In this document: positions 1-48,836 of the stretch, piece by piece
How the letters are laid out: each line of letters opens with the position of its first letter
Numbering within the stretch: position 1 is the first letter of the stretch
Origin: Acidimicrobiia bacterium
Lineage (GTDB): Bacteria > Actinomycetota > Acidimicrobiia > Spongiisociales > Spongiisociaceae
Direction of reading: 5' to 3'
Length of the DNA stretch: 48,836 nucleotides
Assembly (NCBI GenBank): GCA_009841105.1
Contig: VXMM01000047.1
Coordinates: 1-48,836, forward strand
The notes under the pieces: generated by a model
Databases searched by the model: none
Told to the model about the DNA's origin: nothing
Seen by the model: the letters and a program-made list of their open reading frames with translations, nothing else
Program-made: the position numbers and the translations under genes

Positions 1-19
1 GGCTAAGCCGGGGTCGAGT

Positions 20-48
20 CGGGAGGTGGGTGGGTGGGTGGGTGGGTT
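20..48. repeat. G-rich (GGTG)n tract, possible G-quadruplex
   Basis: A run of GGG tracts separated by single T or A bases lies just beyond the stop codon of the minus-strand gene at 55-627. At least six GGG tracts are present, enough on paper for an intramolecular quadruplex on the plus strand; the transcript of the neighbouring gene would carry the C-rich complement. It may simply be a slippage-prone microsatellite. Confidence 0.6.
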
Positions 49-54
49 GAGGTT

Positions 55-627
55 CTACGAACCGCCGCCCTCGGAGCCGTGACCCTCTCCGCTTCCTTCA
101 CTGCCTGATCCTTCGGAACCCTCGCCGCTTCCTTCGCCGCCGGTGCCCTGGTCGGTTCCTTGGGTTCCCACTTCGGCGTGGGCGCCCCAGGTGTCGAAGG
201 GCTGGGTTGTGGCGTCCAGGCGGACGTCCACGATCTTACCGGGTGCGAGGTCGATGGGGGCCGTGGGTCCGAGTTCCACTCCGTTGGAGAGGTGGATCTC
301 GATCCGCACGTTGGTCAGGGTGGTATTGGTGGTGTTCTCCACCGTCCCGATGAAGGCGTTGGCTGCCGGGTCGTAGTGCATGATGAGCCGTGACCCGGCC
401 CGGACCTGGTCGAAGGTGTCCCCGAAGCCGTACTGGGCGGTGTTTTCCTCGCCGCCGCAAGCGCCCGTCTCCGTACCCTCGCCAGCCCCTTCAGCGCCGC
501 CGGCTTCCCCGACCTCCGCATGGATGGCCTGTTGTGTCTGTTGATCGCCGCCTTCGCTCCACACGATGGCGCCTGTCCCCAGAACCAGCGCTCCCGCCAG
601 CCCCAGAGCCGTGATCTTCTTCCTCAT
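55..627 (-). CDS. Secreted protein with Gly/Ser/Glu-rich tail
   Basis: The 190-residue product starts with a short basic stretch (MRKK) and a hydrophobic segment to about residue 23, a typical signal peptide. A low-complexity Gly/Glu/Ala linker containing one Cys (residue 57) follows. Residues of about 65-150 form a beta-rich segment (TVENTTNTTLTNVRIEIHL), which resembles the small extracellular FxLYD/DUF-type domains that describe 'contacts between protein segments' in secreted actinobacterial proteins. The last 35 residues are almost only Gly, Ser and Glu. A GGGAG ribosome site six bases before the ATG supports the start. Function is unknown; surface location is inferred from the signal peptide. 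The tail could be an unstructured wall-spanning or sticky segment. Confidence 0.75.
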   Translation of the reverse strand: MRKKITALGLAGALVLGTGAIVWSEGGDQQTQQAIHAEVGEAGGAEGAGEGTETGACGGEENTAQYGFGDTFDQVRAGSRLIMHYDPAANAFIGTVENTTNTTLTNVRIEIHLSNGVELGPTAPIDLAPGKIVDVRLDATTQPFDTWGAHAEVGTQGTDQGTGGEGSGEGSEGSGSEGSGEGHGSEGGGS

Positions 628-1031
628 GACTTCTCCCTTTCATCATTGAGGGGTTGATTTCTGATCAGAATCTTTCGACCCCAACCTGTGAATCACCTGA
701 AGACCAGGTGGGATACATCTGAGAATCCATCCAGGACCGGCCCGCGACGGAACGGATGCCGTCTAGGAGATGCGAAAAGGGTGAATCCGGGCCCCTCGAG
801 TGGCTCGGATGATCGGAACGCGCGACCCGACGAACCGGAAGAAAGGTCAGCCCGTGGGGAAGAGGGCCCTGGAGCCGTTACCGAGCGCTGGAAGGTTGTG
901 GCGGGCTAGCGGTGTGAACCCATATACCGAAGGGAATTGTTTATAGCTTGACGGGGTAGGCGGTGGCCCGCGTCGTAACGCTGTCTACAGGCCACGGAAG
1001 CACGGCCGGAACGACTGCCAACAGGCCCGGA
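628..1031. other. Intergenic region with a 12-bp palindrome
   Basis: No convincing gene is seen in these 404 bases. A perfect palindrome, TTCTGATCAGAA, lies at 659-670, about 32 bases upstream of the ATG at 627, inside the likely promoter or leader of the secreted protein gene; it could be an operator. An A+T-richer patch lies near 920-950. No clear -35/-10 pair was found on either strand. Confidence 0.4.
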
Positions 1032-1313
1032 TCATCCGTCCAGGATTTCGACGCTGCGGTCGTCCAGCAGGGGGCGGATCTGTTGGACAGCCATCTCCGT
1101 GAAGTGCTCGGTCGCCTGATGCGCGGCGAACGCGGCCCGATCCACGTACTTCTCCAGCAGCAGGAACCGGCGCCGGTCGTCCATGCTCCTGTAGACCTCG
1201 AACGCGAGGCACCCCGGCTCCTCCAGCACCAGAGCCGTGTAGCTCCTGAGCAGGTCCGCCACTTCGCCGGCCTTGCCGGGTGCCGTCGTGTAGGTCGCCA
1301 GGACAATGGTCAT
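1032..1313 (-). CDS. ABM-fold monooxygenase-like protein
   Basis: A 93-residue protein (MTIVLATYTTAPGKAGEVAD...) of the antibiotic biosynthesis monooxygenase (ABM) family, a small dimeric ferredoxin-like fold. Family hallmarks are the N-terminal beta strand, a helix (EVADLLRSY), the 'EEPGCLAFEVYRS' turn and strand, and the 'E.Y.D.AAFAAHQATEHF' helix, with the His common in this family. The start at 1313 is chosen because a GGAAGG ribosome site precedes it, and an upstream in-frame ATG at 1361 would add 16 unlike residues. The family includes quinol-type monooxygenases and many proteins of unknown substrate, so no reaction can be assigned. It stands alone, upstream of and divergent from the MFS exporter gene. 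Confidence 0.85.
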   Translation of the reverse strand: MTIVLATYTTAPGKAGEVADLLRSYTALVLEEPGCLAFEVYRSMDDRRRFLLLEKYVDRAAFAAHQATEHFTEMAVQQIRPLLDDRSVEILDG

Positions 1314-1454
1314 GTCGTTTCCCTTCCTCTGCTGGCGCGGCTCCTCGTTTGAGAGGACCACCGGGACGCCTCGGATTCTATGCCGCCTCTATCCCACCGC
1401 CCGCACCGCGATGGTCACGTTGCGGTGGCCCTCGGCTGGAGCGCATCCACCGAG

Positions 1455-1482
1455 TTGACAAGGTCTCTCAGGCTCCTAGAAT
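1455..1482 (+). promoter_or_regulatory. Promoter of MFS exporter-tetR operon
   Basis: A perfect -35 box TTGACA (1455-1460), a 16-base spacer and a -10 box TAGAAT (1477-1482, five of six consensus bases) stand about 40 bases before the GTG of the exporter. This is the clearest housekeeping-type promoter in the window. The operator at 1482-1510 overlaps the end of the -10 box and the expected start of transcription. Confidence 0.75.
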
Positions 1483-1510
1483 ATAGAAACGCTACCGTAT
1501 CGTTTTGATA
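1482..1510. promoter_or_regulatory. TetR-type operator palindrome
   Basis: The core AAACGCTACCGTATCGTTT (1487-1505) is palindromic about base 1496 except at its centre and at the pair 1492/1500, and the outer TAT/ATA (1482-1484 and 1508-1510) extends the symmetry. Length and form fit TetR-family operators. Its position, from the last base of the -10 box into the ribosome-site region, fits direct repression by the TetR protein encoded downstream. Confidence 0.7.
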
Positions 1511-1522
1511 AGGAGGATCGCC

Positions 1523-3079
1523 GTGGCGAGTACGGAGTCGGTCTCGAAAGAGTCGGTCGCTTACCGGAGGCGGTGGTGGACGCTCGGGGTCCTCTCGACG
1601 AGCCTTCTGATCATCGGGCTCGATAACACCATCCTGAACGTCGCCATCCCCACCCTGCAGAGGGAGTTCGGCGCGTCCGCCACCTCACTCCAGTGGATGG
1701 TGGACGCGTACATCCTGGTGTTCGCCGGGCTCCTCCTGACGATGGGTTCCCTCGGAGACCGCTACGGCCGGAGGCTCGCCCTCCAGTTCGGGCTCGTGAT
1801 CTTCGGCCTCTCGAGCCTGTTCGCGGCACAGGCGGGCACGAGCGGTCAATTGATCACGGCTCGCGCCCTGATGGGAATCGGCGGCGCGCTCATCATGCCC
1901 TCCACCCTCTCGATCCTCACCAACGTGTTCCCGCGGGACGAGCGCGGCAAGGCCATTGGGATCTGGGCCGGCGTCTCAGGTCTGGGCGTCGGCCTCGGTC
2001 CCCTGGCCGGTGGCCTGCTTCTGGAGCACTTCTGGTGGGGGTCGGTGTTCTTCATCAACATCCCGATTGTCGTCGTGGCGCTGGTCGCAGGGGTCCTGCT
2101 GGTGCCGGAGAGCCGGGATCCGCACCCGGTCCCGCTAGACATCCCGGGTGCGGTCCTGTCCATATCGGCGGTGACGATTCTGGTGTTCTCGATCATCGAG
2201 GCGCCGGTCCGGGGATGGACGGACGGCCTGGTTCTGGCCGGCTTCGGGGTGGGAGCGCTCCTGGTGGCGATCTTCGTCTACTGGGAGGTCAGGACCGACC
2301 ATCCGATGCTCAACCTGGCGTTCTTCCGCAACCCGAGATTCTCCGCGGGTGCGGGGGCCATCTCGATCGGGTTCTTCGCCCTGTTCGGGATGGTGTTCGG
2401 GATGACGCAGTACCTCCAGTTCGTCCAGGGCTACACCCCGCTGGAGGCCGGGTTGCGGATGGTTCCCGTGGCTCTCGGGATGGCGGCCGGCGCCGGTCTG
2501 AGCCATCGGCTGGTGTCCAGGCTGGGCACCAACAAGGTGGTGGCTCCGGGCCTGGTGGTGCTGGGCGCGGTGCTGATCTCGATCACCTTCTGGGACCCGC
2601 ACACCGAGTACTGGGTCATCGGCCTGACCTTCTTCTGCATGGCCTTCGGCATGGGCAACGTGATGGCGCCGTCCACCGACGCCGTGATGGGCGCCGTACC
2701 TGAGGCGAACGCCGGTGTGGCCTCGGCGATGAACGACGTGACCCGGCAGGTGGCGGGAGCCTTCGGTGTGGCGGTGATCGGCTCCGTGATGAACACCGTC
2801 TACAGCGGCAGGATGGAGGATGTTGTAACCCGATTGCCCGACGAGGCGGCAACTGCTGCCCGTGATTCGGTGGGGGCGGCATCCAGGATCGCGTCGATGC
2901 TTCCGGGAGAAATCGGGACACGGTTGGCGGAGACGGCCGGAGCGGCCTTCTCGGACGCGCTCGGCGTAGCCGTCCTGGTGGCGGCCGGAGTGGCGCTGGC
3001 CGGCTCGGTGTTCATAGTCAGGTTCATGCCACCGCGCCATCTCCCCCAGGACGGAGGATCCTGGACCGACGCCGGATAG
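1523..3079 (+). CDS. MFS drug exporter, DHA2 (EmrB/QacA) family
   Basis: A 518-residue polytopic protein with about 14 membrane segments, the DHA2 pattern of proton-driven drug exporters. Visible motifs are the TM1 'LDNTILNVAIPTL' motif with Asp34, motif A 'GSLGDRYGRR' (about residues 75-84) after TM2, and a motif-C-like glycine-rich stretch 'GVGLGPLAGGLLLE' in TM5. The GTG at 1523 is preferred because AAGGAGG (1510-1516) sits six bases before it. The tetR gene starts 11 bases after its stop, so the two form an operon controlled by the promoter and operator upstream. The substrate cannot be read from sequence; lipophilic cations, antibiotics or a metabolite are all possible for this family. 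Confidence 0.93.
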   Translation: MASTESVSKESVAYRRRWWTLGVLSTSLLIIGLDNTILNVAIPTLQREFGASATSLQWMVDAYILVFAGLLLTMGSLGDRYGRRLALQFGLVIFGLSSLFAAQAGTSGQLITARALMGIGGALIMPSTLSILTNVFPRDERGKAIGIWAGVSGLGVGLGPLAGGLLLEHFWWGSVFFINIPIVVVALVAGVLLVPESRDPHPVPLDIPGAVLSISAVTILVFSIIEAPVRGWTDGLVLAGFGVGALLVAIFVYWEVRTDHPMLNLAFFRNPRFSAGAGAISIGFFALFGMVFGMTQYLQFVQGYTPLEAGLRMVPVALGMAAGAGLSHRLVSRLGTNKVVAPGLVVLGAVLISITFWDPHTEYWVIGLTFFCMAFGMGNVMAPSTDAVMGAVPEANAGVASAMNDVTRQVAGAFGVAVIGSVMNTVYSGRMEDVVTRLPDEAATAARDSVGAASRIASMLPGEIGTRLAETAGAAFSDALGVAVLVAAGVALAGSVFIVRFMPPRHLPQDGGSWTDAG

Positions 3080-3089
3080 GGTCTTCCCC

Positions 3090-3698
3090 ATGACGCGCCG
3101 AGATCCCAAGCCTGGTCGGCCCCGTGATCCGCAGACTGACCAAGCAATCCACCGCGCTGTCCTGAAGTTGTTGACGGACCGGGGATATGCGGGTATGTCG
3201 GTCGAGGGGGTGGCTTCCGAGGCCGGTGTCGGGAAGACCACCATTTACCGCCGTTATGCGTCGAAGGAGGAGTTGGTGGCCGCCGCCCTAGGGGCGTTGA
3301 GAGACGATCTGGGCCCGCTGCCGGACACGGGTGACACGCGTTCCGACATCGTCGAGATGATCCTGCAGATGCGACAAGCCGTGCGGCGGGGTCCGGGTTT
3401 CGGGATGATCGGCGCCCTGCTCGTCGAGGAAACGCGAAGTCCCGAACTTTTCGAGTTGATGCGTGAACGGCTGCTGCGCCCACGCCGGGACGAGGCGATC
3501 ATGGTCCTGAGGCGCGGTGTGGACCGGGGGGAGATCCGGGCCGATGTCGACCTGGAGGTAGCCGTCCAAGCCATGGTCGGGGCGGTCTTCATGCGGCACA
3601 TGTTCGGGGTTCCCGAATCGAGGAGACGCATCGAACAGACCGTGGACATGGTCTGGAGCGGGCTGGCCGTCGCGCCCGAGCACGAACCTCTGCCGTGA
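3090..3698 (+). CDS. TetR-family transcriptional regulator
   Basis: A 202-residue regulator with an N-terminal TetR helix-turn-helix (about residues 17-63; 'GVASEAGVGKTTIYRRYASKEEL') and an all-helical ligand-binding and dimer domain after it. It begins 11 bases after the DHA2 exporter stop, so the pair are almost surely co-transcribed. The palindromic operator over the operon promoter gives a simple model: the regulator represses its own operon until an exporter substrate binds. The effector is unknown. Confidence 0.92.
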   Translation: MTRRDPKPGRPRDPQTDQAIHRAVLKLLTDRGYAGMSVEGVASEAGVGKTTIYRRYASKEELVAAALGALRDDLGPLPDTGDTRSDIVEMILQMRQAVRRGPGFGMIGALLVEETRSPELFELMRERLLRPRRDEAIMVLRRGVDRGEIRADVDLEVAVQAMVGAVFMRHMFGVPESRRRIEQTVDMVWSGLAVAPEHEPLP

Positions 3699-3769
3699 GG
3701 GACGCCTGAAGCACCTCGGGTGATAGTCACCTGGTCGGTCGAGTCGACATACTTGGATCAGTGGTGCGG

Positions 3770-3783
3770 CTGTAGGTCTACAG
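3770..3783. promoter_or_regulatory. Inverted repeat before nnr
   Basis: CTGTAG-GT-CTACAG forms a 6+6 inverted repeat ending 9 bases before the ATG of the NAD(P)HX repair gene. It could be an operator or a small hairpin over the ribosome site. A second small hairpin (GGTGA-TAG-TCACC, 3719-3731) lies after the tetR stop. Neither has a T-tract, so they are not clear terminators. Confidence 0.35.
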
Positions 3784-3792
3784 TGCTGACAG

Positions 3793-5220
3793 ATGATTCC
3801 CGTCCTCACGGCTGAACAATCCCGGCGCCAGGATGCCCTGGCCACCTCGGATCCCCGCACCCTGCTGGACCGGGCCGGCCTGGCGGTCGCCTTGCAGGCG
3901 GTCGCCCTTGGCGCCGGCTACGGATCGAGGGTGGCGGTGCTGGCTGGTCCCGGCAACAACGGGGGTGACGGTTACGTCGCTGCCCGGTACCTGGCGGGGC
4001 GGGGGATAGCGGTGGATGTCTACCCTCTGGCCGAGCCGCGCACCGATCCGGCGAGGTGGGCTCGGGACCTGGCCCGGCGGGAAGGGGTGCGAATCCGGCG
4101 CTGGTCGGATGCCAGGCCCGCCGACATGGTGATCGACGCCCTCTTCGGAGCGGGCTTCCGGGGTGAGCCCCCCGACCTCTCATCGCGGGATCAACCCGGT
4201 CCCGGTGGGGAAGCCGGCGTGCCCTGGTTGGCGGTCGACGTGCCGTCCGGGCTGGACGCCACCACCGGAGAAGCGGCTGCAGGGACACCCCATGCCCAGG
4301 CCACCGTCACCTTTCACGGATACCGGGTGGGACACCTCATTGCTTCCGGTCCCGACCGGTGCGGCGACGTCGTGGTGGCCGACATAGGCCTGCCGGACGT
4401 CGCGCCGGAGCTCCGGCTGTGCGAGGAGGCGGATGCACCGCTCCCCGTGCGTCCTCGCACCGCGCACAAGTGGTCGGCGGGTTCGGTCCTGGTGGTGGGT
4501 GGCTCGGACGGGCTGGACGGGGCTGCCACCCTGACCGCCCGGTCCGCCCTGCGAGCCGGCGCCGGAGCGGTGATGATCGCCTGTCCCCCGACGGTCGAGG
4601 AGAAGGTCCGAGCACCCGAGATCATGACCCGGGCGATCGGGTCGGGCCGTTCGCTATCGGCGGCCGATCTCCCCCAGGTGGTGGAACTCGCCCAGCGCTT
4701 CGATCTCGTCATCATCGGACCCGGCCTCGGGTCGTCTCCCGACCTCGGACCCTTCGTCACCGGGATTCTTCGGGGTTGGCAGGGGCCGGTGGTTGCCGAC
4801 GCCGACGCCCTGAACGCTCTCGGCGATCCGGGAGGCCTGGCCCGCTCTGGAGACACCGTCATCACCCCGCACGCGGGAGAGTTCCAACGCTTGACCGGAC
4901 GGGCGGCCACTTACCAGGAGGCGGCCCGCTTGGCCGGGGACACGGGCGCCACCGTGTTGCTGAAGGGCGCTCCCACATTCGTCATGGGCGCGGACCGGTG
5001 GCTGGTCAACTCGGGCGGTCGCGAACTCGCCACTATCGGCACCGGGGACGTGCTGGCGGGAATGATCGGAGCCTTCTGGGCCGCCGGTGGGGGAGACGGC
5101 GCGGAGGCGGCCCGGTCGGGCGCCTACTGGCACGGCCGGGCGGCAGCCGAGTTGGCGGCCCGCCGCACCGTGACCGCCGACCTCCTGGTCGAACAGGTGG
5201 CCATCACCACCCAGCGCTGA
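3793..5220 (+). CDS. nnr: Bifunctional NAD(P)HX epimerase/dehydratase
   Basis: A 475-residue fusion of the two metabolite-repair enzymes that restore damaged (hydrated) NADH and NADPH. The N-terminal YjeF_N/NnrE epimerase domain (about residues 1-210) carries 'GPGNNGGDGYVAARYL' (residues 52-65). The C-terminal ribokinase-like NnrD dehydratase (about 220-470) carries 'HKWSAGSVLVVGGSDG', 'ITPHAGEFQRLTGR' and the 'GTGDVLAGMIGAF' signature with its catalytic Asp near residue 419. Length and domain order match bacterial Nnr proteins. It stands alone on the plus strand; the ATG at 3793 has only a weak ribosome site. Confidence 0.95.
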   Translation: MIPVLTAEQSRRQDALATSDPRTLLDRAGLAVALQAVALGAGYGSRVAVLAGPGNNGGDGYVAARYLAGRGIAVDVYPLAEPRTDPARWARDLARREGVRIRRWSDARPADMVIDALFGAGFRGEPPDLSSRDQPGPGGEAGVPWLAVDVPSGLDATTGEAAAGTPHAQATVTFHGYRVGHLIASGPDRCGDVVVADIGLPDVAPELRLCEEADAPLPVRPRTAHKWSAGSVLVVGGSDGLDGAATLTARSALRAGAGAVMIACPPTVEEKVRAPEIMTRAIGSGRSLSAADLPQVVELAQRFDLVIIGPGLGSSPDLGPFVTGILRGWQGPVVADADALNALGDPGGLARSGDTVITPHAGEFQRLTGRAATYQEAARLAGDTGATVLLKGAPTFVMGADRWLVNSGGRELATIGTGDVLAGMIGAFWAAGGGDGAEAARSGAYWHGRAAAELAARRTVTADLLVEQVAITTQR

Positions 5221-5249
5221 ACCAGTTCCACGGCCGAAGCCGGGGTCGC

Positions 5250-5558
5250 TCAGGCGATCTGCGTCATCCTCATCTCGCCGTGCTCCAGGATCAGGTGCGT
5301 GACCGCGGCGCTTCCGTCCCGGATGTGGGGCGAGGCGATGTGACGTTCCAGGTCTTCCTCGCTCCGCCAGTACTCGATGAAGTAGAAGAGGCCGGGGTCA
5401 CCGTTGACACCGTGTAGCTGGTAGTCGATGCAACCCTCCTCCTCGTGCGTGGGAGCAACGAAGCCGGCCAGCGTCTCCCTCACCGTGTCCTCGGCGCCCG
5501 GCTCGGCCCGAACCCACGCCACAACGCTCAGAACTTCGTTTCCGTTTGTCTCGCTCAT
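5250..5558 (-). CDS. ABM-fold quinol monooxygenase-like protein
   Basis: A 102-residue protein with the YgiN/ABM pattern: 'VVAWVRAEPGAEDTVRETL', 'THEEEGCIDYQLHG', 'FYFIEYWRSEEDLERHIASPHI'. The conserved 'EEGC..Y' turn and the 'E.W.S...L..H..S.H' helix are typical of putative quinol monooxygenases. It is convergent with the nnr gene. It differs clearly from the other ABM protein at 1032-1313, so the two are not a recent duplication. Substrate unknown. Confidence 0.88.
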   Translation of the reverse strand: MSETNGNEVLSVVAWVRAEPGAEDTVRETLAGFVAPTHEEEGCIDYQLHGVNGDPGLFYFIEYWRSEEDLERHIASPHIRDGSAAVTHLILEHGEMRMTQIA

Positions 5559-5583
5559 GCCCGGACTGTACTAGGAGGGTATT

Positions 5584-5660
5584 GAAAAATGTCCAGTTGG
5601 CCCGATAGCCGGGCAACGAAACCCCGGGTAGAGGTATCGCGGCCAACCCATCCCCATCCC
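5584..5660 (-). repeat. Dispersed 3'-end hairpin repeat, copy A
   Basis: This about 75-base stretch is clearly related to 19884-19955: the plus strand shares TGTCCAGTTGGCC, TAGCCGG, CAACGAA and CCC.GGGT blocks. Read on the minus strand it lies about 58 bases after the phosphotriesterase-like gene stop and folds as TTG-CCCG-loop GCTAT-CGGG-C-CAA with a single bulged C, followed by CTGGACATTTTTC. The T-run makes it look like an intrinsic terminator. Copy B keeps the loop and the bulge with a stem shorter by one pair. Confidence 0.65.
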
Positions 5661-5673
5661 TTTCAGCACGCTC

Positions 5674-6756
5674 CTACCCGCTGTCGTGAACGCCCGAGGC
5701 GCCAGCCAGCAAGCGGGCGGGGTTCTTCCGCAGGATCGTGTCCAGTTCGGCATCGGAAACGCCCCGGTCTACGAGGCGGGGGACTATGTGACGGAGGAAG
5801 TGGTCATAGCCGCGGCCGCCGTAGGCGGCCAGTTCGTGCTTGAGGCAGATGTCCTGGGCGGGGAAGACACGGTCGGCCATTCCGGCCTCGATCAGCATGA
5901 GGAGCGCATCGATGCGGTCCTCGTCACGCGGGAGTTGGGTCTTGCGCATTGCGTAGTAGAGCTCCCGGCCGAAGGTGTCGAGGCCGAGACCGGCGCCCGC
6001 GTCCGCGGCCTGGCGGTAAAGGTCGAGGTCCGAGCGGAAGCGGTCGTCGAGATGGCTTTGTACCACCTTGCTCATGTCGGCACCGGCGTCCGACAGGACT
6101 TCGATGACCTCGAGGGGCGAATCGGCCCCGGCGGCCGAGTGAGCGATGATGGCGCAGCCCACCTCTTGCTGGGCCAGAGCGGCGGCCTCGAACACCCTGC
6201 GTTCGGCCGGTCCCATCGGATACCCGGTGACACCCAATTCGCCGATCACTCCGGCCCTGATGCCGGTCCCGTCCATGCCCTCTGTGAGGTCCTGGATCAT
6301 CTCCGCGGCGATGTCCTCCACCGACCACAGGTGCAGGCCGGCCGGATGCGTGGCCTCTACGTAGAAGCCACATCCGGCGATGATGTTCACCCCCGCCTCG
6401 GTGGCCAGCCATTCCAGGACACGGGCATCGCGGCCCAGGCCGGGCGGGGTGACGTCCACGATCGAGACACCGCCGGCATCGCGGTAGCGCTTGAGTTCCT
6501 CGGCCAGGACATGGGCTTCGTCCACCACCATGTTGTCCCGGCATGCGAACGGGTTGGCTCGGATGCGGCCCAGGCGCTCCATCCTGACCGGCAGGAAGGC
6601 GATGGCGGGATCGTCGTCCGGGCGCCAGTTGCAGCGGAGGTCGACCAGCAGGTGCTCGTGCGCCAGGGTGGTGCCGAGCTCGGCGGCGGGAATCTCCCCC
6701 AGCACCGTCCGCACCCGGGGCTGGTTCGGTGGCGGACTCCCTCCCGCCGGTGTCAC
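5674..6756 (-). CDS. Phosphotriesterase-family metallohydrolase
   Basis: A 360-residue TIM-barrel hydrolase of the phosphotriesterase family. Binuclear metal ligands are visible: His33 and His35 in 'LAHEHLLVD', His206 in 'IIAHSAAG', His235 in 'VVQSHLDDR' and Asp302 in 'PAQDICLK'. The bridging carboxylated Lys of classical phosphotriesterase is replaced by Glu173 ('IGELG'), as in the PHP-like branch, so lactonase or amide/ester hydrolysis of an unknown substrate is as likely as phosphotriester cleavage. Translation starts at a GTG that overlaps the stop of the upstream aminotransferase (GTGA), so both are made together and may act in one catabolic step. Confidence 0.88.
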   Translation of the reverse strand: MTPAGGSPPPNQPRVRTVLGEIPAAELGTTLAHEHLLVDLRCNWRPDDDPAIAFLPVRMERLGRIRANPFACRDNMVVDEAHVLAEELKRYRDAGGVSIVDVTPPGLGRDARVLEWLATEAGVNIIAGCGFYVEATHPAGLHLWSVEDIAAEMIQDLTEGMDGTGIRAGVIGELGVTGYPMGPAERRVFEAAALAQQEVGCAIIAHSAAGADSPLEVIEVLSDAGADMSKVVQSHLDDRFRSDLDLYRQAADAGAGLGLDTFGRELYYAMRKTQLPRDEDRIDALLMLIEAGMADRVFPAQDICLKHELAAYGGRGYDHFLRHIVPRLVDRGVSDAELDTILRKNPARLLAGASGVHDSG

Positions 6757-8081
6757 CCGGACAGGAAGGAGCTAAGTGCCCGGTCGAAGCGCTCCACCGT
6801 GCTGTCGATCACATCCCCCGTGTGGGTGCTGGACAGGAACAGATTGCCGAGCCCCGAGATCCGTACCCCTGCTGCGGCCAGGTGCGATTGGAAGGCTGCC
6901 CGCCGGGCCCTGTCGGTCATGAGAACCTCGCGGTGGTTCGTCACCGCGGACAACTCGGTGAACATCAGGTTGAAGACGGTGGGCAAACCCTGGACCAGGC
7001 ACGGCGCGCCATGGTCTTCGATCACCCCGCCGAGCCCCTCCATGAGGCGACGGCCTCGCGCTTCGAGCGTGTCGTAGAGTTCGCTGCCGCCCAGGTAGAG
7101 GTGGTCGAGAGCTGCTCTGGCGGCAGCCATGCTGATGGGTGAGGCGTTGAAGGTGCCGGCATGGGTGACGTCTCCGGTGCTGACAATCTCCATGATCTCC
7201 CGCCGGCCTGCCACGCAGCCGACCGGGAAACCCGACGCGAGGGCCTTTCCCATGGTGGTGAGGTCGGGGATCACGCCGTAGCGGCCTTGGGCGCCGCCTA
7301 GGCCGGCCCGGAAACCCGTGATGACCTCGTCGAAGATGAGAACGATCCCGTGGCGGTCACACAGGTCCCGCACCGCCTCCAGGTAGCCGGGGGCCGGTTC
7401 CACCACCCCGCTGTTGGCCATGACCGGCTCCATGATGACCGCTGCCACCGAGTCCCCGACCGATGCCAGCACCTCCTCCAGCGCGCCCGCGTCGTTCCAG
7501 GGCACCACGATGAGAGAAGAGCCGGCTTCCGGCGCCATGCCTGCCGACTCGGGCATGGTCGCCAGCCCCGGGCCGGCCGCAATCGGATGCGACCCGCTGC
7601 CCACGTTGAAGAGAACGCTGTCGGCCCAGCCGTGGTAGTGGCCCTCGAACTTGACCACCATGTGGCGACGGGTGGCGGCGCGGGCGATCCGGAGGGCGGC
7701 CTGGACCGCCTCGGTGCCGGTCATGTTGAAGCGCACCATCTCGGCGGAGGGCACCATCCGGGTTACGAGGCGCGCCACCTCGACCTCCAGTTCGTGCTGG
7801 CCGCCGTAGAGGATGCCTTGTGACAGTTGGTGCTCGACCGCCTCGAGGACGAAGCCGGGCCGGTGGCCGAGGAGCATGGGTCCCTGGCCCATCACGTAGT
7901 CGATCAGCCGGTTCCCGTCGGCATCGAACAGGTAAGGACCCTCCGCCGACTCGAAGAAGATGGGGTGGGGCTGCTCGCCCATGCGGATGTTGCTGTTCAC
8001 GCCGCCGGGGATTACTTTCCTGGAACTCTCGAGAAGGCGCCGCGACTGCTCGAAGCCCAATCTGACCATCTCGCCTTGCAT
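6753..8081 (-). CDS. Class III aminotransferase, GSA-aminomutase-like
   Basis: A 442-residue PLP enzyme of fold-type I, class III, closest in pattern to glutamate-1-semialdehyde aminomutase (HemL): 'PGGVNSNIRMG' near the N-terminus, 'TGTEAVQAALRIARAAT', 'FEGHYHGWADS', 'LIFDEVITGFR' and the Schiff-base lysine in 'MGKALASGFPVG' (Lys279). No other heme genes lie nearby and the gene is coupled to a phosphotriesterase-like hydrolase, so it is more likely a catabolic transaminase than true hemL. The start at 8081 is chosen because GGGAGG lies eight bases upstream; an in-frame GTG nine bases further up abuts that site. Confidence 0.88.
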   Translation of the reverse strand: MQGEMVRLGFEQSRRLLESSRKVIPGGVNSNIRMGEQPHPIFFESAEGPYLFDADGNRLIDYVMGQGPMLLGHRPGFVLEAVEHQLSQGILYGGQHELEVEVARLVTRMVPSAEMVRFNMTGTEAVQAALRIARAATRRHMVVKFEGHYHGWADSVLFNVGSGSHPIAAGPGLATMPESAGMAPEAGSSLIVVPWNDAGALEEVLASVGDSVAAVIMEPVMANSGVVEPAPGYLEAVRDLCDRHGIVLIFDEVITGFRAGLGGAQGRYGVIPDLTTMGKALASGFPVGCVAGRREIMEIVSTGDVTHAGTFNASPISMAAARAALDHLYLGGSELYDTLEARGRRLMEGLGGVIEDHGAPCLVQGLPTVFNLMFTELSAVTNHREVLMTDRARRAAFQSHLAAAGVRISGLGNLFLSSTHTGDVIDSTVERFDRALSSFLSG

Positions 8082-8173
8082 CTGTAGCACCTCCCGGACC
8101 GGACCGGTACCCGATTTCCGGGTGATGCTACCCCCGACAGGCCGGCCTGATTACCGGAGCCCCGATCGCGGGG

Positions 8174-8608
8174 TCACTGCCTGTCCACCCGGTTCGGGAA
8201 TACCCTCGCGAAGATCCACCAGACCAGATAGCCGACGCCCAGAGCGAGAGCGAGTGCGATTAAGGGCGCTCCTGGCCAGTCGACTGTGGGGTTGCCCAAC
8301 CACGTTTGGCACCGCTCCCAGCTCGGAACCCCGCCCACATCGTTGCAGCCGGCGACCACCGTGCTCAGGAGAGCCACCACGCCTGCCGCGACCGACACCA
8401 TGGGTCGCACGATCGCAAGCAGTAGTCCTTTCTCCCCACGTCTCGGCACCGACCCGGCCGACATGATCATCGCGCCCAGACCCGCTGCAATGGCGACGCT
8501 GATCATCGTCCAGGTCGCTGTCTCCGGCGTGTCTTGAGACGATATCGCACCCAACACGGTGAAGGCGAGCAGCGTTCCTGCGGTGATCCAGCCGGCGACT
8601 ACCCGCAT
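8174..8608 (-). CDS. Small membrane protein, unknown
   Basis: About 144 residues with four hydrophobic segments: 'VVAGWITAGTLLAFTVLGAI', then 'ISVAIAAGLGAMIMSAG', 'VRPMVSVAAGVVALLSTVV' and 'LIALALALGVGYLVWWIF'. A short loop between the third and fourth segments holds two cysteines (CNDVGGVPSWERC) that could form an extracytoplasmic disulfide. The start at 8608 (ATG) has a GGGAGG 12 bases upstream; a GTG at 8674 would add 22 residues but has no ribosome site. The family is not recognised. Confidence 0.6.
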   Translation of the reverse strand: MRVVAGWITAGTLLAFTVLGAISSQDTPETATWTMISVAIAAGLGAMIMSAGSVPRRGEKGLLLAIVRPMVSVAAGVVALLSTVVAGCNDVGGVPSWERCQTWLGNPTVDWPGAPLIALALALGVGYLVWWIFARVFPNRVDRQ

Positions 8609-8865
8609 TGTGTTGCCCGTCCTCCCAACTCGACGACCAGCCGCGCCGGATCCGACTTCGAGGACCCCACTCACTGTTGGTGGATTCCGGCGCCTGCTCG
8701 CACACCGACGCTTCGTTCACTGTACCTATTTCCTTTAGGACCGCTCTGGTCGAAAGATCCGTTCTGCGCAGCCCTGTGGCCGGCAACCCATCGAGCAGTT
8801 TGACGCATGGCTCGCCACGATCCGAGCCAACCCCATGGGTGCCTGGTGGGTAGGATTCCGGGCGG

Positions 8866-9957
8866 ATGGCAGCGTATCGGGACCAGTATGTGGATCTTCT
8901 GCGGTCGATATCGCTGGTGGTGGTGGTGATATGGCACTGGGTCTTCACGATTCTTGTCGTCTCTCCCTCGACGGTGTCGCCGTCGAATCCGATCGGGTCC
9001 ACTCGCGGCCTCTGGGTGGCGACCTGGGTCCTGCAGGTCATGCCCGTGTTCTTCTTCGTGGGCGGGTATACACACCACCGGTCCTTCCGTAACTACACGC
9101 GGGGGACCTCCCGGCGGTTCCTCAAGCGGCGGATGGGAAGGCTCCTGGCACCCGCGTTGGGACTGGTGGCCGTGTGGGTCATCATCGGCTGGGTGCTGGA
9201 GGTGACCGTAGATCCCGCCTGGATATGGTCGGCCGTGATCCTGGTGCTGTCGCCGTTGTGGTTCCTGGTGGTGTACGTGGTGATGGTCCTCATCGCGCCC
9301 ATCGCCATCCGGGCCCATTGGCGCTGGGGCGAGATCGCGCCGGTCTGGCTGCTGGGCCTGGCCGGCGTGCTGGATGTACTCCGCTTTACCCAGGGTCAGG
9401 GCTGGGCTGCTTGGGCGAACTTCCTGGTCATCTGGGGCCTGGCCCACCAACTCGGTTTCTTCTACGACCGGCTGGTGGCCGCTCCTCCTCGGACCGGCTG
9501 GATGATGTTCTGGGCCGGCCTGTTCGCTTTGATAGCCCTCACCAACATGGGTTTCTACCCGCGTTCCCTGGTGGGCGTACCCGGAGAGCGCTTCTCCAAC
9601 ATGGGCCCGCCCACCCTGGCCATCGTCGCGCTGACCTTCCTTCAGGTGGGGCTGGTGCTGGTCATCAGGCCAAAGGTTCTCGCATGGCTTGAGAAGGGAG
9701 ACCTCGCCCAGCGCGTGGTGGGCTGGATCAACGAGCACGCCATGCCCCTCTACCTGTTCCACTCCACGGGTATGGCCGTGGTGGTGGCGATCCTGTTTGG
9801 CTTCGGCTACATCCCCCCCGCCGAGCCCACCCTCGAATGGTGGCTGACCCGACCCATCTGGCTGATTGGCCCCGCCATAGCCACCTGGCCCCTCCTAGCC
9901 CTCTACCGAGTCACCAGACGCCCTGTAGCAAGCGCCACTCCCAAACCTGCCGACTAG
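8866..9957 (+). CDS. Acyltransferase-3 family membrane protein
   Basis: A 363-residue protein with about ten membrane segments. The N-terminus 'YRDQYVDLLRSISLVVVVIWHW' is the acyltransferase-3 signature: a short basic/acidic lead, then TM1 with the conserved His. A second His-containing motif, 'FVGGYTHHRSF', and 'RRFLKRRMGRLLAPAL' follow, as in this family. Such proteins transfer acyl groups to sugars, lipids or peptidoglycan at the membrane. No glycan gene cluster surrounds it, so the acceptor is unknown. It is divergent from the small membrane gene at 8174-8608. Confidence 0.85.
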   Translation: MAAYRDQYVDLLRSISLVVVVIWHWVFTILVVSPSTVSPSNPIGSTRGLWVATWVLQVMPVFFFVGGYTHHRSFRNYTRGTSRRFLKRRMGRLLAPALGLVAVWVIIGWVLEVTVDPAWIWSAVILVLSPLWFLVVYVVMVLIAPIAIRAHWRWGEIAPVWLLGLAGVLDVLRFTQGQGWAAWANFLVIWGLAHQLGFFYDRLVAAPPRTGWMMFWAGLFALIALTNMGFYPRSLVGVPGERFSNMGPPTLAIVALTFLQVGLVLVIRPKVLAWLEKGDLAQRVVGWINEHAMPLYLFHSTGMAVVVAILFGFGYIPPAEPTLEWWLTRPIWLIGPAIATWPLLALYRVTRRPVASATPKPAD

Positions 9958-10060
9958 CCCCGCAACTCCTGGCGCAGAGCAGACGAACGACTACGACCCG
10001 TACGGTCAGGGTTCCGGCGACCGCCCTAGGCAGCGGGTCGGTGGGTGATGAGAGCTGCCA

Positions 10061-10870
10061 TCACGGTTTGGTGGCGATCGCCTCGCCGAAGGCGATGGCG
10101 CCCAGCGCTCCCGGATGGTCTCGCCACCTCGCCTGGTCGACCTTCCATGTGTCGAACTGCTCTTGGGTGGCCAACCCGGAGGCAGTGGCGGCGGCCATCA
10201 CCTTGGGGGAGAAGAACCATTCGGTGATCACAGCGTCGAGAACGGCTCTGGCTTCGGGGGTGCTGAACATGTCGACGGAGGCAGTAGCCTTTACATCCAC
10301 GAATCCGCCGTCCAGCAGCTTGGATTTGAGTTCCCTCCCCATCTGGGGATGCCCGCCGTTGGCGATCACCAGCTTCGTGAACGTCTCCCATGCTCCCGCC
10401 AGGCTGTACGCGGGTTCCGAGAAGCTGGATGCAGCTATCAGCTCGCGGCAGGAGATGATCCCGCCGGGTTTCAGAACCCTCTTGACCTCGGCCAGGACGG
10501 CATCGGTGTCCGGAACGTGCATCAGGACGGTATGGCAGTGGGCCACGTCGAATGTGTCGTCGTCGAAGGGCAGATCGGTGGCGTCCCCCACCTGGAAGGA
10601 GGCGTTGCCGTGCCCGCCGGCCTCGGCCGCGGCGCGGGCCATGTCGATCTGAGACTGCTCGATGTCGACGCCGTGGAACTCGCCCGGCTCCACGGCCCTG
10701 GCCAGGCCCACCGACAGGGTTCCGGGTCCGCAGCCGAAGTCGAGCACGCTGAGTCCGGGCTCGAGGTGCGGGAGCAGGTGTTTGGCGTGTGTCTCCGCGC
10801 TCCGCCAGTGGAGCATCTGCAGGAAGTCCTCGTCATAGCCCATCGTGTACGTCGATGCCGGCTCCGGCAT
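10061..10870 (-). CDS. Class I SAM-dependent methyltransferase
   Basis: A 269-residue methyltransferase of the UbiE/COQ5-like class I fold. Motif I, 'VLDFGCGPGTLSVGLA', lies at about residues 42-57, followed by an acidic strand end 'FHGVDIEQSQ', 'GDATDLPFDDDTFDVAHCH' and 'EVKRVLKPGG'. An AGGAGG eight bases before the ATG fixes the start. The pattern fits methylation of a small molecule or quinone precursor. There is no direct link to the menaquinone genes 5 kb away, and the C-terminal part lacks MenG-specific features that I can recognise. Confidence 0.9.
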   Translation of the reverse strand: MPEPASTYTMGYDEDFLQMLHWRSAETHAKHLLPHLEPGLSVLDFGCGPGTLSVGLARAVEPGEFHGVDIEQSQIDMARAAAEAGGHGNASFQVGDATDLPFDDDTFDVAHCHTVLMHVPDTDAVLAEVKRVLKPGGIISCRELIAASSFSEPAYSLAGAWETFTKLVIANGGHPQMGRELKSKLLDGGFVDVKATASVDMFSTPEARAVLDAVITEWFFSPKVMAAATASGLATQEQFDTWKVDQARWRDHPGALGAIAFGEAIATKP

Positions 10871-11154
10871 GCTCGTGCCTCCTATCCGCTGCCGGGTACA
10901 TTATCGCCCGAAGCGGCGGGTACCGTGTGTCGGCCCGAGGGAGGCCTTCCTACCGGGCCAGGTGGCCGACCCGATGGGCGGGTGAGTCCGGACAGTTAGA
11001 AACTCGGCCTCAACCCGGGACACAGAGTAAGGCTGCCATTAATCCTACGGAGCACGGCAGTACACTGCGGTGATCGCTCGCCGCGCCGGCTGGGCCTGTC
11101 CGGCTCTCCGGGCACCTTGGATTGATTACGAATCGAGGTATGGGAGGCTTTCGC

Positions 11155-12741
11155 GTGGCCGGATGGGCTTGGACGCTGATCATCTTCGCCCTGTACTTCG
11201 TCGTCCTCATCGGCATTGTCGTTTACCGGTCGGACCGTGTGGTGAACATGGGCGACTACGTCCTGGGCGGGCGAAGGCTCGGTGCCTTCACCATCGCCCT
11301 GAGCGCCGGTGCTTCCAACGCCAGCGGCTGGACCATGCTGGTGTTGCCGGCGCTGGCTTTCGCCGGCGGTCTCATGCACCTCTGGACCGTGGCCGGTCTC
11401 GTGGTGGGCCTCTGGCTGGTGTGGATCGTCACGGCCAAACGGCTCCGGCGCTACACCATCGCGGCCGAGGATGCGCTGACCATCCCGGAGTTCTGGGAGA
11501 GACGCTTCGGGGACACCACCGGGACGTTGCGAGGCCTGGCCGCCGCGATCAGCCTCTATTTCATAACGCTCTACGTCTGCTCAGGGCTTATCGCGGGCGC
11601 CACGCTCCTCGAGGAGGTCTTCGACCTGGAGCCCACCGGGGCGGCCCACAACATGGCGATCCTCATCACCCTGCTCGCCCTGCTGTCCTACACGTTCGTG
11701 GGGTTTGTCGCCGTTTCCCGGACCGATGTCTTCCAGGCCCTCCTAATGCTGGGCGGGTTCGTCATCATCGCCCTGACCCTCATGCTGATCACTGCCAATC
11801 CCTTCCAGGGTCTCGAGAAGGCCGCTCCCGGGTTCTGGAACCCGCTCACGGACGCAGCCGGCGACGGACTGGGCTGGACGACCTACGCGTCCGCCCTCGG
11901 CTGGGGACTGGGCGTCTTCGGAGCCCTCAGGCTCCTGGCGCGGTTCATGGCCATAAAGGAAGAGCGCCAGATTCCTCAGAGCACCTACGTAAACGTGGGC
12001 TGGGCCGTGCTCGTGTTCTCGTTCGGGCTGCTGATGGGACTGGTCGCCGCGCCGGCCCTCGCCACGCGAGGTGTGGACATTCCCGACTCGGAGCGGCTCT
12101 ACCTGGTGGTGTCGTCGGTCTTCTTCCACCCCGTCGTGGGTGGCTTGCTACTGACCGCCGTGGCGGCGGCCATCATGAGCACGGCCGACTCGCAACTATT
12201 GCTGGCGTCCGCCATCGCCTCGAGGGACATGCCGTGGCTCAAGCGGATCACGGAACGAATGCGGGCCGAACGGCAGGTGACGGCGGGGAGGCTGTTGCTC
12301 GTTGCGGTCGGCGTGGCGGCCGCCGTGATCTCGATCCTCTCGCCGGAGTCGGTGTTCTCCCTGGTGTCGCTGGCCTGGGGCGGCATGGGCGCGGCCTTCG
12401 GTCCGGTAACCGTCATGGCCCTGTACTGGAGGCGCTTCAACCTGGCCGGTGCCTTCACCGGCGTCATCTCGGGCACCGTGGCCTCCACCTTCTGGTGGCT
12501 GATGGACCTGGGCAACCAGGGGCTACTGGACTTGACGGCGTCTCTCGGGTTGGCGTCGGCAGTCCGGAGCCTCGCCGAGGCCGGTGTATGGGAGATCAAT
12601 CCGGCCGTTCCCGGCTTTGCGGCGGCAACGGCCCTGGCCATAGCGGTGACCCTGGCGACGGCTCCCCCGTCCGAGGAGATCACCCGACTCTTCGACGAGG
12701 TCAACAGCCCCGACTGGGTGGACCCGACCTATGCAGGATGA
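11155..12741 (+). CDS. putP: Sodium/proline symporter (PutP-like)
   Basis: A 528-residue sodium:solute symporter with about 13 membrane segments. PutP-like features are 'YVLGGRRLGAFTIALSAGASNASGWTML', seen here in pieces with the sodium-site Ala/Ser/Gly residues, then 'ALTIPEFWERRF' and 'ADSQLLLASAIASRD'. The length matches PutP (about 500 residues). A GGGAGG (11142-11147) seven bases before GTG 11155 decides the start over the TTG/ATG codons upstream. Proline is the most likely substrate, but SSS family members also carry panthothenate, sugars or other amino acids. Its 3' end overlaps the convergent small gene at 12701-13000. Confidence 0.85.
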   Translation: MAGWAWTLIIFALYFVVLIGIVVYRSDRVVNMGDYVLGGRRLGAFTIALSAGASNASGWTMLVLPALAFAGGLMHLWTVAGLVVGLWLVWIVTAKRLRRYTIAAEDALTIPEFWERRFGDTTGTLRGLAAAISLYFITLYVCSGLIAGATLLEEVFDLEPTGAAHNMAILITLLALLSYTFVGFVAVSRTDVFQALLMLGGFVIIALTLMLITANPFQGLEKAAPGFWNPLTDAAGDGLGWTTYASALGWGLGVFGALRLLARFMAIKEERQIPQSTYVNVGWAVLVFSFGLLMGLVAAPALATRGVDIPDSERLYLVVSSVFFHPVVGGLLLTAVAAAIMSTADSQLLLASAIASRDMPWLKRITERMRAERQVTAGRLLLVAVGVAAAVISILSPESVFSLVSLAWGGMGAAFGPVTVMALYWRRFNLAGAFTGVISGTVASTFWWLMDLGNQGLLDLTASLGLASAVRSLAEAGVWEINPAVPGFAAATALAIAVTLATAPPSEEITRLFDEVNSPDWVDPTYAG

Positions 12742-13000
12742 CCGTCAACTCGGACGGGATGCCCTGTTGGGCGCTCTCCATCGCCCTCGTGATAGCCAGG
12801 GCAGCTTCGGCGATGGTTGACACCGCGCTGGCGCCCTCGCGACTCAGGTACGAGCCCTGGTGCTTCCTGCGGAGGAGGCTGTACAACTGCCGACCCACCC
12901 TCTGACTCTCGAGCTCGCTCAGCGCCCGCCGGTGAACCTCGGTGTCGAGATCGGCATCGCCGGACCTCGGAACCCTGATTTCGATTGACCAATTGCCCAT
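12701..13000 (-). CDS. Small hypothetical protein, convergent with putP
   Basis: A 99-residue frame (MGNWSIEIRVPRSGDADLD...) with alternating strand and helix character and no membrane segment. It overlaps the last 41 bases of putP on the opposite strand. The frame could start at 13036, adding 12 residues. No ribosome site is evident and I recognise no family, so it may be spurious. Against that, the putP gene has ended over most of its length and the composition reads as coding. Confidence 0.45.
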   Translation of the reverse strand: MGNWSIEIRVPRSGDADLDTEVHRRALSELESQRVGRQLYSLLRRKHQGSYLSREGASAVSTIAEAALAITRAMESAQQGIPSELTVILHRSGPPSRGC

Positions 13001-13118
13001 GCCGGGCAAGGTATGTGCTCTCCGAGACCCTTTCAAGACCCTTGATCAGCAGCTCTCGCGCGGCGTGACAGTCGGAGTCGGGTCGTCTGTGAGTTGGTCA
13101 GTGTGGGGCTGGCCCCGA

Positions 13119-13409
13119 TCAGGCGACAACGGCCACGAGTCCTACAGCGATGATCAACACGACGATCAGCACGATGCCCGCTAGAGAGATCACCAGCCCG
13201 GCGATGGCCAAGCCGCGATAGGGTGCTCCACGGTTGGCATTCCTGAGGCCCAAGATCGAGAAGATCAGTCCCAGGATCCAGCAGACGAAGTTGACTCCGG
13301 GCAGCCACGACACCGCTATGGCGCAAATGGCGAGCACTAAGCCGGCGATCGCCATCCCGTTGCTCGCCGGAGCAACCTGGCCCTGCGTTCCTCCAGATTG
13401 GCTGTCCAT
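13119..13409 (-). CDS. DUF4190-type small membrane protein
   Basis: A 96-residue protein with a polar Ser/Gly/Gln N-terminus (about residues 1-18) and two to three hydrophobic segments. The pattern 'SNGMAIAGLVLAICAI...LGLIFSILGLRNANRGAPYRGLAIAGLVISLAGI' is the DUF4190 signature, in which two similar hairpins repeat the 'AIAGLVL' motif. Such proteins are common in actinobacteria; function unknown. It stands alone between panB and the small gene at 12701-13000. Confidence 0.8.
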   Translation of the reverse strand: MDSQSGGTQGQVAPASNGMAIAGLVLAICAIAVSWLPGVNFVCWILGLIFSILGLRNANRGAPYRGLAIAGLVISLAGIVLIVVLIIAVGLVAVVA

Positions 13410-13520
13410 GGCGTTCCTTTCGGCCCGGATACCTGATCTGCGAGTCTAGGTGCCCTTCCGGCAGCGGCGATGGCAAGCCGGATGATCGGGGGTTACCGCT
13501 ATGGGCGCCGCCGGGTCTGA

Positions 13521-14423
13521 TCAGTGCCCGATGGCCCGGTCGGTTCCGGCCGGTTCCTCGATCAGTTCGAGGGCGGCGGCGTCGATCATGTGGTAGGACT
13601 CCTCCTCGCTCGGGAAGCCGCCCCGGTGAACGTCCCGGATCCATTGATCTATCGCTGCGACGGCCTCTCTGGACAGATCGGCGTAGCGCCGGACGAACTT
13701 GGGGTAGTGGCCGAAGTTCAGGCCGAGCATGTCATGCATCACCAACACCTGGCCGTCGGTGTCCGGCCCGGCGCCGATCCCGATGGTAGGGATGCTCAGC
13801 CGCCGGGTGATGGCCTGAGCCAGAGGGGCGGGGACTCCCTCGAGGACCAGGGCGAACACACCCGCTTCTTCGAGGGCCAAGGCGTCATCGATCATCCGCC
13901 TGGCGTCCTCCAACCTCCTCCCCTGGACTTTGTAGCCGCCGGCGGCATGGACCGACTGGGGGGTCAGCCCGATATGGCCCATCACCGGGATCTCAGCCGT
14001 TACCAGCTTCCTGATCATCTCGACCCGGGACTTGCCACCTTCCAGCTTGACCGCCTCGGCTCCGCCTTCCCGGACCAGGCGGGCGGCATTTCGCAGGGTC
14101 TCCTGAGGGCTGACATGGAATGTCATCCACGGCATGTCGGCAACCAGCAAGGCCCTGGGACGGGCTCGCGCCACCGCGGCGGTGTGGTGGATCATGTCGT
14201 CGAGGGCCACCTGGTTGGTGGTTTCGTATCCGAGAACCACGTTGGCTACCGAGTCGCCCACCAGGATCACGTCGACCCCGGCTTGATCCGCCAACTTGCC
14301 GCCGGGGAAGTCGTAGGCGGTCAACATCGTCAGCGGCTCCCTGCCCTTCCGGGCACGCACTCCTGGCGCGGTGACCTTCTTACGGATGGCGCCGGGCGCA
14401 TGGGTCGGCGTAGTGTTCGACAT
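13521..14423 (-). CDS. panB: 3-methyl-2-oxobutanoate hydroxymethyltransferase
   Basis: PanB makes ketopantoate from 2-oxoisovalerate and methylene-tetrahydrofolate, the first step of pantothenate and CoA synthesis. The 300-residue product shows 'MLTAYDFPGGKLADQAG', 'ILVGDSVANVVLGY', 'EAVKLEGG', 'IPVMGHIGLTPQSVHAAGG', 'LVLEGVP' and 'IPTIGIGAGPDTDGQ', all PanB hallmarks carrying metal and substrate ligands. The ATG at 14423 has a GGAG six bases upstream; an upstream in-frame start at 14498 is less likely. The N-terminal 35 residues are an extension rich in Pro, Thr and basic residues. panC and panD are not in the window. Confidence 0.95.
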   Translation of the reverse strand: MSNTTPTHAPGAIRKKVTAPGVRARKGREPLTMLTAYDFPGGKLADQAGVDVILVGDSVANVVLGYETTNQVALDDMIHHTAAVARARPRALLVADMPWMTFHVSPQETLRNAARLVREGGAEAVKLEGGKSRVEMIRKLVTAEIPVMGHIGLTPQSVHAAGGYKVQGRRLEDARRMIDDALALEEAGVFALVLEGVPAPLAQAITRRLSIPTIGIGAGPDTDGQVLVMHDMLGLNFGHYPKFVRRYADLSREAVAAIDQWIRDVHRGGFPSEEESYHMIDAAALELIEEPAGTDRAIGH

Positions 14424-14677
14424 AACTGCTCCGTTTCTCCCCACCGTCAAGGTTGGGGGATACCTCCCGGCCTTAGCAGCCGGAGAGCAAGTGGTCATCT
14501 TGTGAACCGTAAGGGGAACTGGCCCGCCTAAACCTGGTCGCGCCTTTCCGTCCGGTCTGCTGGTCAGTCTAGATGATTGCCACTCTCGGTGGGCGCTGTC
14601 CGGCAGTGTCCGCAGCGGGGTGGGGCACGAACGTCAGGTGGGTCCTGGGGCGGGGGACCCGCCCTACCGTCCTCCGA

Positions 14678-15295
14678 CTACCAGCCTCGGGCGATCCAAT
14701 CGGGCAGCGCCGGCTTCTCGGTCCCGATGGTGGTCTTGGTCGGACCGTGCCCCGGATAGACGTCGGTGGTCTCGTCAAGGGTGAATAGCCGTTCCTTGAT
14801 GCTCTTGATGATCTCGTCGAAATCTCCACCCTCGTACTCGGTGGCGCCGGGGCCACCCGGGAACAGGGTGTCCCCGGAGAACAGCACGCCCGGACTGAGG
14901 AAGCACACAGATCCGGGTGTGTGGCCGGGGGTATGCATGGTCAGCAGGCTGGTCTCCCCCAAGGGGATCGCCTCCCCGCCGGGCAATGGTGTCGGAGTGA
15001 CCCGAGTGGTTCGCGCCGCCAGTTCGTGGTCGGCAGGGTGGAGGAGGAAGGGCACGCCGAGGGCCTTGACCACCGGGGCCACGGCCCTCAGATGGTCGTG
15101 GTGGCCGTGGGTGGTGAGTAGGGCCTCCACCTCCACGCCGTCGGCCAGCTCGAGAATTCGGTCCGGTTCGGCGGCGGCGTCGATGATCACCCCCCGGCCG
15201 GTCTGAGCGCAGGCCACCACGAAGGCGTTGTTGGCGTACTCACCCACCAGCGCCGCCCTGGTCAGGATGGTGCCGTTGTCGAAGGTCCAACTCAT
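14678..15295 (-). CDS. MBL-fold hydrolase, glyoxalase II-like
   Basis: A 205-residue metallo-beta-lactamase-fold hydrolase. The metal motif 'THGHHDH' (His63, His65, Asp67, His68), a downstream His in 'MHTPGHTPGS', the bridging Asp in 'LFSGDTLF' and the last His in 'YPGHGP' are all present, so it should be an active binuclear enzyme. The short length and lack of a C-terminal substrate domain fit the YcbL/glyoxalase-II-like single-domain group, which cleaves thioesters such as lactoyl-thiols. The actual thiol in this organism (mycothiol or other) is unknown. Confidence 0.88.
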   Translation of the reverse strand: MSWTFDNGTILTRAALVGEYANNAFVVACAQTGRGVIIDAAAEPDRILELADGVEVEALLTTHGHHDHLRAVAPVVKALGVPFLLHPADHELAARTTRVTPTPLPGGEAIPLGETSLLTMHTPGHTPGSVCFLSPGVLFSGDTLFPGGPGATEYEGGDFDEIIKSIKERLFTLDETTDVYPGHGPTKTTIGTEKPALPDWIARGW

Positions 15296-15375
15296 GGCGG
15301 CGACTCTAGCGAGACGGATCGCTGTCCATAGGAGTCCGAGTACTGGTTGGTTGCTTGCGGGATCGGATGGAAGCC

Positions 15376-15610
15376 GGAATGTGTCACAGGCGTTCTATAC
15401 ATTGCCTATCGCCAAGCACCAACACCGGCTGATAGCGTCCTACCGATCGGATCGGCTGGCCTAGGGAACATGACAGCTTCATGGAGCGAACCGCCGATTC
15501 TCGGCAACCCGCCGGGCATGGCCGACCACGCTCCAAGCCAGGAGGTGGTGGCGGGGGTGGGGCCCAGCGGGCGAAGTCCGCTCGGCGCGGGTTTTCGCGA
15601 GTCTTGGAGA
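15376..15610 (+). repeat. Dispersed structured intergenic repeat, copy 1
   Basis: The stretch aligns by eye with 31434-31682 over its whole length and more weakly with 19580-19743 (reverse). Shared blocks are CTATCGCCAAGCACC, GAGCGAACCGCCGAT, a GGAGGTGGTGGCGGGGG-type G-rich run, GGGCCC and TTTTCGCG. Between GGGCCC and TTTTCGCG lies a hairpin AGCGG-loop-CCGCT (15566-15570 with 15578-15582). It fills the gap between the MBL hydrolase start and the menD stop; no gene is seen here. Confidence 0.7.
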
Positions 15611-15632
15611 AGTCGCCCGTTCTTGAGGCAGA

Positions 15633-15702
15633 GGGCACCGTATATGGCGTTCTGATCCTCAGGTTTAGGGCACCGTATGTGACGCTCTGATCCTCAGGTT
15701 CG
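15633..15702. repeat. 35-bp tandem repeat across menD stop
   Basis: Two adjacent 35-base units, 15633-15667 and 15668-15702, agree at 30 positions; both contain GGGCACCGTAT and TCTGATCCTCAGGTT. The second unit holds the last codons and the stop of menD, so the first is a duplicated, non-coding copy of the gene end. Consistent with slippage. Confidence 0.75.
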
Positions 15703-17379
15703 GTACAGGCGGTCGTAGGCGGCGAACATGGCGTCGGGGTCGGTCTTGGCCACCAGCACGCTGACGCCGGGTCGCGATCTTGCCCTTCGCAACGCCCCCA
15801 CCATCTCGCCGGGCTCAATTTGCTCGGCGGTCACACCGAAACCGCCGGCCACGGCAGCCAAGTCCTGGTCGTGGGGGGTGACGAAGAGTTCCCGAGCCTG
15901 CGCGTAGGCGTCCTCTGTGCCGGACTCGCGGAGCGATCGGAGGTAGGGAAGCATCTCGAAGATGGCGCCTCCCCCGTTGTCGAGCACGACTATCGACAGG
16001 TCGACCCCCAGCGCTCGGGCCGTGGTCAGCGATCCGACGTCGTGGAGGAACGTGAGATCCCCCACCAGGGCGGTCACCCGCCTTCCGAGTCCCAGGGCAG
16101 CGCCGGTCGCGGACGCCAGGGCACCGTCGATCCCGCATGCGCCCCTGTTGCCGAACACAGCTGTACCACAGCCCGGCTCCAGCATGGCGTTCACATGGCG
16201 CACGGGCATGCTGGAACCCGCCCACACCAGGGCTTCGCTGTCCAGCACCTCTGCTGTGAGGGCCAACTCGGTGTCAGGGTGGTGGGTACGCTCGTATCTA
16301 CGGCGCTCCCGGACGCGCAGCTCGGCAGCCCGCCAGGTTTGGGTCCAGCGGCCATCAACCGGCGACGATGACACCTGGTTGAGGAGCGATGCGATTGGAT
16401 CGCGCAGGACCGCCTCCGGGCCGGGCTCCCTCCACCGGTAGTCCGGATCCAGGAGGATCTCGGGTGCTCGAAGCCCTTCGAGCCAGTTCTGGGTAACCGT
16501 GCCCGTGGGGATGCCACCGATCCGGACCACCGCGTCAGGGGCATGGCGGCTCGCAAAGCCACGGTCCCCGACCAGCATGTCGCCGGTGGTCACCAGGTTC
16601 TCGCTGTCGCGGCTTCGCAGCCCCGACATTCCGTCGGCCAGGACCGGCCATCCGGATCGCGCCGCCAGTCGATGGACGGCGTCCCGCTCGGTCCGACCTG
16701 TCGCTCGGGGACCCGCCACGATCAGGCCGCGGGCGGCCCGGTCCATGAAGCCTCCCAGCGCCTCCACGGACGACCCGCGCACCCCTTCGCCTCCGGACTC
16801 CGGGATTGATATCTCGAAGCACGGCTTGGTGTCGCGCCGCGCCGGGGGCTCGAGGGGCTTGTCGAACGGGACGTTCAGGTGGACCGGCCCGGCATCGGGC
16901 GGGTAGGCAGCCCGCAAAACGCGCCGCACCTCGCCGGCCACCCATTCCGGATCGCACTCGTGTGCCACCGGGAGGTAGGCGGAGGCGCGCACCGCGGAGC
17001 CGTAGAGTCCGACCTGGTCGATGGTCTGGGGAGCGTCCCGATCCAGGAAGCCGGGCGGGCGGTCGGCCGTGATGACCACCAGCGGCACGCGACCCCGGTC
17101 GGCCTCCACCACGGCCGGCAGGTAGTTGGCGGCCGCGGAACCGGAGGTGCAGACCACCGCGGCCGGCTTTCCGGTGGCCCTAGCCAGCCCCAAGGCCGTG
17201 AACCCGGCGGAACGCTCGTCGAGTACCACCTTGGAGGGCGGACCCTCGTCGCTTACCGCCAGAGCCAGCGGTGTGGAACGGGAACCCGGAGAGATGATCG
17301 CCATGGCCACGCCTCCCTTGACCAGGGCGGCGGCAAGGGTGTCGGCGGTGGCGTAGGTTTTCCGCCGGTGATCGTTCAT
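15694..17379 (-). CDS. menD: SEPHCHC synthase (menaquinone synthesis)
   Basis: MenD is a thiamine-diphosphate enzyme that joins isochorismate and 2-oxoglutarate to form SEPHCHC. The 561-residue protein has the N-terminal ThDP pyrimidine-binding part ('AIISPGSRSTPLALAV', 'LDERSAGFTALGLARATGKPAAVVCTSGSAAANYLPAVVEA', given here only by its key blocks) and the C-terminal diphosphate-binding motif 'GDLTFLHDVGSL...VLDNGGGAIFEMLP'. The length matches the family (about 550). Its ATG overlaps the menF stop (ATGA), so the two successive enzymes are translationally coupled. The stop lies within a tandem-repeat unit. Confidence 0.95.
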   Translation of the reverse strand: MNDHRRKTYATADTLAAALVKGGVAMAIISPGSRSTPLALAVSDEGPPSKVVLDERSAGFTALGLARATGKPAAVVCTSGSAAANYLPAVVEADRGRVPLVVITADRPPGFLDRDAPQTIDQVGLYGSAVRASAYLPVAHECDPEWVAGEVRRVLRAAYPPDAGPVHLNVPFDKPLEPPARRDTKPCFEISIPESGGEGVRGSSVEALGGFMDRAARGLIVAGPRATGRTERDAVHRLAARSGWPVLADGMSGLRSRDSENLVTTGDMLVGDRGFASRHAPDAVVRIGGIPTGTVTQNWLEGLRAPEILLDPDYRWREPGPEAVLRDPIASLLNQVSSSPVDGRWTQTWRAAELRVRERRRYERTHHPDTELALTAEVLDSEALVWAGSSMPVRHVNAMLEPGCGTAVFGNRGACGIDGALASATGAALGLGRRVTALVGDLTFLHDVGSLTTARALGVDLSIVVLDNGGGAIFEMLPYLRSLRESGTEDAYAQARELFVTPHDQDLAAVAGGFGVTAEQIEPGEMVGALRRARSRPGVSVLVAKTDPDAMFAAYDRLYRT

Positions 17380-18752
17380 ACCCGGGAGAGAGCCGGGAGC
17401 AGCGCTCCCAGCTTCAGATCGGTCTCGAGGAGTTCCTTCTCCGGCTGCGATGCCGAGACGATACCGGCGCCCGCGAACAGGCTGGTCCGGTTGCCTTCGA
17501 TCAGGCAGGACCGCAGGGCGGTATGGAACTCTCCGTTCCCGGACAGATCGCAATAGCCGATCGGCCCGGCGTACCAACCTCGGTCGAACGGCTCTCGGGC
17601 CGTGATCCAGCGGGTGGCCCGGTCCCGAGGTAATCCGCCTACCGCCGGGGTGGGGTGGAGGGATCCCACCACGTCCAGCACGCCGGTTCCGACCGGCGCC
17701 ACCGCGTTGATCGGAGTGGCGAGATGGAGGATGCCTGGCAACTCGAGGACGCCGGTCCGTTCCGGGGGGTCGAGCGCGAATCCCCGGTCCGACAGCCTGC
17801 GCATGAGCTCGGAGCGGACGTAGCTGTGCTCCTCGAGTTCCTTCGAGTCGTTGAGGAGAAGGTGTGCGAGACGCTGGTCCTCTGCCGGGGCAGATCCCCG
17901 CGGTGCGGTTCCCGCCAGGGCAAGAGTCCTGACCGTCAACCCTTCGACCCGGGCCAGCAGTTCGGGAGTGGCGCCACAGAACACGGCGCCTCCAGGTCGG
18001 GCGAACGCGAAGATAACGCACGTCCGGTGGACCTGCCGCAAGGCGGCAAGGAAGGGCCCGAGATCAGGCCGCTGATCGACATCCAGCCTGCGGGCCAGGG
18101 TCACTTTCTTCAGGTCTCCGTCGCGGATCAACCGGATCGCCTCCCCGACGCCGGCCAGGTACCCGGGATCGGACAGGTCTATGTCCTCGGTACTCCGGTC
18201 GTCCGTCACTTTGGGAGTGACCAGAGCCGGCGCCATGCGGCGGGCGGCCCTGATCCGCCCCATCAGCGCGGCGGCGACCGCGGCCGGATCAGCGTCGGCA
18301 GGAACCTCGGTAGCTGCGATCCACACCCGGTTGCCGGGATCCCTCTGGATATAGGCCAGCTCGGGAAGCACGAGACGGCCCGCCGGGAACCCCGGCCAGG
18401 TGCTGCCGGGCGAGAACGAGAAGCCCCCGATCAGGAGCAGCGCCCGTTCCGCTCCGTCGAGCGCCGTCTGGTGAGCCCGGCTTGCCAGGTCGTGAAGGGC
18501 GGACGAGGCGGTTCCGAACCGTCCGGAGTCCGCGGGGGTCCGGATGGTGTACGCCTCACCGGCGGCGGCTATGGCGAAGCCCCGGTCCGGTTTTTCCCAG
18601 TACGCGAGCGGCGGTCCGGTCGCCAGCGCTACCGCGAGCGGATCCCGTTCCGTCGCGGGCACGGCCAGGGTGACGATCGAGGGACGACCCGAGACAGCGG
18701 CGCGGGCGACGGCGCGGGCGACGCGTTGCTCCAGCCGTCCGATCTCACTCAT
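17376..18752 (-). CDS. menF: Isochorismate synthase (menaquinone type)
   Basis: A 458-residue chorismate-utilising enzyme. The C-terminal chorismate-binding domain (about residues 190-455) shows 'LKKVTLARR', 'GATPELLARVEG', 'LAGTAPRG', the catalytic region 'NDSKELEEHSYV', 'HPTPAVGGLP', 'WYAGPIGY' and the metal-ligand area 'FAGAGIVSASQPEKELLET'. Coupling to menD marks it as MenF, feeding menaquinone rather than a siderophore. The ATG at 18752 overlaps the stop of the upstream merR-type gene; a GTG six bases earlier is possible. All three genes thus sit in one coupled operon. Confidence 0.93.
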   Translation of the reverse strand: MSEIGRLEQRVARAVARAAVSGRPSIVTLAVPATERDPLAVALATGPPLAYWEKPDRGFAIAAAGEAYTIRTPADSGRFGTASSALHDLASRAHQTALDGAERALLLIGGFSFSPGSTWPGFPAGRLVLPELAYIQRDPGNRVWIAATEVPADADPAAVAAALMGRIRAARRMAPALVTPKVTDDRSTEDIDLSDPGYLAGVGEAIRLIRDGDLKKVTLARRLDVDQRPDLGPFLAALRQVHRTCVIFAFARPGGAVFCGATPELLARVEGLTVRTLALAGTAPRGSAPAEDQRLAHLLLNDSKELEEHSYVRSELMRRLSDRGFALDPPERTGVLELPGILHLATPINAVAPVGTGVLDVVGSLHPTPAVGGLPRDRATRWITAREPFDRGWYAGPIGYCDLSGNGEFHTALRSCLIEGNRTSLFAGAGIVSASQPEKELLETDLKLGALLPALSRV

Positions 18753-19489
18753 CGCCACTCGGTGTGGATCACCAGTTGACGTTCCTCGATGTCCTCCAGA
18801 GCCTTAACCAGAGCGGCGTCTCTCGAGTCGTCCAGCCGTTCCTTCACACGGGTGATCACGGTGTGGTGGAAGTGTTGCGCGACCAGGCGGGTGACGTGGA
18901 CCACGAGAGTCCGGAACATCTCGGCCAGCTCGACGGGCCGGTCGGGCTGGTTGTCGCGGATGTGTTCGTTGAACAGGTCGATGGCGGCATCCACCACGCT
19001 CTCCACCGATGTGGCGTGCCGGGCCGCCAGGGCTGCCAGCTTGTCGAGGGGAAACCCGGCCTCCAGTAATGACACACCGGCTGCGAGCATTGGCGCCACA
19101 TCGGGAGCGAATCGTTCCTCATCGCCGTCGCCGAGCGGTTGGATCAGGCCGGCTGACACCGCGATGTCCACCAGATGGGGCGGAAGCCCGGAGCGCTCGG
19201 CCAGTTCGGCCCGCCCAAGGCCCACCGTGGCCCCGGCCAGCGATTCCAGCAGTGGATGCCCGGACTCGTCCAGCAGGCGCTTGATCTGCGCCAAGGTGAA
19301 GCCGTCGTCGGCGAGAGCTCGGATGGTGCGCAACCGGGTCAAGTGCGCGCTGCGGTACACCACCGCGCGACCATCCCGATCGGTGGGCGGTAGGAGGCCC
19401 ATTCCCTGGTAGTAGCGGATCGTGTCGACCCCGACCCCGGCCTCGGCGGCCAGGTGCTCCACCCGGTATGTCGTAGCCTTACCAGCCAT
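18749..19489 (-). CDS. MerR-family regulator coupled to menF-menD
   Basis: A 246-residue MerR-type protein. The winged helix-turn-helix (about residues 7-75: 'YRVEHLAAEAGVGVDTIRYYQ', 'GLLPPTDRDGRAVVYRSAHL') is canonical, followed by the usual helix 'LADDGFTLAQIKRLLDE'. The C-terminal 150 residues are helical and lack the Cys set of metal sensors, suggesting a different ligand or protein partner. Its stop overlaps the menF start (ATGA), so it is first gene of the men operon and probably senses something linked to quinone or redox state; this role is inferred from position only. An inverted repeat over its start region (19491-19513) is a candidate operator. Confidence 0.85.
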   Translation of the reverse strand: MAGKATTYRVEHLAAEAGVGVDTIRYYQGMGLLPPTDRDGRAVVYRSAHLTRLRTIRALADDGFTLAQIKRLLDESGHPLLESLAGATVGLGRAELAERSGLPPHLVDIAVSAGLIQPLGDGDEERFAPDVAPMLAAGVSLLEAGFPLDKLAALAARHATSVESVVDAAIDLFNEHIRDNQPDRPVELAEMFRTLVVHVTRLVAQHFHHTVITRVKERLDDSRDAALVKALEDIEERQLVIHTEWR

Positions 19490-19490
19490 A

Positions 19491-19513
19491 GCGCCCACTC
19501 TAGGAGTGATCGC
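19491..19513. promoter_or_regulatory. Candidate MerR operator
   Basis: The sequence is GCG-nn-CACTC-TAG-GAGTG-nn-CGC, a 23-base interrupted palindrome centred at 19502, 2 to 24 bases before the merR ATG. Its size and position fit autoregulation by a MerR dimer, but no clear flanking -35/-10 boxes are seen, so the assignment is tentative. Confidence 0.45.
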
Positions 19514-19579
19514 TCATATCTTCTTCTTCGATGCGGTCAGCCGGGCGCCGGTGTCCTGTTCGGTAGTTCGTTATCCGCA

Positions 19580-19743
19580 CGCCAGGCTCGAGAACGCGAA
19601 AAACGCCCCGACACGCCGCACCCCGGCGGGCCCATCCCCCAGCCACCACCTCCTTCGGTCCGAACGCGACCCGCTATCCCCTAACGGGGTCTGCTCCCGA
19701 CTTGATCCCAGATCCGGGCTCCTCGACGTCGATAGGCAAGAGT
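19580..19743 (-). repeat. Dispersed structured intergenic repeat, copy 3 (diverged)
   Basis: Read on the minus strand it has TTGCCTATCG (19731-19740), then AAGGAGGTGGTGGCTGGGGG, GGGCCC, a hairpin and GTTTTTCGCG in the same order as copies 1 and 2. The hairpin stem is CGCCG/CGGCG (19614-19618 with 19624-19628). The middle part is shorter and more diverged than in the other two copies. Orientation is opposite to theirs. Confidence 0.5.
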
Positions 19744-19883
19744 CCGGTGGTGCTTGTGACCGCTGGTCAGTATGCGACGGGGCTGTGACACTTTCAACCC
19801 CCTTGTCCAGCGGCCGGTCCGCGCCCCAAGGCGGTGGTCACCGAACGCGGCGAACCTAAGACCGGGGACGCCAGGAGTGCGCC

Positions 19884-19955
19884 GAATATGTCCAGTTGGC
19901 CGCTAGCCGGCAACGAACCCCCAGGGTCGAGTCATTGCACGTCAAGCCCATGCCC
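19884..19955 (-). repeat. Dispersed 3'-end hairpin repeat, copy B
   Basis: Related to 5584-5660. On the minus strand it begins a few bases after the stop of the fusion gene at 19962 and folds as TTG-CCG-loop GCTAG-CGG-C-CAA, with the same bulged C as copy A and a stem shorter by one pair. The tail CTGGACATATTC is matched to copy A but the T-run is interrupted, so it would be a weaker terminator. Confidence 0.65.
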
Positions 19956-19961
19956 GTCTCG

Positions 19962-21770
19962 TCAGTATTCTCCGATTCCCAGCGTCTCCTCGGCCCGTTC
20001 GAGCCGCTGGCCTCCCAGGAGAACGGGAGCGAACAGATCTCCGTAGCGGGAGATCCGGTCCCAGATGGTGGCGATGGTGAAGCTCGCAGGATCGATAGTG
20101 TCCAGTTCGTCCCATCGGAGCGGCGTGGACACCGGTGCTCCGGGGCGGGGCCGTACCGAGTAGGCCGCCGCGATGGTGGCGCCGCCTCGGTTCTGCCCGG
20201 AGTCGATATACACCTTCCCCGCACGGTTGGGGATGTGGCGATCCATAGTCACGTTCTCCGGGTTGGCGGCGGCCAGCAGATGGCCGAGCCGCTGCACGAA
20301 CGTCCGGACCCGGGCGTAGTCGTGGACCGGGTCGAGTGGCACGTAGATATGAATGCCTTTCGATCCGGAGGTCTTCGGATAGCCACGCAGCCGCAGGTGG
20401 CCGAGGGCTTCCCGGAGGAGACCGGCCACAGCCACCACCTGATCCCAGCTTGAGCCTGCCGCAGGATCGAGATCGAACACCGCGAAGTCCGCGGCATCGA
20501 GGGACCGGACCCGTGAGAGCCAGGGGTGGATCTCGATACAACCCATGTTGGCCAGCCACATGAGGGACTCGGGCCGGTCGGCGGTTACGTACTCGATCAC
20601 CCCGCCTCGATGGGCCGAGTCGATCGGGACCAGCGGCATCCAGGCCGGCTGGTGGCCGGGGGCCTGCTTCTCGTAGAAGGAGGCGGCTTCGACGCCGTCG
20701 GGGAACCGGGCCATCACGATCGCCCGATCCTCCAGATGGGGGAGCAGGAGCGGAGCGACGGAGGCGTAGTAGGAGATCAGGTCGCCCTTGGTGTAGCCGT
20801 CGGGAAAGAACCGCTTGTCGAGGTTGGATAGCCGCAGGGGGTGGTGGTAGCCGACCAGGGAGTATCCGTGTTTGGTCTCCGCGGCCCTGGGCGCGGTCGG
20901 GAATGAGACAGCGCCGCTGCCGGCGGACCGCCCCAGCGGTACGGGCTGGGTCACGGAGGCCAGCGCGCTCTTGATCTCCGTCCGGATCCTGCGATGAGAC
21001 GGCTCGTCGCGGGACTCGGAGATGACGGTTACCCGGAAGCCGGCCCGGTGTGCCGCTTCGACCAGCGGTGTGACCCGGAGGTCGCCCTGACCGTACGGGA
21101 GGTGGCGGATCTCGCCGTTCTCGTCGTACAGGACATCGCTGAACTGGGAATGGAGCGGATCGACTTTCCATCCCGCGAAGTTCTCCCGCAGGAACCCGAG
21201 CACCGCTTCGAACGCCTCGACCGACCGGAGACCTCCCCCGCTTATGGCATGGACGTGTGCCCAGTCGATGACGGGCCGCACGAACGGATACTCCGCGCAG
21301 AGGAGAGCGATGTCGCCGAGGCTCCCCATCTGCGAAGCACGTCCGGTGGTCTCGAGGCCCAGACCGACTCCGAGGTCGGACACCTTGGTCGCCAGGTGAT
21401 CGAGGTGGCGGCGGATGGTGTCCATCAGGAAGCCTGGCTCCTCCTTGCGCCGCCCGCCCGGATGCGCCACCACCATCCGGGCGCCCATCCCGGCAGCGAG
21501 ATTCATCGCGTGCTCGATCGCCCCCCGGCACTTCCGGGCCCGATCCTCGTCGGTAACGGTGAGGACCGCGAAGTAGGGGGCATGGATGGAGAGCGGGATT
21601 CCTCGTCGTGCCGCCTCCTTCCCGAAGGAGCTGCAGCGCCGCTCGTTCCACGGGAAGGACCTGGTGAATGCCAGCTCGAAGGCCTGGCAGCCCTGCTCCA
21701 ACAGCCCGTCCAGGAACTCTTCATCAGAATTGTCGGGCGAAGGGAGCCCCGAGTATCCGAACGTGATCAC
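19962..21770 (-). CDS. Endonuclease IV-like barrel fused to LigD polymerase domain
   Basis: A 602-residue two-domain protein. Residues 1-265 form an AP-endonuclease-2/endonuclease-IV-like TIM barrel with likely metal ligands His63 ('SIHAPYFA'), His103 ('VAHPGG'), Glu140 ('GLETTGR'), Asp169 and His172 or 174 ('VIDWAHVHAI'), His207 ('LHSQFSDV'), His223 ('IRHLPYG') and Glu252. After a short Ala/Pro linker, residues about 300-600 are an archaeo-eukaryotic-primase-type LigD polymerase domain: 'RFFPDGYTKGDLISYYASV', catalytic Asp433/Asp435 ('VFDLDP'), 'TSGSKGIHIYVPL' with His474, and Asp523 ('YIDSGQN'). One continuous frame from a GTG start. The parts suggest abasic-site cutting plus gap filling in one polypeptide. 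No Ku or ATP ligase is nearby; the activity is inferred from motifs. Confidence 0.85.
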   Translation of the reverse strand: MITFGYSGLPSPDNSDEEFLDGLLEQGCQAFELAFTRSFPWNERRCSSFGKEAARRGIPLSIHAPYFAVLTVTDEDRARKCRGAIEHAMNLAAGMGARMVVAHPGGRRKEEPGFLMDTIRRHLDHLATKVSDLGVGLGLETTGRASQMGSLGDIALLCAEYPFVRPVIDWAHVHAISGGGLRSVEAFEAVLGFLRENFAGWKVDPLHSQFSDVLYDENGEIRHLPYGQGDLRVTPLVEAAHRAGFRVTVISESRDEPSHRRIRTEIKSALASVTQPVPLGRSAGSGAVSFPTAPRAAETKHGYSLVGYHHPLRLSNLDKRFFPDGYTKGDLISYYASVAPLLLPHLEDRAIVMARFPDGVEAASFYEKQAPGHQPAWMPLVPIDSAHRGGVIEYVTADRPESLMWLANMGCIEIHPWLSRVRSLDAADFAVFDLDPAAGSSWDQVVAVAGLLREALGHLRLRGYPKTSGSKGIHIYVPLDPVHDYARVRTFVQRLGHLLAAANPENVTMDRHIPNRAGKVYIDSGQNRGGATIAAAYSVRPRPGAPVSTPLRWDELDTIDPASFTIATIWDRISRYGDLFAPVLLGGQRLERAEETLGIGEY

Positions 21771-21846
21771 CCGGCCAGCCTATCGGTCCCGGGCGCGGCG
21801 GAGGGGAGGCTCATGGAAGGCCCTAGTGAGAGCTACCCTCCCGGTT

Positions 21847-21919
21847 GGGCCTGTAGCTCAGTAGGCAGAGCAGCGGACTTTTAATCCGAAGGTCGCGGGT
21901 TCGATTCCCGCCGGGCCCA
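21847..21919 (+). tRNA. tRNA-Lys (UUU)
   Basis: The 73-base gene folds as a standard cloverleaf: acceptor GGGCCTG/CGGGCCC with one G-U pair, D arm GCTC/GAGC, anticodon loop CTTTTAA (anticodon TTT, lysine), T arm GCGGG-TTCGATT-CCCGC and discriminator A. No CCA is encoded. The top pair of the anticodon stem (G27/A43) is mismatched, where other actinobacterial tRNA-Lys usually have G-C. The broken LRR/protease gene begins directly after it. Confidence 0.95.
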
Positions 21920-21922
21920 CCC

Positions 21923-24303
21923 GGTGCCGCCGGAGCGGAGTCTCCCTGCAGTTCCGAGGAGGTGCTTCCCGCTGGTCAGGAGGCTTGGCGATCGGACTGC
22001 GAAGCGCTCTGGGAGTTCTATACCAGCCTGGACGATGTCGGCGTTCTGGACGATGCGAACAATCCGCATCCTTGGGGTGCCGGTACACCGTTCGTGGACT
22101 GGCAGGGCTTATCGACGGTTGCTCGTGGGGTAGTCGGGATTGATCTGTCCCGGACGGGTTTGTCGGGTACTATGTCGCTGGCACTGGGCCATTTAAGCAA
22201 CCTGGAAATCCTGAACCTCCACTCGAACTCATTGTCCGGCGAGATTCCCGAAGAGCTGGGCCGGCTGTCGAAGCTGACCTTCCTGGACCTTGGGGGCAAT
22301 GGCTTCAACGGGACACTTCCTGTGCAGTTGGGTAGCGTCTCTGCGCTGAGGGTTCTGGTTATCCACAGCTCGGACATCACCGGGCCTATCCCTGCGAGCT
22401 TCGGAAACCTCAAGAAGTCGACCCATCTTCACCTTGCATCAAATAAGCTTAAAGGTGAGACACCGTCGGAGCTAGGTGAGTTAGCAGAGCTGGAGACTCT
22501 CGATCTGCGAAACAACTAACTCAGCGGCCGTATTCCTCCATCTCTTGCTAACCTGAGGAACCTCACTCAACTTCGCCTTGAAGGTAATAGGTTCATCGGT
22601 AGTATGCCAGCGCGTCTGCGTATGCAGCTCGCTAGAGCCGCATCTGAGGCCCGTGAACAGCCAACCGGCGATGACAATGCCGAGATCTATTCGGCCGATC
22701 CTCTCGGTCTAATCGCCCATGCCGATGTCTTTCGTGAGTATTCTGTCGGCCCCGAATTGTGGGAAGTCTGGACCTGCGATATACCCATCGGTGATGTGAT
22801 TCTCACATCTAACAAGATAGTGGTATCACTGAATAAGGAGATAACTGGCTATTTCAATGGCTATCCAATGGCCGCTATCATCCCACTTTTGAGTACATCG
22901 GTAACGTACAGGCAGAGGATCGACCCGGCTGTGAAGAAGCAGCCAAGGCGACACCCTCGAGCAACCGGTTACTGGTAATCGACGATACCGCCTACACCGG
23001 TGGATACTATTCAGGGCGCGCCATAGTAGTGGGTGGGGGATCTGTCGCCACAGCGCCGGGGTGGCCCGAGCCAGTCCTCGCTACGGTGTCGCATGAAATA
23101 GGGCACGCGCTGGGTTTCCCGCATTCGTTCGGCGGGAATAAACGCTGGGCAAACGGCAACATCTATGAAGGTGACAACCCGATGGACCTGGTCAGCGGCC
23201 AGGTTCGTCTTGATCTCAATACGGCCACCATTGCCGTTAACCGTTACGCAGCCGGGTGGATCGATCCCGATAACGTGGTAGTCCACGAGCCCGCAACAAC
23301 AGAGGTTTACGAACTACGACCACCGGGACTCGGTGGCCTGCAGATGCTGGTCGTGCCTGGCACGACACAGGGCGTGTTCTACACGCTCGGAGCGCGTATC
23401 GGAGTCGGCTGGGACCTCGCTATCCCGAAACAAGGTGTTGAGGTGTACCGAGTCGACCAGCGGCCATCAGCGTGCAATCACCCATCACGTGGTGCCTGCT
23501 GGTGTCTCGAGAGGCGTACTCAACCGTACCCACCTGCTGAGCAGGGCGCCGGGCATGGGGACGACCTGTACGGTCGGAGGAAAGCCCGACTCACCCAGCA
23601 CGTGCACAGTGTCGGCGACAGCTTCGAGGTCGGACGGGTCACCGTGGAAATAGTCGAACGGATCGGCAACTACTACAGGGTGCGGATCGTTTACCCTTCG
23701 ACGCCAGACCCGACGGCCGCGTCCGGGAATGCGTTCGCGGGGCGGTTCTCGGACGACGACGGCAGCGTGCACGGAGCGAACATCGAGGTCATCGCTGAGT
23801 TGGGTATCACACGGGGATGCGGTGACCCCGAGGACAACACGTTCTGTCCTAAGCGGCTCGTGGCCCGCTCCCACATAGTGACGTTCCTGGCCAGAGCGCT
23901 CGGCGAGGAAGAAGGTGCGGGGGCCACCACCAGCCGGTTCTCCGACGTGCCTGACGACGCCTGGTACCTGGCGAGCCTCGAACGGCTGGCCGATCTAGGG
24001 GTGGTCGAACCCTTCGAGGACGGAACCTTCCGACCCCGCAAGCCGATCACCCGGATGGACATGGCAGTCTTCATGACCCGAGCCTTCCCCCACATCGACA
24101 AGGTAGAAGACCCGGTCGGGGTCTTCGCCGACGTCGCGGCCGGCAGCGCTCACGCCGGGGAAGTAGAAGGAATCTACGCCGCAGGCGTAACTACCGGCTG
24201 CCAGCGAGACCCTCTCCGGTACTGCCCCGATCAACCGGTACGCCGCGACCAGATGGCCTCTTTCCTCGTCCGGGCCCTCAGACCACAAGACAGAGGATCC
24301 TGA
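21923..24303 (+). pseudogene. Broken LRR-metzincin protease-SLH surface protein gene
   Basis: One ancestral secreted protein is read in three pieces. Part 1 (to 22516) is leucine-rich repeats of the 'L..L.L..N.LSG.IP..L' type. A TAA (22517-22519) replaces the expected Gln codon, and the same frame continues with 'LSGRIPPSLANLRNL'. Near 22858 a one-base loss shifts the frame; restoring a T gives '...YFNWLSNGRYHPTFEYIG'. Part 3 (from that point to 24303) has the metzincin zinc site 'HEIGHALGFPHSF' with a Met-turn 'NPMDLVSG', then three SLH-like repeats ('FCPKRLVARSHIVTFLARAL', 'FRPRKPITRMDMAVFMTRAF', 'YCPDQPVRRDQMASFLVRAL'). No start codon with a signal peptide exists: the frame is open back into the tRNA. 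Much of the middle is A+T-rich (22 G/C of 60 at 22801-22860). Confidence 0.8.
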
Positions 24304-24332
24304 GACTTCCGAGGCGTACCGCCCTAGAGCGG

Positions 24333-24362
24333 TTGACCGCGCATCAGTGTCGACCCTATCAT
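24333..24362 (+). promoter_or_regulatory. Candidate promoter of membrane protein gene
   Basis: TTGACC (24333-24338) and TATCAT (24357-24362) each match five of six consensus bases, with an 18-base spacer. They lie about 135 bases before the GTG at 24497, leaving a leader of about 125 bases. They follow closely on the SLH gene stop, so the downstream gene has its own start of transcription. Confidence 0.5.
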
Positions 24363-24496
24363 GAGTGTGCCAACGTCGGGGAGAGAACCGTGCTGGACCG
24401 GATCCTCAGGCCCCAAGCATTTTGAGGCTTCCGTAGGCTCCGCAGAACGTAACCCGGCCGTCCGGTAGCGGGAGTCGATAGTACAAAGGGGTACAC

Positions 24497-25222
24497 GTGA
24501 CACGAGCGAGATTAGGCAGAATCACTGGGTGGCTATTGATCGTAGGGCCTGTGGTTGATGTTGTAGTTAGTAGCATTCGGCCAGGCAGTTTTCCTGGAGG
24601 AAACCCAGACGGAGTCCAAGCTGCAATGCAGGCTGCCATTCAAGCCATGGTGCCGGACAGTACTCTGGTGAGTCTCTTGACTTACATTGCATTCGTAGCC
24701 GCCTTCGGGATGTTGCTAGGTTTCTGGGGCGTTAAAGAAGTGATAGGTGATACGGGTAATGAGGGATACCTGAGGAAGGCCGGTCTCTTGCTCCTTACGA
24801 TCGCATTGGCAGTGCGTACCGTTTCGCTTGCCATGAGCTTCTTGACATCTGTGACGCTCAGCTATTCACCGGCTGAAGGCATAGCATCGGGAGAATCCAT
24901 CGCTACAGCCATCACGTTCACGGTGATAGGAGGGGCGGTCGGTCTCTTCGCGACGGTTCTTGCCCTGGTGGGTGTGGCCTTCTTGGCTTTGTCCCTGATG
25001 AATGCCGACCTGATCGGTGCGGACAAGCCCCTCGCGATCTGGTTGGGCGTGGCTCCGGCGATTGTCGGGTCCTTCCTCCTCTTCATCGCGACCTTTATAG
25101 AAGGCAGCATCTTTACCCTGTACCTCTTGGGTAATCTCACTGTGTTCATTCAAGTCGTCTGGGTCGTCCTGATAGGCGTGGCGTTCATCAGGAAGAGCGA
25201 TTCCTTGGCCGCCGTCGCTTGA
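24497..25222 (+). CDS. Polytopic membrane protein, DUF4386-like
   Basis: A 241-residue protein with about six membrane segments ('ITGWLLIVGPVVDVVVSS', 'LLTYIAFVAAFGMLLGF', 'AGLLLLTIALAVRTVSLAM', 'ITFTVIGGAVGLFATVLALV', 'WLGVAPAIVGSFLLFIATF', 'LGNLTVFIQVVWVVLIGVAF'). The layout resembles DUF4386-type proteins but I cannot name the family with confidence. AAAGGGG five bases before the GTG supports the start. Composition is less G+C-rich than most neighbours, like the middle of the broken gene upstream, so both may have arrived by transfer. Function unknown. Confidence 0.8.
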   Translation: MTRARLGRITGWLLIVGPVVDVVVSSIRPGSFPGGNPDGVQAAMQAAIQAMVPDSTLVSLLTYIAFVAAFGMLLGFWGVKEVIGDTGNEGYLRKAGLLLLTIALAVRTVSLAMSFLTSVTLSYSPAEGIASGESIATAITFTVIGGAVGLFATVLALVGVAFLALSLMNADLIGADKPLAIWLGVAPAIVGSFLLFIATFIEGSIFTLYLLGNLTVFIQVVWVVLIGVAFIRKSDSLAAVA

Positions 25223-25326
25223 TCAGCGATTGACCGGGCGGCTTGGTTGCCGCCCGGTGGCATTGGTCGGGGCGGGGGCCGACGGGAGCTACCTAGTCGG
25301 GGATTGGTTGGCCCGGTCAGGCCAGG

Positions 25327-26385
25327 GTGATGCTGGTAGTTGACCACCTGAGTTGCTCCGGCTACGAGCAGGTGACCGTGTTCACCGATGCGGAAGCGGG
25401 CCTCAAGGCCATCGTGGCGATCCATGACACCACGCTGGGGCCCGCCTGCGGCGGGACCCGCATCTGGCCCTACACCGGCGAGGACGAGGCGCTCGCGGAC
25501 GTCCTGCTGCTAGCTCGCGCCATGACCTACAAGTCGGCGGTAGCAGGACTCGACATCGGTGGCGGCAAGTCGGTCATCATCGCCGACCCCGGCGCCGGTT
25601 TGAGCGAGGCCCTCCTACGGGCCTTCGGGCGTTGCCTCAACACCTTGGACGGACGTTTCCTGACCACCGCGGACGTAGGGTGCACCGGCCAGGACATGGA
25701 GATCGTCAGCCGGGAGACGGACCATGTGGTGGGATTGCCGGTGTCCCGGGGCGGCAGCGGGGACAGCTCGATAATGAGCGGCTTGGGTCTCTACGTCGGC
25801 ATGAAGGCCTGTGTCAAGGCCGTCTGGGGGAGCGACAGCCTTCGGGGCAGGCGGGTGGCCATGCAGGGCTTCGGGAAGGTAGGTACCCGGGCCGCCGGCC
25901 ACCTGCTGGCGGAAGGCGCCAGGGTGGTGGCGACCGCACTTCATGAAAGCACCCTGCGGAAGGCCCGGAGCATGGGTGTCGAGACGGTGGCCCCCGACGA
26001 GATCTATGACGTGGACTGCGACATCTTCTCCCCCTGTGCCCTGGGCGGCGTGATCAACCGCGACACCATTCCCCGCCTGTCCTGCCGGATAGTGGCCGGC
26101 GCCGCCAACAACCAGCTGGCCACGGCTGACGACGGCGAGGAGCTGCACCGGCTTGGCATCCTCTACGCTCCGGATTTCGTCATCAACGCCGGGGGGATTA
26201 TCAACCTCTCCACCGAGGTGGGCGCCTCCTACGACCCGGACGTGGCCCGGGCCAAGACGGAGCGCATCTACGGGGTGGTGGAGCGGGTCATCCAGACGTC
26301 GAGACGCGATGGCATGCCCACCACCTGGGCGGCCAACCGGCTGGCCGAGGAACGCCTGACCGCGGCCCGAGCCGCCCGGCCCTGA
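25327..26385 (+). CDS. Leucine/Glu/Phe/Val dehydrogenase family enzyme
   Basis: A 352-residue amino-acid dehydrogenase that reversibly deaminates a branched-chain or aromatic amino acid to its 2-oxo acid with NAD. Signatures are 'LGPACGGTRIWPY', 'MTYKSAVAGLDIGGGKSVI' with the substrate and catalytic lysines, 'TTADVGCTGQDM', the Rossmann motif 'GFGKVGTRAAGHLL' and 'INAGGIINLSTEV'. The pattern is that of leucine dehydrogenase. Start is GTG 25327 or ATG 25330, both without a strong ribosome site. It stands alone, convergent with the ABC exporter genes; it would feed branched-chain amino acid breakdown. Confidence 0.9.
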   Translation: MMLVVDHLSCSGYEQVTVFTDAEAGLKAIVAIHDTTLGPACGGTRIWPYTGEDEALADVLLLARAMTYKSAVAGLDIGGGKSVIIADPGAGLSEALLRAFGRCLNTLDGRFLTTADVGCTGQDMEIVSRETDHVVGLPVSRGGSGDSSIMSGLGLYVGMKACVKAVWGSDSLRGRRVAMQGFGKVGTRAAGHLLAEGARVVATALHESTLRKARSMGVETVAPDEIYDVDCDIFSPCALGGVINRDTIPRLSCRIVAGAANNQLATADDGEELHRLGILYAPDFVINAGGIINLSTEVGASYDPDVARAKTERIYGVVERVIQTSRRDGMPTTWAANRLAEERLTAARAARP

Positions 26386-26421
26386 CATCCTGGGCTACAC
26401 CCGCTTCGAACCACGTGCGGG

Positions 26422-28260
26422 TCAGTCCGGGCGGGCGGGGTGTTTGATGGCTCCTCGTTCCCACGCATCATGGAGATGACGGTACGGTCCGGGTTCGCCG
26501 ACCAGCCGCCGGTGGGGGCCGTCCTGGACGACCCGGCCCAGGTCGAAGACCAGGATCCGGTCGGCGGCTTCCGCCGTCGAGAGCCGGTGGGCGATGGTTA
26601 TCACGGTGCGGCCCTCGGTGAGGCTGTTGAGAGCTCTCGATATCCTGACCTCGGTAGCAGGGTCGACCGCCGACGTAGCCTCGTCCAGCACCAGCAGATC
26701 GGGGTCGGCGATGGCGGCCCGGACCAAGGTGACCAGTTGTCGCTCACCTACCGAGAGGGACGACCCCCGTTCGCCGACCTGGGTGTCGAGTCCCTGACCG
26801 AATTCGGACAGCCAGCCGGTCAGGCCCAGGCTCACGAAGGCCCGCTCGGCCTCGGCCCTGGCCACGCCGGGCTTGCCCATCTGGACGTTCTCGAGGATGG
26901 TTCCGCGGAAGAGTATCCCGTCCTGGGGAACCATGACCACCCGGTGGCGTAGCGAGGAGAACCGCACCCGGGTGACATCCACGCCACCCAGCAGCACCTC
27001 TCCCGCGGAGGCGTCCATCAGCCGGGTGGCCAGCTTGGCGAAGGTGGTCTTTCCAGACCCGGTCTCGCCCACCACCGCCACGTGCGAGCGTGGGGCCAGC
27101 CCCACCGATACACCTTCCAGGGCGGTGGTGCCCGTGGCCTCGCGGGCGGTCTCACCCGGCCTCGGGTAGCGGAAGGTCACGCCCTCGAAGCGGATCCCGA
27201 GCGAACCGGCGGGCAGGCTCACGCCATCATCACCGGGGTCGGCCACGTCGGGGGGAATGTCGAGAACGTCCAGCACCCGCTTCCATCCGGCTGTCGCTCC
27301 CTGGGCCTCGTTAATGGCCTCTCCCAGCAGGTTGATAGGAAGGATCATCAACTGAACCAGGAACATGAACGCCACCACCGTGCCGACCGACGTGCCTCCG
27401 CCGGTCACGAGTACGGCGCCCGCCACCAACACCCCGGCGGTCACGGCCGAGGTGAGCAACTCGCCGACGCCCGAGAAGCCGGAGGCCATCCCGCCGGCGC
27501 GGACCGCCGCGGCCCGGTGCTCCTCGATGACATGGCCCAGGTCGGCGCGCACCCGATCCTCGATCCCGTAGGCCCGGATCACCGGCGCACCGGACACAGC
27601 CTCGGCCAGAGCGCCCAGCATGCGTCCTACCTTCTCCCGCACCACCAGGTGGGCGATCACCAGACGCTTCTGGAACCAGCGCATCGAGTAGAGGATGAGT
27701 GGCAGGAGGGCCATGACGGTGAGGAACATCTGCCACGAGTAGGCCGCCATCACGGCCATGGACAGGATCGCCTGGCCCCCGTTGATGAGGATCATCAGGC
27801 CGGCCCATTGCAAGAAGCGGCTGATCTGGTCGATGTCGGAGGTGACACGGGCCACCAGCACGCCCCTCTGCTCCGACGCCTGATGGAGCATGGAGAGGTC
27901 GTGGATGTGACGGAAGGCTCGGACCCGCAAGTTCGACAGCGCTACTTCCGAGACGACGGCGAGACGCAGGTGCATTAGCCCGGTGGCGATGGCAGTGATC
28001 GCAACTGCCGCGAGAGACACCAACACCATGCGACCCACGAAGCCCATGTCAACGCTCGCTTCGGCCAGACCCCCGTCGAGCACCTGCTGGATGGCCACCG
28101 GGATGATGACTCGTCCCGCGGTCGCGACAACGGCCAGCGCGATGGTCACCAGCATGCCTCGGCGGATCTCGGGAGACAGGCTCATGCCCCGTTTGATGGT
28201 GTCCCAGGCTTCCACGCGCCCGCCGTCCGGCGCCGCCCTGCGTTCCACGCCGATGATCAT
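26422..28260 (-). CDS. ABC exporter half, catalytic ATPase partner
   Basis: A 612-residue half-transporter: about six membrane helices (residues 30-330) then an ATPase domain. Walker A 'GETGSGKTTFAK', Walker B with catalytic Glu 'DLLVLDEATS' and H-loop 'ITIAHRLS' are intact, but the ABC signature is 'LSVGERQ' instead of LSGGQ. This is the mirror image of the partner encoded upstream, so the canonical site is built from this Walker A/B and the partner's signature. The ATG overlaps the partner's stop (ATGA). The substrate is unknown; such heterodimers export drugs, peptides or lipids. Confidence 0.93.
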   Translation of the reverse strand: MIIGVERRAAPDGGRVEAWDTIKRGMSLSPEIRRGMLVTIALAVVATAGRVIIPVAIQQVLDGGLAEASVDMGFVGRMVLVSLAAVAITAIATGLMHLRLAVVSEVALSNLRVRAFRHIHDLSMLHQASEQRGVLVARVTSDIDQISRFLQWAGLMILINGGQAILSMAVMAAYSWQMFLTVMALLPLILYSMRWFQKRLVIAHLVVREKVGRMLGALAEAVSGAPVIRAYGIEDRVRADLGHVIEEHRAAAVRAGGMASGFSGVGELLTSAVTAGVLVAGAVLVTGGGTSVGTVVAFMFLVQLMILPINLLGEAINEAQGATAGWKRVLDVLDIPPDVADPGDDGVSLPAGSLGIRFEGVTFRYPRPGETAREATGTTALEGVSVGLAPRSHVAVVGETGSGKTTFAKLATRLMDASAGEVLLGGVDVTRVRFSSLRHRVVMVPQDGILFRGTILENVQMGKPGVARAEAERAFVSLGLTGWLSEFGQGLDTQVGERGSSLSVGERQLVTLVRAAIADPDLLVLDEATSAVDPATEVRISRALNSLTEGRTVITIAHRLSTAEAADRILVFDLGRVVQDGPHRRLVGEPGPYRHLHDAWERGAIKHPARPD

Positions 28261-30110
28261 CGATCCCTCGTGTCGTAGGCGTCGATGAGGGCCGCATAGT
28301 TAGGTAGCCGGTCGTACAGGTCGATATGGGATCCCCGATCGACCACTTGGCCGGCCTCGATGTAGATCACTTCATCCGCCAGCAGGATCGAGGTGCGGCG
28401 GTAGGCGACTATCACGACCGTGGTGTCGATTCGCCAGAGGCCGGCCAGGATGGCGGCCTCTACCGCCGGATCGACCGCGGAGGTGGCATCGTCGAGCACC
28501 AGGAGGCGCGGATGGCGAACCAGCGCCCTGGCGAGCGCCACCCGTTGCCGCTGCCCGCCGGACAGAGCAGCTCCACGCTCGCCCACCTGGGTCGAGTAGC
28601 CCTCGGGCAACTCCAGGATGAACTCGTGGGCCTGCGCGAGACGGGCAGCGGCCTCGATCTCTTCCTCGCTGAAGTCGCCGCCCAGGGAGATGTTGTCGCG
28701 AACGCTCGTGTCGAACAGGAACGCCTCCTGGAAGACCAGGGCGGCGGAGCCGGCCATGGCCCGCCGGGAAAGCTCGGGTAGGGCGGCGCCGTCCAGCCGG
28801 ATTGCGCCCGAGTCCGGGTCGAACAGGCGCACCAGCAGTTGGGCTATGGTCGACTTCCCCGAACCGGTGGGGCCGACCAGGGCAACGGTCTGGCCGGCCG
28901 GTGTCAGGAAGGAGACATCCTCGACCCCCCTCCGATCGCCGTTCTCCTCGGAGGCGCTCGACGGGACGATCCCGGTCGGTTCGTCGCCCAGGTCACTCAA
29001 CTCGGTCTCAGGATGCAGGTATGACACCGCGTGCGCGGTGGCGGTGGCGCCGCCGTCGGCCGAGACGTCACGCTGGCCGTAGACGAAGGTGTCGGGATCG
29101 TTGAGCACAGCGTTGACCCGCTGCTTGCCTACCACTGCTCCGGGCAACAGGCCCAGCAGCCATGCGAATATCCGCATCGGCATGGCGATCAGCCGGAAGA
29201 GGAAGGCGAAGGTGACCAGGGTGCCGGCGGTCATCACCCCCTGATCGACCCGCCAAGCGCCCACGGCGGCGACGGCGAGGACACCGAGCGTAGGTAGGGC
29301 CTCCATCACGGGATCGAAGATGGCCCTGATCCTGCCTATCTCCACCATGTCGTACCGCAGCCGATCCGCAAGACCACCGAAGCGGCTGGTCTCGGTCGCC
29401 TCCCGGCCCAGCGTCTTCACCACCAGGGCGGCGTCGAAGGACTCGTGTGCCGCTTCGGCCACCTCTGCCCGCGTGCGCTGGGCGGCGGCGGCGGCGATCC
29501 GCATCTTCCGCATGTAGAAGAAGTTGTTGAGCATGATCGCCGGCCCCATCAGGAAACCGACCAGAGCAAGAAAGGGGTCGGTCAGCAGCAGCAGGACCGC
29601 GGTGATGGCCAGCATTAGCGCCACCCCGAAGGCCATGGGAAGGGGCGCCGCAATCTGGGCAGCAGTCTCTATGTCGGAACTCACGTTCGACAGGAGCTGG
29701 CCGGTGGGATGGCGTCTGTGCCACTCGATGGGAAGGTCGAGGTAGCGGTTGGTCACATCCACCCGGTCGCGCTGTTCCAGCCGGTACTGGGCACGGAAGG
29801 CGCCGTATCTCCGGAGGGCCAGACCCATGCCCTTTATCGCTCCGACGGTCAGCAGTATCAGAACCATCGTGACGAGCGACGCGGCGGTCACGTCGCCACG
29901 CTGGGCAGCCGGGATGAGGACGCTGTCGGTGGCCCACCCGACCACGTACGAGAAGACGATGGTGCCGACCGAATGAACGGCCGTGAAGCTGAACCCGAAC
30001 GCAAACTCGCGGGGTGCCCGCCGGAGTTGTTCGACGATCAATTGGTACCCGTGGCCCAGGACGGTGCGTTCCGGACGGCGTGCTTCCTCGATTACGGTGT
30101 CAGCGGTCAT
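28257..30110 (-). CDS. ABC exporter half, degenerate-site partner
   Basis: A 617-residue half-transporter with about six membrane helices and a C-terminal ATPase. Walker A 'GPTGSGKSTIAQ' and signature 'LSGGQRQR' are canonical. In Walker B the catalytic Glu is Asp ('LLVLDDATS'), and the H-loop His is Tyr ('VIVAYRRTS'), so its own nucleotide site should hydrolyse ATP poorly. An insert of about 45 residues rich in Ala, Ser and acidic residues separates the membrane part from the ATPase. With the downstream gene it makes an asymmetric exporter of the TM287/288 or BmrC/D kind, judged from these motifs. Confidence 0.93.
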   Translation of the reverse strand: MTADTVIEEARRPERTVLGHGYQLIVEQLRRAPREFAFGFSFTAVHSVGTIVFSYVVGWATDSVLIPAAQRGDVTAASLVTMVLILLTVGAIKGMGLALRRYGAFRAQYRLEQRDRVDVTNRYLDLPIEWHRRHPTGQLLSNVSSDIETAAQIAAPLPMAFGVALMLAITAVLLLLTDPFLALVGFLMGPAIMLNNFFYMRKMRIAAAAAQRTRAEVAEAAHESFDAALVVKTLGREATETSRFGGLADRLRYDMVEIGRIRAIFDPVMEALPTLGVLAVAAVGAWRVDQGVMTAGTLVTFAFLFRLIAMPMRIFAWLLGLLPGAVVGKQRVNAVLNDPDTFVYGQRDVSADGGATATAHAVSYLHPETELSDLGDEPTGIVPSSASEENGDRRGVEDVSFLTPAGQTVALVGPTGSGKSTIAQLLVRLFDPDSGAIRLDGAALPELSRRAMAGSAALVFQEAFLFDTSVRDNISLGGDFSEEEIEAAARLAQAHEFILELPEGYSTQVGERGAALSGGQRQRVALARALVRHPRLLVLDDATSAVDPAVEAAILAGLWRIDTTVVIVAYRRTSILLADEVIYIEAGQVVDRGSHIDLYDRLPNYAALIDAYDTRDR

Positions 30111-30122
30111 GAACCAGCCAGG

Positions 30123-31358
30123 CTAGGAGTCAAACCCGCCGTCACCGTGAGCCATGGCCACGGCGGCGTGGAGTGCCACTCCGGTGATCATGGCGTCTTC
30201 GTCGTAGACAACGCGGTTGGAGTGGTTGCCCGGAACCTGACCCGGCTCGTGCCCGGGCGGGCAGCTACCCAGATAGGCCATCGTGCCCGGTACTTCGTTG
30301 AGAACGTAGGAGAAGTCCTCGCCGCCCATAGAAGGCCACGGAGGCTCGCCCACATAGTCGTCTCCCAGGGCTTGGCGAGCAACTGACCGGACGAATGCGG
30401 TGTACCGGGGGTCGTTGACCGTGACGGGGTAGCCCACGCCGAACTCGACCTCCGCCTCTACACCATGCGCGGCGGCGACGTTGGTCGCCACCCTGTGAAG
30501 GATGGCGTGGAGTTCGCCGCGGGTGGTTTCGGACAGGGCCCGGACGGTGCCCAGGAGCTGGGCGGTCTCCGGGATGACGTTGTGGGTGGTGCCCGCCCTG
30601 ATCCTCGCGAAGGTGATCACGCCCGGTTCGAAGACGTTGATGCGGCGGGTCAGGGCGGTTTGCGCCGCAACGATGATCTCGGCGGCCACCGGAACGGGGT
30701 CGACGGAGAGGTGGGGAGCCGAGGCGTGGCCTCCCTGGCCCCGGATGGTGATGGTGACCTCGTCGGTGGCAGCCATCTGGGGCCCGGGCCGGAACCAGAC
30801 GGTGCCCGACCGATACAAATTGGAAACGTGAAGGGCGAATGCGCCGGAGGGTCGTTCGCCTGCGGTGTCGAGCAGGCCCTCTTCGAGCATCAGCCGGGCG
30901 CCGAAGAAGCCTTCTTCCCCCGGCTGGAACATGAACAACACCGTGCCGGCCAGGTCTTCCCGCCGGGAGGCCAGGAGGCGCGCTGCTCCCGCCAGCATGG
31001 CGGTGTGCATGTCGTGCCCGCAGGCGTGCATGCGACCGGCATGCTCGCTGGCGAAGGGCAGGCCGGAGTCCTCGTGGATGGGAAGGGCGTCCATGTCGCC
31101 CCTGAGGAGGATGGTCGGGCCCGGCCGGGTACCCCGGAGCACCGCCACCAGCCCGCTGGTGGTCTCATGCTCTGTTATCTCGATCGGCAGCGATGCCAAC
31201 TCGGCCAGCACCGTGGCGCGGGTGAGGGGAACGTGGTTACCCAACTCGGGGTTTCGGTGGAGCCGGCGGCGGAGATCCACAGTTCGGGAAAGGAGGGACC
31301 TGGCCTCCGGGAGTAGAGAACGCACCGACCCGAGGTTACACCCGGCCGGTACCTCCAT
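30123..31358 (-). CDS. M20-family amidohydrolase/carboxypeptidase
   Basis: A 411-residue zinc amidohydrolase of the hippurate/IAA-amino-acid hydrolase branch. Visible are 'DLRRRLHRNPELG', 'LLRGDMDALPIHED', the metal site 'MHACGHDMHTAMLAG', 'FQPGEEGFFGA' with the general-base Glu and metal Glu, 'ALHVSNLY', the lid-dimerisation domain 'GQGGHASAPHLSVDPV', and the final 'GGEDFSY'. It probably removes an acyl group from N-acyl-amino acids. The ATG at 31358 (GGAG eight bases upstream) is preferred; the frame is open further upstream but those residues are not like the family. It stands 13 bases downstream of the ABC exporter stretch in the other direction of reading, so it may be independent. Confidence 0.9.
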   Translation of the reverse strand: MEVPAGCNLGSVRSLLPEARSLLSRTVDLRRRLHRNPELGNHVPLTRATVLAELASLPIEITEHETTSGLVAVLRGTRPGPTILLRGDMDALPIHEDSGLPFASEHAGRMHACGHDMHTAMLAGAARLLASRREDLAGTVLFMFQPGEEGFFGARLMLEEGLLDTAGERPSGAFALHVSNLYRSGTVWFRPGPQMAATDEVTITIRGQGGHASAPHLSVDPVPVAAEIIVAAQTALTRRINVFEPGVITFARIRAGTTHNVIPETAQLLGTVRALSETTRGELHAILHRVATNVAAAHGVEAEVEFGVGYPVTVNDPRYTAFVRSVARQALGDDYVGEPPWPSMGGEDFSYVLNEVPGTMAYLGSCPPGHEPGQVPGNHSNRVVYDEDAMITGVALHAAVAMAHGDGGFDS

Positions 31359-31433
31359 GACCCGATCTCCATCGCAACCGGTTTCGTCCACTGCGAGACC
31401 GGTGATCGGGTCGGGGATCGGTGGAGAGGGCTT

Positions 31434-31682
31434 GAAATACGTCACGGTATTGCTATATGTTGTCTATCGCCAAGCACCTATACCAGCCGCAAGCTTTTTG
31501 CCGAATCGGAGCGGCCTGGTCCACAGGGAACATTCAAAGGCTTCAAGGGAGCGAACCGCCGATACCCGGCAGTAGCCCGGGCGTGGCCGAATACGCTCCG
31601 AGCCAAGGACAGGTGGTGGTGGGGGAGGGCCCGGTGCGGAGCACCGGTTTGCCGGGAGGCGGTCTTCGCGGTCTTGCCGGGA
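31434..31682 (+). repeat. Dispersed structured intergenic repeat, copy 2
   Basis: This copy fills most of the 351-base gap between the M20 gene start and the nitroreductase stop. It shares with copy 1 (15376-15610) GTCAC, CTATA, CTATCGCCAAGCACC, GAGCGAACCGCCGAT, a G-rich run, GGGCCC and TCTTCGCG. Its hairpin between the last two is the most stable, CCGGTGC-GGA-GCACCGG (31631-31647). No gene is seen in the gap. Confidence 0.7.
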
Positions 31683-31709
31683 ATATGACGGTGGCCGGCG
31701 ACACCGCTG

Positions 31710-32210
31710 CTAGCTGCCGTACGAGTTGTGGTGGATGATCTCATGGAGTGGTTTGCGGCCTCCGGCCTTCGCCGGGCTGGAAGCCGGACCGGGATATCCC
31801 AGCGCGATGGCATACCGGCAGCGCCGGCCCTCCGGTATCGCCAGCACCTCGACTGCCTTCTCGTTGTTGTGAAGGGTGACCGGGCAGGACACCATTCCGA
31901 GGGCGGCCGCCGCGAGCATGATGTTCTGGGCCATCCGCCCGATATCGAACCCGTAGGTGCTGCCCTCCTGCACGAGGGCCAGCGCCGTGGGCGCCGCCGA
32001 CAGGGGGCCGCCGAAAGGGGCGCAACTCGCCAGGCGGGCCATCTGCTCGGGATCCTCGACGACGATGATGGACCAGTTCTGGCGGTTCTTGGCGCTCCCG
32101 GTCCAGCGAGCGGCTTCGAGGACCCGGCGGAGGTCCTCCGGCTCGATGGGTCGGTCGGCGTATTTACGGATGGCTCTGAGGCGCAGGATGCTGTCGTATG
32201 TGGTGTTCAT
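31710..32210 (-). CDS. Nitroreductase-family flavoprotein
   Basis: A 166-residue FMN enzyme: 'YDSILRLRAIRKYADRPIEPEDL' at the start with the FMN-phosphate-binding Arg pair, 'AARWTGSAKNRQNWSIIVVED', 'DIGRMAQNIMLAAAALGM' and the C-terminal 'IALGYP' turn. It is at the short end of the family. Such enzymes reduce nitro groups, quinones or flavins with NAD(P)H; the native substrate is unknown. Its stop lies 27 bases beyond the second copy of the long repeat family. Confidence 0.88.
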   Translation of the reverse strand: MNTTYDSILRLRAIRKYADRPIEPEDLRRVLEAARWTGSAKNRQNWSIIVVEDPEQMARLASCAPFGGPLSAAPTALALVQEGSTYGFDIGRMAQNIMLAAAALGMVSCPVTLHNNEKAVEVLAIPEGRRCRYAIALGYPGPASSPAKAGGRKPLHEIIHHNSYGS

Positions 32211-32297
32211 AGGTTCCCACGATACCGCCGCTCCGGCGCCGCCGGATCAGCCGGCTCGCGGGCGATACAGGAGCCGTGGCGGGTAGGCTGGCCGTCC

Positions 32298-32807
32298 ATG
32301 AGCGATCCCGCCAGAGGCCGTCCAGGAAGCGACCCGGGTGGGAAGGCTCAGGACTCCGAACGGCGTCTCCTTCTCTGGTCCGGGGCGGTGCTGGCCGCGC
32401 TCGCTGCCCTGGCTGTGGTCCTCTCGTTCGTGGGGGACGCCGAACTCGATCCGGGTACGCCTGAGCGAGTGGTTCAGGACTACGTCAGGGCGGTGATCTC
32501 CGGCGACCGGCCGGGGGCCCGGTCCTACCTCGCCGAAGAGTTGGACGGCTGCGGGACTCGCTTCCCCCGCTACCTGGCCGACCGGGCTTTCAGCATGGAG
32601 TGGATCGACACGATCGTCGAGGCGGATGAGGCCTGGGTCACCGTGTCCGTGGCCGAGGCCGACCAGGGAATCTTCGGCGGCCATCGCCCCGAGACCTACC
32701 AGTTCCGGTTGAGATCAGAGGCGGCGGGTTGGCGCATCACCCACCAGGAGTGGCCGTGGTTCGAGTGCTCGACGGACTCCGTGCCCCCCGCCGACTCGGA
32801 GGTCTAG
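32298..32807 (+). CDS. Membrane-anchored protein with NTF2-like outer domain
   Basis: A 169-residue protein with a polar N-terminus (about 25 residues), one hydrophobic segment ('LLLWSGAVLAALAALAVVLSF', shown with its ends trimmed) and an extracytoplasmic part of about 115 residues. The pattern 'PERVVQDYVRAVISGDRPGARSYL' followed by strands and 'YQFRLRSEAAGWRITHQEW' looks like an NTF2/SnoaL-type or DUF4878-type lipid/peptide-binding fold. Two cysteines may pair. It is first in a three-gene run: the next gene starts two bases after its stop. Confidence 0.75.
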   Translation: MSDPARGRPGSDPGGKAQDSERRLLLWSGAVLAALAALAVVLSFVGDAELDPGTPERVVQDYVRAVISGDRPGARSYLAEELDGCGTRFPRYLADRAFSMEWIDTIVEADEAWVTVSVAEADQGIFGGHRPETYQFRLRSEAAGWRITHQEWPWFECSTDSVPPADSEV

Positions 32808-32809
32808 CC

Positions 32810-34507
32810 ATGGAATTCGTTCTCGCCGCCCTGATTCCGATCCTGGTGGTCGGCGGTGCCTTCTTCGGGTTGATCGCATGGCTGGCCCGCCGGTCGGGCC
32901 GGGACATCGGCAGCACGATCCGCCGCTTCTTCCAGCAGGGAATGCTGCTGGCCCTGGTGGTCCTGGTGGCGACCGGCGTGACCGGGCTGCTGTCGGTGGC
33001 CGATCCCGATGTGGTGGCAGGCCCCGGCTACCTGGCCTTCATGCTCTCCTGCGTGATCGTGGGTGGCCCGGCCCTGCTCCTGGCGGCGCGCCGGGAACGC
33101 CGCCGCACCGCCCCGGGCGGTGAAGGTGCCGGCTTCGCGGGGGACGGGTATGTGGTCCTTGCCGAGTTGATCAGCCTGGCCACCGCCGCCACCGGCCTGT
33201 CGATATGGGCTGGCCGCCTCCTCGAGGGCAGTTTCGACATCGCCCCGGCCTCCGTGGCGCTGGTATGGGGAGCGGTTTGGGCGATGCACCACCGCATGGC
33301 AGGGCGGGCCGGTCGTCTCCAGCACGGTGTTCTGGCCGGATCGCTCCTCGGGTTGGTGACCGCTGCCGTGTTCGGGGTCCTCGTCCTGGCGTGGATCTTC
33401 GAGTGGGTCTACGACGCCACGTCCGGCGCGGTGATCCTGGTCCGCAACATCGGGGCATTCCGGGAGGCCCTGGTCGGGTTGGTGGTGGGGGGCGCGGTCT
33501 GGCTGCGTTACTGGGGGATGCTGGGTCAGCGCAACGAACGCACCACCTTGTGGCGGGCCTACGTGCTGCTGGCCGGGGTGGTGGGCGGGCTCTTCACCGC
33601 CCTCGCCGGGGTCTGGAACCTGGCCTACCTGACCCTCGACTGGTGGTTCGGGGACCCGATAGGACCGGCCGGGCCCCACTTCCGCGAGCTGCCCGTGACC
33701 CTCGCTCTGATCATCGTGGGCGGGGTGGTGTGGAAGTACCACCACACGGTCATGCGTTCGGATGGCCCTGCAGAGCGTACCGAGGTGGACCGGGCCCATG
33801 ACTACACGGTGGCCGGGGTCGGTCTGATCGCCACGGTGGGCGGTGCGGCGGCCGTGATCGCCGCGCTCATCCAAGCTCTGACGCCCGCCACCGTTCTCTA
33901 TCCCTCCGATCGTTCCGAACTGGTGGCCGCCGTCACCGTCCTTCTGGTGGGGGCGCCGCTCTGGTGGCGCCATTGGACCCGGATCCAGCAGATACGCACT
34001 GCTCGCCCGTCCGCCGAGGTTGCCTCACCGACCCGGAGGATCTACCTGATCGCGCTGTTCGGGCTGGGGGGAGTGGTGGCGCTGGTCAGCCTGCTGGTCC
34101 TCGTCTACCGCGGCCTGGAGCAGATCCTGGGACCCGGCATCGGCACCGGGATGGTCCTCGCCATCCGGTGGCCGCTGGCGCTGGTGACCACCGTCGGGCT
34201 TACCGCCGCCTACCACCGAACGGTGCGCCGGACCGACCTGCTGCAGATGCCGGATCCCGAAGCCGGCCGCGAGGCTTTTCCAGAGGCGGTACGGTCGGTG
34301 ACTCTGGTGGCGCGGGATAGCCGCCAGGTGGCCGAGGCACTAGGCGAGCAAACCGCCGCGCGGGTTCGGTACCTGGAACGCTCGGACGGCCAGGGGCGCC
34401 GGCTGGCGCTCGAGGAGGTGATGGAGATTCTCGACAACGGTCCCGAACTCCATCTGCTGATCGTCTCCGGCCCGGACGGCATCGAGATCATCCCCTACGA
34501 CGGGTGA
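32810..34507 (+). CDS. Large polytopic protein, DUF5671-repeat type
   Basis: A 565-residue protein with at least twelve membrane segments. Repeated blocks of about 120-130 residues, each with four hydrophobic helices, resemble tandem DUF5671 domains (the last is clearest: 'IYLIALFGLGGVVALVSLLV', 'YHRTVRR'). The final 90 residues are soluble, with Arg/Glu-rich helices and a beta tail ('LHLLIVSGPDGIEIIPYDG') that is not part of the membrane repeats. A GGAGG eight bases before the ATG, lying in the end of the preceding gene, supports start and coupling. Function unknown. Confidence 0.8.
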   Translation: MEFVLAALIPILVVGGAFFGLIAWLARRSGRDIGSTIRRFFQQGMLLALVVLVATGVTGLLSVADPDVVAGPGYLAFMLSCVIVGGPALLLAARRERRRTAPGGEGAGFAGDGYVVLAELISLATAATGLSIWAGRLLEGSFDIAPASVALVWGAVWAMHHRMAGRAGRLQHGVLAGSLLGLVTAAVFGVLVLAWIFEWVYDATSGAVILVRNIGAFREALVGLVVGGAVWLRYWGMLGQRNERTTLWRAYVLLAGVVGGLFTALAGVWNLAYLTLDWWFGDPIGPAGPHFRELPVTLALIIVGGVVWKYHHTVMRSDGPAERTEVDRAHDYTVAGVGLIATVGGAAAVIAALIQALTPATVLYPSDRSELVAAVTVLLVGAPLWWRHWTRIQQIRTARPSAEVASPTRRIYLIALFGLGGVVALVSLLVLVYRGLEQILGPGIGTGMVLAIRWPLALVTTVGLTAAYHRTVRRTDLLQMPDPEAGREAFPEAVRSVTLVARDSRQVAEALGEQTAARVRYLERSDGQGRRLALEEVMEILDNGPELHLLIVSGPDGIEIIPYDG

Positions 34508-34539
34508 CAGGGCTCTGAGAACGGGTACCCTCGCAGGCT

Positions 34540-34806
34540 ATGTGTCGTAGCATCAGGACCCTTCACAACTTCGATCCGCCCGCCACGGACGAGGAGGTCA
34601 GCGCCGCCGCCTTGCAGTACGTGCGCAAGGTATCCGGCTCGGGCCGACCGTCCCGCGCCAACCAGGATGCGTTCGATCGAGCCGTAGCAGCAATCGCCAA
34701 GGAAACCCGGACGCTGGTCGACGCGCTCGTGACCAGGGCTCCGCCCAAGAACCGGGAGGTGGAAGCCGCCAAGGCGCGTGCCCGGGCTGCCGCCCGGAGG
34801 CGCTAA
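34540..34806 (+). CDS. DUF2277 protein
   Basis: An 88-residue basic protein beginning 'MCRSIRTLHNFDPPATDEEV' and containing 'ALQYVRKVSGSGRPSRANQ', the DUF2277 signature. It is fully helical in appearance and ends in an Ala/Arg/Lys-rich tail. The family is widespread in actinobacteria and related phyla without a known role; the Cys2 and the Arg/Asn motif are conserved in memory of the family. It follows the DUF5671-type gene by 32 bases and is probably co-transcribed with it. Confidence 0.88.
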   Translation: MCRSIRTLHNFDPPATDEEVSAAALQYVRKVSGSGRPSRANQDAFDRAVAAIAKETRTLVDALVTRAPPKNREVEAAKARARAAARRR

Positions 34807-34809
34807 CCG

Positions 34810-35634
34810 CTAGCGACGCCTGGTCCGGAAAGCCATCTGCATGGCGTTCTGGTCGAAGTATCCGGAGGGAACGCTTCCGGCCACCGCGAAGTGGTAGAGG
34901 GCGGTCTGGTAGATGGCGCTCAGGGCCGCCACCGCTGCCGCCGCGACGATGATCCAGATCACTCCGATCAGCAAACCCACGGCCCCGACGGCGCCTCCGG
35001 CCGAGATGCCCAGGAAGACAACCACGCCTCCCGGCAGGATCAGGAGGAACCCGATCAGACTCATCCCGAACTGCGCGGCCAGATTCTCGCCCCAGGTGCT
35101 GCGAAGCAGCGACCCGGACTTCTTGAGGGCGGCGACGGCGCCCGATCCCTCGATGACGATGATCGGCAGCACCAGGAAGGTAATGACCGACCAGGCCAGG
35201 CCCACGGCGGCGATGATTATCCGGCCGATGAGCCCGACCCGCTCCTCGATGGCCCGCAGGATGACCGACACGGTGGCCGACAGAAGCGCCCAGGGAACGA
35301 TCTTGCCGGCGCGGCGGGCGGCGCCCCGGATCGCGCTGCCGATGGTCGGATCCCCACCCTCGAGCCGCTCGTTGGCGGCGCTGACCAGGGCGGCATTGAA
35401 GAAGATGGTGATGTAGGCCAGCACGAAGTACATCGGGAGCAGCGCTAGCAGGCTGGTCCCGGTCATCGTCCCGTCTCCCGCTCCCGCGACGAAAACCGGC
35501 ACGATGAACGTGATGGCGACGATCACGGAGGCGATCCCGGAGATAATGGGCAGCAGGATCAGTTCCTTGTCGGCCTTGAGTACGTGCCAGGAGGACCGGG
35601 CGAGGGCGAGGGAATTGGAGAATCGTGACATCAT
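34810..35634 (-). CDS. Membrane protein, DUF6159-like
   Basis: A 274-residue protein with about six membrane segments, beginning 'MSRFSNSLALARSSWHVLKADKEL' (residues 2-24, here trimmed in thought to the motif 'SWHVLKADKELILLP'), which is the typical entry to DUF6159-type proteins: a short amphipathic helix, then a paired set of helices with a conserved Gly/Pro break and 'LKKSGSLLRSTWGENL' in a cytosolic loop. It ends three bases beyond the convergent DUF2277 gene. Function unknown; a role in membrane organisation is a guess that the sequence does not test. Confidence 0.75.
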   Translation of the reverse strand: MMSRFSNSLALARSSWHVLKADKELILLPIISGIASVIVAITFIVPVFVAGAGDGTMTGTSLLALLPMYFVLAYITIFFNAALVSAANERLEGGDPTIGSAIRGAARRAGKIVPWALLSATVSVILRAIEERVGLIGRIIIAAVGLAWSVITFLVLPIIVIEGSGAVAALKKSGSLLRSTWGENLAAQFGMSLIGFLLILPGGVVVFLGISAGGAVGAVGLLIGVIWIIVAAAAVAALSAIYQTALYHFAVAGSVPSGYFDQNAMQMAFRTRRR

Positions 35635-35717
35635 CCCATGGTACCGGAGCTAACGCGTTTGTTGAACGACCTCGCGGGCATTCCGGACGGTCCTGGGTTC
35701 GTCCGGAGCGCTCCCGG

Positions 35718-37271
35718 TCAGCGGTTGGAGACCCGCAGAACCTGTCCGGCCGAGGTGTGGGACAGCCGGCCCGACTCGATGGCGGCCTCGCCGTTGACGA
35801 AGACATGACTGACGCCCTCGGCGGTTGCCCGGCCGTTGTCGAAGGTGGCCCGGTCCTGGATGCGGTCCGGGTCGAACACGATCACATCGGCCGCCGCGCC
35901 GGGGCGGATCACCCCTCGGTCGGCCAGCCCGTACCGGTCGGCGGGCATGGAGGTCATCCGACGGATGGCATCCGGTAGCTCCAGCCATCCGCGATCCCGC
36001 ACCAGGTGCGCCAGCATCCGAGCATGGGCGCCGAAGCCTCGTGGGTGGGGGTGGGTTCCCCGGAAGAGACCGTCGGAACCCATCATTCCCAGGGGATGGG
36101 TCATGGCCCTCCGCAGCTTGGCCTCGTCGTTCCACCGGTAGACCATCAGGACCCGGAGCCGGCACTCTGCCAGCAGGGTGCAGACCACCTCCGCCACGGT
36201 GGGACCGACCAGCCCGATAGCGTCGGTGATGGGGCGTCCTTGGAGATGGTGGTAGGGGCCGGCCGGCAAGGCGGAGAAGTAGGCGTTGGCCGGATCCGGT
36301 ACGAAGCTGCGGAAGAACTCTTCGATGTGCGGTGCCAGGGCGGCGCGGACCGCCGGATCACCCAGCTTCGAGACGAGGCGGTCGGGAGGCCCGTCGTCGA
36401 ACCACCTGGGTAGGCAGAAGGCGAGGTGGGAGCTGGCCGCCATGTAGGGGTACGCATCGAAGGTGACATCGACACCGTCCTCCCTGGCGTCCGTCAGGAG
36501 TTGGTACAACTCGTCCGAACCGAAAAGGTGGGAGATGTGGACAGCCACTCCGGTCCTCCGGCCTACCTCCAGGGCCTCCTCCACTCCGGCAGCCACATCG
36601 CCCCGTATCCCCCGCACGTGGGATGAGTAGACCCCGCCGTACTCGGCCACCACCCGGGCCATCGCGATCAGCTCGTCCGTATCGGCGTGCCCGGACGGGA
36701 AGTAGTCCAGCCCTACCTGGATCCCGGAGGCGCCCGTCTCCATTCCTTGGCGCGTGAGGTCCTCCATGTGCCTGATCTCCGACGGGTCGGCAGGACGGGG
36801 ATCCCATCCCACTGCCTCGGCTCGGACGGCGAGGAAGCCCACCTGGGGCACCACGTTGATGCCCGCTCGACCTTTGAAGAGGCTTAGGTACTGCTCGGGA
36901 TCCGACCACTCCCAGTCCTCGTCGGGCGGTCCGTTGAATACCTCCAGGTAGGCGACCAGTTCAGCCCGGCGGCCGGAGGACGCCGGAGCGTAGGCGAATC
37001 CGTCGGGCGCCAGTAGGTCGGTGGTGACCCCCTGGCGCAACCGGGCTTCGGTGTCGTCGCCCCTGAGTATCGAGAACTCGGAGTGGGCGTGGACGTCGAT
37101 GAATCCCGGGCATACGACCGAGCCGGCCACGTCCACGGTTCGCCGAGCTTCGCGGCCCGCCAGTGATCCGACGGCCACGATGCGCCCGCTCGCGAGGCCC
37201 ACGTCGGCCCGGGCGCCGGGACTGCCGGTGCCGTCGATGACGGTGCCGGAGGTCAGTAGCCAGTCGAGCAT
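35718..37271 (-). CDS. N-acyl-D-amino-acid deacylase-like amidohydrolase
   Basis: A 517-residue member of the amidohydrolase superfamily. It has the small beta domain at both ends ('GTVIDGTGSPGARADVGL', 'GVIRPGAAADVIVFDPDRI'), the metal motif 'PGFIDVHAHSEF', 'GLDYFPSGHADTDEL', 'YSSHVRG' and 'VHISHLFG'. The Cys that bridges metal in true D-aminoacylases is absent: the equivalent stretch reads 'LLAPDGFAYAP'. So the family is clear but the substrate is not. ATG 37271 has GGGGAGG nine bases before it; an ATG at 37280 overlaps the pepP stop. It is last of a four-gene minus-strand run. Confidence 0.85.
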   Translation of the reverse strand: MLDWLLTSGTVIDGTGSPGARADVGLASGRIVAVGSLAGREARRTVDVAGSVVCPGFIDVHAHSEFSILRGDDTEARLRQGVTTDLLAPDGFAYAPASSGRRAELVAYLEVFNGPPDEDWEWSDPEQYLSLFKGRAGINVVPQVGFLAVRAEAVGWDPRPADPSEIRHMEDLTRQGMETGASGIQVGLDYFPSGHADTDELIAMARVVAEYGGVYSSHVRGIRGDVAAGVEEALEVGRRTGVAVHISHLFGSDELYQLLTDAREDGVDVTFDAYPYMAASSHLAFCLPRWFDDGPPDRLVSKLGDPAVRAALAPHIEEFFRSFVPDPANAYFSALPAGPYHHLQGRPITDAIGLVGPTVAEVVCTLLAECRLRVLMVYRWNDEAKLRRAMTHPLGMMGSDGLFRGTHPHPRGFGAHARMLAHLVRDRGWLELPDAIRRMTSMPADRYGLADRGVIRPGAAADVIVFDPDRIQDRATFDNGRATAEGVSHVFVNGEAAIESGRLSHTSAGQVLRVSNR

Positions 37272-37276
37272 GGCTG

Positions 37277-38761
37277 TCATCCTCCCCTGGACGGCTGCCG
37301 GTAGGGCTCGAGGAACGGCATCAGCGGCGCCTCGGCGCACAGGTCCTCGATCCGGTCGGGGTCGGTGGGAACGCCGCCGGTCAGGATCTCATGGCCGGAT
37401 CCGGTGATCAGGACATCGTCCTCGATCCGGATGCCGGTGCCCCGGAACTCCTCGGGGATGGGGTGTACCACCCTTGGGGCCGCCTCGCGCTCTTTCTTCT
37501 CGAGTTCCTTGGCCTTGGGTGTCCCGAGTGCCATGCGCCGCTCCATCCACTCGTCGATGTCGTACTCCAGCATCGCCAGTTCGATCGTCTCCCGCTCGGG
37601 GTCGACGTAGAGGCCCGGTTCAACCGTGAACACCATGCCAGGCTCCAGAGGCCGGGGGGCGCCCTCCACCCGGTAGGCCCCGGCGTCGTGGACGTCGGCA
37701 CCAAGCCAGTGTCCGGTGCCGTGCATGAAGAACTCCCGGTAGTGGTGCATGCGCGCCGCGTCTTCGGTCGGTCCTGGCAGCAAACCGAGCTGCACCAGAC
37801 CCTCGGTCAGGACAGCGCTGGCCCGGTCATGCTGGTCCTTCAGGCTGCGCCCGGGGCGGCAGAGGTCCAGGGCCGCACGCTGGGCGCTCAGTACCAGGTC
37901 GTATAGAGCCCGCTGGGGTGCGGTGAACCGACCGTTTGCCGGGAAGGTCCGGGTGATATCGGCCGAGTAGTAGCCGAACTCAGCGCCGGCGTCGATCAGC
38001 ACCAGGTCGCCGTCCGCCATGCGCCCGTCGTTGTCGGTGTAGTGGAGGATGCAAGCGTTGGCTCCCGACGCGACGATGGACGGGTAACCGTCACGGCGCG
38101 CCCCCCGCATCCTGAACACGTACTCCAGAGCCGCCTGAACCTGGTACTCGTACCTGCCGGGTGCTGCGAAGCGCATGGCCTCGGCATGGGCCTCCGCCGT
38201 GATCTCGCAGGCGGCCCGGAGCAGGTCGATCTCTTCGGGGGTCTTGAGCAGGCGCATCTCCCCGACCAAGGGAGAGATGTCTCGGAACTCCCCTGGGATT
38301 GCCCTTCCGTAGCGCTGGCCGAGCCCTGCCAGACCCCTGGCCAGGCCTAGGACCCTGCTGTGGAAGCCGGGGTTGCCGAGCGGCAGGAACACTGTCCGGT
38401 GTCCTACCAACCGCCTTCGGAGGATCCCGTCTAACTCCTTGATCGGGTAGGAGGCGTCGGCGCCGAAACGTCCTCTAGCGCCGTCCGTCCCGGCCCGCAG
38501 GCCGGTCCAGATCTCGATCTCCCGGTCGCGTGGACGGACGAACAGGACGTACTGCTCGTCCGCCGCTTGCGGGTCAAGCAGCATGACGGCGTCCGGCTCG
38601 TCGAATCCGGTCAGGTAGTGGAAGTCCGAGTTCTGGCGGAACGGGTATTCCACGTCGTTGTTACGAGAGACCTCGGTGCCAGCTGGGAGGAGGGCGATGC
38701 CGTCACCGATCCGGCTGGCCAGACGTTCCCGTCGCTCGGCGTGGACGGAGGAGCTACCCAT
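37277..38761 (-). CDS. pepP: Xaa-Pro aminopeptidase, M24B family
   Basis: A 494-residue dimetal aminopeptidase that removes an N-terminal residue before proline. The N-terminal domain starts 'RRERLASRIGDGIALLPAG' and has 'YPFRQNSDFHYLTGFDEP', the AMP_N signature. The catalytic pita-bread domain has the metal ligands: Asp in 'IDAGAEFGYYSADITRTF', His in 'HGTGHWLGADVHD', and Glu in 'FTVEPGLYV' and 'IRIEDDVLIT'. Length matches AMP_N-type PepP. It is coupled to the deacylase downstream, and 45 bases separate it from the dehalogenase gene upstream. Confidence 0.93.
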   Translation of the reverse strand: MGSSSVHAERRERLASRIGDGIALLPAGTEVSRNNDVEYPFRQNSDFHYLTGFDEPDAVMLLDPQAADEQYVLFVRPRDREIEIWTGLRAGTDGARGRFGADASYPIKELDGILRRRLVGHRTVFLPLGNPGFHSRVLGLARGLAGLGQRYGRAIPGEFRDISPLVGEMRLLKTPEEIDLLRAACEITAEAHAEAMRFAAPGRYEYQVQAALEYVFRMRGARRDGYPSIVASGANACILHYTDNDGRMADGDLVLIDAGAEFGYYSADITRTFPANGRFTAPQRALYDLVLSAQRAALDLCRPGRSLKDQHDRASAVLTEGLVQLGLLPGPTEDAARMHHYREFFMHGTGHWLGADVHDAGAYRVEGAPRPLEPGMVFTVEPGLYVDPERETIELAMLEYDIDEWMERRMALGTPKAKELEKKEREAAPRVVHPIPEEFRGTGIRIEDDVLITGSGHEILTGGVPTDPDRIEDLCAEAPLMPFLEPYRQPSRGG

Positions 38762-38806
38762 GAAGGCGGAGCCTACCGGTGGCGCCGGTGGTCGAGGGTG
38801 CGCCCG

Positions 38807-39673
38807 TCATGCCAGAGCTGCCAGCCAGCCGGCGAGGGCGTCGCCTATCACGTCGGGAGAATCCTCCTGGAGGAAGTGGATGCCCGGCACGGTGATCTCG
38901 GTCTGGTTGGGCCATGACCGGCACACCTCCCGGGGGCGGCCCACCAGGATGGAGCCAGGGTCGGCGTTCACGAACAACTTGGGCACATCCCACGTGGCCA
39001 GCCGGGCCGAGTAGCTTTCGACCACCTCGTGTACATCGGCCGGGCGGCCTTGGATCGGGATCTCACGGGGCCAGGTGAGGGTGGGCCGCCGGTACTCCCC
39101 CGGCTGGCGGAAGGGCCGCCGGTACTCGTCCATCTCGTCCCCGGACAGGTCGCGCATGATGGAGGCGGGCAGGATCCGCTCCACGAAGAAGTTCTTCCGA
39201 AGCACCATCTCCTCACCGGCTTCCGAGCGCATCCCCCGGAAGGCTCCCCGGGCGACTTCCGGCCAGTCCTCCCAGTTCAACGGGGTGACGATGGCTTCCA
39301 TGTAGGCCAGGCCCGCCACCGAGTCGGGATGGCGGACCGCCCAGTCGAAGCCCAGCGCCGAGCCCCAGTCGTGCGCCACGAGGGTGACCCTCTCGTTCAC
39401 CTTGAGCAGGCGCAGCAGCTCGTCGAGGTAGCGACGGTGCTGGACGAAGCGGTAGGCGTGGGGGCCTGAGCCGGGCAGCTTGGCCGAGTCGCCCATCCCG
39501 ATCAGGTCGGGGGCGATGCAGCGACCCAGGTCCGCGACGTGGGGGAGGACATTGCGCCAGAGATAGGACGAGGTCGGGTTCCCGTGCAGGAACAGGATGG
39601 GGTCACCGGACCCGACGTCAACGTATGCCATGTCGAGATCGAACACCCGGCGAATTCGCTTCTCGAGCTTCAT
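38807..39673 (-). CDS. dhaA: Haloalkane dehalogenase, HLD-II type
   Basis: A 288-residue alpha/beta hydrolase with every catalytic feature of haloalkane dehalogenase: oxyanion/halide motif 'LHGNPTSSYLWRN' (halide Asn32), nucleophile Asp102 followed by the halide-binding Trp103 ('VAHDWGSALGFDWA'), catalytic acid Glu126 ('AYMEAI'), which marks subfamily HLD-II, and His266 ('GIHFLQED'). It should convert short haloalkanes to alcohols, releasing halide. It follows the CDGSH gene by 27 bases. A natural organohalogen source (marine or soil) is plausible but is not shown by the window. Confidence 0.93.
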   Translation of the reverse strand: MKLEKRIRRVFDLDMAYVDVGSGDPILFLHGNPTSSYLWRNVLPHVADLGRCIAPDLIGMGDSAKLPGSGPHAYRFVQHRRYLDELLRLLKVNERVTLVAHDWGSALGFDWAVRHPDSVAGLAYMEAIVTPLNWEDWPEVARGAFRGMRSEAGEEMVLRKNFFVERILPASIMRDLSGDEMDEYRRPFRQPGEYRRPTLTWPREIPIQGRPADVHEVVESYSARLATWDVPKLFVNADPGSILVGRPREVCRSWPNQTEITVPGIHFLQEDSPDVIGDALAGWLAALA

Positions 39674-39700
39674 GCCTCGTCCGGTCGGTGTGCTCGGAGG

Positions 39701-40363
39701 TCAGCCGGTGAACCCGGCTTCCTTGTGGGATCCGTCGCAGAGCGGCTTCTGGGCGGAGTGACCGCACCGGCACAACGTGACCCGGTTCCTCACCTCGAAG
39801 GGCTCGCCGTCCGATCGCTCGACCCGGATCCCGCCGGTTAGCCACAGCGGACCATCGGTGATGACCGATATCTCGACGGGCAGAGCCGGTTCGATCTCGG
39901 CGCCGTCGACCGTGTAGGAGAGCGCGCCCGAGGGGCACCGTTCGATCATGGCCATCACCTGGCTCCGGACCACGCTGTCATCGGTCTCGGGGGTCATCAT
40001 CCAGATGTTGGAGATACGGTTGCCACAGAACCCGGCGTGCACGCAGATGCTGCGGTCGTCCGATACCTCGATGCCGGTCCCGCCCAGTTCCGCGCAGCGC
40101 TCCCGAAAGGAGTCGGTTGGGGCTGTTTCGGTACCGTCGAATCCCACCCTGCCGTGCGCCCCGTCACAGTACGGCTTCCGGGCCGACTCCCCGCACCTGC
40201 ACAGCGCGTAGACCGGCTTCTGGTCGCTCACCTCCTCGCTCCGCCAGGTGAGGGGTTCGCCGTGTTCCGACATGACCGCGTGCCTGACCCGCAACGGCGC
40301 CGGTCCCGAGACAATGTACGGGCCGTCGGGTCCGACGGTGACGGTTACGGGCTGCTCGGCCAC
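39701..40363 (-). CDS. Double CDGSH protein with central Fe-S domain
   Basis: A 220-residue protein with two CDGSH iron-sulfur sites (2Fe-2S, three Cys and one His): Cys55, Cys57, Cys66, His70 in 'CRCGESARKPYCDGAH' and Cys198, Cys200, Cys209, His213 in 'CRCGHSAQKPLCDGSH'. Between them lies a divergent 4Fe-4S domain of the Fer4_19 type: 'ICVHAGFC' and 'IERCPSGAL'. All ligands are present, so up to three clusters may be bound: probably an electron carrier or redox sensor. GTG start with GGAGGA just upstream. First of a run with the dehalogenase, PepP and deacylase genes. Confidence 0.88.
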   Translation of the reverse strand: MAEQPVTVTVGPDGPYIVSGPAPLRVRHAVMSEHGEPLTWRSEEVSDQKPVYALCRCGESARKPYCDGAHGRVGFDGTETAPTDSFRERCAELGGTGIEVSDDRSICVHAGFCGNRISNIWMMTPETDDSVVRSQVMAMIERCPSGALSYTVDGAEIEPALPVEISVITDGPLWLTGGIRVERSDGEPFEVRNRVTLCRCGHSAQKPLCDGSHKEAGFTG

Positions 40364-40438
40364 TGTCTCCTCCAGATGTAGGGGCGGACTGAGCGAACTA
40401 TACGTAGCTTCCGGCGCATAGGCGCGGAACGCAGCCGG

Positions 40439-41820
40439 TCAGCCTAGGCGGTGTTCGAGTATCCGGAGTTGTTCCCGTACCGAGGCGAAGCCGGCTCCAC
40501 CCGTCGATCGGCGCCGGCGGACCGACCCGACCGGGTCGGTGAGCGAGAGGTCGGAGGGTTCGAACCGGGGGTCGATCTCGACCAGATCGGCGATGGTCGC
40601 CTCCGGGAGGGCCTTACCCGCGGCCGACAGCGCCGCCAGCAGGGCGCCCACCGCATGGTGGGCGTCGCGGAACGGGACTCCCCGTTCGACCAGGGCCTCG
40701 GCCAGGTCGAGAGCGGTTACCGACGGGTCCGGCGCGGGCGGGTGGAAGTCGGCGCTGCCGATCAGGGCCGTCATCGCCACCAGCGCGCCGGCCAGAGCGT
40801 CGTCGATGGCGAACAGGGCCGCTTTGTCCTCCTGCAGGTCACGGTTGTACGTCATGGGCAGGCCCTTCTGGAGGGCCATCAGGCCTGTCAGGTACCCAAT
40901 GGCTGTAGCCGTCCGGCCGCGGGCCAGCTCTGCTATGTCGGGATTCTTCTTGTGAGGCATTGCCGACGAGCCGGTCGTCAGGGCGTCGCTGAAGGTCACC
41001 CAACCGAATTCGGTGGTGGTCCACAGCACGCATTCGGTGGCTAGCCGCGACAGGTGGACCAGCGCCTGGGTGCAGGCGAAGGCGTACTCGGACACGTGGT
41101 CCCGGGCCGCCACCGCGTCCATCGAGTTCATGAACCGGCCGCCCATACCCAGCAACTCGGCCGAACGGTCCGGGTCGAGCGGAAGGCTGCTCCCCCCGAG
41201 CGCGCCTGCGCCCAAGGGTGAGACGTCCAATCGGCGGCCCAGGTCCTCGAACCGTTCGATGTCCCTCAACGCGGTCGACACATAGGCCAGCAAGTGGTGT
41301 GCGAGCGGGACGGCCTGAGCCTGCTGGAGGTGGGTGTAGCCCGCCACCACCGTGTCCCCGGCCTCCTCGGCGGCCTCCATCATCGCCAGGCAGAACCTCC
41401 GGAGATCGTCGATCCTGGCCCCGGCGGAGCGGAGCAGGTAGAGGCGGAGGTCCAGCGCCACCTGATCGTTCCGGGACCGCCCGGTGTGGAGCTTGCCGGC
41501 AACCTCGCCCACCAGCTCGCCCAGCCTCCGTTCCACGGCCGAATGGACGTCCTCGTCACTCTCCAGGAACCGGAAGGTGTTCCCGTCCGCCTCGGTCACG
41601 ATTTCCTGCAGGCCCTCGGTGAGCGTGGCTACTTCCTCGTTACTCAAGAGCCCGGCCTCGCCGAGCATGGCGACGTGGGCGAGGGATCCGGTGAGGTCGT
41701 CCCGCAGCAGGCGCCGGTCGGAGTGGTCCACGGTGAAGTCCCAGAGGATCCGGTGGGGGCCTTCGGAGAAGCGTCCCCCCCACATCTGGGCGTCCCGGCC
41801 GCCGGTGGCCGGAGTGCCGG

Positions 41821-41824
<4 letters not shown>
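40439..41824 (-). CDS. argH: Argininosuccinate lyase
   Basis: ArgH splits argininosuccinate into arginine and fumarate, the last step of arginine synthesis. The 461-residue protein has the family start '[18 protein letters not shown]', the '[18 protein letters not shown]' block, '[11 protein letters not shown]' and the signature loop '[13 protein letters not shown]' with the catalytic Ser. The ATG overlaps the argG stop (ATGA), so argR, argG and argH are made from one coupled message. The N-terminal 14 residues ([14 protein letters not shown]) are a short extension. Confidence 0.96.
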
Positions 41825-43022
<1,198 letters not shown>

Positions 43023-43026
<4 letters not shown>

Positions 43027-43484
43027 CCGCTCACTCCTAGCTCTTCTATCAACTGTGCTACCGCCGGTCCGCCGGTCTCCTCCCCGGCCACGACCAGCAA
43101 CGTGTCATCTCCGGCCACGGTACCCAGGATCCCTGCGGCTCCGGCGTCGTCGATGGCGGCCGCTACCACATGGGCGGCTCCCGGAGGGGTCTTGATCACC
43201 ACCAGGTTGCCGCTCGACCGGACCGATGTCACGTAGGTGGACAGGGTCATGGCCAGGGCATCCCGGGTATCACCGGAGTCGGAATCTGGCTCCCAGAGGT
43301 ACCGGAACGAACCGTCCGCCGTCCTCGCTTTGACCGCGCCGACCGCCCAGAGGTCCCGTGAGACCGTGGCCTGGGTGACCTGGAATCCCCGCTCCGCCAA
43401 GAGCCGGGCCAGGTCGGCCTGGCTCGATACGGCCTGTTCGGACAGGATGCTCCGCACGGCTCTCCGGCGCGCCTCCGTGGTCAT
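43023..43484 (-). CDS. argR: Arginine repressor
   Basis: A 153-residue ArgR. The N-terminal winged helix ('[20 protein letters not shown]', '[20 protein letters not shown]') binds ARG boxes; the C-terminal hexamerisation domain has '[20 protein letters not shown]' and the arginine site '[13 protein letters not shown]'. The stop overlaps the argG start (ATGA). The three ATGCA half-sites 10-36 bases before its ATG indicate that it represses its own operon when arginine is bound. ATG 43484 has no strong ribosome site. Confidence 0.95.
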
Positions 43485-43493
43485 CCGCGTAAG

Positions 43494-43520
43494 TATGCAC
43501 CTTCATGCATGATTATGCAA
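43494..43520. promoter_or_regulatory. ARG boxes upstream of argR
   Basis: Three half-sites lie in tandem: ATGCA (43495-43499), ATGCAT (43505-43510) and ATGCA (43515-43519), each ten bases apart (one helical turn). TGCAT-GATT-ATGCA (43506-43519) is a perfect inverted repeat, like actinobacterial ARG boxes. On the minus strand a CATAAT (43512-43517) within the site could be the -10 box, so bound ArgR would block transcription. Confidence 0.7.
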
Positions 43521-43833
43521 ACTCTGCCGGAACCTGCCGGAGCCGAGACCGAAAACGGACGCCGTAAAGGCAAGCTGTCAGTGGTTAATGATCAGTCCAG
43601 CCCAACCTAGACGAGCAACTAGTTGCTCGTGGTCGGTCTGCGTTGCGGCGGCGTGCTCTGGACCGCCATCGACGCCCCTGGCTGCGTCCTGCCTCCTCAA
43701 CGTACCCTGCGGGTACGCCTTCGTCAGCAGTCCTTGCCATAGACGCCGCTGGCGGCGCCACATCCCACCGCCACCCCACAGACCGACCACGGGACCCGCG
43801 ATAACAAACGAGCGCTCATAGCGTGAACACGCC
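43521..43833. other. ahcY-argR intergenic region rich in palindromes
   Basis: About 310 bases hold no convincing gene. They contain a perfect 20-bp palindrome (43611-43630), a hairpin CGTACCC-TGC-GGGTACG (43701-43717) and a hairpin CGCCG-CTGG-CGGCG (43744-43757). These lie after the argR promoter region and before the 3' end of ahcY on the minus strand. No T-tract follows them, so they do not look like ordinary intrinsic terminators of ahcY. Confidence 0.55.
43611..43630. repeat. Perfect 20-bp palindrome
   Basis: ACGAGCAACTAGTTGCTCGT equals its own reverse complement over all 20 bases without a loop. That form favours a dimeric DNA-binding protein site over an RNA hairpin. It lies 127 bases upstream of the argR ATG. 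Confidence 0.8.
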
Positions 43834-45303
<1,470 letters not shown>

Positions 45304-45693
45304 CTGTGCGTTCTCCTGATCGGTCGGGGTTAAGGCGCGTCCGCCACCATGAGTCCGTCTTGACAGGATATCGCTGGCGTCGAAGGGCGGCGCGGAATCG
45401 GCGGGCATGCGATCGGATCCGGTCCGCCGGATTATATCGACGGCACACGCCAACCGATCCTCGCGCACTCCACTATCTGTCGGGATCAAAATGTCCATTC
45501 ACCAGGCTATAGGCATCCGGGCACGCCTAGCATTGCGTTCCTGTCGCGCTAGCCGACCCGTATTTGTTGCGCCCGCGAATGTGTTTTAGGGCGGGATTGC
45601 TGATCCGGGTAGGGTACGCCAGCTACGCGAGGAGGCGCTGGTGGTCCGGCCCTCCCCGGCGGGTAGCCGACGCAAGATTTAGAGGAGGAACCC
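45304..45693. other. Divergent promoter region, ahcY and sugar ABC genes
   Basis: These 390 bases lie between two divergent genes. On the minus strand a perfect TATAAT (45431-45436) about 130 bases before the ahcY ATG is a candidate -10 box, without a good -35 partner. The leader after it was inspected for an S-adenosylhomocysteine riboswitch and none was recognised. On the plus strand a strong AGAGGAGG ends five bases before the lipoprotein ATG. No gene is seen. Confidence 0.5.
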
Positions 45694-47115
45694 ATGAAAG
45701 GAAAGGTGGTTCGGCTCCTAGCGCTCATGGGGGCGCTAGCACTGGTGGCGGGCGCCTGTGGTGGCGAGTCGGAACAGGCAACACCCGAGACGGTGGTCGT
45801 GACGTCCATCGTGACCGAGACCGAGACGGTGACCGAGGTGGTCACGGAGGTCGTGACCGAGACGGAGGTCGTGACCGAGACGGTCGAGGTCGAAATGGTC
45901 AACCCGCTGGCCGGAACCACGGTCACGGTGTTCGGGCCGGAGAGTTCCGATGCCGAGGCTGGTTCGCACCAGGCGGCACTGGACATCTTCGCCGCCCAGA
46001 ACGGCATGACCATCCAGTACACCGGAGAGCGCAGCTTCTCCGATCTGATCAACGCCCAGGCAGCCGGCGGTAACCCGCCCGACATCGCGGTGTTCCCGCA
46101 GCCCGGCAAGATCGCCGACTTCGCTCGTGAGGGTTGGCTCCTGCCGATCCCCGACGACGTGATCGCGACCATGGAAGCCAACATCGGCGCGGCGTGGAAC
46201 GCGTTCGGCAACGTCGACGGTGTCCAGTACGCCATCCCGACGAAGGCGGACCTCAAGTCGCTGGTGTGGTACCGGCCCGCCGACTTCGCGGCCAACGGGT
46301 ACGAAGTCCCCGGCACTTGGGCCGACCTGAAGGCCCTAAGCCAGCAGATGATCGATGACGGCAACGTGCCGTGGTGCGTGGGTATCGAGTCCGGTGGCGC
46401 CACCGGATGGGCCTTCACGGACTGGGTGGAGGACCTGACCCTCCGTTACGAGGGTGCTGACTTCTACGACGAGTGGGTGGCTCACACCATCCCGTTCGAC
46501 ACTCCGGAGATGAACGCCATCTGGACCGAGATCCTCGCCCTGTGGAACACTCCGGGCGCCGTGTATGCGGAGGGTGGAACCATCGCCTCGACGTTCTTCG
46601 GTGACAACGGACGGCCGCTCGTGGAGGGCGACTGCATGATGCATCGCCAAGCCTCCTTCTTCTCGGCCTTCTTCCCGGATGGCACGGGGTTCGGTCCCGA
46701 CGGTGTGGATGTCTTCTATTTCCCGTCGGTGACCGGTGACCGCCCGGTGCTCGGCGCAGGGACGCTGGTGGCCGCCTTCAGGGATGCCCCTGAGGTATGG
46801 GCCGTCATGGAGTACTACGCCAGCCCCGAGTACGCCGACAACCGGCAGCGGTTCCAGAACCTGTCCAAGGGTGGCGGAGCGGTGCTGAGCGGCTTCCTGT
46901 CGCCCAACCTGAACGCCGACCTGGGCCTCTACCAGCCCCTCGAGCAGTCCTTCCTGGACATTCTCTTCACGGCTGAGGTGGTCAGGTTCGACGGATCCGA
47001 CCTCATGCCGGCTGCGGTGGGCGCCGGGACCTTCTGGTCCGAGGCGACCAGCGCGGTGAACGGAGACAAGACAGTGGAAGAGGCCACCGCGGCCATCGAG
47101 GCCTCGTGGCCGTGA
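45694..47115 (+). CDS. Sugar ABC transporter substrate-binding lipoprotein
   Basis: A 473-residue solute-binding protein of the extracellular family 1 type. A basic start and hydrophobic segment end at 'LVAGAC' with the lipidated Cys22. Residues about 31-67 are an unusual linker of Val/Thr/Glu repeats (VVTEVVTETEV...) before the globular part. The binding domain shows 'QAAGGNPPDIAVFPQPGKI', 'AIPTKADLKSLVWYRP' and 'GNVPWCVGIESGGATGW', as in alpha-glucoside-binding proteins (AglE-like). A permease gene follows after a hairpin. Alpha-glucosides are a likely substrate class, from similarity of pattern only. Confidence 0.9.
   Translation: MKGKVVRLLALMGALALVAGACGGESEQATPETVVVTSIVTETETVTEVVTEVVTETEVVTETVEVEMVNPLAGTTVTVFGPESSDAEAGSHQAALDIFAAQNGMTIQYTGERSFSDLINAQAAGGNPPDIAVFPQPGKIADFAREGWLLPIPDDVIATMEANIGAAWNAFGNVDGVQYAIPTKADLKSLVWYRPADFAANGYEVPGTWADLKALSQQMIDDGNVPWCVGIESGGATGWAFTDWVEDLTLRYEGADFYDEWVAHTIPFDTPEMNAIWTEILALWNTPGAVYAEGGTIASTFFGDNGRPLVEGDCMMHRQASFFSAFFPDGTGFGPDGVDVFYFPSVTGDRPVLGAGTLVAAFRDAPEVWAVMEYYASPEYADNRQRFQNLSKGGGAVLSGFLSPNLNADLGLYQPLEQSFLDILFTAEVVRFDGSDLMPAAVGAGTFWSEATSAVNGDKTVEEATAAIEASWP
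45794..45893 (+). repeat. Short repeats coding the Val/Thr/Glu linker
   Basis: Within the lipoprotein gene, GTGACCGAGAC, GTGACCGAGGT and GTCGTGACCGAGACG recur with small changes. They encode the repeated V-T-E linker between the lipid anchor and the binding domain. The repeats can change in number by slippage, which would alter linker length without breaking the frame if units of three bases are kept. Confidence 0.75.
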
Positions 47116-47135
47116 GCCTCTGAGTCGACTTTGTA

Positions 47136-47165
47136 GTGGGCGCCCGTCACGTAGCGGGCGCCCAC
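47136..47165 (+). terminator. 11-bp hairpin between lipoprotein and permease genes
   Basis: GTGGGCGCCCG (47136-47146) and CGGGCGCCCAC (47155-47165) form a perfect stem with an eight-base loop, 21 bases after the lipoprotein stop. No T-tract follows, so it is probably a partial terminator or an RNA-stabilising hairpin. In ABC import operons such elements keep the binding protein in excess over the permease. Confidence 0.6.
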
Positions 47166-47282
47166 AGTCGCGTAATCTGATGGGGGAAGAGAGGACGGCC
47201 CTGTCATAACGAGTAGACAGGTACCAAGCCCCGTTAGCGGGCCGGCGTCCGGTAAGGACAAGGTCGGAGGGTGGTCGGCACC

Positions 47283-48836
47283 ATGAACGTCGTCGTCAAC
47301 CTCCTGATGGCGCTCGGCATGGCCGGCGGGGCCGGGCTTTGGATCGACCGCACGGGCCGGCGTTCCCGGACCAGGCGGGTCATCGCCGTAGCGGTCGGCG
47401 TTGCGCTCGGCGCCCTCACCTGGTGGGGGATCACCTCCGTCGACAAGCTCGAGACCACCGCCACGGGGGTGGTGGTCTCCATTCTGGCCAGCGGGCTGAT
47501 CTTCATCGCTGCCAACAAGCTCTTCGACCTGGCGCCCGAGCGCTGGGCCGTATTCACCACCCTCGTGGGAGCGGCCGTCAGCTTCACCGCGTTCGCCATG
47601 CTGTGGGGTAACCGGGTCATCGACGGTCCGGTGCTCCGCACGGTCGCAGCCGCTGCGATCGGGGCTGCGGCCGGCTACCTGCTGGGCACTGTCGAACGCC
47701 CGCTGGAGCGCCTCGCGATCGGCTCCGGCGCCGGAGCAGCGCTCGGCGCTCTGGCCGCCTCGGGCATGCGGGCTGTCATCCTCGTCTTCGAGTTGGAACG
47801 GGGTGATTTCGAACTGTGGCCCGTCCTGCCCGGCCTGCGATACGACCTGCTGGCGATCCTCACCCTGGTCGGTGCCGGCGCGGGTCTGGTGGTATGGCTG
47901 CTCCGGGGCCGGAGGGCATCCGCGGTCCGGTCGGGGATCCTGGGGGCGACCCTTGGCTTCGCGGCGGGGGCCTGGTTGGTGCCCGACCTCGGAGTCGGGA
48001 CGAAGGCGGACGCGTACGTGGCCGCCATCGGCGTCGGCCTGGGGATCGGGGCCCTCGCCGGCCTCAAACCCATTCCCGACCAGTCCGCCCGGGGCCGGAT
48101 CGAGGGGTCGGCCCGGGCCTACATCTTCCTGGTGCCGGCTCTGGGCTTCATCGCCTCAACCCTGATCATCCCCACTCTCCGTACCCTGTTCCTCTCGTTT
48201 CATGACGCCAGGGGCCAGGAGTACGTAGGGTTCGTCAACTACGGGGATGTGTTCGGGAGCCCCAACATCTTCAACGTGGACGGCTGGGCCGGGATCTTCG
48301 GCAGCAAGCTCTTCTGGGTGGGCGCGGTGCTGCTGCTTATCGGGTTGGGCGTGTCGGTCATGCTGGGCCGCCAGAGCGGTTACCGGATCAGCTTCTCGCC
48401 GGGATCGGGTGGGCTGGCGGCGCTGGGCGCTCTGCTGGCGCTGTTCGCGGTCTTCGCCGCCCTCCGGGGGACAATATTCAACAACCTGTGGTGGGTGGTG
48501 ACCGTCACCGTGATCTCGACGACGGCAGGTCTCGCGATAGCCGTCCTGGCCGATCGGTCCAAGGGGGAGTCGCTCGCCAAGTCGTTGATTTTCATGCCGA
48601 TGGCGATCTCGTTCGTGGGCGCCGGGGTGATCTGGCGCTTCATGTACCTGGCGCGGGACGTGTCGAAGCCCCAGACGGGAGTGATCAATACGTTCTGGGT
48701 GGCCCTTGGCAACCTCAGCCTGTCCCGCGGTCCCGGTTTCTGGATCGCAGTGGTTCTGAGCCTGGCTCTGGCGGCCCTCCTGGTGCGCCTCGCCGTCCGG
48801 GCGTGGCGGGCGGGGGAGGGAGGAGTCGCTGTGTGT
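47283..48836 (+). CDS. ABC sugar permease with long N-terminal membrane extension (partial)
   Basis: The frame is open from ATG 47283 to the end of the window (518 codons seen, no stop). From about residue 275 it has the MalF/AglF-like entry 'AYIFLVPALGFIASTLIIPT' and 'LFLSFHDARGQEYVGFVNY', followed by 'WWVVTVTVISTTAGLAIAVL' and 'LIFMPMAISFVGAGVIWRFM' from the permease core. The first 250 residues add about eight membrane segments rich in Gly and Ala that standard MalF/AglF proteins (about 300-500 residues) lack in this form. GGAGGG lies 11 bases before the ATG. It should work with the upstream lipoprotein; the second permease and the ATPase are presumably beyond the window. Confidence 0.85.
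   Translation, partial: MNVVVNLLMALGMAGGAGLWIDRTGRRSRTRRVIAVAVGVALGALTWWGITSVDKLETTATGVVVSILASGLIFIAANKLFDLAPERWAVFTTLVGAAVSFTAFAMLWGNRVIDGPVLRTVAAAAIGAAAGYLLGTVERPLERLAIGSGAGAALGALAASGMRAVILVFELERGDFELWPVLPGLRYDLLAILTLVGAGAGLVVWLLRGRRASAVRSGILGATLGFAAGAWLVPDLGVGTKADAYVAAIGVGLGIGALAGLKPIPDQSARGRIEGSARAYIFLVPALGFIASTLIIPTLRTLFLSFHDARGQEYVGFVNYGDVFGSPNIFNVDGWAGIFGSKLFWVGAVLLLIGLGVSVMLGRQSGYRISFSPGSGGLAALGALLALFAVFAALRGTIFNNLWWVVTVTVISTTAGLAIAVLADRSKGESLAKSLIFMPMAISFVGAGVIWRFMYLARDVSKPQTGVINTFWVALGNLSLSRGPGFWIAVVLSLALAALLVRLAVRAWRAGEGGVAVC

Follow-up and report, generated by a model that had tools for sequence, protein, structure and literature searches.

Among described systems, bacterial LigD (domain order PE-Lig-Pol or Pol-PE-Lig, PE being the phosphoesterase) has a homologous polymerase domain of the same branch as the protein analysed here, shares its link to Ku, and likewise joins an end-processing metalloenzyme to a polymerase, the metalloenzyme being an endonuclease-IV-like barrel in our case. 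However, our protein has neither ligase nor PE domain, its presumed ligase is separately encoded, and its gene is not beside Ku in the genome studied. In mycobacterial base-excision repair reconstituted in vitro, Prim-PolC/LigC had their best end-processing partner in endonuclease IV (PMC5663958); this is the same pair of activities as we predict for the fusion, again with ribonucleotide gap repair. In that system, though, the activities reside in separate proteins, and the fused polymerase differs from Prim-PolC, for which this genome has another gene. In B. subtilis spores the effects of LigD and Nfo (endonuclease IV) are not additive, and the LigD of this species also acts as a dRP lyase (PMC4770248). 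Finally, the bacterial and archaeal family X polymerase with a PHP domain (PMC6616362) carries a polymerase and an AP-endonuclease/3′-phosphatase metal domain in one chain, but is an analogue, as both its polymerase fold and its nuclease domain are unrelated to those of the fusion.

The window, a stretch of 48,836 nucleotides, forms contig C61 in a genome of 3.05 Mb that is 97.5% complete and whose closely related named genomes are metagenome assemblies assigned to Acidimicrobiia. An earlier note on its sequence had proposed that one unbroken frame joins an endonuclease-IV-like barrel to a LigD-type polymerase domain, and this is borne out by the gene summarized in Table 1. In the 602-aa protein, Pfam places AP_endonuc_2 at residues 25-267 (E 4.4e-26) and LigD_Prim-Pol at residues 327-580 (E 4.5e-89), with no match to ligase (PF01068) or phosphoesterase (PF13298) domains.

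Table 1. The fusion gene and its parts, in window coordinates
Feature	Coordinates	Strand	Remarks
Fusion gene	19962..21770	-	602 aa; start GTG at 21770, stop 19962-19964; full-length relatives known
Endonuclease-IV-like TIM barrel, residues 1-275	20946..21770	-	AP_endonuc_2, model, structural match, ligand columns
Variable linker, residues 276-308	20847..20945	-	alignment columns poorly conserved
LigD-type primase-polymerase domain, residues 309-599	19974..20846	-	TIGR02778, PDB relatives, invariant residues, tree grouping

Across the order, the majority of genomes have the full-length fusion, with identities of 51-90%, and in a sample of 247 genomes of the class full-length matches are confined to this order. 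The same fusion occurs in two families of another class (f52 and f55), at about 43-46% identity. A search with the barrel profile further revealed the two domains in reversed, Pol-barrel order within one 600-aa protein in lineage f48, and stand-alone barrels in f56. Within Actinomycetota, the taxonomic search for AP_endonuc_2 with the LigD polymerase domain that the earlier note had suggested places the pair in the order, in f52 and f55 and, with the domains swapped, in f48. Because the fusion recurs at full length across the order and in another class, it is not a misassembly; the assembly error or absence from close relatives that had been contemplated gives way to conservation at full length in dozens of genomes, and this recurrence likewise rules out a frameshift artefact or chance. 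The architecture is real, conserved and apparently undescribed. The open-access literature searched yielded no account of such a fusion, although it may have been listed earlier among the 20 extra domains of Ku/LigD proteins in PMC7719229. The polymerase tree is compatible with a single fusion event as well as with several (AU p 0.41), and so neither establishes nor rejects one origin for all fusions. Some individual genes deviate. A seeming split of the fusion gene in G051 is due to a run of N (a scaffold gap) inside the gene. A 1006-aa frame in G148 could have held a third domain, but its N-terminal part has no Pfam match and was taken to be a spurious extension. In a member of the same genus as the window's genome (G002:C81:68077-69844) the fusion lies in two frames, matching query residues 2-221 and 237-599, and among the reversed fusions of f48 (L145, L146 and L147), that of L147 is split over two overlapping frames. 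A mobile-element origin was rejected, as there was no full-length match among plasmids or phages and none in viral contigs, and the fusion had no PADLOC match that would indicate a role in a defence system.

The barrel carries the complete nine-ligand set of endonuclease IV. In alignments with E. coli Nfo and the genome's own Nfo as references, H63, H103, E140, D169 and H172 correspond to Nfo H69, H109, E145, D179 and H182, and H207, E220, H223 and E252 to Nfo H216, D229, H231 and E261 (so that Nfo Asp229 is Glu220 here); the residue numbers of the Nfo metal ligands we take to be established knowledge. In two of these alignments the column of E. coli E261 is shifted, whereas the genome's own Nfo aligns there, and in another E220 is gapped and I221 is placed opposite Nfo D229. 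The ligands first named from the sequence (H63, H103, E140, D169, H207, H223 and E252) are thus all present, with H172 and E220 completing the set, and the metal site is not lacking, as it might have been. Tyr66 aligns with Nfo Tyr72, within an HxxY motif. Eight ligands are invariant in 39/39 fusions, the exception being H207, which is Gln in 7/39. This substitution, together with changes at F67, H87 and H259 in one genome (G018), could be taken to mean that the barrel has lost catalysis and serves to recruit the polymerase, by binding DNA or by docking. However, eight of the metal-ligand positions do not vary across three class-rank lineages, and we regard a silent barrel as very improbable. 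The stand-alone barrels of f56 (L148, L149 and L150) also have all nine ligand positions, with Leu replacing Tyr66, and are found near ccmF-like and phosphomannomutase-like genes.

An AlphaFold2 model is confident in most of the barrel, with pLDDT of about 90 there, and weaker in the polymerase. In a VIA-align comparison of the barrel model, T. maritima endonuclease IV (2x7v) ranks first (Z 26.0, rmsd 2.7, 265 residues), followed by E. coli Nfo (24.9), MJ1311 (24.6) and the sugar isomerase Art22 (24.1). As these values lie close together, endonuclease IV is the best match to the modelled fold by a small margin, with sugar epimerases about 2 Z units lower; the earlier concern that a sugar isomerase might match better is answered in favour of endonuclease IV, to the extent of that margin (26.0 vs about 24). 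Despite the shared TIM barrel, identity to Nfo is about 19%, and the Nfo signatures DTCHA, HLNDSK and DRHxxLGEG are altered, the barrel having DWAHVHA, LHSQFSD and EIRHLPYGQG. The nfo profiles are the best match for the barrel in 17/17 members tested, but TIGR00587 (nfo) scores 28.5 bits, far below its cut-off of 129.65, and a separate full-length Nfo-like gene is encoded elsewhere in the genome. Because of this low score and the separate gene, the barrel is not an Nfo equivalog, and the altered signatures, again with the separate gene, indicate that it is, as judged from sequence, a sister family of Nfo outside the Nfo equivalog family.

A barrel of this kind need not act on DNA at all, and could instead be a sugar or small-molecule isomerase or a phosphodiesterase fused to a polymerase. 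The AP_endonuc_2 superfamily is broad, MJ1311 is the PDB protein whose sequence matches the barrel best, epimerases reach Z of about 24, and weak CbiR matches occur in 10/17 members. On the other hand, the additional ligands that typify endonuclease IV (H63, H103, H172, E220 and H223) are invariant, Tyr66 occupies the Nfo Tyr72 position, and the recurrence of the same polymerase partner in both domain orders points to a DNA substrate. A substrate other than DNA is, in our estimation, improbable.

The polymerase domain scores 247.7 bits with TIGR02778 (ligD_pol; cut-off 214.7) and 298.8 bits with PF21686 (cut-off 27.4). Its PDB relatives are 5dmu, 5op0 and 2iru, and the nearest solved structures are the NHEJ polymerase 5dmu, Prim-PolC and the M. 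tuberculosis LigD domain. The residues expected of such a polymerase are present, namely catalytic D433, D435 and D523, the K466/S468/H474 motif and K319/K328. D433, D435, D523, K466 and S468 are invariant in 39/39 fusions, and H474 is replaced, by Gln, solely in the fusions of the other class. The claim of intact catalytic and nucleotide-binding motifs accordingly stands, except that the catalytic Asp residues are two plus one and not two pairs. In trees, the fused polymerase falls among the phylum's LigD polymerases, and Prim-PolC forms a separate clade. The second polymerase of the genome (L085) is Prim-PolC, with 311 bits to 6sa0 and its C-terminal extension aligned, and a LigC-like ligase lies about 4 kb from it. 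By phylogenetic grouping, then, the fused polymerase is a member of the LigD (NHEJ) branch and is not orthologous to Prim-PolC.

The distribution of Ku parallels that of the fusion. Within the order, Ku is present in 33/35 near-complete genomes with the fusion vs 2/8 without it (n=43), an association with Fisher p 1e-4, or p 0.0014 at genus level, not corrected for the full phylogeny. The two near-complete Ku-containing genomes without the fusion (one of them G035, by domain scan) have a full PE-Lig-Pol LigD beside Ku. Ku is also present in 10/10 fusion genomes tested from other classes. The window's genome encodes Ku (G000:C60), the LigC-like ligase (C47) and a larger ATP-dependent ligase (C57), and has no match to the LigD phosphoesterase domain (PF13298). 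The fusion is on a different contig from Ku and is absent from the Ku region of this genome (L084). In 25 genomes of the order (Ku loci L087, L088 and others), Ku has a single-domain ATP-dependent ligase no more than about 10 kb away, like a dismembered LigD. The PE domain is mostly missing from the order, and the barrel may, in most of it, replace the classical LigD phosphoesterase in cleaning 3′ ends. PE and the fusion occur together in 6 genomes of the order, and also in 8/10 tested fusion genomes of other classes, so that simple replacement is not general; the latter set in particular weakens a strict version of it.

One genus (g8, comprising G018 and G025) keeps the fusion, and neither Ku nor an ATP-dependent ligase was found in it; in G018, eight of the nine ligand positions are unchanged. 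These genomes could suggest a base-excision module independent of Ku, in which the barrel nicks abasic sites in intact duplex, the polymerase fills the one-nucleotide gap and LigC or LigA seals. The cooperation of mycobacterial Prim-PolC with endonuclease IV in reconstituted base-excision repair (PMC5663958) and the dRP lyase activity of B. subtilis LigD would also be in keeping with such a module. However, Prim-PolC, LigC and Nfo are already available for that job in the window's own genome, the fused polymerase belongs among the LigD polymerases, and the occurrence of the fusion follows that of Ku, so that we consider a Ku-independent role unlikely. The original proposal that the protein works with or without Ku is thereby retained in its Ku-linked half, with use in the absence of Ku suggested by this one genus alone.

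Because the fused polymerase falls on the LigD branch and its gene strongly tracks Ku, our main reading, to which we assign a probability of roughly 0.6, is that the fusion is an enzyme of Ku-linked (NHEJ) repair that processes DNA ends and abasic sites and fills gaps, working with a separate ligase. We infer the catalytic steps and their order as follows. The barrel at the N terminus, predicted to have a trinuclear metal site of the endonuclease IV type, would incise 5′ of abasic sites and strip 3′ blocks (3′-phosphate, 3′-phosphoglycolate or unsaturated aldehyde) to leave a 3′-OH. The C-terminal polymerase would then hold the 5′-phosphate across a short gap and add one or a few nucleotides, probably ribonucleotides, after which a separate ATP-dependent ligase would seal the nick. 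As an enzyme that, by its fold and metal site, would cut DNA ends and abasic sites is joined to the gap-filling polymerase, one chain could perform both the cleaning of a broken end and the gap filling that follows. A more specific version, in which abasic and 3′-blocked ends are cut or cleaned at an endonuclease-IV-type site and the gap passes to the enzyme's own ribonucleotide-inserting NHEJ polymerase, in a single chain that evolved with its domains in more than one order and replaces the LigD phosphoesterase in most of the order, is tentative, and we would put it at somewhat below even odds. Ku-linked repair of this kind would physically tie base-excision end-cleaning to an NHEJ polymerase, a partnership that the literature consulted describes between separate proteins, and would mean that a bacterial order performs such repair mostly without classical LigD. 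At about 600 residues, the fusion is suited to direct expression and assay, and its two natural domain orders make the coupling testable.

In the window, no repair gene adjoins the fusion, and neither Ku nor a ligase is its neighbour in this genome. A divergent tRNA-Lys gene (21846-21922, + strand) lies upstream and is retained in most relatives, while genes named from sequence as a MerR-type regulator, menF and menD follow downstream on the same strand and are retained in much of the family. About 430 bp 3′ of the fusion (19545-19970), before the next gene, do not align with close relatives, in which the same two genes are about 40-50 bp apart; this corresponds to an insertion in the window, without inverted or direct repeats. 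Beside the tRNA gene, frames at 21962-24303 resemble proteins of two kinds, one with leucine-rich repeats and the other metalloprotease-like with a repeat region.
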